Below are positions 1 through 64,000 of a stretch of 64,000 nucleotides of DNA, in pieces. Under the pieces are notes generated by a model that saw only the letters and a program-made list of their open reading frames with translations, searched no databases and was not told where the DNA came from. Position 1 is the stretch's first letter. The number at the start of each line of letters is the position of its first letter. Source of the DNA: Gammaproteobacteria bacterium (GTDB taxonomy: Bacteria > Pseudomonadota > Gammaproteobacteria > Pseudomonadales > Azotimanducaceae); the NCBI GenBank assembly GCA_026707045.1, contig JAPOXO010000062.1, positions 1 through 64,000 on the forward strand. The letters are read 5' to 3'. The position numbers were made by a program, and so were the translations under genes.

Positions 1-160
1 CCAGTATGGAGGACGCAAAATCCAACTCAGACTCCGATAACAAATCGGAGTACTGCTCGACCACTGAGTGCACCAGAATCTTTAAGTTCTGCGCATAGTA
101 GTCTCGCGGCGGGGCTCGATCTTGCACCAACTGAACTCCGTCCGCTGAGTCTTTCCTCAT
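1..160 (-). CDS. Partial hypothetical protein, N-terminal part only
   Basis: An open frame on the minus strand begins with ATG at 158-160 and runs off the left edge. It encodes about 53 residues starting MRKDSADGVQLVQDRAPPRD and continuing with a mixed, protein-like, leucine- and serine-containing stretch. The same frame stays open upstream as far as a stop at about 227-229, so a longer N-terminus from a non-ATG codon is possible. A GGGG run lies about 12 bases before the ATG, which is a weak ribosome binding site. No family can be named from this fragment. Confidence 0.5.
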   Translation of the reverse strand, partial: MRKDSADGVQLVQDRAPPRDYYAQNLKILVHSVVEQYSDLLSESELDFASSIL

Positions 161-556
161 AATGGTTGCGTGCCCCTGAGAGTAATACGTCGATGACCTG
201 TTAGGACCCAGTAAAGTCTTCCAGTGTCAGCGTATCGGTTCCCTACCAAATAGTGAATAATAAACCATGGTTAATTTAACAGTACTAAGGGGCAGAGAGC
301 GACAGCCAAAAGCGATTCGTTTGATTGGAATCGACATTGCACAACTGTCATCATGAGCCTCAAAATAGGAACAGTTGGGCGTTAGCAATTCGACTGTGGA
401 TGGGTTCGACGAAGTGCGGAAACTTGAACCTTTGCTCTTTCAACGAATGCGTGATGCCCAAAGCAGATCTCGTTTCGAAAGTTCTGTATCATGAGGATGC
501 AGCCATAGGGCGAAGTTCATCCGCTACGCTCGAAAGAACGAACTGGCCTCATACCC
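161..556. other. Intergenic region, presumed divergent promoters
   Basis: This stretch separates a minus-strand partial gene from the plus-strand gene at 557. I see no convincing gene, RNA or repeat. A plus-strand frame through 325-687 is open but overlaps the downstream gene out of frame and has no protein-like composition. The region probably carries divergent promoters, though no strong -35/-10 pair was identified. Confidence 0.4.
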
Positions 557-1480
557 ATGAGAACAACAGGTACGCAATGGACAACAATTCTGTTGTTTGT
601 TGCCGTCGCTTGTTTGGTGCTGATGAATCACATTGTTCCAGTGCTACAGCATCGTTCAAACGATTCCAAAAACCAGTTCGAGTATGAATCAATACCAAAC
701 AGGACCACTACAACACAGTTGCCTTCCTCGCACACCGCGGAACAGGCGGATGAAGCATTCGAATTGCTGAGCCCAGACGCTCAGAAAAAACTCGCACCAC
801 TGAAGGACGTATTGCATGATCGTCGCGAGCTTCTTGGGAAACTACGGGAGATGCCCCTAGATCAGTCCATCGCCGTATTTGAGCTTCTTCGCATGATAGA
901 TGAGGGACCCGAAGACTTTTTCGCGGATTTGCCCCTGAAATTGCGAAATGAACTGGATAGACAAATTAGCCAGGGCTACATGGAACGTCTTGACCGAACG
1001 GCACCAACAACGGGAATGAGGCAACGCATTGAGAGATCTCATGCTGGAGGGCACAGTTCACTTTTAGGAAAAGTCTTTGGTCAAGACATTGTTTCATTGG
1101 AGAGTTCTTCAGGTGTTTCTCGGTCGAACGGACTGAAACCATTGCCTGCTGAATTACTTGCACCAGGCTCCAAGAGTTACATCATTGCCAATATGGATGA
1201 GACGAAACGTTTCTATTCGGAGACCGTATTTGGAGGCAGTTTGCTCATCGACGAGAAATCAGCCTTCGATCATGGTGTTTACCACAGCAATGTCACAATC
1301 TCGGGCAATGAAGCGCTGCTAGTCTCCATTCTTTACTCTAACAACCAATGGACGACTTGTCTTTTTGCCTTTGATGGAAGTACAGCGTACTCAGTTTACT
1401 TGGATGGGAGATTGAAAGGTAAGAATCTGGTCGATTTCTCCCACTCAATGAAGAGAATGATTGAACACAGCGCTTCTTAG
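557..1480 (+). CDS. Hypothetical membrane-anchored protein
   Basis: This 307-residue protein has a single hydrophobic segment near the N-terminus (about residues 9-28, including ILLFVAVACLVLMNHIVPVL), then a hydrophilic region. It therefore looks like a type II membrane-anchored or signal-anchor protein with a periplasmic body. Residues 55-150 are charged and helical. The C-terminal half (about 200-300) looks like mixed beta structure with many Ser, Asn and Tyr. No Shine-Dalgarno is obvious before the ATG, so the start is uncertain. I do not recognise a family. The next gene downstream (1640) is also a membrane protein on the same strand, 159 bases away. Confidence 0.65.
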   Translation: MRTTGTQWTTILLFVAVACLVLMNHIVPVLQHRSNDSKNQFEYESIPNRTTTTQLPSSHTAEQADEAFELLSPDAQKKLAPLKDVLHDRRELLGKLREMPLDQSIAVFELLRMIDEGPEDFFADLPLKLRNELDRQISQGYMERLDRTAPTTGMRQRIERSHAGGHSSLLGKVFGQDIVSLESSSGVSRSNGLKPLPAELLAPGSKSYIIANMDETKRFYSETVFGGSLLIDEKSAFDHGVYHSNVTISGNEALLVSILYSNNQWTTCLFAFDGSTAYSVYLDGRLKGKNLVDFSHSMKRMIEHSAS

Positions 1481-1639
1481 GACACTAGCAACACAAGATT
1501 TGCACCTACTAGCTAGCCAATCCTTCTTAGTAAACGATTTATCAATTATTGTCGCTAGTAGAGTAGCAACCCTGCTGTTGCGATTACGCAAGGTGCAAAC
1601 GATGCGTCTGATTCCAAACAGCGAACTGGGAGTCAACTG

Positions 1640-2065
1640 ATGCTAGTTCATGAAATGTTGATTTTCATGGCTTGGTCATTGATCCTAGTTTGTTCGTCCA
1701 TCGCGGTGACTATGGTCCACTTTCGATCAAGAACAAAACATGACTATTCGTATCTCAATTTAAAGTCAATCCTGGTTTTTATCTTGATTGTGCTAGTAGG
1801 ACACCAAAACTACTTTCTACCCACGATGAGTTCTCGCGAAATGTTTTTCTGGCGTCTACTTCAAGGAGAATTTCATCACGATATGATTGGCGTTTTCCTA
1901 GTGTTAGGGGTCGATCTCCTCATCTATAGTGCTTATTGTGTGTACCTGTCGAAGAAGACTAACTTACCAATGGGCCTATTTGGAACGCTTGCATTGTGGG
2001 TCTTCACCTATCACGCCATTTTCACGCTGATTTTCATGGTTCAAATGCTTATTCATTGGTTTTGA
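1640..2065 (+). CDS. Small four-helix membrane protein, unknown function
   Basis: This 141-residue protein is almost entirely membrane. Hydrophobic segments lie at about residues 5-25, 43-62, 84-104 and 115-138. Between segments 2 and 3 there is a polar loop with HQNYF and FHHDM. Several histidines (HQN, HHD, YHAIF, IHWF) sit near the membrane boundaries, a pattern also seen in metal- or heme-binding membrane proteins, but no known motif is complete. Start is ATG with no strong ribosome binding site. Family unrecognised. Confidence 0.65.
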   Translation: MLVHEMLIFMAWSLILVCSSIAVTMVHFRSRTKHDYSYLNLKSILVFILIVLVGHQNYFLPTMSSREMFFWRLLQGEFHHDMIGVFLVLGVDLLIYSAYCVYLSKKTNLPMGLFGTLALWVFTYHAIFTLIFMVQMLIHWF

Positions 2066-2402
2066 TTCGTCGAAATCCTGTGCATTGTTGCATTTGGTGT
2101 TTGCACTTCTTGGTTTTCAAGTCGCTGAGTCCGTTCTCCGCGTCTTCACGTGAGCGTTGGCAATAGGAGCACAACATAGTCAATCGTCAACCCTAGAGGA
2201 ATCAGATATGCATGAAATAGAAACTGCGTAGTTACGATCATTCGACGAATGCACTCGTCGAACGAATGTGGAAAGTATGACTACTCAGCTGAAGACAGGG
2301 CCGCACGAGCGCAATTTAGAAGATACTTCAGAAAGCTAAGTGCCGTTGTTGAGCAACAAGCCTACAAATGATGGCCGATCAAATTCCCAGAGTATCCAAG
2401 AC
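2066..2402. other. Convergent intergenic region with hairpin
   Basis: This lies between convergent genes. It contains the perfect inverted repeat at 2241-2262, listed separately. It also has a well-placed ribosome-binding-like GAGGA seven bases before an ATG at 2208 that opens only seven codons before TAG. In the same frame after the TAG the reading stays open for about 35 more codons. No T-rich tail follows the hairpin, so it is not a classic terminator. Confidence 0.4.
2241..2262. repeat. Perfect 8-bp inverted repeat (hairpin)
   Basis: TTCGACGA at 2241-2248 and TCGTCGAA at 2255-2262 are exact reverse complements separated by six bases. An overlapping outer pair, CATTCG (2239-2244) and CGAATG (2263-2268), could form an alternative stem. 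No run of T follows on either strand. It may be a transcript-end structure for the convergent genes or a protein-binding site. Confidence 0.5.
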
Positions 2403-3881
2403 CTATTCAGTACTGACATCTGATTCCGAAGGTGGATTCAGTGCCCAAACCGTGATCCGGTCAAAGAGATCAAGCTTGTCTTGGTCCGCCGCAGAGTCCG
2501 TTAATCCTGAACGATACGTTTCAACTACTTCTTCCGCATCGCTTCTCAGGTCGGCGGCAACTAGTGCAGAAATGTAGTTCGAGGCAACAAACGGATCTTT
2601 AGTATCCAGTTCAAATCCTTGTCTTCCATACTCTATTGCAGCTGTTTGATGTTCTGGGTTGTTGGACCTCGATAGAAGTCTCGCAGCTGATGCAAATGCT
2701 TGAGCGGAAGCGGGATCACCTGTATTCGCAAGCTGATCCTGATATGCAATGTAGATGCTGTCCCAATCCTCGATGGTCTCGAGGTAAATCATCTTCACAC
2801 GTTCTTTCATGGCTTCTGGAAGCACGCGACTTTTGGGATCTCTACTACGTTCGTACTCGGCCGCTTGACTCAATGGATCAGCTTCCAAGTCTTCAATAAA
2901 GCTTAAGTAGCTCTCATTGCCGTCCTGAGCCTCGTCAAGTGCGGCATACCAAGTGGCATTTAGTGCAAACTGACTCATGGCTGAAGGCGAGGAAACCGCC
3001 AGAAAATCTCCGTAGTTTTCGAGCACAAACTCCACCAAGTCGTCCCCGCGCGGAGTCTTATCTTTGTAGTGCAGGACCAATTGTGCGTCGACAGCATTGG
3101 TTAGAGTGTGAAACTGTTTGGTTTCGAAGTACTCAGATGCTATTTTCTTGAATTTGTCGCCCCTCTCGTAGTACTCCATCATGGCTGTTGCATCGTCGCT
3201 AGGAACATCGCTCAACGAAAACTCAACAATGGCATCCATGAGAAATTGCTGTACGAATTCTTCAGATCTTTCACCGGCTTCGTAGCGCTCAACCATCTCC
3301 TCAAAATTCCCCGAAACTTCGCCAAGCATTCTTCCTACCAAGGTCACAAACTGAGGACCTGACATCGAACTATTTGCTCGACTGATTTCGGTGCCATCAC
3401 TCTCGAGAATTAGGTAAGTGGGATAAACGCCTATGTCGTATCTTGCCGCCAATTCAGGGCCGTTTTCGTCCTCGTTTTCCGCATCAAACTTGAAATTGAC
3501 AAATCTCTCGTTGAAGTACTCTCCGACCTCTGGCAGTGGGAAGATTGTCTCTTGCATCACAATACAGGGTCCGCACCACGTCGTATACACATCCACAAAC
3601 ACTTTTTTTTGCTCTAGTTCGGCCTGGGCAAGCGCAGCTTCGAAGGACCCCTTGAAGAACCTCATGCCTTCCGCTTCCGGCTCGACCGAATTTGTTGGCT
3701 GATCAGCGACGGCGGTAGATCTCTCGATGCCATTGGAACAGCCCACGAGCAGAAGCGCACAAAGCAAGACAAGGCCGGCGGCGATCTCCCATCCGATTGA
3801 ATTGAGATTCCCAATCTTCCGCTTTCCTTGGAAGCGATGGATAGAAAGATTGGACGATCTGTGAGTTTTGGATGGTTTCAT
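2403..3881 (-). CDS. Thioredoxin-fold lipoprotein, first of two paralogs
   Basis: This 492-residue protein has a long basic N-region, a hydrophobic stretch (about 33-47) and a lipobox LLVGC with the acylated Cys at residue 48, so it is predicted to be a periplasm-facing lipoprotein. A thioredoxin-like domain (about 72-190) carries WCGPC at 102-106 and a cis-Pro region in VYPTYLI, like the thioredoxin_7 group used in periplasmic disulfide chemistry. The remaining 300 residues are helical, with a TPR-like character near 400-470. AGGAAG four bases before the ATG supports the start. A paralog of the same architecture lies at 54086-55495. Redox function is inferred from the CxxC; the partner is unknown. 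Confidence 0.85.
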   Translation of the reverse strand: MKPSKTHRSSNLSIHRFQGKRKIGNLNSIGWEIAAGLVLLCALLLVGCSNGIERSTAVADQPTNSVEPEAEGMRFFKGSFEAALAQAELEQKKVFVDVYTTWCGPCIVMQETIFPLPEVGEYFNERFVNFKFDAENEDENGPELAARYDIGVYPTYLILESDGTEISRANSSMSGPQFVTLVGRMLGEVSGNFEEMVERYEAGERSEEFVQQFLMDAIVEFSLSDVPSDDATAMMEYYERGDKFKKIASEYFETKQFHTLTNAVDAQLVLHYKDKTPRGDDLVEFVLENYGDFLAVSSPSAMSQFALNATWYAALDEAQDGNESYLSFIEDLEADPLSQAAEYERSRDPKSRVLPEAMKERVKMIYLETIEDWDSIYIAYQDQLANTGDPASAQAFASAARLLSRSNNPEHQTAAIEYGRQGFELDTKDPFVASNYISALVAADLRSDAEEVVETYRSGLTDSAADQDKLDLFDRITVWALNPPSESDVSTE

Positions 3882-3986
3882 CTGGCTTCCTGTTGTAGCT
3901 AAGTAACTGTTCGTGGACTCTTGTCGATGCCCGTCTCATGGGCTCGTCGCATTTCAATCAACCATAGCGGGTTCAATGCCACTTCC

Positions 3987-5978
3987 TCAAGTCAAGTCCA
4001 ATTCACTAATTTCGTCGTGGCTCAGTTCAATCTCCAGTGCTCTCAGGCAACTGGTTGTCTCCGACAACTGTCTTGGTCCGATTAGTGGGAAACAGGGAAA
4101 TGGCTGTGCAAGAACAAATGCTAACGCAATGTTGATTGGCTCGACACTTTTTTTCTTTGCCAACGCATACGCTCTTGATCTTCTCTCAAAGTTGTCTTCA
4201 GAAAACCAACATCTTTGGATTTCCTCATCGGAAGGATGTAGTCCGAACTGAACATTTGATGCGACGTCACTCTTGTCGAATATTTGGTCAACTCGCTCCG
4301 TAAAGAACCCTCGACCCTGCGATGACCAGGGAAACAAGGCTAACTTGGACTCGCTTAGAAATTCCCTATATGCAGAAGTATTAGAAGAAATGCATCCAGC
4401 CCAAACCGGTTCCATCATTCGCGCCAAACTAAACTGATTGGATACGGCGGAGAATCCCGATTTATTGTGACGCGCAGCCCATGCGTTGGCTTCTCTGATT
4501 CGTTCCAATGACCAATTGGATCCACCGAACAAAGTGACTCTCCCGGACTCCTTTTGGTCGTTGAGAACGTCTATCCATTCACCTACTGGCACAACTGAGT
4601 TGTCCCTATGCAAGAAGTAGATATCAACATGATCGGTGCGAAGGGACTCCAAGGAACGAATTAGTTGCGATTCGACAAATTTCGGTTGATCGTGAGGTGT
4701 ATGTGCACCCTTTCCAATGACAACGATCTCGTCGCGAATCTTTCGGGTCTCGAGCCATAGACCGAGAACTTGCTCTAGCCGATTTCCGCCGTAGATGAAT
4801 GCGGTATCGAATGTGTTCCCACCTGACTCAAAGAAGTGGTCAAACATAACCATGGCGTGTAGCTCATCGGGTTGGTTGTCACAACCGAGAACCAGCTTAG
4901 AGATCGGCTTATTCAGTCCAGACAACGTTTCATACCGCATCTCGCTGGTCTTACGAGATAGGATGCCACCCTGAATTGGAGTTTTCCTATTGCTTAGCGT
5001 CTCTGCTTCAAATTTGACCCCGACCGCATTTCGCCATTTGTCCAACGCATGCGCGTTTCCCAGAGAGTCGTTCCAGGACATTGCGGGAGACTCGACTGCA
5101 CCTTCGACCAAGCAACGAGCAACTTCGTCTACTTCGCTCACATATATGTCGTTCGCTTCGCCACTAATAACCTCAGTCTCGCCCTTTCTGGTCAGCTGAA
5201 AATCCCATTTCTGTGGCGACCTCCAAGGCCAGGGCACCTGAATGCTGCCATCGGTTCCAAAAATCCTCACTGTGTTATCAAGTTGCTGACCGACGGCCGT
5301 TGCTACCCGGGCAGTAATTCCGTTCTCGAAGTACAGCATCCCCGTTGCATAAAGATCGATGCCTTCTTTGGACAGAACTCCAGTTCCTTCGACTCTGTGA
5401 GGTTCCTGCCCTGCGATCAAACGAGATATGGACAGCGGATAGCAACCTACATCCATAATTCCACCACCTGCCAGTTCGTTTGCAAACAGTCTTGAATTTG
5501 GATCGTATGGAGCATGGAAACCGAAAGAAGCGTGAATATGTCGAACAATTCCGATGGCATGACTTCGAACGAGCTCCAAAACGTTCTTGATTTGCGGATG
5601 TAGCCGGTACATGAAAGCTTCCATCAGAAAAGTATCGTTTGATTTCGCCGCATGAACCATTGCCATTACTTCAGCATGGCTGATTCCCATCGGTTTCTCG
5701 CAAAGAACAGCCTTTCCCGCGTTTACGCTTCGGATAGTCCACTCGGCGTGTTGGGGATGAGGAGTTGCGACGTAGATGGCATCCACATCGGTTGCTGAGA
5801 TGAGTTCGTTATACGAGGAGTACGCCGTTACATCGTTGTACCTGCTGGCAAAAGCGATAGCACTATCTGTTGATCGACTTCCGACGGCAACCAACTTGCC
5901 TGTTTTGGACTGCTGAATGGCCATCGCCAATTTGTGTGCGATTCGTCCCGTTGCGATGATTCCCCAGCGTGTAGTCAT
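3987..5978 (-). CDS. Gfo/Idh/MocA oxidoreductase fused to aldo-keto reductase
   Basis: One 663-residue frame joins two complete enzymes. Residues 1 to about 330 are a Gfo/Idh/MocA NAD(P)-dependent oxidoreductase: a Rossmann start WGIIATGRIA, CEKP with Glu94-Lys95-Pro96, and the GGGIMDVGCYPL catalytic-helix region. Residues from about 345 to the end are an aldo-keto reductase with the expected tetrad: Asp and Tyr in FDTAFIYG, Lys in VVIGKG and His in YFLHRD. Both halves appear intact, so the product could oxidise and reduce a sugar-like substrate on one chain. No stop or frameshift separates the halves. It lies 88 bases downstream of lpxA on the same strand. The substrate is unknown; sugar or sugar-nucleotide chemistry is an inference from both families. 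Confidence 0.85.
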   Translation of the reverse strand: MTTRWGIIATGRIAHKLAMAIQQSKTGKLVAVGSRSTDSAIAFASRYNDVTAYSSYNELISATDVDAIYVATPHPQHAEWTIRSVNAGKAVLCEKPMGISHAEVMAMVHAAKSNDTFLMEAFMYRLHPQIKNVLELVRSHAIGIVRHIHASFGFHAPYDPNSRLFANELAGGGIMDVGCYPLSISRLIAGQEPHRVEGTGVLSKEGIDLYATGMLYFENGITARVATAVGQQLDNTVRIFGTDGSIQVPWPWRSPQKWDFQLTRKGETEVISGEANDIYVSEVDEVARCLVEGAVESPAMSWNDSLGNAHALDKWRNAVGVKFEAETLSNRKTPIQGGILSRKTSEMRYETLSGLNKPISKLVLGCDNQPDELHAMVMFDHFFESGGNTFDTAFIYGGNRLEQVLGLWLETRKIRDEIVVIGKGAHTPHDQPKFVESQLIRSLESLRTDHVDIYFLHRDNSVVPVGEWIDVLNDQKESGRVTLFGGSNWSLERIREANAWAARHNKSGFSAVSNQFSLARMMEPVWAGCISSNTSAYREFLSESKLALFPWSSQGRGFFTERVDQIFDKSDVASNVQFGLHPSDEEIQRCWFSEDNFERRSRAYALAKKKSVEPINIALAFVLAQPFPCFPLIGPRQLSETTSCLRALEIELSHDEISELDLT

Positions 5979-6066
5979 AGTTAGTCGATCTCAGTTTCAG
6001 CCTGTTAGTACAGATCGTTGAAGTAGGCAAGACTGCTCACTGATCTCTCCCAAAGGTCTATTCTTG

Positions 6067-6897
6067 CTACGTGTCAGTGTTGATTTCAAGAGTATCCGAG
6101 TCTGGACGAGCCAATCCTCGTTGTGAGGATGCAATTGCGTCAAGGAGCGTACGAATGTACTCTCTATGCCCAAGTTTCTGTGTTACTTCTGCGACTGCCT
6201 GCTCCAAACGAAGCTCCCGCATGAAGAGCGTTCGAAAGGCTAGACGTACTTCTCGTATCGCGACATCGTCGTATCCTGCGCGTTCCATTCCCACCTTATT
6301 GACCACTCTCATCGTGGCGCGAAATCCCTCCGCAATGGTGAATGGCAACACATCCTGAGTAACTCGTGCCATTCCACCGACCATGGCTGCGCGACCTACG
6401 TGACAAAACTGATGGACAGCGCTGAGTCCCGCGATATTGGCAAAGTCTCCGATGACAACGTGGCCTCCAAGCGTCGCAGCATGCGACATCACGACCTTGT
6501 TCCCAACATTACAGTTGTGTGCAACGTGCGCATGAGCTAACAACGCGCAGTCATCGCCAACCTCGGTAACCCCGTCCTCTTCCGTAGCACTGTGGATACT
6601 CACGTATTCTCGGATTGTGTTGCGATCTCCGATCTTGGTAAACGTCTTGGTTCCCTCGATGTGTTTTTGATCTTGAGATTGAACACCCAGTGTTACGAAG
6701 GGAAACACCGAGCAGTCAGTTCCTATTGTCGTATGACCGTCAACGACAACATGCGAGTGTAGATGGGTTCTTTCGCCGATCTTGACATCTGGACCCAAAG
6801 TGCAAAACGGACCGATAATGCATCCATTGCCCAATTCGGCGCGAGGGTCTACGACCGCAGACTTGTCGACGCTCACGCCCATGCTTCTTGCTCGCAT
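6067..6897 (-). CDS. lpxA: Acyl-ACP--UDP-N-acetylglucosamine O-acyltransferase
   Basis: LpxA catalyses the first step of lipid A synthesis, transferring a 3-hydroxyacyl chain from ACP to the 3-OH of UDP-GlcNAc in the cytoplasm. The 276-residue protein has left-handed beta-helix hexapeptide repeats across about residues 7-190, then a helical C-terminus. By alignment from memory with E. coli LpxA, the catalytic base His125 is His127, His144 is His146, His160 is His162 and Lys76 is Lys78. The chain-length residue Gly173 is kept as Gly175, which suggests a long (C14-like) 3-hydroxyacyl donor. GGAGG lies seven bases before the ATG and fixes the start. The gene is outside any lpxD-fabZ-lpxB cluster and instead follows a PhyH dioxygenase gene by 35 bases. 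Confidence 0.92.
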   Translation of the reverse strand: MRARSMGVSVDKSAVVDPRAELGNGCIIGPFCTLGPDVKIGERTHLHSHVVVDGHTTIGTDCSVFPFVTLGVQSQDQKHIEGTKTFTKIGDRNTIREYVSIHSATEEDGVTEVGDDCALLAHAHVAHNCNVGNKVVMSHAATLGGHVVIGDFANIAGLSAVHQFCHVGRAAMVGGMARVTQDVLPFTIAEGFRATMRVVNKVGMERAGYDDVAIREVRLAFRTLFMRELRLEQAVAEVTQKLGHREYIRTLLDAIASSQRGLARPDSDTLEINTDT

Positions 6898-6932
6898 ATC
6901 CAGACCTCCGCTTTCTCCCGCTTAATTATGGG

Positions 6933-7829
6933 CTATTGGTCTCGCATTTTTGTTGCTTTTAGATACGGCTGCATATTCATTCCTGGATATCTGGCTGATA
7001 CTCCTTCAATTGTTTCATCAGTCCAGTATTCGTGACCTGGTGCTGGAAATCCGAACAATTCTCTTTGATCGGGAGTTGCAGCCTCTATCCACTTGCGAAA
7101 CTCGGGTCGAATCGCCTCTGCGGACCAGCTGTCAATTCCAAGCCATCTCCAGGCTGCGGGAGAATAGGTGATGAATTGCCCTACACGACCCCCAAGAGCT
7201 GAAAACGAAGTGCCTCGGTGAAACGTACGCATGCTATAGATCAACAATCCACCTGCTGGTACTACGACCTTGACTTCGTTGTCATAAAGTTCTGGTCTCT
7301 GTTCACGCGTGTAGTGTGCTGGAACGCGGAAACTCTCCGGATAGTGTTTCCAAGAGCAGACGGCAGTAGGCGCATCATTCACCGTTACATCGGTGTAGTA
7401 CAGCAGGTAGGCCGTTTGCCAATACGCCGGCAGATCAGGAGGATAAGCAAGTGTATGGTTGCCGTAATCACAGTGCATCGACTGTTCTACGTCCGAATTG
7501 TCCCCTTTGCGTTTTGCATGAAGGTTTCCTTGCTCACAATACAACGCACTACCCCCGGCAAACTTGCTGGCCAGACTCCGTAGTTCCGGATGTAAGGTGA
7601 TGTAGTTGAGCCACCTGCCTGGAAACGGGAACCTCCAAATGGGACGCCGCGTTCTACGCGGCGAAGTTGGTGGTTCACCGTTTGGATCTTCACAATATTC
7701 AATCCATCCGGGCAGAACATCCTTAAGTTCGTTTCTAGCCCCCTCAAGCTCCTCAGACGACAAAAACTCTTCAACGATGGCAAATCCATGCTCTGCGTAG
7801 TGTCGCTCGTGCTTGGGTTCTATTCCCAT
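6933..7829 (-). CDS. Phytanoyl-CoA dioxygenase (PhyH) family protein
   Basis: This is a predicted Fe(II)/2-oxoglutarate-dependent oxygenase of the PhyH family. The double-stranded beta-helix core shows the iron-binding HxD in MHCDYGNH, the distal His in TFHRGTSF and a 2-oxoglutarate-binding Arg in GGRVGQF. I start at the ATG encoding MGIEPKHERH. The frame is open for 16 more codons to 7877, but that longer form would overlap the divergent gene and has no ribosome binding site. PhyH enzymes hydroxylate fatty acyl-CoAs, amino acids and secondary metabolites, so the substrate cannot be read from sequence. It sits 35 bases upstream of lpxA in the same direction and may be co-transcribed with it. 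Confidence 0.85.
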   Translation of the reverse strand: MGIEPKHERHYAEHGFAIVEEFLSSEELEGARNELKDVLPGWIEYCEDPNGEPPTSPRRTRRPIWRFPFPGRWLNYITLHPELRSLASKFAGGSALYCEQGNLHAKRKGDNSDVEQSMHCDYGNHTLAYPPDLPAYWQTAYLLYYTDVTVNDAPTAVCSWKHYPESFRVPAHYTREQRPELYDNEVKVVVPAGGLLIYSMRTFHRGTSFSALGGRVGQFITYSPAAWRWLGIDSWSAEAIRPEFRKWIEAATPDQRELFGFPAPGHEYWTDETIEGVSARYPGMNMQPYLKATKMRDQ

Positions 7830-7891
7830 ATGGTCGTGTTGCTCTCTATCATGTACATAGCCCAACCAAAGTGCCATTCAATCTGGTGTCT

Positions 7892-8653
7892 GTGAAACCT
7901 ATCGTATCAATCGTGCTCATCACAGCTTTCGTTCTGAACGCAGTGCATACAGCTTCAACCGAAACTGATATCACGGCCGAGGAGCTAGTCGCCCGTGTGC
8001 TCGATCAAACTCGCGGACTCTCATCATATTCTGAACTGACGATGACAATTCACAGGCCGGAGTGGCAACGCACATCTTCTTTTTCTGTATGGACTCAGGG
8101 CCGTGAGGATGCACTGATTCGATTCACGGCGCCAGCTCGGGACGCAGGACTCGCAACTCTCAGAAAGGGAGAACGTATGTGGACTTATTCGCCGAAAATT
8201 CAACGTACAGTGCGGCTACCGAAGTCGATGATGTCCCAAGACTGGGCAGGTTCTGATTTTTCCTACAACGACCTAGCGCGTTCAGATGATCTACTAAACC
8301 AATATACGCTGAGCCTGACCCAAACCTCACACACTGAAGAGGGAACTGTCTATACGATTGAAGCTGTTCCCAAAGAGAACGCGGCAATAGTTTGGGGTAA
8401 AGAGACACTAATGCTTCGAGAGGACTTTGTCCTGCTCAAACACTCATACTTTGACCAAGAAATGGTTCTAGTTAAATGGTTGGAAACACTTGAAATCGAA
8501 GAGTTTGACGGACGTACAATTCCCAAACGCATGCGAATTACCAAGAGTGAACCTCAGGATCGCTGGACTGAAATCGTCTACGAAAAAGCTGATTTTGACA
8601 TTGAGATTGAGGAATCCAAATTCACATTGTTCGCCTTGAGAGATTCAGGTTGA
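7892..8653 (+). CDS. LolA-like outer-membrane lipoprotein-sorting protein
   Basis: This is a periplasmic protein of the LolA-like group (COG2834 type). From the GTG at 7892 it has a signal peptide MKPIVSIVLITAFVL ending near HTAS, then an all-beta half-barrel of about 230 residues. Typical family features include an early helix with SSYSELTM, the RFTAP segment, the RMWTYSPKI strand and a DFSYNDLA turn. The frame is open from 7871, but the shorter start gives a standard signal peptide and leaves room for a divergent promoter. It is first in a cassette with two FtsX-type permeases, an ATPase and a predicted beta-barrel. It is therefore more likely a dedicated lipid or lipoprotein chaperone for that exporter than housekeeping LolA. 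Confidence 0.82.
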   Translation: MKPIVSIVLITAFVLNAVHTASTETDITAEELVARVLDQTRGLSSYSELTMTIHRPEWQRTSSFSVWTQGREDALIRFTAPARDAGLATLRKGERMWTYSPKIQRTVRLPKSMMSQDWAGSDFSYNDLARSDDLLNQYTLSLTQTSHTEEGTVYTIEAVPKENAAIVWGKETLMLREDFVLLKHSYFDQEMVLVKWLETLEIEEFDGRTIPKRMRITKSEPQDRWTEIVYEKADFDIEIEESKFTLFALRDSG

Positions 8654-8693
8654 AGACTTCCGTACAAGATTCTCTCCACTGAGGATCAGCTCC

Positions 8694-9917
8694 TTGCTTT
8701 CAGTAAAGGTTGCGTGGCGAAATCTTTGGCGCAACAGGCGTCGTACGTTACTTACCGCAGGTGCGGTTGGATTTGCTGTGTTGCTCGTTCAGCTGGGCAT
8801 GTCTTTTCAGGCTGGAAGCTACGAGCCAATGGTCGAAGTCTCCACACGATTCGCAAGTGGACACCTGCAAATTCAACATGTCGACTACAAAGATGATCCT
8901 CGCACCGAACGCTTCGTTTCAAACACAACTGAACTACGGAGCCACTTGTTAGACCTGCCCGGAATCAACGCAGTTTCAAATCGAACTGAGTCCTTTGGCC
9001 TCGTAAACAAGGACGAACGAAGCTATGGTGCACTCGTTGTAGGAGTCGATCCTCAGATCGATCCTTCCGCCTCACACTTCTCTGACCAAGTAACGCAAGG
9101 GACTTACTTCGATAGTCCAAATTCAGCAATCATTGGTAGTGCACTCGCACGTAATCTCCGTGTGAGTGTAGGAGACGAAATCGTGATCTTAAGCACCGAC
9201 GTGGACGGAAGTGTTGCATTCATCGCACCAAGTGTTTCGGGGATTTTTGAAACAGGGAATGACGCTCTTGACCGTTCGCTAGTTCAAGTCCCTAGAAGTC
9301 TGATCAATGATGCTCTGATGCTAGAGGACAGTGCTCATCGTGTAGTGATCATGATTGACCAACCAATGCTTCCAGAACAGAGTTCGGAAGTGATTACGCC
9401 CTTAGTTCCCTCTACGGCATCCCTCTTGGATTGGCGGGAGTTAATGCCTGAAATCAGTCAGAGCATTCGCCTAGACAAGATAAGCAATGGGATTGTCTAC
9501 GGAACACTCACGGTCATAGTTGTACTGTCGATCGCCAACACCTTCGTCATGACAATGTTCGAACGAACCCGGGAGTTTGGAACGCTGCGTGCAGTTGGCA
9601 TGCACAATCGTTCTATTTTTGGCATGTTCATTACCGAGACAATACTCATGTGGATGCTTGGGGTCGCTATCGGTTATTTGCTTAGTACTTGTGCCTTGCT
9701 CCCCTTAATCAATATTGGCATCGGTATGGACTCCATGGGTATGGACCAGTTTGCGGGGCTTCTCTTTCTTCCTGATCGAATCTATCCCGCAGTTGATCTC
9801 AAAGTAGTTCTCGTCGCACCAATTTCAATCGGTGTCGGAATGGTTCTATCCACAATGCTTGCTTCGATACGCCTGTATCGATTGTCGCTAGTCGATGCGC
9901 TGAGATACCGAGAATAA
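8694..9917 (+). CDS. FtsX/LolCE-type ABC transporter permease 1
   Basis: This 407-residue permease has the MacB/LolC/FtsX topology. One membrane helix follows a basic start (WRNLWRNRRRTLLTAGAVGF). A large periplasmic domain spans about residues 45-265. Three C-terminal helices lie at about 270-290, 315-345 and 365-390. The EFGTLRAVGM motif marks the cytoplasmic coupling region that contacts the ATPase. Translation probably begins at TTG (8694) with GAGGA upstream. Forty bases separate it from the LolA-like gene. Such permeases extract lipids or lipoproteins from the inner membrane or drive periplasmic mechanics rather than classical import. Confidence 0.88.
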   Translation: MLSVKVAWRNLWRNRRRTLLTAGAVGFAVLLVQLGMSFQAGSYEPMVEVSTRFASGHLQIQHVDYKDDPRTERFVSNTTELRSHLLDLPGINAVSNRTESFGLVNKDERSYGALVVGVDPQIDPSASHFSDQVTQGTYFDSPNSAIIGSALARNLRVSVGDEIVILSTDVDGSVAFIAPSVSGIFETGNDALDRSLVQVPRSLINDALMLEDSAHRVVIMIDQPMLPEQSSEVITPLVPSTASLLDWRELMPEISQSIRLDKISNGIVYGTLTVIVVLSIANTFVMTMFERTREFGTLRAVGMHNRSIFGMFITETILMWMLGVAIGYLLSTCALLPLINIGIGMDSMGMDQFAGLLFLPDRIYPAVDLKVVLVAPISIGVGMVLSTMLASIRLYRLSLVDALRYRE

Positions 9918-9959
9918 GAGAGTGCTTTACAAGAACGGATTGAAGGAACACCAGCAGCA

Positions 9960-11177
9960 TTGAACACCTTTAGACTTGTGCTCAATCTAAGTCTTCGAAA
10001 CTTATGGCGTCAGCGTCGCCGCAATTCGATTTTGGTAGTTGCAATCACTTTTGCCATTGGAGGTGTGATCGTACTCAACAGCATGATTCGAGGAATGCAG
10101 GTGCAAATGGTTGATTCCGTGGTCGAGAATCTCTCTGGGCACATCAAGATGCACGCGCCGAACTACCGAGACGATCCGTCAATGGAACGAGGATTTGTTC
10201 TTGACCCAATTCGCGTGGATGAATCTGTTGAAGGATTGCCCGTGCTGGGCTGGGCAGCACGGATAACCATTCCGGCAGTCATTATGAGCGAGAGAGAAAC
10301 TAGAGGTGCTAGCTTGATCGGAATCGATCCGGACAGGGAGCTCATTTCCGTAGTCTCAAACTTTAAACTTGAGGGCGAGGGACTAGAAAGCACGTCCGAT
10401 TCTCGAGTCCTTGTTGGACGGTCCTTGCTTGAGGAGCTACGAACAAAGCTGGGTAGAAGAATCGTGTTGACGACATTGGATGCGGATGGAATATCGAAAG
10501 AAATCGGTTTTCGTATCGTCGGTGTCTACGATGCAGAATCCGAAAGCATGGAAAAGTCTCTGGTGTTTACTGGCCGTACAGCCTTACAGGAACTACTCAA
10601 CTCGTCAGAAGTGACCGAAGTGTCGATAAGGCTAAAGACCCGTTACGCGAAGCAGGAGGACTTCGACCAGGTACGTAAAAGTTTCCCCGAACTCGACGTT
10701 CTTGATTGGCAGCAAGTTAACCCGATTGTGGCCTTCATGTACAACACTGTCAACTTGGTCATTTACATATGGTTGGGCATTGTGTTAGGAGCTTTGGTTT
10801 TTGGTCTAGTCAATACACTCATTACCGCGGTTCTGGAGCGAATTCATGAGTTCGGCCTCTTTCGGGCTGTCGGCATGCGGTCTCGAATAATCGTTGCCCA
10901 AGTTATCTGTGAGTCAGTGTGCCTCATGATCTTGGGGATCGCGTTAGGCGTAGCCGGAAGCTTTTTGATTTACGCGTGGCTTTACGATGGCATTGACTTG
11001 AGCGCTTTCGCAGAGGGAGTAGAGATGATGGGGATGTCTTCTCAGATGAAACCCGCAATCGTAGCTCACGACGTTCTCGTAGTCGTTGCGGTGTCAATCA
11101 CCCTTGCTGTCGTGGCAAGTTTCTATCCAGCCAGGCGCGCAGTCCGTATGAATCCCTTGGATGCCTTAAGGCACTGA
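9960..11177 (+). CDS. FtsX/LolCE-type ABC transporter permease 2
   Basis: This 405-residue paralog of the preceding permease has the same layout: N-terminal helix after NLWRQRRRNSI, periplasmic domain (about 45-260), three C-terminal helices, and coupling motif EFGLFRAVGM. Both proteins share the periplasmic phrase H(L/I)(Q/K)xHxxxYxDDP near residue 60, so they come from a duplication and probably form a heterodimer like LolC/LolE. Start is TTG at 9960 with AAGGA upstream. The ATPase gene follows 14 bases after the stop. Confidence 0.88.
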   Translation: MNTFRLVLNLSLRNLWRQRRRNSILVVAITFAIGGVIVLNSMIRGMQVQMVDSVVENLSGHIKMHAPNYRDDPSMERGFVLDPIRVDESVEGLPVLGWAARITIPAVIMSERETRGASLIGIDPDRELISVVSNFKLEGEGLESTSDSRVLVGRSLLEELRTKLGRRIVLTTLDADGISKEIGFRIVGVYDAESESMEKSLVFTGRTALQELLNSSEVTEVSIRLKTRYAKQEDFDQVRKSFPELDVLDWQQVNPIVAFMYNTVNLVIYIWLGIVLGALVFGLVNTLITAVLERIHEFGLFRAVGMRSRIIVAQVICESVCLMILGIALGVAGSFLIYAWLYDGIDLSAFAEGVEMMGMSSQMKPAIVAHDVLVVVAVSITLAVVASFYPARRAVRMNPLDALRH

Positions 11178-11191
11178 TAAGTACTCTTACT

Positions 11192-11881
11192 ATGACAAAC
11201 GATGTAGTCCAGCTCAGAAGCGTAACCCGCGTTTATGGACAAGGAAACGTGGCCGTAAACGCTCTTCAAGGAATCTCAGCTGAGATCAACAAAGGGGAAT
11301 TCGTCTGTGTTGTTGGTCCTTCAGGATGCGGAAAGTCGACTATGTTGCACCTCATCGGTGGATTGGACTCGCCAACATCCGGGACAGTCATTGTTGAAGA
11401 TCAGGACCTTTCGACCTTTACAAACAATGAACTATCGGATCTTCGGCTCAGACGAATGGGCTTTGTATTCCAGGCGTTCAATTTAATACCTGTCCTCTCA
11501 GCATGCGAGAACGTTGAATTCGTTTTGCAACTCCAAGGTATTGGTAAGAACGAACGTGATACCCGCGCTCGGGAAGTTCTGGACTCGGTGGGTCTTGCGG
11601 ATGCTGCAGACCGACGACCCGGAGAACTGTCAGGCGGACAACAGCAACGTGTTGCAGTAGCCCGCGCTCTTGTAGGAAATCCCCTGTTGCTCATCGCCGA
11701 CGAGCCAAGTGCCAATCTTGACTCAACGACGACACGCGAGTTGTGCGAGCTACTTCAATCCATAAATCGCAAGCATGGAACGACGATTCTCATCGCGACG
11801 CACGATTCGCTAGTCATGAACTACTCGACTAGAACCATACAACTAGAAGACGGCAAGATTCAACAGGAAAACCCGGCGTGA
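11192..11881 (+). CDS. LolD/MacB-type ABC transporter ATPase
   Basis: This 229-residue ATP-binding subunit energises the two preceding permeases from the cytoplasm. It shows Walker A GPSGCGKST, a Q-loop in VFQAFNLIPVL, the signature LSGGQQQRVAVARAL, Walker B LLIADEPSANLD and the switch His in ATHDS. Length and motifs match the LolD/FtsE/MacB subfamily. Its TGA stop overlaps the GTG start of the next gene by four bases (GTGA), so the barrel protein is translationally coupled to it. The name lolD is not assigned because the cassette is not the standard lolCDE order. Confidence 0.93.
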   Translation: MTNDVVQLRSVTRVYGQGNVAVNALQGISAEINKGEFVCVVGPSGCGKSTMLHLIGGLDSPTSGTVIVEDQDLSTFTNNELSDLRLRRMGFVFQAFNLIPVLSACENVEFVLQLQGIGKNERDTRAREVLDSVGLADAADRRPGELSGGQQQRVAVARALVGNPLLLIADEPSANLDSTTTRELCELLQSINRKHGTTILIATHDSLVMNYSTRTIQLEDGKIQQENPA

Positions 11882-13110
11882 CACGCCATGTTTCTTGGCT
11901 GTGCTTCTTTGCATTGGTAATCAGTGCGCATACTGCCGCAGACAGCAGGTTGCGAGTCAAGCTAGCTGGAGATTTCACCAAGCTATCCTCTCAAGATGTT
12001 TTCGAGGAGCGCTATAAGAAATCGGCATTACAGAATCTTCGGTCCAATGTCCGTTATATGTATGACCGAAGCAAGTCTCGCTGGAGCTTTGAGTTCCATG
12101 GAGTTGGACATGGGGTTGTTAGCAATACGGGTTACTTCGCGGAAAATTCGTCGAGCTCCCGATTGTTCGATCCAGAACCAAGCGGCTACTGGAATTTATC
12201 AAAGGAGCTAGTATCCGGAAGTCGACATTTCGCCTCCGTGAATATCGACCGCCTACGACTCACCTATCGGTCCGAAGAATGGAGGGTAATGATTGGACGA
12301 TTGCCCGTATCTTGGGGTCGAGGAATCGTCTATCAGCCACTCGACGTTTTCAATGCCTATCCCCCAACTGCAATAGACCGAGAATTCAAACCGGGAAACG
12401 ACTCTTTAGTCGTTGAGCGCTTGTTCAACAATGGGTCGGAACTTCAGCTTCTTAGCACCTTCAGAGATAGCGAACACGTCCACGTCGCTTCGGGCAGCAG
12501 TTCAACTCATGTGTTCAAAGGATATTTTGCATCGGGGGAAAGCGAAATCGATCTCATTCTTGGTCGCCACTGGGATGAAACTATTGTCGGAATGTCTGTG
12601 GCATCCCCAGTCAGCTCAATCCTAGTGCGTGCTGATGTCGTTTTCACCTGCGAGGACATGGAATCCTGCACGATTTCGGCGGTCGTTAACGCGGACTACA
12701 GTCATGGCATCATGGGAGGACTGCTGTACACATTCGCCGAGTATTTCTACAACGGTTTCGGCGTAACTTCAAAGCACAAAAAGACGACGAATTTACCGAA
12801 ACGATTGTTAGCTGGAATTCAACGTGGAGAGATTTTTGCATATGGAAGACATCTGATTGCTACTGGAGCTAGCGTTACTTGGCATCCATTGTGGAATCAG
12901 TCCCTCTCACTCTTAGTCAATGCAAATGATGGTAGCTTCTTGGTCCAAACAAACATCACCTTTGTGCCAACTGACAATGTCAATCTGACTTTTGGCATGT
13001 TGCTCCCCGTTGGGGACACCAACGAGGAATTTGGAGCTATCGAATTGGAGGATAGCCTCACTACTGGTGGAAACTCGGGGTTGTTCTTTGAGTTGTCCTA
13101 CTATCGGTGA
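11878..13110 (+). CDS. Predicted outer-membrane beta-barrel protein of the exporter cassette
   Basis: This 410-residue protein has a signal peptide (about residues 1-20, ending SAHTAADS). Its body consists of alternating-polarity strands with aromatic residues and ends in LSYYR, as expected for a barrel. A striking internal block, RLPVSWGRGIVYQPLDVFN (about residues 141-159) followed by an IDREFKPGNDSLVVERLF stretch, resembles conserved segments of large porin-like families as I remember them. It is translationally coupled (GTGA overlap) to the ATPase gene, which argues that it is the outer-membrane partner of the LolA-like/FtsX cassette. No DUF number is assigned. It could equally be an unrelated porin. 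Confidence 0.65.
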   Translation: MTRHVSWLCFFALVISAHTAADSRLRVKLAGDFTKLSSQDVFEERYKKSALQNLRSNVRYMYDRSKSRWSFEFHGVGHGVVSNTGYFAENSSSSRLFDPEPSGYWNLSKELVSGSRHFASVNIDRLRLTYRSEEWRVMIGRLPVSWGRGIVYQPLDVFNAYPPTAIDREFKPGNDSLVVERLFNNGSELQLLSTFRDSEHVHVASGSSSTHVFKGYFASGESEIDLILGRHWDETIVGMSVASPVSSILVRADVVFTCEDMESCTISAVVNADYSHGIMGGLLYTFAEYFYNGFGVTSKHKKTTNLPKRLLAGIQRGEIFAYGRHLIATGASVTWHPLWNQSLSLLVNANDGSFLVQTNITFVPTDNVNLTFGMLLPVGDTNEEFGAIELEDSLTTGGNSGLFFELSYYR

Positions 13111-13168
13111 AAGAATTCTAGGATCGAGGCCAATGACCATTACAAATTGTCTTGAGGAATTCTAAAGA

Positions 13169-14887
13169 ATGAGATTAGATCGCCTAACCACAAGATTCTA
13201 TTGTCTACTAGCAAGTCTCGCACTGCTGAGTGCCGCCCATTCAACCGCTAATGAAGTGAGTTCAGAATATGGGGTTGTTACTTCGCGATCCGAATTTGCC
13301 TCTAAGGCAGGAACTCAAATGCTTGCACAAGGTGGGAATGCGGTTGACGCGATCGTCGCCGCCGGATTCGCTCTTGCCGTCACATACCCATCCGCCGGAA
13401 ATCTGGGTGGAGGTGGCTTCATGGTGGTTCGAATGGCGGATGGGACAACCGTTACTAATGATCATCGTGAAATGGCACCGCTCGCCGCCTATCGCGATAT
13501 GTTCCTTGACGATGATGGCGAGTATGACCCGGCAAAAGCGCTACGCAGTCATTTGGCTTCCGGAGTTCCTGGATCAGCAGCTGGATTGCTAGATGTTCAT
13601 GAGCGATTCGGGAAACTCACCCGCGAGCAAGTAATGTCTGAAGCGATCCGCTTGGCAAGCGAGGGGTTTCAGCTTCCTTCTGACATAGCCAGACAAATCG
13701 CCGGACGCAAGGATCTTTGGTTGCGCACCATCGGGTCCCGAGCGAAATTTTTAAGGGACGACGGAAGTAGCTTTGAAGAAGGAGATCTCTTCGTTCAACC
13801 GGATCTTGCGCAGACATTGATGAGAATTCGCGAATACGGTCGAGATGGATTTTACAAAGGCAAAACTGCCGAGCTAGTTGTCGCAGAGATGAAACGAGGT
13901 AACGGCTTGATTTCATTGAAAGATCTAGAAGACTACGAAACAGTCTGGAGAGACCCAATCAACGGCAGCTATCGAGGGTTCGAGATCATCAGCATGCCAC
14001 CCCCTTCTTCTGGGGGTGTCCTGTTGGTGCAAATGTTGAACATGTTAGAGCGGTTTGATCTTAATTCGATGGGATTCGCAAATGCACTGACTATGCACAC
14101 TATGGTAGAAGTAGAACGCCGAGCCTATGCCGATCGAGCGGTACATCTTGGGGATATGGACTTCTACCCCGTACCTGTTTCGTCATTGATTGACAAAAAA
14201 TATGCTGTCTCTCGAATTCAGGATATCAATCTGGAGAAAAGTACTTCATCCTTAGAAATCTCTGCCGGAGAATTGCCTACGCCCGAAGAAAGCGAAGAAA
14301 CTACCCACCTGTCAGCTATTGATTCTGATGGCAATGCCGTTGCCTATACCACGACTCTCAATAGCGGCTATGGAAGCGGCATCGTCGTAGAGGGAGCAGG
14401 CTTCCTCCTAAACAACGAAATGGACGATTTTTCTTCAAAACCCGGAGTTCCCAATCAATTTGGCCTTCTTGGTGCAGAAGCTAATGCAATTGAACCAAGA
14501 AAGCGCATGCTTAGTTCAATGACCCCGACAATCGTCGTCAGCGAGAACCGGCCGGTTCTTGTAACGGGTTCGCCCGGCGGATCGACAATCATTACGACGG
14601 TCCTACAAATTGTCGTCAATGTGATTGACCACGGAATGTCAATCTCAGAAGCAGTAACGCATCCTCGATTTCATCATCAATGGATGCCTGATGCAATTAC
14701 CGTGGAAACCGGTGGCTTTGAAGAAGAGACTGCAGATCAGCTTCGCAGTATGGGGCATGAAATTCGAGAAAGGAGAGCGATTGGAGACGCAAACACGGCA
14801 GGCTGGAGCGAAGATTCGATCATCGGAGTGAGTGATCCTAGAAATCAAGGCTTCGCGTCCGGACTGGAGGCGCCTCCCAATAATTGA
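13169..14887 (+). CDS. ggt: Gamma-glutamyltransferase
   Basis: GGT is a periplasmic N-terminal nucleophile hydrolase that cleaves and transfers gamma-glutamyl groups from glutathione. The 572-residue precursor has a signal peptide (about 1-27). The autoprocessing site lies before Thr378 in SEETTHLSAID; Thr378 becomes the nucleophile of the small subunit. Glutamate binding is represented by Arg100 in HREMAP, and the oxyanion region by GSPGGSTI. Length is typical. GAGGA lies upstream of the ATG. The gene is 58 bases downstream of the barrel protein and may share its transcript, though GGT is not an obvious part of that exporter. Confidence 0.93.
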   Translation: MRLDRLTTRFYCLLASLALLSAAHSTANEVSSEYGVVTSRSEFASKAGTQMLAQGGNAVDAIVAAGFALAVTYPSAGNLGGGGFMVVRMADGTTVTNDHREMAPLAAYRDMFLDDDGEYDPAKALRSHLASGVPGSAAGLLDVHERFGKLTREQVMSEAIRLASEGFQLPSDIARQIAGRKDLWLRTIGSRAKFLRDDGSSFEEGDLFVQPDLAQTLMRIREYGRDGFYKGKTAELVVAEMKRGNGLISLKDLEDYETVWRDPINGSYRGFEIISMPPPSSGGVLLVQMLNMLERFDLNSMGFANALTMHTMVEVERRAYADRAVHLGDMDFYPVPVSSLIDKKYAVSRIQDINLEKSTSSLEISAGELPTPEESEETTHLSAIDSDGNAVAYTTTLNSGYGSGIVVEGAGFLLNNEMDDFSSKPGVPNQFGLLGAEANAIEPRKRMLSSMTPTIVVSENRPVLVTGSPGGSTIITTVLQIVVNVIDHGMSISEAVTHPRFHHQWMPDAITVETGGFEEETADQLRSMGHEIRERRAIGDANTAGWSEDSIIGVSDPRNQGFASGLEAPPNN

Positions 14888-14992
14888 CTTGTGGTCGTTC
14901 AGCTTGCACAGTTGAATCGGAATCTCAAATTCAGTCCACATCACCACAGATCGAACAGTTTTGTTATGTCGTGTTAATTTGCCGGAAACTCT

Positions 14993-16141
14993 CTAAAACT
15001 CTTGATAGAGATTCAGTTTCAGTGCCATCGCGTCGATTTCGTCCAGTACACGAAGCTCTTTCAAGGAAGTGGGGTCCAAAGCTAACTCTGCATTTTTAAT
15101 AGCCGTCGCGCAACCGTCATTCCTCGAATCTAGGAGATTGGATTCTTTCGAGCACAGTCGGTTGACAATGTCCTTGATGTCTGCTTCATAGCCATCTTCT
15201 CTCATCTTCACTACAGCGAGTGCGATTGGTCCAAAAGGCTCATCTATTTCGCTAGAAGTAGAAAAACTAGTCTCATTAAGAGCGAATTGCAGTTCAAACA
15301 TCCAAGGAAAAAGTTTGAATTTCGATTCGAGGTACTCGCTGTCGTTCAAAACTTTCAACATTTGAGGCTCTTCGATGACCAACCACTCGAACCCTAAACG
15401 TGCAGCAATGCCATTAAGCAGTTCATGCCGCTCCAAGACCGAGACTTCATCCAGCCACCTACGAGTCTTTTCCGGCATCCACCCAAAATTTGCTGCTTGT
15501 AGTTCGAGCCGGCTGCGTCTTTCAGCATCTATATCCTCATTCCACCACTTCAAAAGGTCTTCATTTCCAGTGTCGCCGTTGAGAGGCTTTAGAGACTCAT
15601 TGACTACGTAAGACGGACACTTCTTTCTAGATACCAGCCAAACGTTTCGAAGCACTTCTTTTCTCCGCAAGTCTTGGAGAGTGTGATACAGATCCCGATC
15701 AAAGTCTCCTTCTTTGCCAGATCTAGACTCCGCTAGAGACTTATCCTGGTGCAAATGAATTTGATACATCGACATCTGGTTCTGAGAATTGGGATGTGGG
15801 TTAGAAGACAGTCGGAAGTCATTGTCCATTCCTTTGACGGATTGGCAGATTTCAGTAAAGCGGGCGTAGCGAAAAAAAGCCTGAGCATTGCAGATTTCGC
15901 TCAAGTCCGTACGAATGGCACCTCGCAACAAGCGACACTGGGGATTGGAAAGTGCTTCGATGACAAATTCACGGTCTTGTCGATGTCTATCAATCATCTC
16001 TTTGTAAGTGAATGCTGCATCCCGTGGAACCATTCCATGAAATTCGAGAGTGTAGGCGGGCTCGTCCAAGACATACTGTTCAACAGCATCCAAACATTCC
16101 TCATTCATCCAAATACCATCGTCGAGTAGCTCTGGGCACAC
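14993..16141 (-). CDS. Hypothetical protein, probably the downstream part of an interrupted gene
   Basis: This 382-residue frame starts with GTG at 16139-16141. The protein is acidic, alpha-helical and rich in Trp, Leu and Glu, without signal peptide or membrane segment. The same frame continues upstream without any stop except a single TAG at 16166-16168, beyond which lies a 72-codon stretch encoding a membrane anchor (listed next). The GTG has no clear ribosome binding site. I therefore suspect this is the body of a longer protein of about 463 residues whose anchor is cut off by the TAG. No family is recognised. Like its two downstream neighbours it would be an anchored helical protein. Confidence 0.6.
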   Translation of the reverse strand: MCPELLDDGIWMNEECLDAVEQYVLDEPAYTLEFHGMVPRDAAFTYKEMIDRHRQDREFVIEALSNPQCRLLRGAIRTDLSEICNAQAFFRYARFTEICQSVKGMDNDFRLSSNPHPNSQNQMSMYQIHLHQDKSLAESRSGKEGDFDRDLYHTLQDLRRKEVLRNVWLVSRKKCPSYVVNESLKPLNGDTGNEDLLKWWNEDIDAERRSRLELQAANFGWMPEKTRRWLDEVSVLERHELLNGIAARLGFEWLVIEEPQMLKVLNDSEYLESKFKLFPWMFELQFALNETSFSTSSEIDEPFGPIALAVVKMREDGYEADIKDIVNRLCSKESNLLDSRNDGCATAIKNAELALDPTSLKELRVLDEIDAMALKLNLYQEF

Positions 16142-16165
16142 GTTGCCGAGAAACAGACTTGCTTC

Positions 16166-16384
16166 CTAGGATTCGGGTTTCTCTTGCTTCGGCTCGAGAT
16201 GCGCCCGCTGTGTGAACACTCGATATTCTTCATTCGTCTCTTTTTCTGAAATATCGGCACCAATTGTCGATTTTCCGATATCGACGAGAAAAAATACTTG
16301 AAATATTGCCACGAGAACCAAGACAACGAGCCTGACTACAACTGGCGTTTCATGCAGAACTGGCTCGGTTGTCGGAATAAACAA
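16166..16384 (-). CDS. Membrane-anchor segment in frame with the downstream hypothetical gene
   Basis: This 72-codon frame (TTG start at 16384) encodes a short N-region, a strongly hydrophobic helix (VVVRLVVLVLVAIFQVFFLV) and a charged tail ending EPKQEKPES. It stops at TAG (16166-16168). The next codons in the same frame read EASLFLGN and run directly into the 382-residue frame at 16141. The two parts together look like one signal-anchored protein interrupted by a nonsense codon. It may alternatively be an independent small membrane protein. Confidence 0.45.
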   Translation of the reverse strand: MFIPTTEPVLHETPVVVRLVVLVLVAIFQVFFLVDIGKSTIGADISEKETNEEYRVFTQRAHLEPKQEKPES

Positions 16385-16503
16385 AATCTACCGACGTATA
16401 CGTTCGGTCCCTTTCGATTAGCAAATCTCTCTTGTCTTGTGGCTTCTGCAAAAAATTTTGAGACAACCTAAATCCCAATAAGTATGTTGAGTCTCTGCGA
16501 CGG

Positions 16504-18330
16504 CTACGGAGAATCAGATCCTTCGGAAGGAAGATGCTTCTTTAGCACTTCGATTTGCTCTGCGGTGAATGCTTTCTGAAATTCCTCATAGACGATGAGC
16601 CTTTCAGCGGCTACCGCTCGAATCTCATCAGATGGAAGACTGTCCATTTCTTCGTAAAGTTGCTCCGGAAATTGAGAGGCCCAAAACATAACCGTGATCT
16701 CGTAATAGCCGTTACGTTGTTCTTGCTTTAGGTTCTCCGCCCATTCCATCGCTTTTTTGAATTGGCCTTGGTCTCTGAGGACAAGACCGATCGAAAGGAG
16801 CATGTCCTCACGAGTCTTCTCATCGCGAGCGTTATCGGTCAGCTTGACGGCGGCTTCGATATCTGAATGTGCTACGTTCGACACAACCACAGATTCCCAA
16901 CCGACCCCGTCGTACTCACGAGGAGGTTGTTCGAGAGCAAAGCGAATCGCTTCCTCCGGATCTCTTCTTGCCAGATTCTCAATGACCTTAGAAAGTACAC
17001 GTTCATACCACGGCTTCGCCTTTGGCTCCGACTGCAGCCATTCGAAGACGGCCATTGGGTCCTTACGCGCCCAATTCAATGCAAGATTATTTACCACAAG
17101 CTCCATTGTGATTTCGTCTGTGATGGTCGGTATAAATTCGGGCACCTCCTCGGGATTCACTCGTACCATACTCAACAAAGAACGTCGCGCAATCCAATCT
17201 CCAAATTCCTCAGGCAATCTAGCCCGTTCTAGTAACACAGCTTTCGGATCCGCCCCCATCCAAGCTCTAATGACTGTGCGTTGAAACACGACTCCATAGT
17301 CACTGGCTTTCATCATCGATGCGATTTCGAGTGCTCGATCTGGATCTCGCTTAGCCAAATTCGCAAGTGCCTGAAGGACGACGGCACTTATCTCTGAGCT
17401 CATATTCGCCGATAAATCCAACGCGATACTGGGATCATCTGACACAACTTCATCCAATACCATTTCAATGACAGACACAACAGCGTCGTATTCATCAATC
17501 GATGTGCTTATTTGCTGAATCATCTGGCCGAAACCGTCACTTCTGACCCAAGCTCGAGCGATTCTCAAAAGAAGCCCTCTTTGATCTTGGCTCAATCTAG
17601 CTATGTCACTACCGTGTGTAGACAGGAATTCAGACCACTCTGCCGATGGATCTTCAATGTCTGCTCGGTCTCCATTTACCGCCAATTGGTTGAGAAATAC
17701 TTGCTCACTGTCCAGCAGATGCGCAATGTCTCGGAGCTCGTCATCGGAGAGATCAATTCGAGAATGAAGAATTCCCCCAAATGCGGCAGCCCGGTAGGGA
17801 TTCTCCATGCCCTTCGCAATTTCAGTTGCTCCTGCGAGATCGGAAACTGACCACTCCTGAAAGACGACATCTACAAGTGGAATGCGACGTGCTTCCGCGA
17901 GAGTTGAAATATGGTCGAGAGTGATTCTTGGATCTAATTGAGCAAGTCGTCGAACCAATACGATCTGAATCTCGTCGCGGAGACTTGGTGGCCTTACACT
18001 TTCGACACGAACAAATAAACCTTGCAGTTCTCGTGTACCGGCTTTGTCTATCGCACCATAGATTGTTATCGCTCGACCTACGGGGTCCTGTATCTCAATT
18101 AGTGACTGAAGCTCAGGGATGCTAAGTTCGATAGCATTCGTTCGGAATCCATCCGATGTCTCGCCCACGTGCTTCGTGTCGACTCTCTTCGATTGGCGAA
18201 CAAACTCGCCCGAATCTAATCCCTCAACATTTAGATACGTGACCAATCCAACCGCGACTGCTCCAACGAGCAATCCCAGTACAAAAGCAACTGGATTCCT
18301 GAATCTTTGAAAAATCGATGACACCTCCAA
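16504..18330 (-). CDS. Membrane-anchored helical-repeat protein, paralog A
   Basis: This 608-residue protein has one N-terminal helix (about 12-33, AFVLGLLVGAVAVGLVTYL) followed by an all-alpha periplasmic body. The body contains a recurrent signature of the form (A/L)xxDPxxAxx(W/F/A): AQLDPRITL, AKRDPDRALEIA, GADPKAVLLE, ARKDPMAVFEWL and ARRDPEEAIRFAL, spaced as multiples of roughly 33-36 residues, suggesting a TPR/HEAT-like solenoid. No catalytic motif is visible. The neighbouring gene at 18474-20219 is a clear paralog with the same layout. A role as a periplasmic scaffold is inference. Confidence 0.75.
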   Translation of the reverse strand: MEVSSIFQRFRNPVAFVLGLLVGAVAVGLVTYLNVEGLDSGEFVRQSKRVDTKHVGETSDGFRTNAIELSIPELQSLIEIQDPVGRAITIYGAIDKAGTRELQGLFVRVESVRPPSLRDEIQIVLVRRLAQLDPRITLDHISTLAEARRIPLVDVVFQEWSVSDLAGATEIAKGMENPYRAAAFGGILHSRIDLSDDELRDIAHLLDSEQVFLNQLAVNGDRADIEDPSAEWSEFLSTHGSDIARLSQDQRGLLLRIARAWVRSDGFGQMIQQISTSIDEYDAVVSVIEMVLDEVVSDDPSIALDLSANMSSEISAVVLQALANLAKRDPDRALEIASMMKASDYGVVFQRTVIRAWMGADPKAVLLERARLPEEFGDWIARRSLLSMVRVNPEEVPEFIPTITDEITMELVVNNLALNWARKDPMAVFEWLQSEPKAKPWYERVLSKVIENLARRDPEEAIRFALEQPPREYDGVGWESVVVSNVAHSDIEAAVKLTDNARDEKTREDMLLSIGLVLRDQGQFKKAMEWAENLKQEQRNGYYEITVMFWASQFPEQLYEEMDSLPSDEIRAVAAERLIVYEEFQKAFTAEQIEVLKKHLPSEGSDSP

Positions 18331-18473
18331 GAAATCTATTCCGTTCCAAAAATGGATGTGTTACGAGTCGGTTGCATGCAGTCTAGCGTAAGGTCCAAAA
18401 GAAGTCATACGAAAGGGACACGGATCAAGACAAGTGCAAGAACGAGTGCACGATGGGGCTCGAGAAATTTTTG

Positions 18474-20219
18474 CTATTCAACGTACTGCTGCCAAGACTC
18501 AGGCATGTACTCTTTGAGCGAGCGGAGTTGCTCCTTTGTGAGCATATTTGTAAACTGAGTGAAATGAAGCAAACTTACAGCTACTGCTTCTTGCACTTCC
18601 TTTGTTGGCATGCTCTCTATAGTCTCTAAGGCCCTATCAGGTTCCGCGTCCACCCAGTTGCTAGTAACTTGCCCCAAATAGAGACCGTGGAATCTCTCCG
18701 GAATTTCCTCAAGCAAGCTCCATGCTTCGTTGCTTCTGCCCCTTCTGACGAGAACATTGCCAATCCAAACATAGGACCAACTTTGATTCTCTACATCCCG
18801 CGCCCTTTCAACCATTGAAACAGCAGTTTCGTACTTCCCTTGAAGAGCTAAGCTTCGAATCACATCTTGTTCAAGCCCACGCCCACGTTGTCTTTCGTTG
18901 GTAGGTTCCGCAAGTGCCCATTCAAATGCCTTTTCTGGGTCTACCTTAGAAGCTTCCCAAACGACTCGATACATTAGTCCCCATCGAAAGTCCTGGATTT
19001 TGGAATCAGCGAGAATCCATTCACGTGCCGCTTCCGGGTCTAGTCTCGCCCAGTTTGTTGCAATGGTCCGTGCGACATCACCCTTGACCTCGTCACTTGA
19101 AATGACTGTCAGTCTTTTCGCTGCTTCAGATGGCATCGTTTCTGACAACTTAACCAACGCTTCCTGTTTGCTCCAATCTTGAATTTCACTCGGGATGAGT
19201 TCCCAGCCATCTAAGACATCAAGAGGGTCTAACTCTACCCAAGCTGCCACAATAGCCCTCTGCAATCTTGTACGCACTGCCTCGTCACCGACTTCGGACG
19301 TAGCATGAAAGGCGATCGAAGGGTCCACGTTGGCCCATGACTCTAGGAGCATTTGGACAGCCGAGACATTGCCACCGCGACCGCTCAAAGCAGAGTTGAC
19401 TACATCTGCTACCTTTGTTGAATCAATGGTTGGTACCCAGGAATTCAATATATGTCGTAGCAAAGCGAGTTGAGCGCCACTCAGAACCTCCACGTCTCCA
19501 CCGTGCTCGACAAGGTACTCTTCCCATGCGGTCTTGGGATTCGCTATGGGCTCACCAGCGAACGACATAATTTCTTCATCTCTAACGACTTGTTCATTTC
19601 CGAGTTGGCGAGCGACTTGCAGACGCTGGCTTCGGGACAATCTAACGTTTGAGAGAATTCCTTCCAATGCAATTCGTTGATCTTCTTCGTTTAATTTGCT
19701 CGCGTGTTCAGCAGCTCCGTCCAGGTTTCTTACAGACCACACTTGGAAAACTATGTTCGTCAATGGGTTCCTAACAGACTGTGGAGTTTCGTTTACATAA
19801 AGCAACGCTCGAACAGGATCAATCTCTCCCAGCCTACGTACAGCTGCTTCTCTTGCTTCCTGACGCAAGCTCAAAGGAACAATGTCCTGACTTCTTTGAA
19901 GAAAACTGGTTACGACTTCAGCGTCTGCGCGAGCAAAATAGCGCCAAAGTGCAAGAGTGCGGGAAAATTTGCTCTGCGTTTGAAGCTGCTGAAAATCTAG
20001 ATTCCGGATGTCCGAAGTCCGCGGAGGAGTTTCAATTGAATCACTCTCCAAGTCGCCAACTTCCGGGTCTTCGGGACTGAAGGCTCTCATTGTTTCAGCT
20101 GTTTCCTGGTTAGGCACAAGGACGTTGAGGTATACAAAAGCAAAAGTGCCCGGCACCACTATGCCCACCACGAGTCCCAAAAGGAAAAATATCGCTGTCT
20201 TTAGTCTTGCTGAAAGCAA
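18474..20219 (-). CDS. Membrane-anchored helical-repeat protein, paralog B
   Basis: This 581-residue protein is paralogous to the one encoded at 16504-18330. An N-terminal membrane helix (about 8-30, IFFLLGLVVGIVVPGTFAF) precedes a helical periplasmic region with repeats GEIDPVRALLYV, ANVDPSIAFHA, VELDPLDVLDGW, ARLDPEAAREWI, SKVDPEKAFEWAL and DAEPDRALETI. Both paralogs end in a similar block, with TKEQLRSLKEYMP here and TAEQIEVLKKHLP in paralog A. This gene lies upstream of paralog A by 143 bases in the same direction, so they are probably co-transcribed. No enzymatic motif is visible and the function is unknown. Confidence 0.75.
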   Translation of the reverse strand: MLSARLKTAIFFLLGLVVGIVVPGTFAFVYLNVLVPNQETAETMRAFSPEDPEVGDLESDSIETPPRTSDIRNLDFQQLQTQSKFSRTLALWRYFARADAEVVTSFLQRSQDIVPLSLRQEAREAAVRRLGEIDPVRALLYVNETPQSVRNPLTNIVFQVWSVRNLDGAAEHASKLNEEDQRIALEGILSNVRLSRSQRLQVARQLGNEQVVRDEEIMSFAGEPIANPKTAWEEYLVEHGGDVEVLSGAQLALLRHILNSWVPTIDSTKVADVVNSALSGRGGNVSAVQMLLESWANVDPSIAFHATSEVGDEAVRTRLQRAIVAAWVELDPLDVLDGWELIPSEIQDWSKQEALVKLSETMPSEAAKRLTVISSDEVKGDVARTIATNWARLDPEAAREWILADSKIQDFRWGLMYRVVWEASKVDPEKAFEWALAEPTNERQRGRGLEQDVIRSLALQGKYETAVSMVERARDVENQSWSYVWIGNVLVRRGRSNEAWSLLEEIPERFHGLYLGQVTSNWVDAEPDRALETIESMPTKEVQEAVAVSLLHFTQFTNMLTKEQLRSLKEYMPESWQQYVE

Positions 20220-20631
20220 TGTCTCTCTCGCGAATCTGTCAGCACAAGTTTCTTGGTTTCTAGCTAATGTTAAGTCTTCTTGATTGTTTTGAAGCTCTGA
20301 ACATGCTATGTCGCTGTAGAAAATGGAAAACTGTAAAGCGACCGCGGAGTTCGCAAGGGAGGTGACCCTTAAGCTCAGAAATTGGATGCAAGTTGAGCAA
20401 TTCGACAGACGACTCAGGAAATCTCTTTAAGAGATCACTCGATCAGGCGCAATAGTTCGAATTGACAAACTCAAGTGCTCTTTCATACTCTGATGTTCCT
20501 CCTCAGACGTTTCTGCTTTGGTGCCCAGAGCATTCGTAAAATGCTGCCGTTGAATCGCTTTAAGGGCGGCCCTTGGGCTATTAAATGCCTTTAGTTCAAC
20601 CAACTCGCTAAGACTTGGAGCTTCAACTCTC
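20220..20631. other. Divergent intergenic region upstream of acnA
   Basis: About 410 bases separate paralog B (minus) from acnA (plus). The region holds a candidate minus-strand ORF at 20427-20603 (separate entry). It also has a 15-base odd palindrome ATCTCTT-T-AAGAGAT at 20421-20435, and a short plus-strand ORF at 20323-20430 (35 codons, no ribosome binding site) that I do not accept as a gene. A GGGAGGTGACCC-like small hairpin lies near 20357. Promoters for both flanking genes must be here, but no clean -35/-10 pair stands out. Confidence 0.4.
20427..20603 (-). CDS. Candidate small protein (58 aa), low confidence
   Basis: A minus-strand frame starting at TTG (20601-20603) encodes 58 residues beginning MVELKAFNSPRAALKAIQRQ and ending IAPDRVIS before TAA. 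The frame is open for about 87 codons in total, reaching into the acnA start region. Its composition (Ala, Lys, Gln, Glu, helical) is protein-like and no known gene occupies this strand here. No ribosome binding site is visible before the TTG. It could be a small protein or chance. Confidence 0.25.
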   Translation of the reverse strand: MVELKAFNSPRAALKAIQRQHFTNALGTKAETSEEEHQSMKEHLSLSIRTIAPDRVIS

Positions 20632-23313
20632 GTGAGCGTGAATAGCTTTAGCTGTAGGAATACACTAACGATCGGAGATGTTGGCTACTCCTACTTCGAC
20701 CTCAATCGAGCAAGTGAAAATGGTGCCGGAGAGATTGTTCATCTCCCTGTTTCCCTTCGGGTACTGATGGAAAATCTACTGCGTTTTGAAGACGACACCA
20801 CTGTAACAGCCGCAGATATCAAGTCGATTGGTGATTGGTGTAGAACCGCATCGAGCGACCGTGAAATCGCCTTTCGACCAGCCCGAGTTCTCATGCAGGA
20901 CTTTACTGGCGTACCTGCGGTAGCTGACCTGGCTGCCATGCGCAATGCTGTTGTGGAATCTGGGCACGATGCAGCACTAATCAATCCCCTAACGCCAGTC
21001 GACCTCGTCATTGACCACTCCGTAATGGTGGACAGATTCGGTTCATCCAAGTCGTTCGATGAAAACGTTAGGTTGGAAATTGAGCGCAATGTTGAACGCT
21101 ACCGTTTTCTCAAATGGGGTCAGTCAGCGTTCGAGAACTTTCGTGTAGTTCCGCCTGGAACTGGTATTTGCCACCAAGTGAATCTCGAGTATCTGGCTCG
21201 AGTCGTGTGGACGGGAGATCAAGATGGAGCTTTTGTAGCGTATCCGGATACTCTGGTTGGCACAGACAGCCACACTACGATGATCAATGGTCTAGGAGTA
21301 CTCGGATGGGGAGTTGGGGGCATCGAGGCAGAGGCAGCAATGCTTGGTCAACCGATTTCGATGTTGATCCCTCGTGTTGTAGGGGTGCGCTTGACGGAAT
21401 TATTGACAGAGGGTGTCACGGCTACTGATTTAGTGTTGCGGGTTGTCGAAGTGTTGCGTGAAGTAGGTGTCGTCGGTTGTTTTGTAGAGTTCTTCGGCCC
21501 CGGAGTTGCAGAACTCTCACTTGCGGACAGGGCGACGATTTCCAACATGGCACCTGAATATGGGGCTACATGTGGTTTCTTTCCTGTTGACGACGAGACA
21601 TTGAAGTATCTGCGGCTTACCTCCAGGCCAAAAAAAGATGTCGATCTCGTTGAATCCTATGCCAAGACTCAGGGTCTATGGCGAAGTGAATCTATCGAAC
21701 CGCAGTTCTCAGCTACAGTTGAAGTCGATTTATCCACTATTGAACCATCCCTTGCTGGGCCTAAACGACCTCAAGATCGAGTCGCCATTCGCGACCTCAA
21801 ATCCAGCTTCGATCTGGCTGTTAGTCAAAGCTCAACGAGATCGCAGACCTCGCAGGCAGAAGTGCCGGTTCGAGGAACGAACTATAGACTGTCCGACGGC
21901 GACGTCGTCATCGCCGCAATCACTTCCTGCACTAATACATCGAATCCGGCCGTCATGCTCGGCGCGGGACTCGTGGCTCAGAAAGCCCTTGATAAAGGGC
22001 TTCGAACTCGTCCGTGGGTAAAAACATCGCTTGCCCCGGGTTCAAAAGTCGTAACTGACTACTTAAACCGGTCAGGGCTACAGCAATCCCTAGACAAGCT
22101 TGGTTTTAATCTCGTTGGCTACGGATGCACTACTTGCATAGGAAACTCTGGACCGTTGCCCAAGGAGATTTCAGAAGCCATTCGAGAAGGCGATCTAGTT
22201 GTGGCTTCGGTACTTTCAGGGAACAGAAACTTTGAAGGGAGAGTCCATCAGGAAGTTCGCACCAATTGGTTGGCATCTCCTCCTTTGGTGGTGGCTTACG
22301 CCATTGCGGGGACGGTTCGCATAAATCTTTCGGAGGAACCGCTGGGCAAGAGTGTTAGCGGTGAGGAGGTTTATCTCCACGATCTCTGGCCGACCAACGA
22401 TGAGATTCGGTCCTTGGTAGATCAAGTCTCTGCTGACATGTTTGAACGAGAATATTCGAATGTCTTTGTTGGGCCCGAGGCATGGCAGAAATTCGTAACC
22501 GAAACGACTGCCACCTACGGCTGGGAAGCATCCGACTACATCAAGCAACCACCGTTCTTCAGTGTGGGTCAGGAAGCTGATCAATCTGTAGAAATCACGA
22601 ATGCGTCAATTCTTGCTTTGTTGGGAGATTCCGTGACAACCGACCACATTTCTCCCGCTGGTGCCATTCAACCAGCTAGTCCGGCCGGCGAGTATCTGCA
22701 GCAACAAGGTGTCCAAGTTGCGGATTTCAATTCCTATGGGTCTCGAAGGGGAAACCATGAGGTAATGATGCGGGGAACATTCGGAAATATCAGGATCCGT
22801 AACGAAATGGTGCCTGACGTGGAGGGAGGCTATACAAAGTACATTCCCACAGATGACCAGATTTCAATATATGACGCGGCGATGCGCTACGCTGCGGAAG
22901 AGACTCCTCTCGTCGTATTTGCAGGAAAAGAGTACGGTACCGGATCGAGCAGAGATTGGGCAGCCAAGGGAACCCGTTTGCTAGGAATTCGAGCCGTAGT
23001 CGCAGAGAGTTTCGAGAGAATTCATCGTTCTAATCTTGTGGGAATGGGCGTGCTGCCTCTTCAATTCCAGGTAGGGGATTCTCGCAAATCTTTACAACTA
23101 TCTGGATCTGAGAAGGTCAGTATTGGATTTTTGCCAGGTCATACGTCGATTGAACCGCGACAAACTCTGCAAATGACTATAAAACGCGCATCGGGAGAGG
23201 AACAAACAGTCGAGGTGTTGAGTCGAATCGACACCGACAACGAAATCGAGTACTTCCGTCGCGGTGGAATTCTTCAGTACGTACTGGACAATGTGTTAAG
23301 CGAAGCAAGCTAG
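20632..23313 (+). CDS. acnA: Aconitate hydratase A
   Basis: Aconitase interconverts citrate and isocitrate in the TCA cycle. At 893 residues it matches the AcnA/IRP1 length. The [4Fe-4S] ligands are the Cys in TSCTNTS (about residue 437) and the two in GYGCTTCIGNSG (about 503 and 506). GTDSHTTM and the C-terminal swivel-domain segment GTGSSRDWAAKGT are also present. Start is GTG at 20632, with a GGAG-like element about 15 bases upstream, which is rather far. thrS follows 33 bases after the stop on the same strand. Confidence 0.95.
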   Translation: MSVNSFSCRNTLTIGDVGYSYFDLNRASENGAGEIVHLPVSLRVLMENLLRFEDDTTVTAADIKSIGDWCRTASSDREIAFRPARVLMQDFTGVPAVADLAAMRNAVVESGHDAALINPLTPVDLVIDHSVMVDRFGSSKSFDENVRLEIERNVERYRFLKWGQSAFENFRVVPPGTGICHQVNLEYLARVVWTGDQDGAFVAYPDTLVGTDSHTTMINGLGVLGWGVGGIEAEAAMLGQPISMLIPRVVGVRLTELLTEGVTATDLVLRVVEVLREVGVVGCFVEFFGPGVAELSLADRATISNMAPEYGATCGFFPVDDETLKYLRLTSRPKKDVDLVESYAKTQGLWRSESIEPQFSATVEVDLSTIEPSLAGPKRPQDRVAIRDLKSSFDLAVSQSSTRSQTSQAEVPVRGTNYRLSDGDVVIAAITSCTNTSNPAVMLGAGLVAQKALDKGLRTRPWVKTSLAPGSKVVTDYLNRSGLQQSLDKLGFNLVGYGCTTCIGNSGPLPKEISEAIREGDLVVASVLSGNRNFEGRVHQEVRTNWLASPPLVVAYAIAGTVRINLSEEPLGKSVSGEEVYLHDLWPTNDEIRSLVDQVSADMFEREYSNVFVGPEAWQKFVTETTATYGWEASDYIKQPPFFSVGQEADQSVEITNASILALLGDSVTTDHISPAGAIQPASPAGEYLQQQGVQVADFNSYGSRRGNHEVMMRGTFGNIRIRNEMVPDVEGGYTKYIPTDDQISIYDAAMRYAAEETPLVVFAGKEYGTGSSRDWAAKGTRLLGIRAVVAESFERIHRSNLVGMGVLPLQFQVGDSRKSLQLSGSEKVSIGFLPGHTSIEPRQTLQMTIKRASGEEQTVEVLSRIDTDNEIEYFRRGGILQYVLDNVLSEAS

Positions 23314-23346
23314 TACGCCTTCTCGACCAAACAGATTCTTAGAAAG

Positions 23347-25185
23347 ATGCCCTACGAACATCAAGGTGACCTCGCCACCGAGGACGAAGCACTTTACCGC
23401 ATACGACATAGCTTGGCACATGTGCTTGCTCAAGCTGTATTGAGCGTTCGCGAGGGTTCAACACTTGGATTCGGTCCACCCATACGCGATGGTTTCTATT
23501 ACGACTTTGCACTCTCAGAGCCCATTACGGATGAAGACTTCCCCGAGATTGAGCGAAGAATGCGCAAGATTCTCAAGAGCGGCCAGAGGTTCTACCGCGA
23601 AGAGCTCGCGAGGGACGAAGCTCTATCAAGGCTCGACGAAATGCGAGAACCGTACAAACGAGAGTACGCAATGGAACTGTGTGAAAAAAATGGGCTGGAT
23701 TCGCTCACTTTCTATCGAAATGGTCCTTTTGTGGATATGTGCGAAGGCCCACACGTCGACACCACAAAGGACATTCCGAGAGATGCTTTCAAACTTCGAA
23801 GCGTCGCCGGGGCGTATTGGCGCGGAGATTCCGACAACCAAATGCTCACCCGAATATACGCCTGGGCGTTCTCCACAAAGGATGAACTAGATCAACATGT
23901 CAAAGCGTTTGAAGAGGCACAAAAGCGAGATCACAAGAAACTGGGAAAAGAACTAGGCATTTTCACGATCGACAACGACATCGGTCGTGGACTACCACTT
24001 TGGCTCCCCAACGGTACTGTAATTAGAGATGAGCTTGAAAAACTAGCCAAAGAGCTCGAATTCAAGGCCGGCTACCAAAGGGTGGCCACTCCTCAGATTG
24101 CAAAACAGGACCTGTTTTTTCAGACAGGACATCTTCCATACTACGCCGACGACATGTATCCCCCCATGGAATTGACGGAACAAACGCAGGATGGAGAAGT
24201 AACGAGGGAAGCATACATGCTTCGTCCAATGAACTGTCCGCATCACCACAAAATTTTTGCGGCTCAGCCTCGGAGCTATCGAGATTTGCCCATTCGACTT
24301 GCCGAGTATGGTCACGTTTATCGGTTTGAGGAGTCTGGAGCGGTAAGTGGTCTTCTACGAGTACGCGGGATGTGCATGAACGACGCTCATATTTACTGTT
24401 CTGAAGATCAGATAAAGTCGGAATTCCGGGCAATCATGCAACTCTATGACGAGGCTTATCGAATTTTGGGATTGGAGTCCTACTTCCTGCGTTTGTCCAA
24501 ATCTGATCCAGAAGACCCCAAGCGAAAAGAAAAATACGTTGACAATCCCGAAGCGTGGCTGCGGTCAGAGGATATATTGACCGAACTTATGGATGAAATG
24601 GGTGTGGACTACGTGGAAGGCATCGGAGAGGCAGCGTTTTACGGACCGAAAATTGATGTGCAATTCCCAACTGTAACCGGACGGGACGAGTCTGTAAGCA
24701 CCATTCAGCTTGACTTTGCAATTCCCGAGCGCTTGAAGCTCTTCTATATTGGATCAGATGGGCAGGAACACATTCCATACTGCATTCATCGAGCGCCGCT
24801 TTCTACCCATGAGCGAATGGTGGCTTATCTCATTGAACATTTTGCAGGGGCGTTTCCCACCTGGCTTGCACCAGTTCAGGTTCAGGTACTTACAGTTTCC
24901 GAACAGTTCCATGAGTACGGTCAACAGATTGTGGACCGATTGCGATCTCGGTTTGTGCGCGCCGAACTCGCTCCAGAATCAGATACCGTATCTAAGAAGA
25001 TCAGGCAAGGTACTGTAGCGAAGATTCCAAACTTGCTCATAGTTGGAGCACGTGAAGAAGAAGACAATACGGTCACTCTTCGGCGTTACGGAGTAAGAGA
25101 GCAAGTCACAATGCCATTGGGCAAGTTTGAGGATTCGATCCTCCAAACGATCAACTGTCGTTCATTGGATTTTTTGGCAGGCTAG
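23347..25185 (+). CDS. thrS: Threonine--tRNA ligase lacking the TGS domain
   Basis: Threonyl-tRNA synthetase charges tRNA-Thr and edits mischarged Ser. The 612-residue protein begins only about 20 residues before the editing motif HSLAH (His21, His25), so the N-terminal TGS domain of the usual 640-residue enzyme is missing. The editing site is otherwise complete (Cys132, His136 in DMCEGPHV). The catalytic zinc ligands are Cys297 (MNCPHHH), His348 (NDAHIY) and His481 (CIHRAP). Motif 2 reads RVRGMCMNDAH instead of the familiar RVRGFTQDDAH, and an extra basic segment occurs near 388-402. The anticodon-binding domain is at the C-terminus. infC-rpmI-rplT do not follow it, unlike the common arrangement. 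It may be laterally acquired or a second copy. Confidence 0.92.
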   Translation: MPYEHQGDLATEDEALYRIRHSLAHVLAQAVLSVREGSTLGFGPPIRDGFYYDFALSEPITDEDFPEIERRMRKILKSGQRFYREELARDEALSRLDEMREPYKREYAMELCEKNGLDSLTFYRNGPFVDMCEGPHVDTTKDIPRDAFKLRSVAGAYWRGDSDNQMLTRIYAWAFSTKDELDQHVKAFEEAQKRDHKKLGKELGIFTIDNDIGRGLPLWLPNGTVIRDELEKLAKELEFKAGYQRVATPQIAKQDLFFQTGHLPYYADDMYPPMELTEQTQDGEVTREAYMLRPMNCPHHHKIFAAQPRSYRDLPIRLAEYGHVYRFEESGAVSGLLRVRGMCMNDAHIYCSEDQIKSEFRAIMQLYDEAYRILGLESYFLRLSKSDPEDPKRKEKYVDNPEAWLRSEDILTELMDEMGVDYVEGIGEAAFYGPKIDVQFPTVTGRDESVSTIQLDFAIPERLKLFYIGSDGQEHIPYCIHRAPLSTHERMVAYLIEHFAGAFPTWLAPVQVQVLTVSEQFHEYGQQIVDRLRSRFVRAELAPESDTVSKKIRQGTVAKIPNLLIVGAREEEDNTVTLRRYGVREQVTMPLGKFEDSILQTINCRSLDFLAG

Positions 25186-25271
25186 TCTTCTTTTGTACCA
25201 AGCGATTCACTCGCTCTAGGTCGTATAGGATCGACATACAGTGAGAAATTAGTAAGGTCTCCATCAAGAAG

Positions 25272-25970
25272 CTAATTGGCCTCGTCAGCTTCCATTCCAT
25301 CTAAATTGGACTCCATCACGTAGCGGACCAAATACTTATCCCTCGCCCGCAGGTATGCGCGTTCGGAGATCGCACCATCCTCGGCCAACTCCTTAAGTAC
25401 CTGGAGCTTCTGCTCAATACGTTCTTTCTCACGTGCTGCCAGTTTTTCATAAGGAACGGGGCCTTCGCGAAACACGTTCCTGTCAGCAATCCCAAAACTA
25501 GCGGGTACATATGCAATCTTTCTGTTGATAACTCGAAGCCCTAGATAGATCGCTTCGATGACCACAAGGATTGCGACCACCTGCAAGGCTGGCTGAGAAC
25601 CGTCAATCTTAAATGCGTAGAGACCAATGGCGGCATTACATCCCTGGATGAGCACCCAAACAAGGATTGCCGAGACAATTGGAATGTGGTTTGAACCCGA
25701 TTCGGCTTCTTCACCCTGTAATTGTTGCCTCATTGAGTGAGCGATTCTGTCCATCGCACTCGCTATGTATCTCAGTGATTGCGCCAGTAAAACCAACCCA
25801 AGCGTCACAAAACCCGACAGCCAGCTTCCGATCACGAGCATGCCGATTATCAAACCGATGTAGCCCGCTACGGCAAGGACGTGCAGAGCTCCTTTCCAAA
25901 GTCTCTGCATTAATTTGAGCGAGTCGGTGCGAGGCACTTGATTCAAGCTACTTTTCTTGAAGTGGTTCAA
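25272..25970 (-). CDS. Membrane protein with SHOCT-like C-terminus
   Basis: This 232-residue protein has membrane segments at about 28-47, 50-68, 95-118 and 126-148, then a soluble tail. The tail (about 180-220) contains EKERIEQKLQVLKELAEDGA followed by an SERAYLRARDKYL stretch. This resembles the short SHOCT-type helical motif, where a two-helix unit with an x(L/I)xxLxxxGxIxxxEY pattern ends many bacterial membrane proteins. Function unknown. It converges with thrS and is divergent from the deiodinase-like gene. Confidence 0.7.
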   Translation of the reverse strand: MNHFKKSSLNQVPRTDSLKLMQRLWKGALHVLAVAGYIGLIIGMLVIGSWLSGFVTLGLVLLAQSLRYIASAMDRIAHSMRQQLQGEEAESGSNHIPIVSAILVWVLIQGCNAAIGLYAFKIDGSQPALQVVAILVVIEAIYLGLRVINRKIAYVPASFGIADRNVFREGPVPYEKLAAREKERIEQKLQVLKELAEDGAISERAYLRARDKYLVRYVMESNLDGMEADEAN

Positions 25971-26107
25971 TGGATTGTATGGCTTACGTTATCCCGGTTT
26001 TCTGCAAAATTCGGACAGGTTTCTTATAAATAGCTGAATTGTGCAATCGTTTCCCAAGGTATTGCACTATCGAAGAACTGAGTCCAATTACGATCTGGGG
26101 GTCTGGT

Positions 26108-26758
26108 TTGAAGTTAGATTTTCACGAATACGAGCAGATAGAAATGATTGAACGATCTGATGCCTTCCGAATGGACCTGCTTCGTCGAAGAACTGTCCGC
26201 GACTTTGAGAGTCGCGAGGTTCCCTGCGACGTGATCGAGAATGCCCTCAAAACGGCTGCATCGGCACCAAGCGGCGCGAATCGACAACCATGGAGATTCG
26301 TGGTCGTCACAAATCAGGACGTGAAAAGGCAAATACGGGAAGCAGCAGAAGAGGAAGAGAGGGAGTTCTACGCCGGACGCGCTCCTGACGAATGGCTGGA
26401 AGCATTGCGTCCTTTAGGTACAGACGAACACAAGCCTTTCTTGACGGAAGCGCCTGTTTTGATAGCAATTTTTCTAGAACGTTACGGAATGAATGATCAA
26501 GGCACTCGGGTTAAGAACTACTACATGCCCGAATCTGTAGGAATCGCAACCGGGTTTCTTATCTGTGCATTGCATAACGCCGGATTAGCAACTCTGACTC
26601 ACACACCTAGTCCCATGGGTTTTCTGAACCAGGTATTAGGTCGTCCGACTCGCGAACGACCATTCTTGCTACTCGTCGTTGGCTACCCCAAGAAGAATGC
26701 TAGCGTGCCCGATATCGAGAAACTGCCATTCGAGAAAGTAGTCTCGTATAGCCAATGA
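26108..26758 (+). CDS. Iodotyrosine deiodinase-like flavoprotein (nitroreductase fold)
   Basis: This is an FMN-binding protein of the nitroreductase superfamily that resembles iodotyrosine deiodinase (IYD) more than ordinary nitroreductases. RRRTVRDF and SAPSGANRQPW form the FMN site. The lid shows EEEEREFYAGR, WLEALRP and TDEHKPFL. Aligning from memory with human IYD, the zwitterion-binding residues Glu157, Tyr161 and Lys182 correspond to Glu84, Tyr88 and Lys109 here. IYD enzymes reductively dehalogenate halotyrosines. The frame is open from a GTG at 26039, but TTG at 26108 has GGGGG six bases upstream. A TATAAA at 26025-26030 would also place the transcript start near 26037, favouring the TTG. 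Confidence 0.82.
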   Translation: MKLDFHEYEQIEMIERSDAFRMDLLRRRTVRDFESREVPCDVIENALKTAASAPSGANRQPWRFVVVTNQDVKRQIREAAEEEEREFYAGRAPDEWLEALRPLGTDEHKPFLTEAPVLIAIFLERYGMNDQGTRVKNYYMPESVGIATGFLICALHNAGLATLTHTPSPMGFLNQVLGRPTRERPFLLLVVGYPKKNASVPDIEKLPFEKVVSYSQ

Positions 26759-26792
26759 GCACAATCGAGAGATGCCTAGGGAGGCTCAGCAA

Positions 26793-28952
26793 CTACTGTA
26801 TTGAAGTTGATGCATCTGATTCTGTTAGCGCAAGTGGATTGTGCAGGTTAATGAAGTCGTTAAGGATGTGCCCCACTTCCACCAGCTCCCTGTCGGGCTG
26901 ATCTTGCTCTATCTTTCGGAGTTCTTCCAGCTTGTCGGGTAGTTCCTTGAGGCTCTCCATTGGACTCATTTCTCTCCCTATTAGTCGCGCATTCTGAACT
27001 TCGAGGGCCCATTGGTTGTCTTCTCTTCGCTCCTCTCGTCGCTTATCCAAGTTGAGTGAAATCTCATATTTTCGCTCGAAATCATTGTTGCGCTGTTCGT
27101 ACGCTCGCCAGAGCACGAAGTCCGGGTCCTCGCGCGTTCGTTCGACGTGCAACTGGGCGAGATCTTCGATATACGGAGACAAGTCGTCGATAACTCTGTA
27201 CTTCGGACCTTCTATCACATCCGTATCCAGCGCATTTTCGTGACGGCTTTCGCCACTTCTTGAGCGGTCCACTTTATTGGGAAACTCAATGTCTGGAGTC
27301 ACACCGTGTTGTTGCGTACTTCGGCCAGTAATACGATAGAACTTGTGCTGCGTAATCTTTAGCTTTCCTCGTCGGACTGGTACCAATTGTTGGACGGTTC
27401 CTTTTCCGAAGGATTGCTCTCCGACCACTAATCCTCGTCCATAGTCTTGAATTGCTGCAGCAAAAATCTCAGATGCAGAGGCCGACCCGTGATCCACGAG
27501 AACTGCAAGAGGTCCATCCCACGCAATTTCTGGATTGGTATCTCTGTAGACGTCAGCTCGACCGCGTGATGATTTGACGAGAACCGTAGGCCCCGTTGGA
27601 ATGAATAAGCCAGTAAGCGTTCGGGCCTCGTCCAAAGCACCTCCGCCATTTTGTCTAAGGTCAATAACTAGCCCATCGACGTTCTCAGCTCTTAGTTCGT
27701 TGATTAGCTTTCGGACATCGCGAGTAGCACTACGGTAGTCCCGTTCACCCCTTTGCTTTGCTCTCATATCCAAATACATCGATGGAATGTCAATAACCCC
27801 GATTCGCCTCTGCAGTTCTCCATCGTCGATGTCCAATACTCGTTTGCTCGCAGCCTGATCTTCGAGTTTCACGGTATCTCGCACAATGGCAACTACGCGT
27901 ATTTCTTCGTCTTCATTGGGCTGAAGAATTTCTGGTGTATCCGCGGCTGCCGCTTCGCTCTCCTCTTCATCCTTTTGGGGTTGGACGAGTTCCAAGTACA
28001 CCGTCGTTCCCTTTGGACCCTTTATGAGTTGGATCACATCTTCGAGTCTCCAACCCACAACGTTGGTCCTTGGTCCATCTGCTTCCTGTCCTACTGCGAG
28101 AATGAGATCCTTTTCCTTTATGTTTCCGTGCTGTTCGGCAGGACCCCCAGGAATGAGTCTGTAGATTTGGATGTACTCGTCGTCGTAATTCAATGCCGCT
28201 CCTATGCCTTGCAGAGAAAGTGACATTTGCACGTTGAAGTGGTCTTCTTGACTAACTGTTAGATATTCCGTATGCGGATCGAACCATCGAGTAAATGCAT
28301 TGATATAGGTTCCAAACGCGTCATCCGAATTGGTCTGCCGCTCTATACGTAAGCGTCTTTCGTAGAAACGAATTAACTCGTCAATAATCGCATCATTTTC
28401 CGGTTCTTCTCTTAGTTTTCCACGGATGATTCGGTCAACAAGTAATTGCTCCCATATCCGATCAGCATCGGCTTCGTCGACGGGCCACTCGACGTCCTTG
28501 CTCCGATCCAACATTGTGTCGTCAGTGTGAAGATCAAACGAATCAAATCCTTTTGACAATCGATCAAGGACCCATCTATAACGATCAACTTGACGTTCTT
28601 GTACCCGATTAAATATGTCGAATCCTATGTCGAGCTTGCCAAGCCGCAATGAATCATCGAGATGAAAGCGATGTTTTTCGAATTCATTGATATCGTCAGC
28701 TAACAAGAACATTCGACCTGAATCAAGAGACTCTAAGTAGTCGTCGAATATCTCAGATGACAGCTCGTCGTTGAGGCGTGTATTTTGGGTGAAATGGTTG
28801 AAGCGAACCTGATCTACAACCATCTTGGCCGTTCTTGGGTGATCCTCAACAGGTTGCAAGTCCGAACTGTAGCCTTTGGACCAAACGAAGACACCGAAGC
28901 TAAAAAAGGCGACAAGTAAAAGTGATTTCCAGCGGTAATTGGTTTTCTTCAT
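26793..28952 (-). CDS. prc: C-terminal processing protease Tsp/Prc
   Basis: This is a periplasmic S41-family serine protease that degrades tagged or misfolded proteins and trims substrates such as peptidoglycan enzymes. From the ATG of MKKTNYRWKSLLL (preceded by GAGGA) it has about 719 residues. It has a signal anchor, a long N-terminal helical domain, a PDZ domain (GIGAALNYDDEYIQI and GGPAEQHGNIKE region), the catalytic S41 core with Ser in HGSASASEIF and Lys in SFGKGTVQQ, and the C-terminal Tsp domain. The open frame extends upstream to 29063 but lacks a signal there. It converges with the deiodinase-like gene and follows lepB. Confidence 0.93.
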   Translation of the reverse strand: MKKTNYRWKSLLLVAFFSFGVFVWSKGYSSDLQPVEDHPRTAKMVVDQVRFNHFTQNTRLNDELSSEIFDDYLESLDSGRMFLLADDINEFEKHRFHLDDSLRLGKLDIGFDIFNRVQERQVDRYRWVLDRLSKGFDSFDLHTDDTMLDRSKDVEWPVDEADADRIWEQLLVDRIIRGKLREEPENDAIIDELIRFYERRLRIERQTNSDDAFGTYINAFTRWFDPHTEYLTVSQEDHFNVQMSLSLQGIGAALNYDDEYIQIYRLIPGGPAEQHGNIKEKDLILAVGQEADGPRTNVVGWRLEDVIQLIKGPKGTTVYLELVQPQKDEEESEAAAADTPEILQPNEDEEIRVVAIVRDTVKLEDQAASKRVLDIDDGELQRRIGVIDIPSMYLDMRAKQRGERDYRSATRDVRKLINELRAENVDGLVIDLRQNGGGALDEARTLTGLFIPTGPTVLVKSSRGRADVYRDTNPEIAWDGPLAVLVDHGSASASEIFAAAIQDYGRGLVVGEQSFGKGTVQQLVPVRRGKLKITQHKFYRITGRSTQQHGVTPDIEFPNKVDRSRSGESRHENALDTDVIEGPKYRVIDDLSPYIEDLAQLHVERTREDPDFVLWRAYEQRNNDFERKYEISLNLDKRREERREDNQWALEVQNARLIGREMSPMESLKELPDKLEELRKIEQDQPDRELVEVGHILNDFINLHNPLALTESDASTSIQ

Positions 28953-29182
28953 GTGTCTTCCTCTTAGCATGTGTCTGCTAGCTGCTCGTTTCTGTATTCG
29001 AATTCGCTTTTCGCGAGCATTGATTCCATTGCAAAGCGCTTGATTGACGTTCATGTTACACAATGCTCCAATGCGATTAGAAGTTCTCAGCTATCTCATT
29101 TACAGACTTCCCGCAACCGACACAGTTCCTTGCAACGCAAAGATCGAATGCGCGAGCCAGCTCAAACGTTCGATCCTGTAAA

Positions 29183-29905
29183 TTAAAGCAATTCTTTGAA
29201 AAAACGACGAGGTCTGGGTACAAAATATCGATCTAAGTCGAGTGAGAACGCAACTGTGTGCGCTCGTCCAATGACTCTCCTCCGCTCGATGAATCCAATG
29301 GCTCGGGAATCGCTACTTCTGTCTCGATTATCTCCCATCATAAAGTAGGTTCCGTCTGGCACCGTGTAGGGACCAAAACTCCAGGACGCATGATCGGGTA
29401 GCCGACGCTTAGCCCACATTACCACTCTTCTGTCTCCGAGCAGCTCTTCGTACATGAAGTGGTAATCGTTCCGATTGTGCAAAGGAATGGTTGAAACTTC
29501 CTCCGACGTGAGTGGATAGTATTCGGCTGAAATGCCATTTATTATCAAACGATTTCGCACTAACTGAACTGTATCTCCAGGAACGGCAACGACCCGTTTT
29601 ATCAGCAGGTCTCTTGACTTCGGGCTGGGAAAAGTCACGATGTCTCCCCTTGCAGGATGTTCCCAACGAGCAATTCGCCTGAGAGTGAATGGCCATCGGA
29701 CATCGTAGGCGATCTTGTCCACAACGAGTCGATCGCCTTCCAAAATGCCAGGTTCCATACTTCCTGAGGGAACGTGATTCCAATCTGCAATGGCCGATCG
29801 AAAGATCAGCATGAGAATCACGAATATGAAAAACGCACGCCAGTCTCGCCAAAAAGACTTGAGCCACGTTTTCCAATTCCTTGAAGACTTGCTTTGTTTT
29901 GGCAT
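29183..29905 (-). CDS. lepB: Signal peptidase I
   Basis: This inner-membrane protease removes signal peptides from secreted proteins. The 240-residue protein has one N-terminal membrane helix (about 22-40), the nucleophile Ser49 in PSGSMEPG and the general base Lys103 in LLIKRVVAVPGD. Box E appears as MMGDNRDRSSDSR. It has a single anchor rather than the two of E. coli LepB and a shorter periplasmic insert. It is on the same strand as prc and DUF1244 but is not next to lepA/rnc, the common arrangement. Confidence 0.93.
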   Translation of the reverse strand: MPKQSKSSRNWKTWLKSFWRDWRAFFIFVILMLIFRSAIADWNHVPSGSMEPGILEGDRLVVDKIAYDVRWPFTLRRIARWEHPARGDIVTFPSPKSRDLLIKRVVAVPGDTVQLVRNRLIINGISAEYYPLTSEEVSTIPLHNRNDYHFMYEELLGDRRVVMWAKRRLPDHASWSFGPYTVPDGTYFMMGDNRDRSSDSRAIGFIERRRVIGRAHTVAFSLDLDRYFVPRPRRFFKELL

Positions 29906-29957
29906 TAAATCTGAGCAGTGTGAGGGTAGCTAGAGCGTGAAATCGCCTTCCAGTTCC

Positions 29958-30260
29958 TTAGTCGCGCGAAGCCTTTTCAAACCTTTCAAGTTGATCCGAC
30001 GAAGCTTCTTTCTGGTGCCGAGTTTTCCATTCCGAATATGGCATTCCATACACCATTTGACGAGCATCTTCGTAGGGGATTTCAACTCCTGTTTCATCAG
30101 CGGCAGCCACATACCACTTGGACAAACAGTTGCGACAGAATCCAGCCAGATTCATAAGATCGATGTTTTGAACGTCTGGGTGTTCACGCAAGTGCTGTAC
30201 TAACCGGCGAAATACTGCAGCCTCAAGAGCATCGTTCGATCGCTGGCTTTCGTCTACCAT
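29958..30260 (-). CDS. DUF1244 family protein
   Basis: This small (about 100 residues) helical protein matches the DUF1244 family, common in Proteobacteria. Conserved blocks are VQNIDLMNLAGFCRNCL with two cysteines, KWYVAAADE and the MVYGMPYSEWKTRHQ stretch. The start is the ATG at 30258-30260, which has GAGGGG five bases upstream; a TTG four codons earlier is less likely. No function is established in my knowledge; the CRNC pair could bind metal. Confidence 0.88.
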   Translation of the reverse strand: MVDESQRSNDALEAAVFRRLVQHLREHPDVQNIDLMNLAGFCRNCLSKWYVAAADETGVEIPYEDARQMVYGMPYSEWKTRHQKEASSDQLERFEKASRD

Positions 30261-30345
30261 GAGTCCCCTCAATTGGGCCGGGTATAGAGGAGCAAGATGG
30301 TAGCAAATCTGTTCGGCTTGCAGACTATTTAAGAGGAAATCGCAA

Positions 30346-31128
30346 ATGGAATTAGTTTTCAGTTACGAGGTAATTTCGGGATTTCTGACTTTGACTGTTC
30401 TTGAAGTGGTATTGGGAATCGACAATATTGTTTTTATCTCGATACTTACTAACAAGCTGCCCGAACGACAGCGCAACATAGGTCGGGTCATCGGTTTGAG
30501 CGCGGCAATGATTGCTCGAGTTCTTCTTCTGCTTTCCCTTAGCTGGATGATGGGATTGACAGCGCCGTGGTTCGAAATAGCAGGACATGCGTTCAGTGGA
30601 CGGGATGTAATTTTGCTCGTCGGAGGATTGTTCCTAATATTCAAAGGTGTCCGCGAAATCAACAATTCACTTGAAATCGTCGACACTAACAATACCAAGA
30701 GCTCCAAATCTGCGACTTTTGCTAGTGTCATCGTTCAAGTTGCACTAGTGGACATTGTCTTTTCGATTGATTCGGTGATTACTGCCGTGGGACTAGTTGA
30801 ATACGTTGGAGTTGCAATCGCTGCCATCGTAATCGCAATTTTGGTCATGATGTTCGCCGCAGCACCGATTAGTAAATTCATTGACTCGAATCCACCGGTC
30901 AAAATGCTCGCCCTATGTTTCATCGTGCTGATTGGGGCGGTTTTGGTCATCGAAGGTTGGGGCGCACATGTTCCCAAGGGTTACATATACGTCACGATGG
31001 CGTTCTCGTTCGGAGTACAGATGTTGAATATGTTCCTCAGTCCGAGAGCTAAAGTTCCTCTTCGCAAGGCGCAATTAGGCGATCTGTATTACTCGGCTGT
31101 CCCAAGAGAATCGACGCAGGAGACTTAG
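30346..31128 (+). CDS. TerC-family integral membrane protein
   Basis: This 260-residue, seven-helix membrane protein belongs to the TerC/Alx/YgdQ family, linked in other bacteria to tellurite resistance and manganese export. Acidic intramembrane motifs typical of the family are present: LEVVLGIDNIVFISIL in helix 1-2 and VDIVFSIDSVITAVG in the middle, each with a conserved Asp. The N-terminal half and C-terminal half are related repeats. AGAGGAAA upstream of the ATG is a good ribosome binding site. Mn2+ export is an inference from the Alx/TerC group. Confidence 0.9.
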   Translation: MELVFSYEVISGFLTLTVLEVVLGIDNIVFISILTNKLPERQRNIGRVIGLSAAMIARVLLLLSLSWMMGLTAPWFEIAGHAFSGRDVILLVGGLFLIFKGVREINNSLEIVDTNNTKSSKSATFASVIVQVALVDIVFSIDSVITAVGLVEYVGVAIAAIVIAILVMMFAAAPISKFIDSNPPVKMLALCFIVLIGAVLVIEGWGAHVPKGYIYVTMAFSFGVQMLNMFLSPRAKVPLRKAQLGDLYYSAVPRESTQET

Positions 31129-31206
31129 CTCGTCCCGAGAGACTATCGACTTGGAGCGGACTCCAGTGGCTCACTTAGCGCGTGACCATTCCAACGCGAT
31201 TCGATG

Positions 31207-31992
31207 TTACCTTGAGTTTGGTTGCGGTCGTTCGTCTCTCAGGAAGACTAGATCGTTCTTAGTCGAACGATCGGGTGAGAAGTAATATCCTTCGAGATCA
31301 AACGCCTTGATCTCCTTCCTCGTGCTCGCGCGACTGAGAACCAGATGCCGTGCCATCAATCCTCTTGCACGCTTTCCAAAATAGCTCATAAATCTGTAGT
31401 CGTCCCTGTGTTTTTGGAGAAATCGACAGTTGACAACTGGGTAGTTGATTCGTCTCTGATTTGCCTCTGGAAAGTATTCGCTAGATGCGCAGTTAACCAA
31501 AATCGGATTGCTTCCATCCTTCAGTTCCGAATTCAGTTGGTCAGTAATCGTCGAACTCCAAAAATCGTACAAGTCACTGGACCCGTTCATCTTAAGAGCG
31601 GTTCCCATTTCCAGTCTATAGGGATGAATTAGATCTAACGGGCGCAGAACTCCATATAGCCCTGACAGAATGCGCAGTCTTCGTTGAGCCGATGTGAGGT
31701 CGCGTTCCGAGAACTCACGAGCACCCAGACCTAGATATACGTCTCCGCGAAACGCTAGGGCAGCCGGACGTCCACCTATGGGATTCAGCTGCCACTGGGC
31801 GTAACGTTCCGCATTCAGTTCACCCAATTCTCCACTGATATTCATCAGTTTGGAGATTCTCTTGGCATCAAGTTGTCGGAGTTCTCCAATGAGTGCCTGT
31901 GCTTGATCCAGAAACATCGGCTCCGAGCGCTTTCTCGTAGCTACCTTGGTCTTAAAGTCCAAGTTCTTTGATGGGGATAGCAGTACGAGCAT
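31207..31992 (-). CDS. yaaA: Peroxide stress protein YaaA
   Basis: This 261-residue member of the YaaA/DUF328 family limits intracellular iron during hydrogen peroxide stress in E. coli. Characteristic segments are the N-terminus MLVLLSPSKNLDF, NAERYAQW, FRGDVYLGL, LSGLYGVLRPLDLI, PYRLEMGT, NCASSEYF and FFGKRARG-like SYFGKRARGLMAR. It is full length and starts at ATG. It converges with the TerC-family gene, which may also handle metals, but there is no shared transcript. Confidence 0.93.
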   Translation of the reverse strand: MLVLLSPSKNLDFKTKVATRKRSEPMFLDQAQALIGELRQLDAKRISKLMNISGELGELNAERYAQWQLNPIGGRPAALAFRGDVYLGLGAREFSERDLTSAQRRLRILSGLYGVLRPLDLIHPYRLEMGTALKMNGSSDLYDFWSSTITDQLNSELKDGSNPILVNCASSEYFPEANQRRINYPVVNCRFLQKHRDDYRFMSYFGKRARGLMARHLVLSRASTRKEIKAFDLEGYYFSPDRSTKNDLVFLRDERPQPNSR

Positions 31993-32103
31993 TTGTTTCT
32001 ACGTCCGTTATGCATTGCCAAACCGCCTAAATTGTAGGACAGAAGGAACTTAGGGTCACAAAAGCGTGATTGGTTTTCCAAATATGCAAGTAGTTCATCG
32101 AAA

Positions 32104-32919
32104 ATGTCAATTCTTTGGACAAGCTGCCAAAGAGCACCACAGCCACACACACTATCATTAGTTCACGGATGTTTGCGTGAAGTACTGTCGACAAAAGCTG
32201 TGCAATCTCGAGGTAGAACTTGGATCGGTCGCATGCGCAGCCGTAACGAAGATGTGTTCATGCTCCGTCCTGAGTTTGGATTTCTCGCGGTTGCCGATGG
32301 CATGGGAGGTACATCCGCGGGACACATCGCAGCACGAATTGCCGTGGACGAAGTAGCAGAACACCTACTCGAGATCAGCAAGAAACGTGACATCGATTCC
32401 AATGACATCGTCGAAGCTATAACAGGTGCCAACTTATTGGTCCACGAGCGAGGTCAAATCTACACGGACTTTCAAGGGATGGGGACAACCCTTGTTTCGA
32501 TTGTAGTAAGCGGCTACAAGGCGACTCTTGGACATGTCGGAGACTCTAGAGCATACCTGCTGCGAAAGAAAGAACTTTCTCGCATAACCCGCGATCACTC
32601 AGTCGTTCAAGAACTTGTGGATAGGGGTGAGCTCACTTCGGAACAAGCTCGAGTTGCGCATAATCGGAACATCGTGACTCGTTGCATTGGTCCCTTTGCT
32701 CATGTCGAACCAGAAATCACGGTCCAGGAACTTCAACCCGGCGACGTTGTCATGATGTGTACCGACGGTGTCTCTGACTTTATTTCAGATGAGGAAATAT
32801 GCGAAATCATGGATGCCCATTCGCACAGTCTTCCAAATTTACTGGGTAGTCTGATTGAAACCGCAGATAAGCACGGCAGTACCGACAACATCACAGCTGT
32901 AGTGGCAAAATTTCAATAA
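32104..32919 (+). CDS. PP2C-type serine/threonine protein phosphatase
   Basis: This Mn/Mg-dependent Ser/Thr phosphatase is of the bacterial Stp1/PrpC type. It shows RMRSRNEDVF, VADGMGGTSAG, GHVGDSRAYLL, TRDHS and MCTDGVSDFI, which contribute the metal-binding aspartates. The first 23 codons from ATG 32104 are not conserved in the family and lack a ribosome binding site. A TTG at 32173 with GGA just upstream would give the usual length of about 248 residues. No partner kinase is in the window. Its TAA stop shares its last base with the ATG of bolA, so the two are coupled. Confidence 0.9.
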   Translation: MSILWTSCQRAPQPHTLSLVHGCLREVLSTKAVQSRGRTWIGRMRSRNEDVFMLRPEFGFLAVADGMGGTSAGHIAARIAVDEVAEHLLEISKKRDIDSNDIVEAITGANLLVHERGQIYTDFQGMGTTLVSIVVSGYKATLGHVGDSRAYLLRKKELSRITRDHSVVQELVDRGELTSEQARVAHNRNIVTRCIGPFAHVEPEITVQELQPGDVVMMCTDGVSDFISDEEICEIMDAHSHSLPNLLGSLIETADKHGSTDNITAVVAKFQ

Positions 32920-33233
32920 TGTCCGTTCAACTGACAATCGAAACCAAGCTCGCGTCACTTGACCCGAGCCACATGGAGGTCGTAAATGAGAGCAACAACC
33001 ACAGCGTACCTCCAGGTTCCGAGTCACACTTCAAGGTTGTCCTGGTGTCTTCTAAATTTGAAGGTATGCGGTTGATTCAACGGCACCGTGTCGTCCACGA
33101 ATTGTTGGCAGAAGAACTGGAGGGATCCGTGCACGCATTGGCACTCCATTTGTATACGGATTCGGACTGGACAAAGAGATTCGGAAATGCGCCAAAATCC
33201 CCTCCATGCCTCGGTGGCTCAAAAGTAGGATAG
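32919..33233 (+). CDS. bolA: BolA family protein
   Basis: This 104-residue protein has the BolA alpha/beta fold. IETKLASL starts the first helix. The family block VVNESNNHSVPPGSESHFKV contains the conserved His used, with monothiol glutaredoxins, to ligate a [2Fe-2S] cluster, and is followed by FEGMRLIQRHR and VHALALHLYT. It acts in iron-sulfur trafficking and stress response. Its ATG overlaps the TAA of the phosphatase gene by one base, and trhO begins 15 bases after its stop. Confidence 0.92.
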   Translation: MSVQLTIETKLASLDPSHMEVVNESNNHSVPPGSESHFKVVLVSSKFEGMRLIQRHRVVHELLAEELEGSVHALALHLYTDSDWTKRFGNAPKSPPCLGGSKVG

Positions 33234-33248
33234 GTTAGGAACGATTCG

Positions 33249-34178
33249 ATGTTCATTGCCTCCTTCTACAAGTTTGTGCGTCTCAACAGATTGGAAGCGC
33301 TTCGAAACACCATAGTCAAAACGTGTATCGAGCACGATGTGAACGGAACCATCCTCGTAGCTAAGGAAGGCATCAACGCATCTATGAGCGCTCAGGGGGC
33401 AGAAAAGCTTGAACGGTGCATTGAGGAAGTTCGTCTTTTACTCAACTTGGCCGAAGTACATGTGAACTGGTCAAGGTCCGGGTCTACAGGCATTGTGTTT
33501 GACCGACTCCAAGTGCGCATTCGCGACGAGATCGTTGCGTTCGGCGCGAAGTTCAACTTTGAAAAGCCAGAGATGATTCGAGCAGATAGCGAGACGTGGA
33601 CCAGGATGCTTGAGGATCCAGAATTTCTCATTTTGGATGTACGAAACGAGTATGAGTTCGGACTTGGGAATTTTGTTCGGTCCTCTAGTCCAAAGACTCA
33701 TTCGTTCAGACAGTTCAGCAAATGGGTGGAGAGGAACGAGTTAGAGTTGCGCAAACAACCGGTCGGTATCTATTGCACCGGCGGAATCCGTTGTGAAAAA
33801 GCTGCACAATTCCTCGGTGACAGGGGAATCGACAACGTGACTCAATTGGATGGTGGAATTTTGAGATATTTTGAGTCCAAACCAGATTCGCCTTTATGGA
33901 GAGGCGAGTGTTTTGTGTTCGATAAGCGTGTCTCCCTATCGACAGACCTGACTGAGGGTACAGCTACACAGTGCCATGCTTGTCGACACCCGGTCACTCA
34001 GGAAGAGCGAAACTCTACCAGCTACGAAGAAGGGATTAGCTGCCCTCGATGTTGGAGTGAGCTCACCGAAAAACGACGTTCTGGATTGCGCGAACGAGCA
34101 AGACAGATCAAACTCGCCAGGGGAAAGAACCAATACCATGTTGGCACCAGGGCGCAACGCGTTCAAGTAGAGATGTAG
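33249..34178 (+). CDS. trhO: tRNA uridine(34) hydroxylase, rhodanese family
   Basis: TrhO (YceA) introduces the 5-hydroxyl on U34 of some tRNAs. The 309-residue protein has an N-terminal acylphosphatase-like domain (about 1-95), a rhodanese domain (about 110-215) with the active-site loop YCTGGIRCEKA, and a C-terminal tail with two CxxC pairs (QCHACRHP and SCPRCW) likely to bind zinc. The next gene but one is another tRNA U/C34-region modification gene (ttcA), so the two may be a functional neighbourhood. Confidence 0.92.
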   Translation: MFIASFYKFVRLNRLEALRNTIVKTCIEHDVNGTILVAKEGINASMSAQGAEKLERCIEEVRLLLNLAEVHVNWSRSGSTGIVFDRLQVRIRDEIVAFGAKFNFEKPEMIRADSETWTRMLEDPEFLILDVRNEYEFGLGNFVRSSSPKTHSFRQFSKWVERNELELRKQPVGIYCTGGIRCEKAAQFLGDRGIDNVTQLDGGILRYFESKPDSPLWRGECFVFDKRVSLSTDLTEGTATQCHACRHPVTQEERNSTSYEEGISCPRCWSELTEKRRSGLRERARQIKLARGKNQYHVGTRAQRVQVEM

Positions 34179-34304
34179 TAGATACTCGCCATTCTCTAGA
34201 ACGACATCGTACCGCGAAATCTCGTCTTTACCTTTTGAGGTTACACGGCAGCAATTGATATTTCACTCACATGCTGCAGACCTAGATTAGAGGGAATTAA
34301 GCTA

Positions 34305-35186
34305 ATGCTCCAATCAAGTTCAGTCGTGAAGGTCATTCCCGAACGAATTGAGTCCGAGTCACTAAGTGATAGAGTCCACATCAACAAGATCTCCAAAAAA
34401 CTTCGAAGGCTTGTCGGGAAAGCAATCGCTGACTATCAAATGATCAAAGATGGCGACCGAATCATGGTTTGCGTTTCAGGCGGAAAAGACTCATTCACGC
34501 TACTTGAGACTCTCATTTCACTACGCCGAAACGCACCCGTGGACTTCTCACTAGTTGCTGTAAACCTTGATCAGGGACATCCTGGATTTCCTAAAACAGT
34601 ACTTCCGAAGTACTTTAAAGAGAAAAACGTAGAGTTCGAGATCATTGAAGAAGACACCTACTCGATTACTCAGCAACTAACTCCCAAAGGAAAGATTCAG
34701 TGTCCAATCTGTTCAAGACTGAGACGTGGAATTCTGTACACGTGTGCACAAAAAATGGGTGTATCAAAAATTGCACTGGGCCATCACATGGACGATGTGG
34801 TTGAAACTCTGTTTCTGAACATGTTCTACGGCGGTACGATGAAGTCTATGCCTCCTTTCCTCATTTCAGATGATGGGCGCAACCAAGTGATCCGACCTCT
34901 TTACTACGTTCGAGAATCTCTAATCAAACAGTACTCCACGCTAATCGAGCATCCCATCATCCCATGCAATCTTTGTGGAAATCAGGAGCAGCTCCAACGG
35001 CGCGCTGTCAAGAAAATGATTCAGTCCTGGGATACTTCGAATCCCGGACGTGTAGAAAGCATCGCTCGTGCAATACGCAACGTCAAACCATCCCACTTGG
35101 GAGATACCGGACTTTACAAATTTGGAAAAGGTCGATCCAGCGCTGACCAGACCCAAATCCAAACATCTACGTTGTTATCGGACTGA
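34305..35186 (+). CDS. ttcA: tRNA 2-thiocytidine(32) synthetase
   Basis: TtcA makes 2-thiocytidine at position 32 of tRNA using ATP and a [4Fe-4S] cluster. The 293-residue protein shows the PP-loop SGGKDS at 58-63, the cluster cysteines Cys133 and Cys136 in QCPICSRLRRG, and a further CNLC pair at 221-224. GHHMDDVVETLFLNMFYGG is the family-defining stretch. The gene has its own upstream region of about 126 bases and a short gap of five bases to the yheU homolog, which is likely co-transcribed. Confidence 0.95.
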   Translation: MLQSSSVVKVIPERIESESLSDRVHINKISKKLRRLVGKAIADYQMIKDGDRIMVCVSGGKDSFTLLETLISLRRNAPVDFSLVAVNLDQGHPGFPKTVLPKYFKEKNVEFEIIEEDTYSITQQLTPKGKIQCPICSRLRRGILYTCAQKMGVSKIALGHHMDDVVETLFLNMFYGGTMKSMPPFLISDDGRNQVIRPLYYVRESLIKQYSTLIEHPIIPCNLCGNQEQLQRRAVKKMIQSWDTSNPGRVESIARAIRNVKPSHLGDTGLYKFGKGRSSADQTQIQTSTLLSD

Positions 35187-35191
35187 GCGCT

Positions 35192-35452
35192 GTGATTGAG
35201 ATTCCTTATGGAGAATTGTCCGACCTTGCTCTCTTGAACTTGATCGATGAATTCATCACTCGAGACAGTTCAGTAACCGATGGAACTCTCGAACAAAAAC
35301 GAGAACAAATCCTCACTCTACTTAAGAGCGGCAAGGCGTACATCACCTACGATACCGATTCGGCGTCTGCTCATATCTGGACATCCGAGGAACTTCGTCG
35401 CATGTCGACGAGAAGCCGAGAATGCGAGCCGAGAAACTCCCAAACTCATTGA
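35192..35452 (+). CDS. yheU: UPF0270 (YheU) family protein
   Basis: This 86-residue member of a gammaproteobacterial family is recognisable by IPYGELSDLALLNLIDEF, TRDSS and TLEQKREQIL, which match the E. coli YheU pattern IPWxxLxxxTLxNLIExFV. Function unknown. Start is GTG at 35192, five bases after ttcA. Its 3' end overlaps the ccmA start by 31 bases in another frame. Confidence 0.85.
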   Translation: MIEIPYGELSDLALLNLIDEFITRDSSVTDGTLEQKREQILTLLKSGKAYITYDTDSASAHIWTSEELRRMSTRSRECEPRNSQTH

Positions 35453-36030
35453 TTACTGCACACGAGATCTACTATGAGACCTCGGGACGGGAACTGTTTT
35501 CAGGTCTCAATGCAACAGTGCGGTCGGGAGAACTTGTAGAAGTTTACGGGCCCAACGGGTCGGGCAAGACAACGCTTTTGCGCATATTGGCAGGACTCCA
35601 CAGACCCGATTCCGGTCAAGTGATTCGTCACGCAAACAGTACGGGGTTCTTGAGCCATCGCGTAGGGCTGGCACGTTTGTTAACCGTGCGAGAAAACATT
35701 CGATGGTCGATCGCTTTGTCCCGAGCCCATTTTGCGGAAGCAAGAGTCCTTAGTGTTTTGAAGCAATTCGAACTCACGAGTTGTGCTCAATCATTAGTAA
35801 GAGATCTCTCCGCTGGACAAGTGAAGAGAAGTGCATTGGCCGCACTCGTACTTTCCGACCACCAATTATGGTTGCTCGACGAACCTTCTGGGTCCCTTGA
35901 TGCAGAGGGCGAAGAACTGCTCTGCCAAACAGTGTCAAGTCATTGTCAAGCGGGCGGAGCAGCCATCGTTGCTACTCACACATCGATTGCACTGACAGCG
36001 AACCGACGAATTGACTTGGGTTCGACATGA
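35422..36030 (+). CDS. ccmA: Heme exporter ATPase CcmA
   Basis: CcmA is the ATP-binding subunit of the CcmABCD complex, which releases holo-CcmE for cytochrome c maturation. The 202-residue protein has Walker A GPNGSGKTT, the CcmA-type signature LSAGQVKRSALAAL, Walker B LWLLDEPSGSLD and ATH as switch. The ATG at 35422 overlaps yheU by 31 bases; a later TTG at 35449 is possible. The stop overlaps ccmB ATG by four bases. Confidence 0.95.
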   Translation: MRAEKLPNSLITAHEIYYETSGRELFSGLNATVRSGELVEVYGPNGSGKTTLLRILAGLHRPDSGQVIRHANSTGFLSHRVGLARLLTVRENIRWSIALSRAHFAEARVLSVLKQFELTSCAQSLVRDLSAGQVKRSALAALVLSDHQLWLLDEPSGSLDAEGEELLCQTVSSHCQAGGAAIVATHTSIALTANRRIDLGST

Positions 36031-36695
36031 AGGTATTTCTCGCCACTCTTCGTCGCGACTTGCTGGTCGCGATACGAACAGGAAGCGAGACGCTCAATCC
36101 CCTTGTGTTTCTGGTGTTGGTTGGAGTGATTTTCGCCCTAGTTCTAGGGAACGATCATGCTGCGCGGGAACTCACTGGGATACCTGTCGTTTGGACTACT
36201 GCGCTCTTCGCCAATATGCTGGCGTTGGAGGGGTTGTTTCGTCGCGAACAAGACGAAGGAACTCTCGCCACAATACTGGTTGCAAACGAATCCGCACTTC
36301 CAGCAACAGTTGCAAAGTTGATTGCCCATTGGTTGTTGACCGGCTTACCTATTAGCGTACTTGCACCCCTGATTGGGCTTGGATTCGGACTCTCGTTTGA
36401 GACTCTGGGCATACTATCGGGAACTCTTCTGATAGGGACTCCCATATTGACTTTAGTTGGAGCAATTGGAGCTGCACTTGTCGTAGGACTAGGTCGTGGG
36501 GGCGTTTTGCTCACACTCTTGGTACTGCCGCTATTTGTCCCTGTTTTGCTCTTGGGAATCGGTACTTGTCAACAGTTTCAGTTCAATGCAGAATACATAC
36601 CGCCCCTATTGGGCCTGCTTGCAATTCTGTCAGGAGCGATTACAGCAATTCCCATATCGATTGCACCCATTCTTCGTTTCAGTCAGGACCAATAG
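36027..36695 (+). CDS. ccmB: Heme exporter permease CcmB
   Basis: This 222-residue inner-membrane subunit has six predicted helices. The family pattern is clear: RRDLLVAIRTGSETLNPLVF at the N-terminus, FRREQDEGTL in the first cytoplasmic region, and PLFVPVLLLGIG in the C-terminal half. It partners CcmA. The ATG overlaps the ccmA stop (ATGA), indicating translational coupling. A gap of 67 bases follows before ccmC. Confidence 0.94.
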   Translation: MKVFLATLRRDLLVAIRTGSETLNPLVFLVLVGVIFALVLGNDHAARELTGIPVVWTTALFANMLALEGLFRREQDEGTLATILVANESALPATVAKLIAHWLLTGLPISVLAPLIGLGFGLSFETLGILSGTLLIGTPILTLVGAIGAALVVGLGRGGVLLTLLVLPLFVPVLLLGIGTCQQFQFNAEYIPPLLGLLAILSGAITAIPISIAPILRFSQDQ

Positions 36696-36762
36696 AAAAA
36701 GCGAAATTAGAATTGACCGACGCTAGACAAATTAGCTAACAGGACGCAAACCTTCGGTATAC

Positions 36763-37509
36763 GTGAATTTTCTGACTGATACTTTGCATCGCATGATGTC
36801 TCCCGAAATTTTTTTTCGTGGGTCACTTATGTGGGTGTATTGCCTGTACTTAATCGGAATCCTTGGGCTGTCACTTGGAACAATTTGGGGATTGTTTTTT
36901 GTTCCGCCTGAGAAATTTCAAGGCGACAGTTTCCGAATCATGTTTATTCATGTACCTGCGGCGCACCTTTCTCAAATCATTTACATCGGAATTGCAGTTG
37001 CCGGAGTGGTTTATATCGTTTGGCGCACAAAGATGGCAGACGTCTTTATGGCCGCGGCTGCACCAGTAGGACTAATTACTACTGGACTAGCATTGCTTTC
37101 GGGAATTGTGTGGGGGAAACCGACATGGGGAACTTGGTGGGTCTGGGATGCAAGAACCATTTCAGTTCTGATTCTGTTCTTTCTCTTCTTTGGTCAAATT
37201 GCATTGAGGCAAGCCGTTTCTCGTCCCGAAAGAGCTGCATTTGCTGTTAGCGTATTGGCAATCGTCGGTGCGATTAACATACCAATCATCAAATATTCAG
37301 TAGAGTGGTTCACCACTCTACACCAGCCAGCGAGCATCACATTGACACGAGAAAGCGCGATATCCATGGTTTTTCTCATTCCCCTGCTCATCAACATCGC
37401 CAGTTTCTACATATACATTGCCGGAGTTGTTCTTGCAGGAATGCGAACGCTTGTCTTGCGTCGGCACAAACATACGTCATGGGTACAAGCTTGGACTGGG
37501 AGTAGCTAA
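36763..37509 (+). CDS. ccmC: Heme-handling protein CcmC
   Basis: CcmC delivers heme to the CcmE chaperone in the periplasm. The 248-residue, six-helix protein has the tryptophan-rich WWD domain GKPTWGTWWVWDARTIS and heme-ligand histidines in the flanking periplasmic loops (MFIHVPAAH and YSVEWFTTLHQPAS). Start is GTG. The ccmD GTG begins two bases after the TAA. Confidence 0.95.
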   Translation: MNFLTDTLHRMMSPEIFFRGSLMWVYCLYLIGILGLSLGTIWGLFFVPPEKFQGDSFRIMFIHVPAAHLSQIIYIGIAVAGVVYIVWRTKMADVFMAAAAPVGLITTGLALLSGIVWGKPTWGTWWVWDARTISVLILFFLFFGQIALRQAVSRPERAAFAVSVLAIVGAINIPIIKYSVEWFTTLHQPASITLTRESAISMVFLIPLLINIASFYIYIAGVVLAGMRTLVLRRHKHTSWVQAWTGSS

Positions 37510-37511
37510 TT

Positions 37512-37664
37512 GTGCTAGAAGCCTTTGCGATGGGAGACCATGGTGTATACGTTTGGAGCGTCTATATTGTGAGCATTGGATTCTTGATCGGACTAGGAAT
37601 GTATCCATTAATGTCTCTGAGGCATCTGAAGCGCAAAAACTCTAATAGAGAGGAAATCGAATGA
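37512..37664 (+). CDS. ccmD: Heme exporter small subunit CcmD
   Basis: This 50-residue protein is translated from GTG at 37512 to TGA at 37662-37664. It has the family pattern: a short N-region with MGDHGVYVW, one membrane helix (SVYIVSIGFLIGLGMYPLM) and a basic tail RHLKRKNSN. CcmD stabilises the CcmABC-CcmE complex. It fits exactly between ccmC and ccmE, and its stop overlaps the ccmE start by four bases (ATGA). Confidence 0.92.
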   Translation: MLEAFAMGDHGVYVWSVYIVSIGFLIGLGMYPLMSLRHLKRKNSNREEIE

Positions 37665-38092
37665 AAGCCGTGCGACGCCGGAGAATGCTGATTCTGGCGT
37701 TCCTATTCTGTGGTGGTTCCGTTACAGTTGCTCTCGCTGTCGTAGCACTTCAGCAGTACATAAACCATTTCTATCTTCCGCACGAAATACTAGACGGAAC
37801 TGCACCCATTGACCGCCAGATACGAGCAGGTGGAATGGTTGTTCATGAAAGCGTGGTATATGAAGCGGAAGGTCTCATGACGACGTTTGAGCTTAGTGAC
37901 CTCAAGGGCTCAACATTTAGCGTACGTTATGAAGGACTCTTGCCGAGTTTGTTCCGAGAGGGACAGGGAGCGATCGTGATAGGGATCTTGAATGAGCGTA
38001 AGACGTTCATTGCGAACGAAGTGCTTGCAAAGCACGACGAGAACTATGTCCCTCCGGAACTAAAAGACCTACACGAAGCCAATGATCCCTGA
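37661..38092 (+). CDS. ccmE: Periplasmic heme chaperone CcmE
   Basis: CcmE covalently binds heme and passes it to the CcmF/H ligase. The 143-residue protein has a basic start MKAVRRRRM, one N-terminal anchor helix, an OB-fold domain and the heme-attachment His125 in LAKHDENYVPPE, with Tyr129 as the axial ligand of the HxxxY type. GAGAGGAAA precedes the ATG. It overlaps ccmF by 11 bases. Confidence 0.95.
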   Translation: MKAVRRRRMLILAFLFCGGSVTVALAVVALQQYINHFYLPHEILDGTAPIDRQIRAGGMVVHESVVYEAEGLMTTFELSDLKGSTFSVRYEGLLPSLFREGQGAIVIGILNERKTFIANEVLAKHDENYVPPELKDLHEANDP

Positions 38093-40007
38093 ACTCGGCC
38101 ATTTCGCGGCAATTCTTGGTCTCGCATCTGCAATTGGAATCGTTGCGACAGGAATTTGGGGAGCTCTGCACACCAATGAGTCTTGGGTCGAAATGTCGAT
38201 TCGACTTACAAAGCTGCAGTTCGGTGCCCTTGCAATTGCTTTTCTCTTGCTCATTTTGTGTTTTCTGCAAGATGATTTCTCAGTTCTATATGTAGCCAAC
38301 AATTCAAACACCGAATTGCCTTGGTACTACAAAGTGAGTGGAACGTGGGGAGCTCATGAGGGCTCGTTTCTTCTGTGGACACTTGTGACTGCGAGCTGGA
38401 CGCTGGCTGTTGCGCTGCGGTCCAAGAATCTCCCCTTAGACCTGCATGGATACGTACTTGGGACCATGGGCATCCTGAATGTTGCGTTCCTCTTGTTTCT
38501 ACTTGCTTCGAGCAATCCGTTTGAACGTCTCGTACCCAATGTGCCCTTTCAGGGTGCCGACCTCAACCCGATCTTGCAAGATCCAGGTCAAGTCATTCAT
38601 CCGCCTATGCTCTATATCGGGTATATCGGGTTTGCGGTGGCGTTCAGCTTCGGTGTTGCCGCGCTCTGCACAGGAAAACTAGATTCGGCCTGGGCTCGAT
38701 GGACCCGTTCTTGGGTCAACATGGCATGGGGATTTCTCACAATTGGCATTGCTCTAGGCAGCTGGTGGGCGTACTACGAACTTGGATGGGGTGGCTGGTG
38801 GTTTTGGGACCCCGTAGAAAACGCGTCGTTTATGCCTTGGTTGTCTGGTATAGCTCTCATTCACTCTCTCGCGGCAACGGAAAAGCGAGGTGCATTTAAG
38901 AATTGGACGATTCTCCTTGCCTTACTCACGTTTTCAATGTGCCTTGTCGGGGCATTTCTCGTCCGTAGCGGCGTTCTAACAAGTGTGCATGCCTTCGCAG
39001 TGGACCCACAGCGGGGACTGTTTCTGCTCGGTATTCTCGTTGCGGTGGTTGGAGGAGCGCTGTATCTCTATTTCGTACGAGCGTCGACCATTCAAAGTCG
39101 AATTCAGTATTGGGGAATGTCCAGAGAGATACTGATTCTGATAAACAACGCTTTGTTGGTCGTAGCCGTCATCACCATCATGCTTGGGACTCTCTATCCT
39201 CTGGGCTATGAGTGGTTCACAGATGGAGAGAAGCTCTCGGTCGGGGGCCCATACTTCAATCGAATCTTTTTGCCATTAATGATCGTGTTGGCTTTTTTTC
39301 TTGCGCTCGCACCGATCTCGCAGTGGAAGAACACTCCCATGCTGCTTATCAAGAGAAGCTCGATTCTGCTGGCTGGCTCTGCTGTAGTCGCATTGGTTTT
39401 GCCGTGGATTCTTTGGAAGTCTCTAAATTTTGGAGTTACGTGTGCAATCGCGCTCGCGCTATGGATCGTTACAACGCACTTCAAGGCACTCTGGCGCCAA
39501 CGCAAGTCTCTGACTCTAGGGTATTTGGGGATGGTTGTGGCTCATGTTGGATTCGCGATCGCCATCTCGGGAGTGGCCGTAACCAGTGCGTTTTCCCATG
39601 AGCAAGCTGCACGCATGCAACCTGGAGAATCACTGGTTCTCAATGAAAATACATTCGAGCTTGTCGACGTTGGCCAAACACAAGCTCCAAACTACACTGC
39701 TGATCGTGCACACTTCCGTATCAACGGTAATCGAAACATGTTTCCTGAGAGACGAAACTACCCCCTTCGCCAAACGATCACTACTGAAGCGGCAATTACA
39801 CCCGGACTGTTTCGTGATTTGTATATATCCCTCGGAAACCCGATTGAAAACGGATCATGGGGTGTCCGAGTACAAGAGAAACCCCTTGTTCGATGGATTT
39901 GGCTTGGCGCGTTTGTCATGGCGTTGGCTGCAATGGTCGCATGTCTGGACAAACGTTACAAAAGACTTGCCAAGCGAGACGTTCTCAAATCAGTAGCGCA
40001 AGCATGA
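38082..40007 (+). CDS. ccmF: Cytochrome c heme lyase subunit CcmF
   Basis: This 641-residue polytopic membrane protein attaches heme to apocytochromes together with CcmH. It shows the WWD domain GWGGWWFWDPVENASFMPWL and the heme-binding histidine regions (GTWGAHEGSF and ALIHSLA). It also has the family segment VHAFAVDPQRG and a large C-terminal periplasmic domain before a final helix. Length matches the family. Its TGA overlaps the ccmG ATG (ATGA). Confidence 0.96.
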   Translation: MIPELGHFAAILGLASAIGIVATGIWGALHTNESWVEMSIRLTKLQFGALAIAFLLLILCFLQDDFSVLYVANNSNTELPWYYKVSGTWGAHEGSFLLWTLVTASWTLAVALRSKNLPLDLHGYVLGTMGILNVAFLLFLLASSNPFERLVPNVPFQGADLNPILQDPGQVIHPPMLYIGYIGFAVAFSFGVAALCTGKLDSAWARWTRSWVNMAWGFLTIGIALGSWWAYYELGWGGWWFWDPVENASFMPWLSGIALIHSLAATEKRGAFKNWTILLALLTFSMCLVGAFLVRSGVLTSVHAFAVDPQRGLFLLGILVAVVGGALYLYFVRASTIQSRIQYWGMSREILILINNALLVVAVITIMLGTLYPLGYEWFTDGEKLSVGGPYFNRIFLPLMIVLAFFLALAPISQWKNTPMLLIKRSSILLAGSAVVALVLPWILWKSLNFGVTCAIALALWIVTTHFKALWRQRKSLTLGYLGMVVAHVGFAIAISGVAVTSAFSHEQAARMQPGESLVLNENTFELVDVGQTQAPNYTADRAHFRINGNRNMFPERRNYPLRQTITTEAAITPGLFRDLYISLGNPIENGSWGVRVQEKPLVRWIWLGAFVMALAAMVACLDKRYKRLAKRDVLKSVAQA

Positions 40008-40543
40008 CGCGACGCCAGTGGAGAATCTTGCTGGCATGCCCTTTGTTAGGGTTTCTTGCACTGGTGTTCATTCTGACGATTGCTTTTGATCTCGGGCGAC
40101 ACGACATCCACCCCTCTTCTCTAATCGACAAGCCATTTCCTGATTTTGAGCTACCCTCGCTTCGGACTCACGAAACCGTAAATCTAGGCAGTCTCTTGGG
40201 CGAAGCTCGGCTGATAAACATCTGGGCGTCGTGGTGTATAGCTTGCAGATCGGAACACGGCCTTCTCCAGCAAATCGCGGAGCGAGGAGATGTTTCGATT
40301 GTTGGAGTTAATTACAAGGATCAAAGGAGCGATGCTGTGTCTTGGCTCTTTGAACTGGGCGATCCTTTTGCTATGAACATCTTTGATTCAGAAGGGGATC
40401 TTGGCGTGGACTTAGGGGTCTATGGTGCACCCGAGACGTTTCTAGTCGATGCACAAGGATTCATACGCTACAAACGCGTCGGACCGCTGACCGATCAAAT
40501 ATGGCAGGACGAGATTGAACCGATTCTCCGGAGTTGGGACTAA
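40004..40543 (+). CDS. ccmG: Thiol:disulfide interchange protein CcmG/DsbE
   Basis: CcmG is a membrane-anchored thioredoxin-like protein that keeps apocytochrome CxxCH cysteines reduced. The 179-residue protein has an N-terminal anchor (about 7-28), the active site WCIAC with Cys78 and Cys81 (the family usually has WCxPC or WCxxC), GVNYKD, and a cis-Pro in YGAPETFLVD. The ATG lies in the ATGA overlap with ccmF; the open frame extends further upstream only inside ccmF. Confidence 0.95.
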   Translation: MTRRQWRILLACPLLGFLALVFILTIAFDLGRHDIHPSSLIDKPFPDFELPSLRTHETVNLGSLLGEARLINIWASWCIACRSEHGLLQQIAERGDVSIVGVNYKDQRSDAVSWLFELGDPFAMNIFDSEGDLGVDLGVYGAPETFLVDAQGFIRYKRVGPLTDQIWQDEIEPILRSWD

Positions 40544-40545
40544 CC

Positions 40546-40971
40546 GTGTTTGTATCTGCGTTGCTTGTCCTCGCTTTGGGTGTTGGTGTTGGCGTAGACG
40601 ATTTTCAGTTCGACTCTCAGACCAACGCCGATCGCTATTCGAAGCTCATCGAAGAATTTCGGTGTCCAAAGTGTCTGAACACCAATCTGGCTGGTTCCGA
40701 TGCTCCTATTGCTCAAGATCTCAGACGTGCTGTCTACAGGCTAATAAACGAAGGAAAGACCGATCAGGAGATCCGAACCTACATGCGTGAGCGGTACGGA
40801 GACTTCATCCTGTATAACCCTCGTCTAACACCAAAGACTGTAATGCTCTGGTTTACACCCTTGCTTCTTGTATTGGTTGGAGCTTGGCTCATCCTAAGGC
40901 TGAAAGATAGACGGTCAACCGTTACGCTGACAACCGAAGAAGCTGAACGACTCCGTAATCTCACTTCGTGA
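40546..40971 (+). CDS. ccmH: Cytochrome c maturation protein CcmH
   Basis: This is a periplasmic, membrane-attached thiol-oxidoreductase that works with CcmG and CcmF. The 141-residue protein has an N-terminal hydrophobic segment, the active site RCPKC (Cys40, Cys43) followed by NTNLAGSDAPIAQDLR, and one C-terminal helix (about 96-116). GTG at 40546 starts two bases after ccmG; a TTG at 40534 would add four residues. The N-terminus lacks the usual basic residues of a signal peptide. It overlaps ccmI by four bases (GTGA). Confidence 0.94.
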   Translation: MFVSALLVLALGVGVGVDDFQFDSQTNADRYSKLIEEFRCPKCLNTNLAGSDAPIAQDLRRAVYRLINEGKTDQEIRTYMRERYGDFILYNPRLTPKTVMLWFTPLLLVLVGAWLILRLKDRRSTVTLTTEEAERLRNLTS

Positions 40972-42470
40972 TCTTTCTTGTATTTGGGTTCGTTCTGGCG
41001 ATTGTTGGATATTGGATCCATTTAGACACAAAGTATCGCCAACAACGAAACAGGTGGACGCGGAAAGATGCAAATCTTCTGATTCACGAAGAACGAAAAT
41101 CCGAGCAATTGATGGATCAGCCTACTAGCGAACGAGATGAAGGAGAAAGCCCTTCAGATATTGATTTGATTTTGCTGGACGACGTGGAATCTGCTGGCGT
41201 TGGCTACACAACCACACCAACACACACTTGGTTTCCCTATGCCTCTGCGGCGGTTCTTGCTGTGTTTGCGCTTGGAGGCTATCTGATTTGGGGGGACCCC
41301 TTTGCGATGCGAATGGAACGCATTCAGGAGCAATTTCAGAATGCTACCACGGAGGAAGATCTAGACGAGATCATACGATTGCTACAGGCGAGAAACTCAT
41401 CCAAGCACGGAGATATCGCATCGGCCAATTACCTAATTAGTGCCTACTCAATCAAGGAGGACTACGAGAGTGTCGTGCGAGAGCACAAGTTGGCGGAACA
41501 ACGCGGCACGAATTCGCTTGATTCGGACGTGGATAGAGTTCGAGCAGCATTCGATCTTGATGGGCAAAGAGTTTCAGACGAGACACAGGTCATCGTTGAT
41601 CGCATTCTTTCTCAAGTTCCGGACCATCCGATGATTTTGCAATTGATGGCAATTCAAGCCTATACATTAGTTGACTATCCCAAGGCTCGAGAGTACTTGG
41701 AAAGGCTTCTTCGACAACCAGTGGGATCACGTGTCGTCGCGCTTTTCGAGCAATTACTAACAGAAACAATCAAGAACTTGGATGAAAACCATGTGGGTAT
41801 CCATGTAAAAGTGCACATAGAAGAATTGGTAACACCTCATCAATGGCTTTATGTCTTCGCTCAACTGGACGACGGGTCTCCTCCAATTGCCGTAGTTCGA
41901 AGGGCTAACGTTGGGCCGGGTACTTACAGTCTATTGCTCGATGACATCGTCTCCATGGTTCCCGGAAGGCATCTTTCGTCTTTTGATCGCGTGGTAATAG
42001 TCGCTCGGATTTCGCCTAGTTCGAATGTTGCTGATATCGATGGTGCTAGCCAAATTCAAAGTGGCTGGGTGAGTCCTTCTCCGAATACAAGCGTCTCGTT
42101 GAGGCTTTCTGAAAATGTGGCCGTCGACTCAATTGCTGTTACTGTCGCATTGGATCCAGGATTGAAGGTGGAAAACGATTGGCCAGTTTTCGTTATAGGT
42201 CGAAGAGTCGGCACTCCGGGCCCTCCCTTGGTTGTAAAACGCGTGTTGGTTAGCGATTTGCCGATTTCCCTGACGCTATCTGCAAACGACACGATGCTGC
42301 CTGATTCAGAGTTTCCAAAAGAGGCAATTGAAGTTTTCGCCCGGGCCTCCAGTACTGGTAGTGCGACTCGCAGCGAAAACGATATAGAGAGCCAGAAGGT
42401 TCAAGCAAAGATAGGACAATCAATCGGGCTTAGATTGGACCAGTTGGTAGAGCCGTCGGGAGAACCATGA
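40968..42470 (+). CDS. ccmI: Cytochrome c maturation chaperone CcmI (TPR)
   Basis: CcmI presents apocytochromes to the heme ligation complex. The 500-residue protein has an N-terminal helix (about 1-18), a cytoplasmic linker, a second helix (about 88-108, YASAAVLAVFALGGYLIW) and TPR-like repeats (about 120-260). A beta-rich C-terminal periplasmic domain (about 275-480) resembles CcmI/CycH C-terminal domains. Start is GTG in a GTGA overlap with ccmH. It ends the ccm operon. Confidence 0.88.
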   Translation: MIFLVFGFVLAIVGYWIHLDTKYRQQRNRWTRKDANLLIHEERKSEQLMDQPTSERDEGESPSDIDLILLDDVESAGVGYTTTPTHTWFPYASAAVLAVFALGGYLIWGDPFAMRMERIQEQFQNATTEEDLDEIIRLLQARNSSKHGDIASANYLISAYSIKEDYESVVREHKLAEQRGTNSLDSDVDRVRAAFDLDGQRVSDETQVIVDRILSQVPDHPMILQLMAIQAYTLVDYPKAREYLERLLRQPVGSRVVALFEQLLTETIKNLDENHVGIHVKVHIEELVTPHQWLYVFAQLDDGSPPIAVVRRANVGPGTYSLLLDDIVSMVPGRHLSSFDRVVIVARISPSSNVADIDGASQIQSGWVSPSPNTSVSLRLSENVAVDSIAVTVALDPGLKVENDWPVFVIGRRVGTPGPPLVVKRVLVSDLPISLTLSANDTMLPDSEFPKEAIEVFARASSTGSATRSENDIESQKVQAKIGQSIGLRLDQLVEPSGEP

Positions 42471-42577
42471 CCTAAGCGAGAATCCGTCAGTAGCTCCTCA
42501 TGTGAAATCACGTCAGAGTCAGCTGGGTGACGCGGATGGCTACAACCAGGTTGCATTAAGTCTACGTATTGGACTTT

Positions 42578-44578
42578 CTAGGCGTGAGCTTCGACCTTTG
42601 ACGAATACGCAGTATGGGATTTTCTTGGTTCGAAATACACTTTAAATCCATCATCCGGATGAGGGGTTGGAATCGGACGGATTTTTAAGGTGTACTTAGC
42701 TGAACTCAACCTGATGTCGAAGAAGTGGATAAGAGTCGCAGCGTTCATCATTACAAGGAGTTGCGCGAAGTCAGCGCCAAGGCATCGATGGGGACCCACC
42801 CCAAAAGGTACAAACGCACCAGGTTGGCGATGTTCCTCACGATCGGGTAAATAGCGGTCAATATCAAACTGGGTTGGATTTGGAAAATACTCTTCTAAGT
42901 AGTTAGGAACAGAAGTCGCTACCATCACCTGTTCTCCGGCAGGAATCCTATATCCTTCAAAATCAAAGGAATTTGAAACGGTTCGCACAATTGATGGAAC
43001 TACCGGCCACATACGCAGCGATTCCATCATTGCTCGACTGATGACATCAAACTTGGCCAGTGCGGATTTTCCGTTCAAATGGCCTTCAAAGACACTTTCC
43101 GCTTCTTCTCGAGATCTTTCCATCAATTCAGGTTGCTTAAGCAAGGCGTAAAGAAGGAATGAGGTTGCAACAGCGGCAGTTTCCAAACCTGCAAAAAACG
43201 GCCCCAGCGTCGTCAGCCTGAAGTCAGTTTCAGGAACGAGATTTGGATTGTCGCGATGCATCTTTAGACACATGTCAATCAAGTCCGGATTGCGATTTTG
43301 TCGCAAATGGGGATCATGAGCTTCGATCACCTTTTGCGAGAATTCCTTGATTCTCCTATGAGCACGATTGACGCGTGGTCGTGCAAGTTCCATGCTGGGC
43401 CTAGCCTTTGTGACTCGAAGAAGCAGCATGGTTTCTAGAAACAGAATCAAGTCATCTATGTAGTCCGCGGGCGAAACTCCGGTCGTCAGAACGCCAATTT
43501 GCTCAGAGACTAGTCGTTGCATGGTGTAGAAAGCTCGCCTAGGCTTGTCGTCGCTGGAGTTGCCAATTTCCCGTTTTACGATGGAAACAACTTTGTCGAG
43601 CTGATCGGACACCATACGTTGAGAATAGCCATCTCGCATCCCCTTTCGTAACTTGGTGTGATCGTCGCCGTCAACACTCACCATCGATCTTGAAGCCTTA
43701 AATTCCTGGTCGAAGTCTTGCCAAGTCTCCTTGGATCGAAGGTAGTCACGTCCATGACGGTGAACGAAGTTGTTGGCGTTTGCACCGGCCAATACTGTGT
43801 ATTCTCGATTCAGCACTTTCACTCTATAAACTGGACCAAGCTTCAGGTACTGTTCAGTAAGAAACTGTCCGACATTTCCGGCCATTTCGATCGCGTTTCC
43901 TAGGACCGGCAATCCACGTACAGTTGGAGTGGGAGTACGCATTCGAATCCCGCGTCGAATCGTCGCTACGAGAAACTGCAGATTGGGGTCTGAGTGAATG
44001 GTGTGCTCTACAGAACCTTCAATTTCCTGATACTCATCAGTCGACATAAGCTCGTCAAATCCACCGCACGCCTCTGCGATGGCGATAAGCGTCGAATCTC
44101 GTTGGTTCGCTTCACTTCCACTCAAGAGTGTTCCCATCAGGCGAGCCCTTACCTCGCTCACTTCTGTGTCAATTGAACTCGGGTATTTTCGAGTATCCCG
44201 TACCCACCGCGAACGCTTGAAGACTCCGTCTTCATCGACACGCAAGACTCCGCTAGAAACAAGGCGTCGTAGCCCAAGGTCACGAAGAACGTCTGCGCGA
44301 AGTGCCGCGTGCTTCAACCAATGCATTAGCTCCCTGGACCGCTTACTTTGAGCAATATCAGAAAGCGTGGGATCCAGCAAGTACTCGCCAGTGGGAGAAT
44401 CGTCCAGAACCGTCAATTTGCTTTCGGAAATGCTGACTTTTTCCAAAGCGAGAAGGTCTGCAATGACTCCGGCGGCCGTTGACCAATCTAATCGGTCTGG
44501 TTCCATGTGAACGAAAGATCCTTCGTTCTCGTCGATGAACAGAACAATTAGCTCTTCAGTGATAGTAAGGTTTGCCAT
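42578..44578 (-). CDS. GPP34 (GOLPH3-like) domain fused to cytochrome P450
   Basis: This single frame of about 666 residues contains two recognisable domains. Residues 1 to about 215 match the GPP34/GOLPH3 family: LTITEELIVLFIDEN, then DDSPTGEYLLDPTL, LRRLVSSGVLR, YPSSIDTEVSEVRARL and LIAIAEACGG, in the same order as actinobacterial GPP34 proteins. Residues from about 220 are a cytochrome P450: I-helix AGLETAA, the ExxR motif ESLR, DRYLPDR as the PERF equivalent, and the heme loop FGVGPHRCLG with the thiolate Cys at about 599. The frame continues upstream to a TTG at 44608, but the ATG at 44576-44578 directly precedes the conserved domain. GPP34 proteins bind anionic lipids, so membrane recruitment of the P450 is a reasonable inference. 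The substrate is unknown. Confidence 0.9.
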   Translation of the reverse strand: MANLTITEELIVLFIDENEGSFVHMEPDRLDWSTAAGVIADLLALEKVSISESKLTVLDDSPTGEYLLDPTLSDIAQSKRSRELMHWLKHAALRADVLRDLGLRRLVSSGVLRVDEDGVFKRSRWVRDTRKYPSSIDTEVSEVRARLMGTLLSGSEANQRDSTLIAIAEACGGFDELMSTDEYQEIEGSVEHTIHSDPNLQFLVATIRRGIRMRTPTPTVRGLPVLGNAIEMAGNVGQFLTEQYLKLGPVYRVKVLNREYTVLAGANANNFVHRHGRDYLRSKETWQDFDQEFKASRSMVSVDGDDHTKLRKGMRDGYSQRMVSDQLDKVVSIVKREIGNSSDDKPRRAFYTMQRLVSEQIGVLTTGVSPADYIDDLILFLETMLLLRVTKARPSMELARPRVNRAHRRIKEFSQKVIEAHDPHLRQNRNPDLIDMCLKMHRDNPNLVPETDFRLTTLGPFFAGLETAAVATSFLLYALLKQPELMERSREEAESVFEGHLNGKSALAKFDVISRAMMESLRMWPVVPSIVRTVSNSFDFEGYRIPAGEQVMVATSVPNYLEEYFPNPTQFDIDRYLPDREEHRQPGAFVPFGVGPHRCLGADFAQLLVMMNAATLIHFFDIRLSSAKYTLKIRPIPTPHPDDGFKVYFEPRKSHTAYSSKVEAHA

Positions 44579-44752
44579 GATTTTGAAATTAATCTTTCCT
44601 TGCCCCAATCAAAAATTACTTGCTCGGGTCGTCCTAGGACTTAGACAATGACATTCACTAGTAGTTACACACATCCGCAGAGAGTTGATCATACCGGAAC
44701 AGTTGTTACTTCCCAGGATTTTTACAGAACACTCTTTTGAATCGACAGCGCT

Positions 44753-45766
44753 TCATGATTCAAGCATCAATCTAGCCATTTTCGCCTTTGCGACAATGCT
44801 AAGTTGGTATTTCTCTAAATCAAACTCTTGCTCGCCCATCGCTCCGACCAGATAGCGCTTGTAAACACCTTGGGCAATGGCTGCTAAGCGCCAATGCGAG
44901 AATGCACGGTAGTAGTTGATTTGTGAAAGGCTTCTTCCTGTTAGCTTCTCATACCGACTGCAGATTTCAGCGCGCGTCGGAAATCCTCCGACACTAGTCG
45001 GTGATCCGTTACTCGGTGTGTCCGTCGATTCTCCCCAGTTGTTCAAGAGATAACCGACATCAGCCAAAGGATCTCCCAATGTACAGAGTTCCCAATCCAA
45101 GAGAGCGGCCATGGAGCCAGTACGAATGATCATATTCCCAGGGCGATAGTCGCCATGAACGATGGAAGATCCAATTTGCTCAGGATGTTGCTCGTGCAGA
45201 AGACGCAATGTTTCGTCCATGTCGGGAATTTCGTGTGTTTTTGTTGCTTCCCACTGTTGTGTCCATCGTTTAAGCTGTCTCTCGATATAGCCTTGCTTAC
45301 GACCGAGGTTTCCCAGTCCAACATCTTCTGGATTGGTTAAGTGGAGGTGAGCAAGCACTTCGATTACATCGTTTCCAAACGACCTTCTGTCCGGATAAGG
45401 CAGCTCACCCATGACTGAAGGATTATGAGGGACATTTCCTTCGATAAAGTCCATGACGTAGAACGAAGATCCGTTAACGTTTGGGTCTTCGCAGAGTCCG
45501 TACGTCTTCGGTACAGGAACGCGAGTATTTTCTAAAGCGGAAATAATTCGATACTCGCGGCCCATGTCGTGTGCACTCTGAAGAACGTGTCCCAGTGGCG
45601 GACGACGCAGAACATATGCTTTGTCTTGAGAATCAACGAAACGATACGTCAGGTTCGAGTGTCCACCGGCGATCAATGAGAATACGAGCGGTGGTTTGAC
45701 AGCCGGTATGTGCTCGACAATCCATCTGCATACGTTTTGATAGTCAATTCCCTCAACGATGGACAT
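44753..45766 (-). CDS. Aminoglycoside phosphotransferase-fold kinase (ACAD10/11 N-terminal type)
   Basis: This 337-residue protein-kinase-like phosphotransferase closely resembles the kinase part of ACAD10/ACAD11 and their bacterial relatives. It shows an N-terminal nucleotide lobe with SLIAGGHSNLTYRF and VLRRPP, the catalytic loop VHGDYRPGNMI with Asp, and the metal site LLDWELCTLGDPLADVG. It is unlikely to be an antibiotic-resistance enzyme. ACAD10/11-type kinases phosphorylate hydroxylated acyl groups in eukaryotes. Its position just upstream of the P450 fusion in the same direction fits a hydroxylate-then-phosphorylate pathway, which is inference. Confidence 0.85.
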   Translation of the reverse strand: MSIVEGIDYQNVCRWIVEHIPAVKPPLVFSLIAGGHSNLTYRFVDSQDKAYVLRRPPLGHVLQSAHDMGREYRIISALENTRVPVPKTYGLCEDPNVNGSSFYVMDFIEGNVPHNPSVMGELPYPDRRSFGNDVIEVLAHLHLTNPEDVGLGNLGRKQGYIERQLKRWTQQWEATKTHEIPDMDETLRLLHEQHPEQIGSSIVHGDYRPGNMIIRTGSMAALLDWELCTLGDPLADVGYLLNNWGESTDTPSNGSPTSVGGFPTRAEICSRYEKLTGRSLSQINYYRAFSHWRLAAIAQGVYKRYLVGAMGEQEFDLEKYQLSIVAKAKMARLMLES

Positions 45767-46013
45767 GATTGTTTGATATTCCCTTTATTCAACAGCGTTG
45801 GAATTGCTGATCGATTTACCTGCAACTCCCTAATGCTACTCATTCAGTAGTTGTCTGCTATTCAATCAAGTCTGCGGCATTTGAATCGACTCGCGATTGA
45901 GTATGAATTTCATTGCATGATCGTTCTAGAATTTGCACACGTGCGACAGCTATTAACACAATCTCGGTGATAGACTTAGCCTTTCTATTTTCCGTACCTC
46001 ACGAGCGCTCCCA

Positions 46014-47318
46014 ATGTCGAATTGGCCTTTCCTGCAAAACGGTAAACCGACGCATATATCACGTGCGGAAGGAGTCTACATTTACACCAAGGAAGGTCGG
46101 AAAATTCTCGACGGAGCCGCAGGAGCGATCGTATGCAACATTGGTCACGGCCGAGCGGAGGTTGCGGATGTTGTACGCGATGCAACGATAAAGACAGACT
46201 ACGTATTGCCTCCATGGCATTGCGACGAACGTGAAGAGTTAGTTGAGCTATTGACCGAAAAATGGCTGCGACCGTGCTTCACGCGAGTCCATTTAACCTG
46301 CGGAGGGTCTGAAGCCATCGAGGCTGCGATGCGCATTGCGGTCATGTATTACTCGTCTCAAGGCAGGCCTAACAAAGTCAAGATTATCGGGCGCGACATT
46401 TCCTATCACGGCACAACGTTTGCAACTATTTCAGTGGGTGGACACGAGTCGCGCAAGATCGGCGTCAAGCACATGCTTCAACGCCATCCAATCGCCCCAA
46501 CACCCTACACTCTACGTTGCGAGAGCAATGATCCAACTCAGTTTTATCTTAACGAGCTGGAAAAGACTATTCTCGAGGAAGGTCCCGATACTGTTGCTGC
46601 GTTGCTTGCTGAACCGATTGCAGGCGCCAGTGGAGGTGCCATGGTGCCGCCAGATGGATATTGGGAAGGCGCAAGGCAGATTTGCGATAAGTACGACGTT
46701 CTTCTCATCATCGACGAAATCATGACGGGGTTTGGTCGCACGGGATTGCACTGGGGTTATCAGCATTGGCCGATAGAACCCGACATCTTTGTCAGCGGCA
46801 AAGGACTCACAGCCGGCTATTCTCCACTCAACGCTTTGTTCTCTACGGACAAAGTAGCAGCGCCCATCGAACAGTCTCCTGGATTCAGTGTGATGTTTCA
46901 CACGTATGGATCATTTGCTCCCGCGTGCGCCGCTGCCTGCAAGGTGTTGGAAATAATGGACGAAGAAGGATTGATTGAACGTACTAGGGACTTAGGGGAT
47001 GTACTCGCGTCTAAACTGCAAGCCGCATTCTCGAACCATCCCCATGTAGCCGAATGTCGCGGAAAAGGATTACTTCAAGCCATTGAGATTGTCAAGAATC
47101 GATCCACGCTCGAGCGCTACCCAATCGAAGAAAACGTAACCGCCAAAGTCATCAAGACTGCGTTCGATAACGGCGTACATTTCTACGGTGCCGGCACTTC
47201 GATTGTGAGAGATGTGGTCTTAATGGGCCCGCCCATGACAGTTGAGGAGTCGCACTTAGACACAATGGTCGAGTCACTGTCCGCCGCCGTTGACACCGTG
47301 ACGCAAGGTGCGAACTAG
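46014..47318 (+). CDS. Class III PLP-dependent aminotransferase
   Basis: This 434-residue fold-type I aminotransferase belongs to the omega-amino acid/aspartate aminotransferase-like group. It shows GSEAIEAAMRIA (cofactor phosphate region), SYHGTTFAT, the PLP-ring Asp in LLIIDEIMTGFGRTG and the Schiff-base Lys in FVSGKGLTAGYSPL. Length is typical. Substrates of this group include beta-alanine, GABA, taurine and polyamines; none can be chosen here. It is divergently transcribed from the kinase gene across 247 bases. No ribosome binding site is obvious. Confidence 0.88.
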   Translation: MSNWPFLQNGKPTHISRAEGVYIYTKEGRKILDGAAGAIVCNIGHGRAEVADVVRDATIKTDYVLPPWHCDEREELVELLTEKWLRPCFTRVHLTCGGSEAIEAAMRIAVMYYSSQGRPNKVKIIGRDISYHGTTFATISVGGHESRKIGVKHMLQRHPIAPTPYTLRCESNDPTQFYLNELEKTILEEGPDTVAALLAEPIAGASGGAMVPPDGYWEGARQICDKYDVLLIIDEIMTGFGRTGLHWGYQHWPIEPDIFVSGKGLTAGYSPLNALFSTDKVAAPIEQSPGFSVMFHTYGSFAPACAAACKVLEIMDEEGLIERTRDLGDVLASKLQAAFSNHPHVAECRGKGLLQAIEIVKNRSTLERYPIEENVTAKVIKTAFDNGVHFYGAGTSIVRDVVLMGPPMTVEESHLDTMVESLSAAVDTVTQGAN

Positions 47319-47490
47319 AACGACTCGATCAAAGCAACTATAGGTAGCTGGTGCACGATCGAAAGAATTTATTGTGGACTCGCCGCCTAAAGCCGACTCT
47401 GTCCTAGCGCACCCGCAGGTAGATTTCGTAAATTAGTTGGTTAGGTTCAGATTCAAAGGTTAGAGCTCCCGACCGACAAATCAGCCTAGA

Positions 47491-48177
47491 TCAAGTCTTT
47501 CGTTCAGCCTTGAAGGCTCCAAGATAGGAATCGTTGAGAGCTTGTTCTAGGTCCGACTGAAAATCATCGGAAAACGCGTTCAAGCCCCGGACAAGGGCCG
47601 CAAGATGAACGTTGTCTTCACGCCCATTCCATTCTTTTAGATAGGAACCTTCTTTGTAGCCGTTTGCCTGTCGAAATCTATTTAGCACGTGCTTGCCCTT
47701 GTAAATTCCGTAAAGTTCGTTCAATGTCATTGGAGTCGCGTTCAAGACCTTCATAAAGCATTCGATCTCGAAGGAGCCTTCAAGTGCATTTCGTGCTAGT
47801 GATTCGACCGCTTCTCGAAAATCAAGCGCGTCGCTGGACGACTGCAGTTTGGTCATTTCCATGGCCACCTGATTGATCGATCGATCCTCAATCACGATCA
47901 TCGAGAGACCGAAATGCCAAATGTCCACAATCTCCAGCTTGACTTGCTCTAGGTCCGTTTCCTGATGTTTCCACCACTTCCATCCAAAGTGATCCAAGAG
48001 TTCGGAACACTCGGTCCATATCGCTCTGTAGAACGGATACCCCTGTGTATCCCAAGAAGGATGAACATCGCAATTGTGCAACAACTGTAAGCGAATCATG
48101 TCTTTCAAACACGAAAAAAATCTTTTAAAATCAACTAGTTCTGGATCAATAGATGGTCTATCGTGCGATTGGATCAT
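47491..48177 (-). CDS. Dimeric (all-alpha) dUTP diphosphatase
   Basis: This protein of about 228 residues belongs to the dimeric dUTPase family (all-alpha NTP pyrophosphatases), unrelated to the trimeric Dut. Key features are WTECSELLDHFGWKWWK, with metal-binding Glu and the family tryptophans, and KLEIVDIWHFGLS (ExxD metal site). It hydrolyses dUTP to dUMP, keeping uracil out of DNA. The ATG at 48175-48177 is preceded by GGAGAAG; a TTG at 48201 is an alternative. It lies convergent with the aminotransferase gene. Confidence 0.88.
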   Translation of the reverse strand: MIQSHDRPSIDPELVDFKRFFSCLKDMIRLQLLHNCDVHPSWDTQGYPFYRAIWTECSELLDHFGWKWWKHQETDLEQVKLEIVDIWHFGLSMIVIEDRSINQVAMEMTKLQSSSDALDFREAVESLARNALEGSFEIECFMKVLNATPMTLNELYGIYKGKHVLNRFRQANGYKEGSYLKEWNGREDNVHLAALVRGLNAFSDDFQSDLEQALNDSYLGAFKAERKT

Positions 48178-48240
48178 TTGATGTGAGACTTCTCCAAACA
48201 AATTGGTCTAAAAGCTCAAGCGTATTGGAAGGATAGTCAA

Positions 48241-48378
48241 ATGACGCAAGAACTCAACACATTCCGGCCCAAAAGAGTGTGTGTAGCGGCGATAACTCTT
48301 GGCGTCAAACGAAGAAGCGCATTGAATCTTTCATCATGGTCAGATTCAGTTCTTTCTAATCTACGAGCACGTACTTGA
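48241..48378 (+). CDS. Candidate small protein (45 aa)
   Basis: ATG at 48241 is preceded by GGAAGGA with a seven-base spacer, a strong ribosome binding site. The frame encodes 45 residues starting MTQELNTFRPKRVCVAAITL and ending LRART before TGA. It is basic and has no membrane helix long enough to be convincing. It is followed after two bases by another short ORF. Real expression is uncertain. Confidence 0.35.
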   Translation: MTQELNTFRPKRVCVAAITLGVKRRSALNLSSWSDSVLSNLRART

Positions 48379-48380
48379 AG

Positions 48381-48521
48381 ATGGATGCTGAAACGCGGAG
48401 TTTATTACTTGGTAGTGCTCTGTTTGCATTCAGATCAAAACAATGCGTTGCTGAGTGGTGCACCGAGTATCACGTAACCACGTCCGGTACTAGAACACTC
48501 ACGGGCGTACATGTAAACTAA
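48381..48521 (+). CDS. Candidate small protein (46 aa)
   Basis: ATG at 48381 lies two bases after the previous TGA. It encodes 46 residues starting MDAETRSLLLGSALFAFRSK and ending TGVHVN before TAA, with two Cys. Its only ribosome-binding-like element overlaps the end of the preceding ORF, so it could be coupled to it. Low confidence. Confidence 0.25.
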   Translation: MDAETRSLLLGSALFAFRSKQCVAEWCTEYHVTTSGTRTLTGVHVN

Positions 48522-48546
48522 TCTCCTCTCGATGAACACCCCAATC

Positions 48547-48574
48547 CTTGAAATGATGGCTTTAGCCCCCATAT
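48547..48574 (+). promoter_or_regulatory. Sigma-32 (heat-shock) promoter of lon
   Basis: CTTGAAA at 48547-48553 and CCCCATAT at 48567-48574 are separated by 13 bases. Both boxes match the sigma-32 consensus (CTTGAAA, N11-16, CCCCATnT) at every position. The expected start of transcription is near 48581, about 20 bases before the lon ATG, giving a very short leader. lon is a classic heat-shock regulon member. Confidence 0.9.
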
Positions 48575-48601
48575 AGCTCCAGAGAGTAAAGGTTTTTCTA
48601 A

Positions 48602-50926
48602 ATGCCAAGTCTTCCCGTAATACCGTTAAAGAATCTGGTCATTTTCCCCGATGTGATCCACTCAATCACTGTCGGTCGCACAAAGTCGTTGAATGCAATC
48701 AAAGCGGCGATGTCAAATGGGCACAGGATTATTACGGTTCTTCAACTTGAGAGAGAAAACGAGACTCCAAGCCGTGAAGATCTACACGATGTTGGAACAC
48801 TTTGCAACATAAAACATGTTGATAAGCTCAAGGGCAGTGTTCAGCTTGTGGCAGAAGCAGTTGCTCGAGTCAAAGTCGGAAATCCTGAAGATGAAGGCGA
48901 TTACCTCGCCGTAAAGTACACAAGACTCCCCGATCTCTCAAAAGAAGCCGACAATCTTAGTGCGGAAGCTACTGCTTCATACAAAGCTACATTAGATCTT
49001 GTAAAGCAATTGGTGGACATCATCAATCCCGAAAAGAGTGAGCAATTCTTTAATCGTTTTACTGGACCTTCGCAGAATCCGGTCACCCAAATGTATCGAC
49101 TTGCAGATCGTGCACAGCAAATGTCGTTCAAACAAAAACAGGAAGTCCTAGAGATCAATGATGCGGACAAACTGATGGAAACCATCATGCCGATGATCAA
49201 GCACGAATATTCAGTCACCGAGATTCAAAGAGAGATACAGAGTCAAGCACGTGAAGGGCTCGAACAACAACAACGCGAGCACATGCTGCGGCAACAAAAA
49301 CGTGCGATCGAGCAAGCCTTGGGAGAAGACGAAAACGACGACGAAATCGCGGAATTGAAGGAAGAACTACGCCAGGCAAATCTGCCTGATGCCGCGCAGA
49401 AAGAAGTGGACCGAGAAGTCAAACGTCTTTCCAGAATGTCACCGAACGCTGCAGACTTTCAGGTCGCCCGAAGCTATCTCGAGTTAGTTGCCGAGCTCCC
49501 CTGGAACATCATTACTGAAGACAACCTTGACCTCAAACATGCGGAGAACATTCTCAACGAAGACCACTTCGGACTGGAGGAAGTCAAGGACAGAATCCTG
49601 GAATCCTTGGCAGTTCTGCAACTTAATCCTGATGCAAAGGCATCGATCCTTTGTTTTGTAGGGCCACCAGGTGTTGGCAAGACTTCTCTTGGGCAGTCGA
49701 TTGCGCGTGCCATGGGACGCAAATTTGAACGCATGAGCCTAGGAGGTCTACACGACGAGGCGGAATTACGTGGACATCGTCGGACATACATAGGCGCCAT
49801 GCCGGGGCGTATTTTGCAAGCAGTTCGTCGATGTGGAGTTAGAAACCCAGTTCTAATGCTTGACGAACTCGACAAACTGGGTGCGGACTTTCGTGGCGAT
49901 CCCTCTGCAGCATTGATGGAAATTCTGGATCCTGCACAAAACAAGGAATTTCGGGATAACTACCTAAACTTGCCGTTTGACCTATCGAAAGTTCTCTTCA
50001 TCACGACAGCAAACACTCTAGAAGGAATCTCGCGCCCATTGCTCGATCGTATGGAAGTTTTAGAGCTCACGGGCTACAGTGAGCTGGAAAAGATTGAAAT
50101 CGCAAAGCGTTATCTCGTTCCGCGACAGACACTTAATGCCGGACTAAAAGACGAGCACATGAAGTTCACTGACGAAGGACTTAAGCATGTGATTCGTCGC
50201 TACACACGAGAAGCGGGAGTTCGTTCTCTAGAACGAATTATTGAGAGCCTTGCGCGCAAACGAGCAAAGAACAGCTTGATGATTGAAAGCGATCAGGACG
50301 CCTTGGATGTCGACACGATTGTCGGTCTACTCGGACCCGAAAAGTTTAAGGAAGATCGAAGTCGCAAGTCACTCACGAATGGTGTGGCTACCGGATTGGC
50401 ATGGACCGAGTCTGGAGGAGATGTCCTCTACGTAGAAGCATCGCTTACCGCCAAAGATGAAAAGGTTACGATTACGGGTCATATTGGCCAGGTGATGCAG
50501 GAATCGGCAAAAGCGGCACGAAGCTACATTTGGGCTGCTGCTGATGACTTGCATATAGATAGAAGCGCAATTGAAGATTCTGGAGTACATATCCATGTTC
50601 CAGCAGGAGCAGTACCAAAAGATGGACCGTCCGCAGGAATCACCATGGCAACAGCGTTGGCAAGTGCGTATAGTGAGAAAGTCGTTCGTGACGATATTGC
50701 GATGACGGGCGAGTTGACCCTCACTGGGCTAGTTCTACCTGTTGGAGGAATTCGAGAAAAAATCCTGGCGGCTCACCGATCAGGCATTCGACATGTGATT
50801 TTGCCGAAGGACAACGAGTCTGAACTTGAAAAACTCCCGGACAATGTAAGAGGGGAAATTGAAATTAGTTTGGTCGAAAATTTGTCCGATGTTGTCAAGA
50901 TCGCCATTCCTGATTTGGGAGCTTAG
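48602..50926 (+). CDS. lon: ATP-dependent protease Lon
   Basis: This 774-residue LonA protease degrades misfolded and regulatory proteins in the cytoplasm. The N-terminal LAN domain (about 1-200), a coiled region, the AAA+ module with Walker [10 protein letters not shown] and Walker [13 protein letters not shown], and the C-terminal protease domain with the Ser677-Lys720 dyad (PKDGPSAG and GGIREK) are all present. Length is close to E. coli Lon (784). It is driven by the sigma-32 promoter at 48547-48574. clpX and hupB are not adjacent, unlike the common arrangement. Confidence 0.97.
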
Positions 50927-50973
50927 TTAACTCTCGAATAACTGAGCTCTATTCGATTTTTGATAAGCAAAGG

Positions 50974-51396
50974 TCAGTCTCTCGATTGCTTGGGGAGAGA
51001 TCCTGACATACTCCAAAAACTGCAATTGAGACACACCAACCTAATTACGCTCGTGCCAACGTCGTAAACCTTATATCCTTCATACTTTTGCTGTAGCATT
51101 TCTGCGATTGTAGGAGACATCTCTTCGATTGAAGCCTTGCAATCAAGTCTCAGCCACCAGAGTTTTTCCCAATCTTCGGAGTAGTTGTCTAGCATCAGCG
51201 CTGCATGTGGGTTGGCTTCGAGGTTTTTGACCCGCCGCAGAATCTGTTTCGACTTGGGCTTTCCGTCAATCGGACACGAGATCTGATCGTCATGCCTCAC
51301 AAAAACCACAGGAACTACATGAGGTACGTTTCCAGTTAAGGTTGCCAGGAAGCCTCGTCCGGTATCGTCCAACAGATCTTTAACCCAAGTTTCCAC
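50974..51396 (-). CDS. PPOX-class pyridoxamine-phosphate-oxidase-like protein (TIGR03668 type)
   Basis: This 140-residue split-barrel flavin-binding protein shows GRGFLATLTGNVPHVVPVVF, the DGKPKS turn, NPHAALMLDNYSEDWEKLWW and a C-terminal WSMSGS. It matches the group usually annotated as F420-dependent PPOX-class oxidoreductases. Whether this organism makes F420 is unknown, so FMN or heme binding is possible. It converges with lon. Confidence 0.8.
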   Translation of the reverse strand: METWVKDLLDDTGRGFLATLTGNVPHVVPVVFVRHDDQISCPIDGKPKSKQILRRVKNLEANPHAALMLDNYSEDWEKLWWLRLDCKASIEEMSPTIAEMLQQKYEGYKVYDVGTSVIRLVCLNCSFWSMSGSLPKQSRD

Positions 51397-51812
51397 TAGC
51401 CTCTCAAACGTCTCTAAGGATCAAACAACAAAGCCACTGTTTCCACTTCAGAAGTGGGCACTTAACACCGTGCAGTTCCGAGTGCCATTTTGGCTTTTTG
51501 GTGCATTGGAAAGGGCGAGGAGCTTCCTGAGTCTTGTGAACTTTGGGTTGGAGCTTTGACTTTCCTAGTGCACTTCTCACTCGAAATTAAAACTGCAGTG
51601 TAGTTGCTCGACATTTTCGAACATGAATATAGCAGACGTATCGACCGTTCGGGAACCCATCGAACATTCGAATTGACCCGTTTGCGTCCTGAATTGCTAG
51701 GAAATCCGTGCTTTGTGGCAATTTCAGTGCAGACTCTATAATGCTGAAGAAACACGATCCATGCAGCTCTAGACACTTTCGTCTTTTGCTGTTCATTTAC
51801 TAGAGGAAAAAA
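51397..51812. other. Intergenic region with promoter for the small beta-rich protein
   Basis: About 416 bases. The only clear element is the promoter listed at 51713-51742. A minus-strand frame across 51462-51878 is open but overlaps the start of the real gene at 51813 and has a composition (many Ser, Arg, Cys) that argues against coding. Confidence 0.45.
51713..51742 (+). promoter_or_regulatory. Probable sigma-70 promoter
   Basis: A perfect -10 box TATAAT at 51737-51742 follows TTGTGG at 51713-51718 with an 18-base spacer. Transcription would begin near 51749, giving a leader of about 64 bases before the ATG at 51813. The -35 matches only half of the consensus. Confidence 0.55.
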
Positions 51813-52112
51813 ATGAGCGATGTAGACGGCACCTGGAACACCGTAGTGAACACCCCAATGGGTGAGCAACAGGGACAACTCACTGTAAATTCCGATGGTG
51901 ACACCTTTACGGGAAATATGTCCGGCGACCGAGGCACCCTAGAAATCACTGATGGGGCGGTAGACGGCAACAAGCTTACTTGGACAGCTCAGATTTCTGA
52001 ACCAATGTCTATGAAACTTTCGTTTTCGGTGGAAGTAAACGGTGACGAAATGAGCGGAAACGTTCAACTTGGGATGTTTGGTAACGCTCCGTTGAAGGGA
52101 ACTCGAGCCTAG
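51813..52112 (+). CDS. Small conserved beta-rich protein
   Basis: This 99-residue protein has no signal peptide. It is built of alternating strands with turn motifs NSDGDTFTG, MSGDRG, VDGNKLTW and VNGDEMSG, ending with the FGNAPLKGTRA tail. I recall similar short proteins as widespread hypothetical proteins in proteobacteria, often beside oxidoreductases. The repeated DG(D/N)xxxG turns suggest a small beta-barrel. AGAGGA before the ATG is a strong ribosome binding site and TATAAT lies upstream. Function unknown. Confidence 0.8.
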   Translation: MSDVDGTWNTVVNTPMGEQQGQLTVNSDGDTFTGNMSGDRGTLEITDGAVDGNKLTWTAQISEPMSMKLSFSVEVNGDEMSGNVQLGMFGNAPLKGTRA

Positions 52113-52183
52113 TCCGATCAAATTCAGAGAGTAGTCTCTTAGCAAAGCAAGTAAGCGTTGGAACGCGCCGAACTCATAGATCC

Positions 52184-53182
52184 ATGACGGATGCCAACTA
52201 CCTCATCGTGGGTGCTGAGGAGTCGCCCTACTCCGTCAAGGTACGTTCTTACTTTCGTTACAAAAACATTCCTCATACTTGGTCAACAAGAGCTCAGTCG
52301 GGGGACGTGTTTGCGCAACACGCCAAACTTCCTCTTATTCCGCTGGTAGTGTCTCCAGACAACCACGGAATTCAAGATTCAACTCCAATCATAGAACGGA
52401 TGGAAGCTAGCGTTCCAGATCCTTCAATTCATCCGTCCGACCCAGTCTGTCGTTTCGTATCGATCCTGTTGGAAGAATTCGGAGACGAGTGGGGTAACAA
52501 GTGGATGTTCCATTTGAGATGGGCAAGAGAGATTGATCAAATTGGATGCGCGAGAAGAATTGCGCGGATGGTCAGTCCGAATTCCGATGAAGAACAACTT
52601 GCACGGGCATCGCAATCCATACGAGAACGAATGGTGGGCCGGGTGTGGTTTGTCGGTTCCAACGCAACCACTGCACCACACATTGAAGAGTCATTCCAAG
52701 ACTCACTGGTTTTGCTGGACCGGCATCTTGAGTCACGACGCTTTCTATTCGGAGAGCGTCCCTCATTCGCAGATTTCGGACTCTGGGGCCAGATCTACAA
52801 TGCAAACCGAGACCACACCCCAGCAAAGTGGATTTCAGCCACTCGAAACATTCCAATGTGGCTGGACAGTATGCTCAATCCCGTTTCGAGAGGGCCATTT
52901 GAAGATTGGTCTACGTTAAGAGAGACACTAGTTCCTTTATTGGCAACCCAAGTCGGTCCGACATTCTTGAATTGGAGCGATGCAAACAGCAGAGCAATCC
53001 GCGACGGACAGGACGAATTCTCAGTTGAGCTGAGGATTGGAACTTGGACTCAACGACCTCAGAAGTACCACGCTAAATCGCTATCAGTATTGAGAGAAAA
53101 ATATCGCGCGTTCTCTGACAATGAAGAGCTGAGGGACCTACTGTCCGCTACCAACTGTTTGCAGTACTTGTCGGACACCTAG
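52184..53182 (+). CDS. Glutathione S-transferase family protein with long C-terminal extension
   Basis: This 332-residue protein has a thioredoxin-like GST N-domain (about 5-75): GAEESPYSVKVRSYFRYKNI, then LPLIPLVV with the cis-Pro and QDSTPIIERME in place of the usual ES-type glutathione contact. A helical C-domain (about 90-240) includes RRFLFGERPSFADFGLWGQ. About 80 further residues extend beyond ordinary GSTs. The SPYS active-site region suggests a Ser-type or Cys-lacking GST. It is followed by a VOC protein 37 bases downstream, likely the same operon. Confidence 0.82.
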   Translation: MTDANYLIVGAEESPYSVKVRSYFRYKNIPHTWSTRAQSGDVFAQHAKLPLIPLVVSPDNHGIQDSTPIIERMEASVPDPSIHPSDPVCRFVSILLEEFGDEWGNKWMFHLRWAREIDQIGCARRIARMVSPNSDEEQLARASQSIRERMVGRVWFVGSNATTAPHIEESFQDSLVLLDRHLESRRFLFGERPSFADFGLWGQIYNANRDHTPAKWISATRNIPMWLDSMLNPVSRGPFEDWSTLRETLVPLLATQVGPTFLNWSDANSRAIRDGQDEFSVELRIGTWTQRPQKYHAKSLSVLREKYRAFSDNEELRDLLSATNCLQYLSDT

Positions 53183-53219
53183 ACTCAATTTCAGCCTAAC
53201 AAATCCACAGGATCAAAAA

Positions 53220-53993
53220 ATGACTATTCAACTCAGGCAGATTTGCTTGGTGGCAAGAGAATTAAGACCAGTAATCGATGATCTAACCTACGTGTTGGGC
53301 ATAAAGTCATGCTTTGTCGACCCAGGAGTGGGTGCATTCGGGTTGGAAAACACCCTTATGTGCGTCGGACGAAACTTCCTAGAGGTTGTCGCCCCCATTG
53401 AGGAAAATACAGCGGGAGGTCGATTTCTCGACCGAAGGGGAGGAGATGGAGGCTATATGGTCATTTGCCAAGCAAACAGCAGAGAGGAACAACAAGCAGT
53501 CCGTCAGCGCGCCTTGGACAACGGCATACGCATCGCGCATGAAAGTGATCGTTCGGATTGGGGCATTTGTCAAATCCATCCTCGCGACATGGTCTCCTCT
53601 TTCTTTGAAATTGATTGGATGAAACCGAACGATTTCACCGGTTGGTGGATGCCTTCAGGAGGTATGCAATGGGAAGACAAAGTAGACCAAACCTCAACCA
53701 TAGACTACCTTGGAGTCGAACTTCAGAGTGAGGATCCCGCTGAAGTGTCCGATCGATGGAGCAAGGTATCTGGAGTGCCTTCGATTCTCGTAGGTAGCGA
53801 AGTACACATCCGTTTCAACAACGCAACATTACGATTTGTAGAAGCGACGGATGGGCGCGGACCTGGTCTCGGTGGTCTCGATGTTTCAGTTGCCAACCGA
53901 TCTGGGATTCTTCAGCGAGCTAAGGAACGTGGAGGATATGTCAATGACCATCAAGTGGAATTGTGCGGCACTCGTTTCTATTTGAAAGACTAA
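53220..53993 (+). CDS. VOC (glyoxalase-like) superfamily protein
   Basis: This 257-residue protein has two beta-alpha-beta-beta-beta modules: the first from QICLVARELRPVIDDL to the GRNFLEVVAP strand, the second from DYLGVELQSEDPAEVSDRW to LRFVEATDGRG. FLEVV and LRFVEA carry the metal-type Glu positions seen in the superfamily, but a complete His/Glu set is not obvious. AGGA before the ATG supports the start. The preceding GST gene suggests a conjugation or detoxification pair; the substrate is unknown. Confidence 0.8.
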   Translation: MTIQLRQICLVARELRPVIDDLTYVLGIKSCFVDPGVGAFGLENTLMCVGRNFLEVVAPIEENTAGGRFLDRRGGDGGYMVICQANSREEQQAVRQRALDNGIRIAHESDRSDWGICQIHPRDMVSSFFEIDWMKPNDFTGWWMPSGGMQWEDKVDQTSTIDYLGVELQSEDPAEVSDRWSKVSGVPSILVGSEVHIRFNNATLRFVEATDGRGPGLGGLDVSVANRSGILQRAKERGGYVNDHQVELCGTRFYLKD

Positions 53994-54085
53994 AACCTAG
54001 AGACGAAAAACTCGAGCTCAAATAACATTTTGTCCAGACCACTTGCTTGATCAATGCACAAATCGTTGTAGTGTGCTTTGCCGTC

Positions 54086-55495
54086 CTACTCTTCCAAGGA
54101 TGACTCTTCGCTTTTTTCTCTGAGTTCAGCGGGCGTCAAGATGTTGAAGATCCTAAGATTGTCCTGATCGATCTTCGATTCGGTTAGCTTGGAACGGTAT
54201 TCGTCAGCAAGTTTTTGGGCAACCTCATTCTTTTCGACAGCTACCAATGAGCTAGCAAGTGTTGCGACTGCCCAAGGATCGTCTGGGTCAAGTTCAACTG
54301 CACGCTCCGCATAGTCCAAGGCCACCTCTCGGTGGGCCAATTGCTCCGATTGAACTAGCTTCCGCGCAGCTGACCAGTAATGATTCGCTGTTGCTGCATC
54401 GCCACGCTTTTCCAATCTGTCTTTGTACACTTCGTCCAATCGTTCGAAGTCTTTCCTTGCAAGGAGATATTGGGTTTCCCAAGAGTACTTTAGACTTCCC
54501 GGCAAGAATCGACTTTGAGGATCGCGAGTTCGCTCGTATTCCACGGCCTTATTCAGTGGATGTGAATCAAGCGCTTCAATATAGTCCAAGAATTTTTCGT
54601 CGCCTGCTTGGGCAGCTTCGGCGACGGACGTCAAAGTTGCCTCCAGAACGAATTGACTCATTGCGGCATCAGACGAAACAGCAAGAACCTCGTCATAGTT
54701 GTCGATTACAAACTCAACCATTTCATCGCCTCGCGGGTTTCTTGAATAAAAGTACATTACCAACTGAATATCGAATTCATTGATAGATTCAGACAACGGT
54801 CGACCTGCGAAGTATTCATTGGCAATAGCCTTGTATTTCTCTCCCTCCTCGTAATAGGCCGTCACACTGTCCATATCTTGGTTGTCCAATTCACGGAAGG
54901 AGAGTTCGACAGTTGCATCCAGTAGGTATTGCTGAATGAACTTCGCAGATCTCTCGCCAGAATCGTATCTTGCCTGCATTTCATCAAATTTGGAGTGTGA
55001 CTCTCCGAGCATTCGGCCCACCATTGAAATGAACTGATCGCTAGGCAATGCGCTAGATGAGCGGTTTAACTCGTTTCCGTCTGGATCCAAAATGAGATAC
55101 GTTGGATAAGCTTGTATGTCAAAGCGTGCGGCCAGCTCTGGTCCGTTTTGCTCTTCACTTTCCGCATCGAGCTTGTAGTTGATGAATCGTGCGTTAAAAA
55201 ACTCGCCTACTTCGGGCAATGGAAACACCGATTCCTGCATGACAACACAAGGTCCGCACCAAATCGTGTAGACATCCACAAAAACTAATTTGTCCTCTTG
55301 GCCTGCATGCGCAAGTGCCTCTTTGAACGTTCCATGAAAAAACTCCATCCCTTCGCTTGGAATTTCCGAAGTCCCCCCAAGGGATGCATTCCCGTCTCCG
55401 TTGATAACTTCATTGTTTGAGTTCGCATAGACAGTCAAGACCGATACCAACACGGCACAAGGCAATCGAAAGTCTCTAAATCCAATCAGCTTCAT
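54086..55495 (-). CDS. Thioredoxin-fold periplasmic protein, second of two paralogs
   Basis: This 469-residue protein is paralogous along its whole length to the lipoprotein at 2403-3881. A signal peptide (about 1-24) appears to be a standard type I signal without a lipobox, so this copy would be soluble. The thioredoxin domain (about 48-165) has WCGPC with Cys80 and Cys83, the shared FPLPEVGE(Y/F)FN block, NGPELAAR and the cis-Pro in AYPTYLI. The helical C-terminal region includes a TPR-like DYAERAVELDPDDPWA. It is in the same direction as, and 175 bases downstream of, the TlpA-type gene. Confidence 0.85.
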   Translation of the reverse strand: MKLIGFRDFRLPCAVLVSVLTVYANSNNEVINGDGNASLGGTSEIPSEGMEFFHGTFKEALAHAGQEDKLVFVDVYTIWCGPCVVMQESVFPLPEVGEFFNARFINYKLDAESEEQNGPELAARFDIQAYPTYLILDPDGNELNRSSSALPSDQFISMVGRMLGESHSKFDEMQARYDSGERSAKFIQQYLLDATVELSFRELDNQDMDSVTAYYEEGEKYKAIANEYFAGRPLSESINEFDIQLVMYFYSRNPRGDEMVEFVIDNYDEVLAVSSDAAMSQFVLEATLTSVAEAAQAGDEKFLDYIEALDSHPLNKAVEYERTRDPQSRFLPGSLKYSWETQYLLARKDFERLDEVYKDRLEKRGDAATANHYWSAARKLVQSEQLAHREVALDYAERAVELDPDDPWAVATLASSLVAVEKNEVAQKLADEYRSKLTESKIDQDNLRIFNILTPAELREKSEESSLEE

Positions 55496-55605
55496 GTTCC
55501 AATTCCCATTTACTTAAGCTGCGGCCCTATCTCCAGTCGCTACGATCAGTCGAGTGAAGCTAGTCTTGCACGGATACGACCATACCTCTCATCGGGCAAC
55601 GCAAT

Positions 55606-55646
55606 CGTCTCAATCGCAGCTTGATTCGGAAGCTGCGATTGAGACG
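55606..55646. terminator. Perfect 17-bp hairpin, probable terminator
   Basis: CGTCTCAATCGCAGCTT at 55606-55622 and its exact reverse complement at 55630-55646 flank a seven-base loop. It lies 24 bases beyond the stop of the TlpA-type gene on the minus strand. On the plus strand the hairpin is followed by AATTTT; on the minus strand no T-tract follows. It is the longest perfect inverted repeat I noticed in the window. It may be a transcript-end or mRNA-processing structure between two redox genes. Confidence 0.6.
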
Positions 55647-55669
55647 AATTTTGCAGTCACCTAAATTGG

Positions 55670-57580
55670 TTAGACTTCTTCGGGAATCTCGTCGCCTGTT
55701 GAAGTTTCTGATTCTTCCTCGTCAACTTCGTCATGGAGTTCTTCTTTATCTCCATGCTGCGTTATGAGAAACTCCTGAAGTTTGTCACCATCGATGTCCT
55801 TATCCAAGATGCATCCTTTGTTGTCAATCAAATAACTCTTAGGAATCCAACCTACACCATAGGCGACGGGTGTTGTTCCTTGAAATTCTTTGCCATCCAC
55901 TTCACCTAGATCAATCCAAGGCAATTCCAAGCTCAAGGATTTTTCTTCCCACTCCTCGAAAGTCTCATCAATCGCGATTGAAATGACCTCAAATCCGTCA
56001 TCGTTAAATGCGGCGTGGAGCCTCTTCAGTTTTGGAAAGCTAGCGATGCAAGGACCGCACCAAGAAGCCCAAAAGTCGACCAACACGTGGCTGTTTTCCG
56101 CGATAGTCTTGTACAACGACACTTCGGCACCATCAAGCGAAGTGAGTGTGAACTCCGGAGCCTTCTGTCCAGGAACGAGGCTTCTGTCGTTGGTCTCCGA
56201 CTCCATATGCATAACAATCTGATCTCGACTTGGAACTACACGACGTGCAATGAGATCGGCATCGAGAGAAGATGTGGCTAGTTTGTCTAAGGCTGTCAAC
56301 CGATCCTGAGATGATGCATATGCACCTAATTCGACAGCTAAAAGTGCTGTTAGAGGAGAATCGAGATTTTCCGCGATCTTTTGCAGCGCAGCCGTTCGAT
56401 AGCTTGAGACTTCAATCCTTAATTTCATGTGCTCCGGTGAATCTTCATCAATGGAAGGCTCATAGCTCCAAAGGTCTAACGCCTCGAACTTGCTTGTGTC
56501 AACGTGTTCACATCCTTGTGCCGATGGTATTTCAGTGCCGGTAGCTTCTGTCGGTTCTTCTATTTCTTCCACTGCTGCCACGGATTCCGATTCGGGTAGT
56601 CCAGCGGATTCTGCTGATGCACTTGTGTCGTCGATCGCAGGAGTAGCAGATTCGTCCTGAGAGCTTTCAGCCTCTACTCTTTGTGCCTCCATTTCTTGAC
56701 GGTATGCATCAAGCGCATCTTGATGAGCACTCACCAACGCCAGATAATCCTCGCTCGTTGCCCAACTTTCGATCACTGTGTTGTGATGAGACCCGTCGGG
56801 TGCACTAGCAACGAGTGTTGAACCATCCACCGAGACATCCACTTCGACTCCTGGTTCCACAATTGCTTGAACGCTTTCGTAAAGACCGTAACCAGCGCGG
56901 ACATACAAGGTGACAACCATAGGATCGCGAGACGAACCTTCGATCACGAACTTGCCATCGGTTGGATTTACTGGTCCCGCGGTGAAAGTCTTGGAGCTCT
57001 GTGTCTCTTCGTCCCAAGCACTCCCATAAATCTCTACTTCGGCAAACGATAGGTCTTCTTCAAGTTCACTCAGGTCGCCTGAAATTGCGTACTTGTGCGC
57101 TGAATTCTCATAGATTCGATACTCATCCAACAAGACGAGTTGATCGTAGCTACCTGGTGTCACTTGGTCGATTAACTTAAACCTCAAATCTTGACTTGGA
57201 GCAATCACTGCATCCAATTGCATAGGTTCTTTGGACCCGACAGCAACGGATATAGTGACTTTCGTAGGGCTGTCAATTGTGCCTCTAAAGGCAACCTTTC
57301 CTTCTTTAAACGAGCCAGATGCCAGTACATCATCGACCATTTTTCCGTTGTCATCGCTAACTTGACGTATCAGCTCCACTGTTACAGCTGAAACGTCTAT
57401 CGGGGCTTCAACTTCGATCTGTCCCGAGTCGATAGCGGACTGCATGTATGAAGGGACTTCCTCGAGATCGGCGACGACGAACTCGCCTGTTACGGTGTAT
57501 GGACTGTGAGGTGCTTCCTCGGCTGCGGTGATACACATTGTCATACCGAGCCATCCCGCGATTACTAGTAATTTCTTCAT
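55670..57580 (-). CDS. Secreted TlpA-type thioredoxin with DUF4369-like N-terminal region
   Basis: From the ATG of MKKLLVIAGWLGM (GGGAGA upstream) the protein has about 636 residues. It has a signal peptide, a beta-rich region (about 25-280) resembling DUF4369 ligand domains, a low-complexity Glu/Ser/Ala linker (about 290-350) and a helical segment. The TlpA/ResA thioredoxin domain (about 470-600) has GQKAPEFTLTSLDG, FWASWCGPC and GWIPKSYLID (cis-Pro). A strongly acidic tail ends in GDEIPEEV. DUF4369-TlpA combinations are best known from Bacteroidetes. Periplasmic disulfide reduction is the likely chemistry. A TTG six codons upstream is possible but less likely. Confidence 0.85.
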   Translation of the reverse strand: MKKLLVIAGWLGMTMCITAAEEAPHSPYTVTGEFVVADLEEVPSYMQSAIDSGQIEVEAPIDVSAVTVELIRQVSDDNGKMVDDVLASGSFKEGKVAFRGTIDSPTKVTISVAVGSKEPMQLDAVIAPSQDLRFKLIDQVTPGSYDQLVLLDEYRIYENSAHKYAISGDLSELEEDLSFAEVEIYGSAWDEETQSSKTFTAGPVNPTDGKFVIEGSSRDPMVVTLYVRAGYGLYESVQAIVEPGVEVDVSVDGSTLVASAPDGSHHNTVIESWATSEDYLALVSAHQDALDAYRQEMEAQRVEAESSQDESATPAIDDTSASAESAGLPESESVAAVEEIEEPTEATGTEIPSAQGCEHVDTSKFEALDLWSYEPSIDEDSPEHMKLRIEVSSYRTAALQKIAENLDSPLTALLAVELGAYASSQDRLTALDKLATSSLDADLIARRVVPSRDQIVMHMESETNDRSLVPGQKAPEFTLTSLDGAEVSLYKTIAENSHVLVDFWASWCGPCIASFPKLKRLHAAFNDDGFEVISIAIDETFEEWEEKSLSLELPWIDLGEVDGKEFQGTTPVAYGVGWIPKSYLIDNKGCILDKDIDGDKLQEFLITQHGDKEELHDEVDEEESETSTGDEIPEEV

Positions 57581-58040
57581 GTAAAAGAATTCTCCCAAAA
57601 CATTGATTTAACTGACCTGAGGGTTCCTAGTAGGAACAAACCGTACTGACCGTCGATAAGGGAAGTCAAACCAATGAGTCTTCTCAGTTGGTGAAAGTCC
57701 TATGCTACCACTCTAATTTTGGGCAGGTATTTTTGCCTTCCAAATATACGTCTCAAAATTGCACAGTCGCGTTCTAAGTACGTTCAGAATAGGGTTCGAT
57801 TTTCAAGTGATGTCAGTCCCACAAGTGGCAATCGTTAGGCGAATTCCGACTGTTCGGTTGCTCCCTCAGGAGTGGATCTTGGTTGGACCTCAAAAACTAC
57901 TCAACACGAATCGCCTGGCTGAAGTACATTAAGACACGCTTCAATGTCGTGCCTCCATACCATCGATCAGAACTTTGCGAGTTGAGTGTGTCTAAAAATG
58001 TACGGTAAGAGGCATCGTTCGTACAAGTGAGGAGTATTTT
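57581..58040. other. Divergent intergenic region with palindromic site
   Basis: About 460 bases between divergent genes. A 15-base odd palindrome, GTTCCTA-G-TAGGAAC, at 57623-57637 lies 43 bases before the TlpA-type start and looks like a protein-binding site rather than an RNA hairpin, since its loop is one base. No ORF of note is present. Promoters for both neighbours are expected here. Confidence 0.45.
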
Positions 58041-58778
58041 TTGAGATCGCACCTGGGCAATTGTCTCTCAGTAGCCACCTTGACAATTCTGGCCATTTTC
58101 CTATTACCCACACAAGCGAAAAACGTTGAAGCTGATGACATCAAAGACTTTGAGTCCTCGGAAAAATCCGTTAATCAGAGCTCGACTGACGCGAAGAATA
58201 TTCCCTCGAAAGTGTATAGGTGCGGGACGATCTTGGCGGACGGAAAGATCTGTGGTGGCCTAATAGGTGTATCAAAGAATCCAATCGAGACATCAAAGGA
58301 GCTGTTCACCGCGGTCGGCAGCCTACCCACGCCCTATGAGCGCCCCAACAGTCGCCAGACCATTTTTCTCAACGGTAGTTGGGGAATAGTGGCCAATCCC
58401 TACAGCGACAAGGTCGTATCTACAGATGGTCAAATCGAAATTGATGTCATCGAGCCTGACTTGGAAATTAGCACTTTGAACTGGAAATCGAAGGGAAAAT
58501 CTGAGCTCAAATACAAAGTGATTGTGGATGAGACCGTCGTTTTTGAATCGTCATATCGCACGGTGCTTCAAGATCAGCACCCATGGTTGAGATGGACTGA
58601 GATTTCTGACGAAGTAATAGATGCGTTGGAGTCCGGAAACTCGCTGACAGTGGCTCTTGTAAACAAATCTGCACAGGTTGTACACGAGGATTCCTACGAG
58701 CTTGCGGGCTTTTCGGAAAACCTCTTCGCCATCCGCAAGCTTCTAGCCGATGCCCCTAGGGTTGCGTATGAAGATTAG
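58041..58778 (+). CDS. Secreted hypothetical protein
   Basis: This 245-residue protein starts at TTG 58041, with GAGGAG five bases upstream. A signal peptide (about 1-26, ending LLPTQAKN) is followed by an acidic linker and a YRCGTILADGKICGGLIG block (two Cys at about residues 58 and 68). A beta-rich domain follows (about 110-220) with WGIVANPYSDKVV and the LDLEISTLNW-like PDLEISTLNWKSKG stretch. The two cysteines could form a disulfide, and a thioredoxin-type protein is encoded divergently next door. No family recognised. Confidence 0.7.
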   Translation: MRSHLGNCLSVATLTILAIFLLPTQAKNVEADDIKDFESSEKSVNQSSTDAKNIPSKVYRCGTILADGKICGGLIGVSKNPIETSKELFTAVGSLPTPYERPNSRQTIFLNGSWGIVANPYSDKVVSTDGQIEIDVIEPDLEISTLNWKSKGKSELKYKVIVDETVVFESSYRTVLQDQHPWLRWTEISDEVIDALESGNSLTVALVNKSAQVVHEDSYELAGFSENLFAIRKLLADAPRVAYED

Positions 58779-58814
58779 CTACCACTAACTTGGGGACAAG
58801 GCGAGGCAAGACCT

Positions 58815-59930
58815 CTAAATTCCAATCGCATATCGTTGATAGTTAACTAGGTCCGCGGATGTCCACATCTTACTCCGTAAGTCTCTAGCTAGTTCCTTGG
58901 AGGGCTTGTATCGATAACTTCGTTCCTGGGGATATTTCTGCCTCCTCGCAGCTATGGCAACATCAATGAGTTCGCAACTTCTTGCAATAAACTCCTCATT
59001 GAACGGACGCTCGGCCCATCCTTGAACTCCTAGTACTGAAGATCTTCGGTGGAAACCAAACACAAAGGTATACCGAGGATCGGAAGAACTATTGGGAAAC
59101 GATCCATGTACAACTTGCCGATTGCAAATCGCAACATCTCCCGGCTTGCACAATAACGGAACAGCACCCCCTATCCTCTCGAACTTAGCATCCCGCATCA
59201 TTTGCTTTAGGTCGGCTTTCCCATGTTTGTGCGTACCGGGTACAACCCACAACGCGTTGGCTGGCGTGGTCTCTTGCAGATTAACCATGAAGTTGAACCC
59301 GTGCGTTCCGGGATCCAAGGCGGGATTGGTCCAATGAGTAGTGCCGTCCTGGTGCCATGAAACTGCTGCACCAAGTCGAGGTTGTTTAATCCACATGGTC
59401 TCCGTGAACGGAGTGAAGTCGGGTCCATTGATTGCTTCCGCCAAAGCAAGCAATTTGGGATGTCCATAGAGTCCGAGTGCCGAATCCATAAATTGCAGCA
59501 ATCCACCAATTTGAAGCAAAACCTCTTTAGGAGAGCCAACGGGTGCAGCGGATTCCGAAATCTTTACTTGGTAGCGACCGCCGCCAACGTCCGTTTGACC
59601 ATACGGGTCAGAGAGAGGACGGGCGAAACGGAACAGCTTTCTCTGACTTTCGTCAAATGTCAGAGGATCACCTGATGCATCGGTCACTGCATCCGAAGAT
59701 TCAGGCGCACGTCCCAGCAATTCTTGAGTTTCGATATTTAGGTCATTAAGCTCTGAAGTCGATATGACTTTCTCAAGAACAAAAAAACCGTATTCCCAAT
59801 ACGCATTAACTATTGCACTGTCAATCTCCCCACTTTCACCTACAACGAGCGGGCCACGGTTTGACAGTGAAAGAGCTTTTTCACGAGACTCTTCGAAAAA
59901 CTCTGAGAGTGTGGCGCTTTGTTCATTCAT
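58815..59930 (-). CDS. Phytanoyl-CoA dioxygenase (PhyH) family protein
   Basis: This 371-residue Fe(II)/2-oxoglutarate oxygenase shows the iron-binding HxD in SWHQDGTTHW, the distal His in NRQVVHGSFPN and a 2-oxoglutarate Arg in SSDPRYTFVF. It is longer than the PhyH protein encoded at 6933 and only distantly similar to it. It begins 12 bases after the dehydratase gene, so it is the last gene of a glnS-dehydratase-PhyH operon. The operon hints at hydroxylation of an amino-acid-like substrate, which is inference. Confidence 0.87.
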   Translation of the reverse strand: MNEQSATLSEFFEESREKALSLSNRGPLVVGESGEIDSAIVNAYWEYGFFVLEKVISTSELNDLNIETQELLGRAPESSDAVTDASGDPLTFDESQRKLFRFARPLSDPYGQTDVGGGRYQVKISESAAPVGSPKEVLLQIGGLLQFMDSALGLYGHPKLLALAEAINGPDFTPFTETMWIKQPRLGAAVSWHQDGTTHWTNPALDPGTHGFNFMVNLQETTPANALWVVPGTHKHGKADLKQMMRDAKFERIGGAVPLLCKPGDVAICNRQVVHGSFPNSSSDPRYTFVFGFHRRSSVLGVQGWAERPFNEEFIARSCELIDVAIAARRQKYPQERSYRYKPSKELARDLRSKMWTSADLVNYQRYAIGI

Positions 59931-59942
59931 TGCAGTACTCTT

Positions 59943-60866
59943 TTAGTTTGCACTTGCATAAGACACATTTCCGCCACTCAGAACGATACCTACTTTCTTC
60001 TTCACTAAATCGGGATACCTGAGTATTGCGGCCAATGTAACAGCGCTTGAAGGCTCGATTACGATCTTCATGTGCTCCCACACCATTCTCATTGCTCCGA
60101 CTATTTCGGCTTCCGCAACCAGTGCTATGGTCGTACACGCTCGATGTAGGATTTCAAACGTCTGATCACCCAGTGAGGATCGCAAACCGTCAGCGATGGT
60201 AATTGGGTCGCGTGGAGACTCTCTTTTCCCTGTCTTCATAGACTGATAAGCATCGTCCGCCAGTTCGGGTTCTGCGCCTACGATCTCTACCCGCCCATCC
60301 GAAGCCAAAATTGCGCCCGAAGCAAGTCCTCCTCCCCCTACTGGAACCCAGATCTGATCCAAGTCAGAAACTTTCTCCATGAGTTCCAATGTTGCCGTTC
60401 CTTGACCTGCAATGATGTACGGATCATCGTAAGGCGGAATAAAGCGGGCATGACTTCTCTCAAGAAACTCAGCCAACTTAGTCTCGCGGCTAGCTAGATC
60501 GGATCCACAGTCGACTAGGTTTGCGCCGTAGCGAACCATAGCTGCCCGTTTGAATTTTGAAGCATCCTTCGGGACAACAACATGACAATTCATTCCTCGT
60601 AATCCTGCTGCCCATGCCAATGCGGCACCGTGATTACCTGAAGAGTGCGTCACAACTTCGCTAATCCCATCACTCATGGACAGTACTGCGTTCAAAGCTC
60701 CCCTTGCCTTAAAAGCACCCACTTTTTGGAAGTTCTCACACTTGAAGAAGAGCTCTGATCCGACTATGTCGTTAAGGGCCTGGCAAGTAAAAACTGGGGT
60801 GCGATGAATATGTGAACGAATACGCGACGCTGCCTTTTCGACCGACTCTCGTGAGAGGTCTGTCAT
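59943..60866 (-). CDS. PLP-dependent threonine/serine dehydratase family protein
   Basis: This fold-type II PLP enzyme of about 307 residues resembles catabolic threonine dehydratase, serine racemase and hydroxyaspartate ammonia-lyase. The Schiff-base Lys is in GAFKARGAL, the substrate loop is SSGNHGAAL and the phosphate-binding glycine loop is VGGGGLASGA. No C-terminal ACT regulatory domain is present, so it is not the biosynthetic IlvA form. Starts at 60866 and 60878 are both possible; the upstream one overlaps glnS by 16 bases. Substrate could be Thr, Ser or a 3-hydroxy amino acid. Confidence 0.87.
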   Translation of the reverse strand: MTDLSRESVEKAASRIRSHIHRTPVFTCQALNDIVGSELFFKCENFQKVGAFKARGALNAVLSMSDGISEVVTHSSGNHGAALAWAAGLRGMNCHVVVPKDASKFKRAAMVRYGANLVDCGSDLASRETKLAEFLERSHARFIPPYDDPYIIAGQGTATLELMEKVSDLDQIWVPVGGGGLASGAILASDGRVEIVGAEPELADDAYQSMKTGKRESPRDPITIADGLRSSLGDQTFEILHRACTTIALVAEAEIVGAMRMVWEHMKIVIEPSSAVTLAAILRYPDLVKKKVGIVLSGGNVSYASAN

Positions 60867-62509
60867 TTGGGTTTCCATCCCTCCGATAGTTTGGCCGTCC
60901 GGTGGTACACAGGCACTTCGTCTTTGCAGTCCCGATCTCGAACGTAATAACCAATCCTTTCAAATTGAAATCGAGCCGCTCGATGATCCACAACTGCTTG
61001 TTCCACCATTCCCTGATATGCGATTCTTGATTCCGTATTCAATTCGGATTCAAGCTCGTTTTTTCCGGGATTGCGAGTGTCAAACAATCTTTCGTAGTCG
61101 CGAATTTGAACATTGACAGAATTTTGAGCAGACACGAACTGAATTACGCCTTTCGGGCGAATTCCGCTGGTGTCTTCACCACTCTTGGAATTGGGAAAGT
61201 AGCTTGCTCTCAATGATTCCACCTTTCCGTCGCGGCCACGAATCACTTCATCACATTGGATGATGTACGCGTAGCGCAATCTAACAATTCCACCGGGAAC
61301 TAGTCGTCTGAATTTTGGAGGAGGTTGCTCAGCGAAGTCGGATCTGTCGATGAAAATCGTTGATCCAAAACTGAGGTTTCGCTTTCCGAGTTCTTTGTTT
61401 TTCGAGTGCCATTCGGCAGATAGCTGAATTTCCTCTTGTTCAAAATTCGTTATTTCAACTCTTAGTGGTTCGCGCAACGCCATCCCCCGCGGAGTGGTGT
61501 CTTCCAACTCGCTACGAACGCAATAGTCGAGAAGCTCAGTTTCGATGAAATTGTCTTGCTTGGTGACTCCGATACGCCGACAGAATTCACGAATGGCTGC
61601 TGCTGGAATTCCCCTTCTCCTCAGACCAGCAAGGGTAGGCATCCTTGGATCATTCCAACCATCGACGTAGTTGCCCTGTACAAGCTTGTTCAACACACGT
61701 TTTGACATCAGTGTGTACTCGAGATTTAGTCGTGAAAATTCGATTTGAGGCGGGTGAAAGTTGATGTTTATGTTGTCCAGAACCCAATCGTAAAGCGGCC
61801 GATGATCTTCAAATTCGAGTGTGCAAAGCGAATGTGTAATACCCTCCAAGGCATCACAAATGCAGTGTGTGAAGTCGTACATGGGATAGATGCACCACTC
61901 CGATCCCGTGCGGTGGTGGTCTGCATGGACAATACGATACAAAACAGGATCTCGCATGTTTATGTTCGGCGAACGCATATCGATCTTGGCCCGCAACACT
62001 CGTTCGCCGTCTTCGAATTCGCCTTTGCGCATTCTGCGAAATAGTTCCATATTCTCTGCAATGGAACGGTTTCGAAACGGGCTTTCTGTACCAGGATTAC
62101 TAAACGACCCTCTTGTGTCTCGGATTTCGTCCGGACTCAAATCGCAAACAAATGCCTTTCCCCGACCGATTAGTTCTTCTGCAAACGCATACAGTTGGGG
62201 AAAGTAGTCTGAGGCAAACGTTAGATTGTCTTGCCAATCGAACCCGAGCCACCGAATATCCTCTTGGATCGCGGAGACATATTCGGGGCTTTCAGTCAAT
62301 GGATTCGTATCATCGAAACGCAGATAGGTTATGCCGTCAAATTCTTGGGCGATACCAAAATTGAGACAAATTGACTTTGCATGTCCAATATGCAAGTAAC
62401 CGTTGGGTTCCGGAGGAAAACGAGTGGTAACCCTTACGGGAACACGGTCTGCGGCGAGGTCTTCTCGTATCCGATTGCGAATGAAATCTCGCAGGTCTTC
62501 ATTCTTCAT
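60863..62509 (-). CDS. glnS: Glutamine--tRNA ligase
   Basis: This class I synthetase charges tRNA-Gln directly. The 548-residue protein has the Rossmann domain with PPEPNGYLHIGHAKS (HIGH), the KMSKS equivalent LMSKRVL, DPRMPTLAGLRRRG, and the C-terminal beta-barrel anticodon-binding domains ending in FQFERIGYYVRD. The length matches E. coli GlnS (about 554). Presence of GlnRS supports a gammaproteobacterial type of tRNA-Gln synthesis. It is first in a minus-strand operon with the dehydratase and PhyH genes. Confidence 0.96.
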   Translation of the reverse strand: MKNEDLRDFIRNRIREDLAADRVPVRVTTRFPPEPNGYLHIGHAKSICLNFGIAQEFDGITYLRFDDTNPLTESPEYVSAIQEDIRWLGFDWQDNLTFASDYFPQLYAFAEELIGRGKAFVCDLSPDEIRDTRGSFSNPGTESPFRNRSIAENMELFRRMRKGEFEDGERVLRAKIDMRSPNINMRDPVLYRIVHADHHRTGSEWCIYPMYDFTHCICDALEGITHSLCTLEFEDHRPLYDWVLDNININFHPPQIEFSRLNLEYTLMSKRVLNKLVQGNYVDGWNDPRMPTLAGLRRRGIPAAAIREFCRRIGVTKQDNFIETELLDYCVRSELEDTTPRGMALREPLRVEITNFEQEEIQLSAEWHSKNKELGKRNLSFGSTIFIDRSDFAEQPPPKFRRLVPGGIVRLRYAYIIQCDEVIRGRDGKVESLRASYFPNSKSGEDTSGIRPKGVIQFVSAQNSVNVQIRDYERLFDTRNPGKNELESELNTESRIAYQGMVEQAVVDHRAARFQFERIGYYVRDRDCKDEVPVYHRTAKLSEGWKPK

Positions 62510-62613
62510 TGGCTCATTTTAGAATCGTGATGAGTCTTCCGACTTTAGTGATTCGATCTTCAACAGTACGGTTGACCAAGTGCTTCTCGGCAAGTAGCCG
62601 ACTTCGCACTTGT

Positions 62614-64000
62614 TTGAGGTCGCTCGTTGCGCTTTGTACCCTCACATTGCTAGCCAATATTGCTCTGGGTTGTTCGGCCACAACTAGGCATTCGCATATT
62701 GACACGTTGGCTGAAGACAAGTTCATGATGAGGGCTTATGTACTGGAATACCAAGGTACTCCAGTAGGCTCCCTAGTGATAGCTGGCGAAGTCAATGACT
62801 TCAATCAGTACGAGTACACACATGAACTTACTCTGACGTCCATGCGAAACACCGCTCTCATAGCGAAGCGGATATTTCGTTTTGCGCCTAACTCACCGCA
62901 CCTGTTGGAACAAGCAAGCCTTGAGAAGTTTAGATCGGATTCCTCGGCCCCTTACGAGACTCTATATGTTCAAAGGAACGAAACTGGTTTGGCAACCCAC
63001 GAGAGGGAGATTTCAATCTCGAGACTCCCTCAGGACTATTCGCTACAACAATATTTGGGGTTAGAAAGATGGCTCACGAAGGCGGAGGTCGTACCCGGAG
63101 ACCAACTGTCTCTCGTCACCATTGGATTGGAACAACAGGAGTCTTACGTCGATTCTTGGACCGTTGTGGATTCATCAAATTCATTTGTTTTGGTTCGATC
63201 TCAACAAGGCATTGAATCCGAATATGACGTGACCCAAGCATTTCCTCAATTAACAGTCTCTCGACATCCGTCTGGTTTGACTCTTCGGCTCGTCGATGAG
63301 CGGACCTATTCAACCTTGTCACCCGTCGCTGAACTCAGCAAGCAGCCTTTATCCGTTCCTGTCACAGGATCTCTCCCAAGGCCCAGCCAGATGTCTCTGC
63401 TTGAGCTTGGAGTAACTTTCACACAGCGTGATCCAGGACCTTGGAGTGAATTGCTGACTCCAACAGGTACACTGCTAATCGATCGTCAGTCGACTTTGAC
63501 GACAAAGGCTGCCCCCCTACCACTAGTGTCAGAGCGCAACGCACCCAATTCCACATCCGAGGAGATTCAGGAGCTAGCCAACTCGTTAACAAATGCGATT
63601 TCTAGTGACAACCAGAAACTGGCAGCAATCGTGAAATTCGTACACGACAGCGTGCGATACGGCAAGTCGGACATACCTCAGTCTGCGACAACCACCCTAC
63701 GACACAAATCGGGCGATTGTTCCGACATCGCAGACTTGGTGACCGCTCTTGCTATTGCTGCCGGACTACAGTCGCGTACGGTCTACGGACTAGCGTACGA
63801 CGAGGCTTCAACCACGTTTGGTATTCATGCGTGGAATCAAGTTCGACTAAGAGATGGACAACTGCGCAACGTAGACCCCACATGGAATCAACTTCATGTA
63901 GATGCCACACATATAGAATTTCCTGAAGCATATGCACATCAAGTATTAGCCACACTCGAGCATATGGAGTTTTCTGTGATTCGGTTCGAGCACTTCGAAT
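62614..64000 (+). CDS. Partial transglutaminase-like lipoprotein
   Basis: An open frame runs from the region beside glnS to the right edge. Starting at TTG 62614 it gives a textbook lipoprotein signal, MRSLVALCTLTLLANIALGC, with the acylated Cys at residue 20. Earlier starts in frame (ATG 62530, TTG 62571) would add a poor N-region. After a beta-rich domain of about 300 residues there is a transglutaminase-like core with the Cys in SGDCSDIAD, the His in FGIHAWNQV and the Asp in NVDPTW, so the protease/transglutaminase triad is complete. The C-terminus is missing. Likely envelope-located; substrate unknown. Confidence 0.8.
   Translation, partial: MRSLVALCTLTLLANIALGCSATTRHSHIDTLAEDKFMMRAYVLEYQGTPVGSLVIAGEVNDFNQYEYTHELTLTSMRNTALIAKRIFRFAPNSPHLLEQASLEKFRSDSSAPYETLYVQRNETGLATHEREISISRLPQDYSLQQYLGLERWLTKAEVVPGDQLSLVTIGLEQQESYVDSWTVVDSSNSFVLVRSQQGIESEYDVTQAFPQLTVSRHPSGLTLRLVDERTYSTLSPVAELSKQPLSVPVTGSLPRPSQMSLLELGVTFTQRDPGPWSELLTPTGTLLIDRQSTLTTKAAPLPLVSERNAPNSTSEEIQELANSLTNAISSDNQKLAAIVKFVHDSVRYGKSDIPQSATTTLRHKSGDCSDIADLVTALAIAAGLQSRTVYGLAYDEASTTFGIHAWNQVRLRDGQLRNVDPTWNQLHVDATHIEFPEAYAHQVLATLEHMEFSVIRFEHFE

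Follow-up and report, generated by a model that had tools for sequence, protein, structure and literature searches.

A real bacterial enzyme joins a membrane-binding domain of the Golgi type to a cytochrome P450. Its gene lies on the minus strand of the window, by which is meant the whole stretch of 64,000 nucleotides that was analysed, at 42578..44578 (ATG at 44578, stop at 42578), and encodes in an unbroken frame a protein of 666 aa, classed below as type A, whose relatives span both domains. The first-pass annotation had read there one uninterrupted frame with a GPP34 domain followed by a P450 carrying ExxR and FGVGPHRCLG, and its coordinates and motifs, given without a strand, were correct. 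Profile searches with the fusion protein confirmed the N-terminal half as GPP34 (PF05719, profile positions 1-172 of 201, 44030..44563, minus strand; Pfam E 1e-25, 91.3 bits against a curated cut-off of 29.1) and the other half as a P450 (Pfam PF00067, 42701..43918, minus strand; E 2e-55), the latter also by fold comparison. In the AlphaFold2 model (mean pLDDT 88.7, pTM 0.73), a helix of residues 198-212 (43943..43987, minus strand) leads from GPP34 into the P450. The P450 fold, the ExxR motif (ESLR, 43013..43024, minus strand, by alignment) and the Cys heme loop (FGVGPHRCLG, 42776..42805, minus strand, by sequence and alignment) place the protein in the cytochrome P450 superfamily, and the aligned I-helix AGLET (43178..43192, minus strand) holds the acid-threonine pair of a canonical P450 monooxygenase. 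As a whole, the earlier interpretation stood as regards a true GPP34-P450 fusion conserved in evolution and was not supported as regards phosphoinositide binding by a basic pocket; the present analysis adds a second paralogue in the genome, two I-helix types, a sterol gene context and an apparent distribution among sponge symbionts.

Relatives were taken as the best 80 loci of a scan of a species-level genome collection, 70 of which matched both GPP34 and P450 and 10 P450 alone (L076 being counted as P450-only and L085 as fused in all totals). By their record labels, the 70 fused loci came from nine phyla, namely Pseudomonadota (30), Chloroflexota (14), Acidobacteriota (10), Gemmatimonadota (7), Latescibacterota, Rhodothermota and Binatota (2 each), Deinococcota and Myxococcota (1 each), with one locus without phylum, and the P450-only loci from Acidobacteriota (7), Chloroflexota, Pseudomonadota and Entotheonella (1 each). 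The mapping of this architecture over taxonomy, proposed with the first reading, thus returned GPP34 and P450 on one chain in at least nine phyla. A sequencing or assembly join, which the same reading had foreseen as an objection, or a decayed gene has a negligible probability, since homologues spanning both domains occur in independent assemblies from these phyla and both halves are under purifying selection wherever dN/dS could be computed, while the window frame is unbroken and interruptions were seen in the relative L085 and in a further locus, L178. In the unsaturated pair L066/L067, dN/dS was 0.20-0.26 for both halves; between the window and L061 it was 0.05-0.11 for GPP34 and 0.03 for the P450, with dS near or past saturation, and in the two other pairs most estimates were lost to saturation.

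In a GPP34-half tree of 59 rows, the 44 fused domains stood on one side of a branch (97/98) from the domains without P450, and the main P450 subclades were recovered. For this tree type B was thinned to 12 rows, the free rows L006 and L011 were added, and the free row L024, the MFS fusion L164, the long rows L098, L105 and L121 and two mis-framed rows were dropped. An independent fusion in the window clade had been suggested by a quick GPP34 tree of 89 rows including two mis-framed ones, with three changes between fused and free and the window trio placed with free domains (98), and was gone in the careful tree. A single origin of the fusion, with both halves inherited together, appears the likelier reading of these sequences, without being proved. 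With phylum labels on the P450 tree, 23 changes were needed (minimum possible 9, shuffles averaging 43), a count that paralogues and mis-binned contigs may have raised and that fits a spread partly vertical and partly horizontal.

The PI4P-contact residues of human GOLPH3, which we take to be W81, R90, R171 and R174, correspond in the profile alignment to E, A, D and R of the window protein, so that only the R174 equivalent is kept among the four, the W81 place being less sure as it adjoins an alignment gap. A role as PI4P reader was consequently rejected on the pocket residues, and PI4P reading by the window GPP34 appears unlikely, contrary to the phosphoinositide binding and basic pocket proposed at first. 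The position of the GOLPH3 hairpin, to which the first reading had also pointed, is present at residues 118-133 (44180..44227, minus strand, by alignments) and is basic here (GVFKRSRWVRDTRKYP, 6 of 16 residues), with AlphaFold2 pLDDT values of 87 (residues 121-130) and 66 (residues 131-140). Such a basic position would fit general binding of anionic lipid, for which the domain is a candidate. Tethering of the P450 to the membrane by GPP34 is considered fairly likely, and recruitment to the membrane and to lipid substrates is plausible, fitting the association of relatives with sterol genes; since P450 occurs without GPP34 in 10 of the best 80 loci, tethering would be dispensable there.

GOLPH3 binds Golgi enzymes via a protein tail, and the GPP34 half could instead be a module for docking or regulation, with a sterol methyltransferase (SMT), a Rieske oxygenase, a redox partner or a protein tail among its possible partners. 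Such a module would agree with the loss of three of the four pocket residues and with the fusion of GPP34 to an MFS transporter already in the membrane (L163), where an anchor would be redundant. It agrees less with a hairpin position that by eye is hydrophobic or basic in free and fused forms, and with the gain that an enzyme acting on membrane substrates would draw from tethering. Docking is considered rather unlikely, and membrane tethering is the reading retained. An association of free GPP34 genes with sterol genes was also considered and not kept: among 22 free-standing loci, none longer than 3.6 kb, two of the same genus (L001 and L020) adjoin a fatty-acid-hydroxylase-family gene, and in the other 20 the reference panel matched GPP34 only, with no sterol genes seen. 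The fusion with an MFS transporter is a second kind of GPP34 fusion, found in one genome of the class search (G396; L163:8462-10327 by Pfam, L164:7607-9514 by the look of the sequence). Elsewhere (L039:925-2097, G006:C51) GPP34 is followed by about 190 residues without Pfam match, and further genomes of the family also contain frames about 400 aa long.

Two types of fusion were distinguished by the I-helix of the P450. In type A, Thr was present in 44/44 rows, after Asp, Glu or, in 6 rows, His; in type B, a one-residue deletion and Tyr for Thr were found in 39/39 rows, all of them thus lacking the acid-threonine pair of canonical monooxygenases, with ExxR and the heme Cys kept. The second fusion of the source genome (670 aa, on another contig) is a type B paralogue. 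A type B structure model (mean pLDDT 87.7, pTM 0.85) displayed an unbroken I-helix. In a quick tree made without the I-helix columns, the two types were split by one change (SH-aLRT 100), and in a tree rooted on the CYP51-type P450 of the genome, in which outgroup branches were long and forks near the root weak, type B fell inside type A, suggesting that the I-helix change is probably derived. P450s that have lost the acid-threonine pair include enzymes with peroxide-driven, isomerase or substrate-assisted chemistry. The type A enzyme of the window would be an ordinary O2-dependent monooxygenase. A GPP34-P450-like gene of a Binatota genome (L174:4348-6357, G665:C184), with Ser at the I-helix site and the divergent Cys loop FGCDAHRCPM, sits between cyclase and SMT genes and is possibly a third type.

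The neighbourhoods of 38 type B and 42 type A loci were compared by flank clustering with Pfam and NCBIfam labels, the counts being lower bounds on short contigs, with near-copies included, with Fisher p values uncorrected for relatedness and with longest-ORF gene calling that may miss genes. An RND permease (AcrB-type, PF00873) was found at 28/38 type B against 3/42 type A loci, an adaptor gene at 19/38 against 1/42, an outer-membrane channel (NodT-type) at 16/38 against 0/42, a Rieske KshA_C oxygenase at 17/38 against 0/42 and an SMT with PF08498 at 10/38 against 1/42. One locus (L043) has channel, adaptor, P450, SMT, permease and Rieske genes; a 9.7-kb Binatota contig has cyclase, GPP34-P450, SMT, Rieske and SMT in order; and the second fusion of the source genome is surrounded by Rieske, RND (24% to the reference), adaptor, flavin monooxygenase-like and SMT genes. 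Judged by its family, the pump next to type B would be an exporter.

When the 124 ORFs of at least 80 aa in the window were compared with 28 reference proteins, only the fusion and, weakly, an APH-family gene matched, and no sterol genes were found beside the fusion; the window gene is thus not physically linked to a sterol cluster, while its type B sisters often are. The APH gene (kinase-like, 337 aa, 44753..45766, minus strand; assigned by profile and flank clustering) lies upstream of the fusion, is kept beside it in the close relative SB0661_bin_9 (L055/L061) and shows weak similarity (26% over 137 aa, E 1e-4) to a gene of the EcKL type found at other type A loci. A class III aminotransferase gene (46014..47318, plus strand) is retained close to the fusion in both L055/L061 and L056/L062. 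APH/EcKL (ecdysteroid-kinase-like) genes occur near the P450 in further type A loci, for example L093, L094, L099, L064 and L071. Two other ORFs of the window, at 6933-7877 and 58815-59930, resemble by eye proteins of the phytanoyl-CoA dioxygenase type.

The source genome itself carries sterol genes. On one of its contigs (C118), squalene epoxidase and oxidosqualene cyclase are fused in one gene (TIGR03463, 712 bits against a cut-off of 851). The contig also has an ERG4/ERG24 sterol reductase, homologues of SdmA (410 bits) and SdmB (307 bits), both below the NCBI cut-off of 600, a separate CYP51-type P450 (L167) so labelled from gene order and its AGQHT motif, and a gene judged by eye to be HMG-CoA-reductase-like. 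The genome further gave three SMT matches and one gene of the squalene/phytoene synthase family. Since this contig has a basic sterol pathway, the GPP34-P450s appear to be extra to it. An SMT-like gene of the same genome (L168:4530-5549, G000:C35) lies in two adjoining frames. Across 100 genomes of the family, SMT was found in 14, a verified fusion being present in 13 of these 14 against 3 of the 86 without SMT, and in 9 of the 14 an SMT lay within 10 kb of the fusion. A further 26 genomes were chosen from the 80 loci, 13 via a type A and 13 via a type B locus, without completeness values and with the possibility that one genome holds both types; in these, 8 of 20 SMT copies (7 genomes) lay at most 10 kb from a GPP34 frame of at least 550 aa. 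SMT was present in 6/13 type A-chosen against 11/13 type B-chosen genomes and a strong cyclase in 3/13 against 9/13, with one further weak cyclase in the type B set; no cyclase match was obtained in 10/13 and 3/13 genomes respectively. Three genomes of the type A set (G651, G658 and G660) had no cyclase match, yet an SMT beside a type B copy. This cyclase gap, which could reflect host sterols, incomplete bins or another substrate, speaks more than any other observation against the general substrate being self-made sterols, leaving host sterols or another lipid.

Concerning the window P450, CYP51 chains led its sequence and structure matches, with identities of 20-28%. P450s filled the structure-match lists of the fusion, sterol P450s scoring slightly ahead of BM3 and the retinoid P450 CYP120A1 scoring the same as CYP46A1. 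That it is the CYP51 of the genome appears unlikely, as the genome has the separate CYP51-type gene. AGxHT, the CYP51 I-helix motif, is absent from its AGLET; the separate gene has AGQHT and is 28% identical to it over 190 residues. It is also conceivable, although doubtful, that the type A enzyme of the window oxidises another membrane lipid (apocarotenoid, retinoid-like or fatty-acyl) and that the sterol link belongs to type B only. CYP120A1, which hydroxylates retinoic acid, is one of the top matches in both sequence and structure, most type A-chosen genomes show the cyclase gap, and the neighbours at type A loci are sulfotransferase (10/42), APH/EcKL kinase-like (9/42) and MFS pump (9/42) genes, not sterol genes. 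Against this, a squalene-hopene cyclase lies within 1.3 kb of three of the 42 type A loci (two being near-copies), a squalene epoxidase/cyclase frame and a CYP51-like fragment were also read on the contig of one of these three, L093 (= L180), type B falls inside type A in the tree with long outgroup branches, and the source genome has sterol genes of its own. A type A-like copy (L175) was moreover seen between cyclase and RND genes. The GPP34-P450s as a family are thus read, with a modest leaning, as membrane-tethered tailoring enzymes of sterols or triterpenoids, the sterol link being quite probable for type B and evenly poised for the type A enzyme of the window.

The distribution of the relatives strongly suggests, by isolate names, that they come from sponge microbiomes, an indication from names and not a count, made without a seawater or soil control. 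Among the best 80 loci, 17 carry the prefix SB06xx, which we take to be an Ircinia ramosa set, another 17 carry jk18x, another 23 carry COS, RHO, IRC or APA, and the other 23 have no traced prefix. The parts consulted of two sources give jk18x as the prefix of Caribbean Ircinia sponge MAGs (Kelly 2022, PMC9531527) and a sponge species list (Robbins et al. 2021) that COS, RHO, IRC and APA fit, as a fit of prefixes and not by one-by-one matching. Three GPP34 genes are present in the source genome: one encodes a free-standing protein of 217 aa, and the other two are the window fusion and the second fusion of 670 aa. In the same family, 27 of 100 genomes had a GPP34 match and P450 fusions were verified in 16 genomes of six genera, a count that leaves out G094, where the frame with GPP34 is 346 aa long and sits at the end of a contig, and G017, where a frame of 674 aa matched GPP34 weakly (25 bits). 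In a search of the order (293 genomes, some of the same family), no long fusion frame was found outside the family, the matches over cut-off there coming from a single other family (four genomes, with frames of 164-301 aa), and a search of the class (274 genomes) gave one more GPP34-P450, read as type B (G558). Carriage on plasmids was rejected: 641 of 72,556 plasmid records matched the fusion query and in none did a single place cover 80% of it. The best plasmid match to the window P450 (34.8%; Planktothrix agardhii plasmid p2, L171, NZ_LR882940.1) lies near a squalene-oxidase-repeat gene, P450s and a squalene/phytoene synthase gene.

Taken together, these observations are consistent with a scheme in which GPP34 would keep a soluble P450 at the inner membrane, on its cytoplasmic side, probably through general contacts with anionic lipid rather than PI4P, and the tethered P450 would oxidise a sterol or other triterpenoid dissolved in that membrane. 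The window copy would act after the genome's own pathway of squalene epoxidase-cyclase, CYP51-type P450, sterol reductase and SdmA/B, and at type B loci the SMT would alkylate sterols, the Rieske enzyme oxidise them and the RND pump send the product outward. More speculatively, the fusion may be the signature of a horizontally spread sponge-symbiont system modifying and exporting sterols, in which type B, its oxygen-activating threonine lost and its heme ligand and fold kept, would not be a monooxygenase and would act on sterols by a different heme chemistry, be it isomerisation, dehydration or an oxidation that is peroxide-driven or substrate-assisted. Unusual sterols of sponges would then be products of bacteria. 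Sponge sterols serve as molecular fossils of early animals, and symbionts may have a part in making or altering these sterols; the family provides definite, testable enzymes tied to bacterial SMTs and a pump, across phyla apparently living together. It also suggests a new way of placing a soluble P450 on a membrane and includes a clade of P450s in which the usual oxygen-activating residue is gone while the rest of the enzyme is kept.

No report of a GPP34-P450 fusion was found in the open-access literature searched, within which the fusion is new and its parts are known. CYP120A1 and CYP46A1, whose substrates are retinoid and cholesterol, match the window P450 half highly in sequence or structure, and we know of no GPP34 on either. 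GOLPH3 and Vps74 belong to the same domain family as the window GPP34 (E about 1e-16, by profile); they are eukaryotic and free-standing, with a PI4P pocket. In the CYP51-ferredoxin fusion of Methylococcus capsulatus, the extra domain is a ferredoxin electron donor, whereas that of the window protein is GPP34. As far as the parts of these sources consulted go, the Ircinia symbiont sterol clusters (Kelly 2022, PMC9531527), the Melophlus msb cluster (Mohanty 2020, PMC7074536) and the bacterial SMTs (Brown 2023, PMC10070321) have like host bacteria and partner genes (cyclase, CYP51, reductase, Rieske and SMT); for the terms looked up, the main texts contain no GPP34, Rieske or efflux (Kelly 2022), no P450 or GPP34 (Mohanty 2020) and no P450, cytochrome or Rieske (Brown 2023). 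In the portion consulted of the report on BstABC/HpnN (eLife 2024, PMC10942540), RND-type transport lies beside bacterial sterol genes as it does in type B, BstA being an MMPL/HpnN-like RND protein whereas the type B loci have an AcrB-type permease (PF00873), an adaptor and a NodT-type channel.
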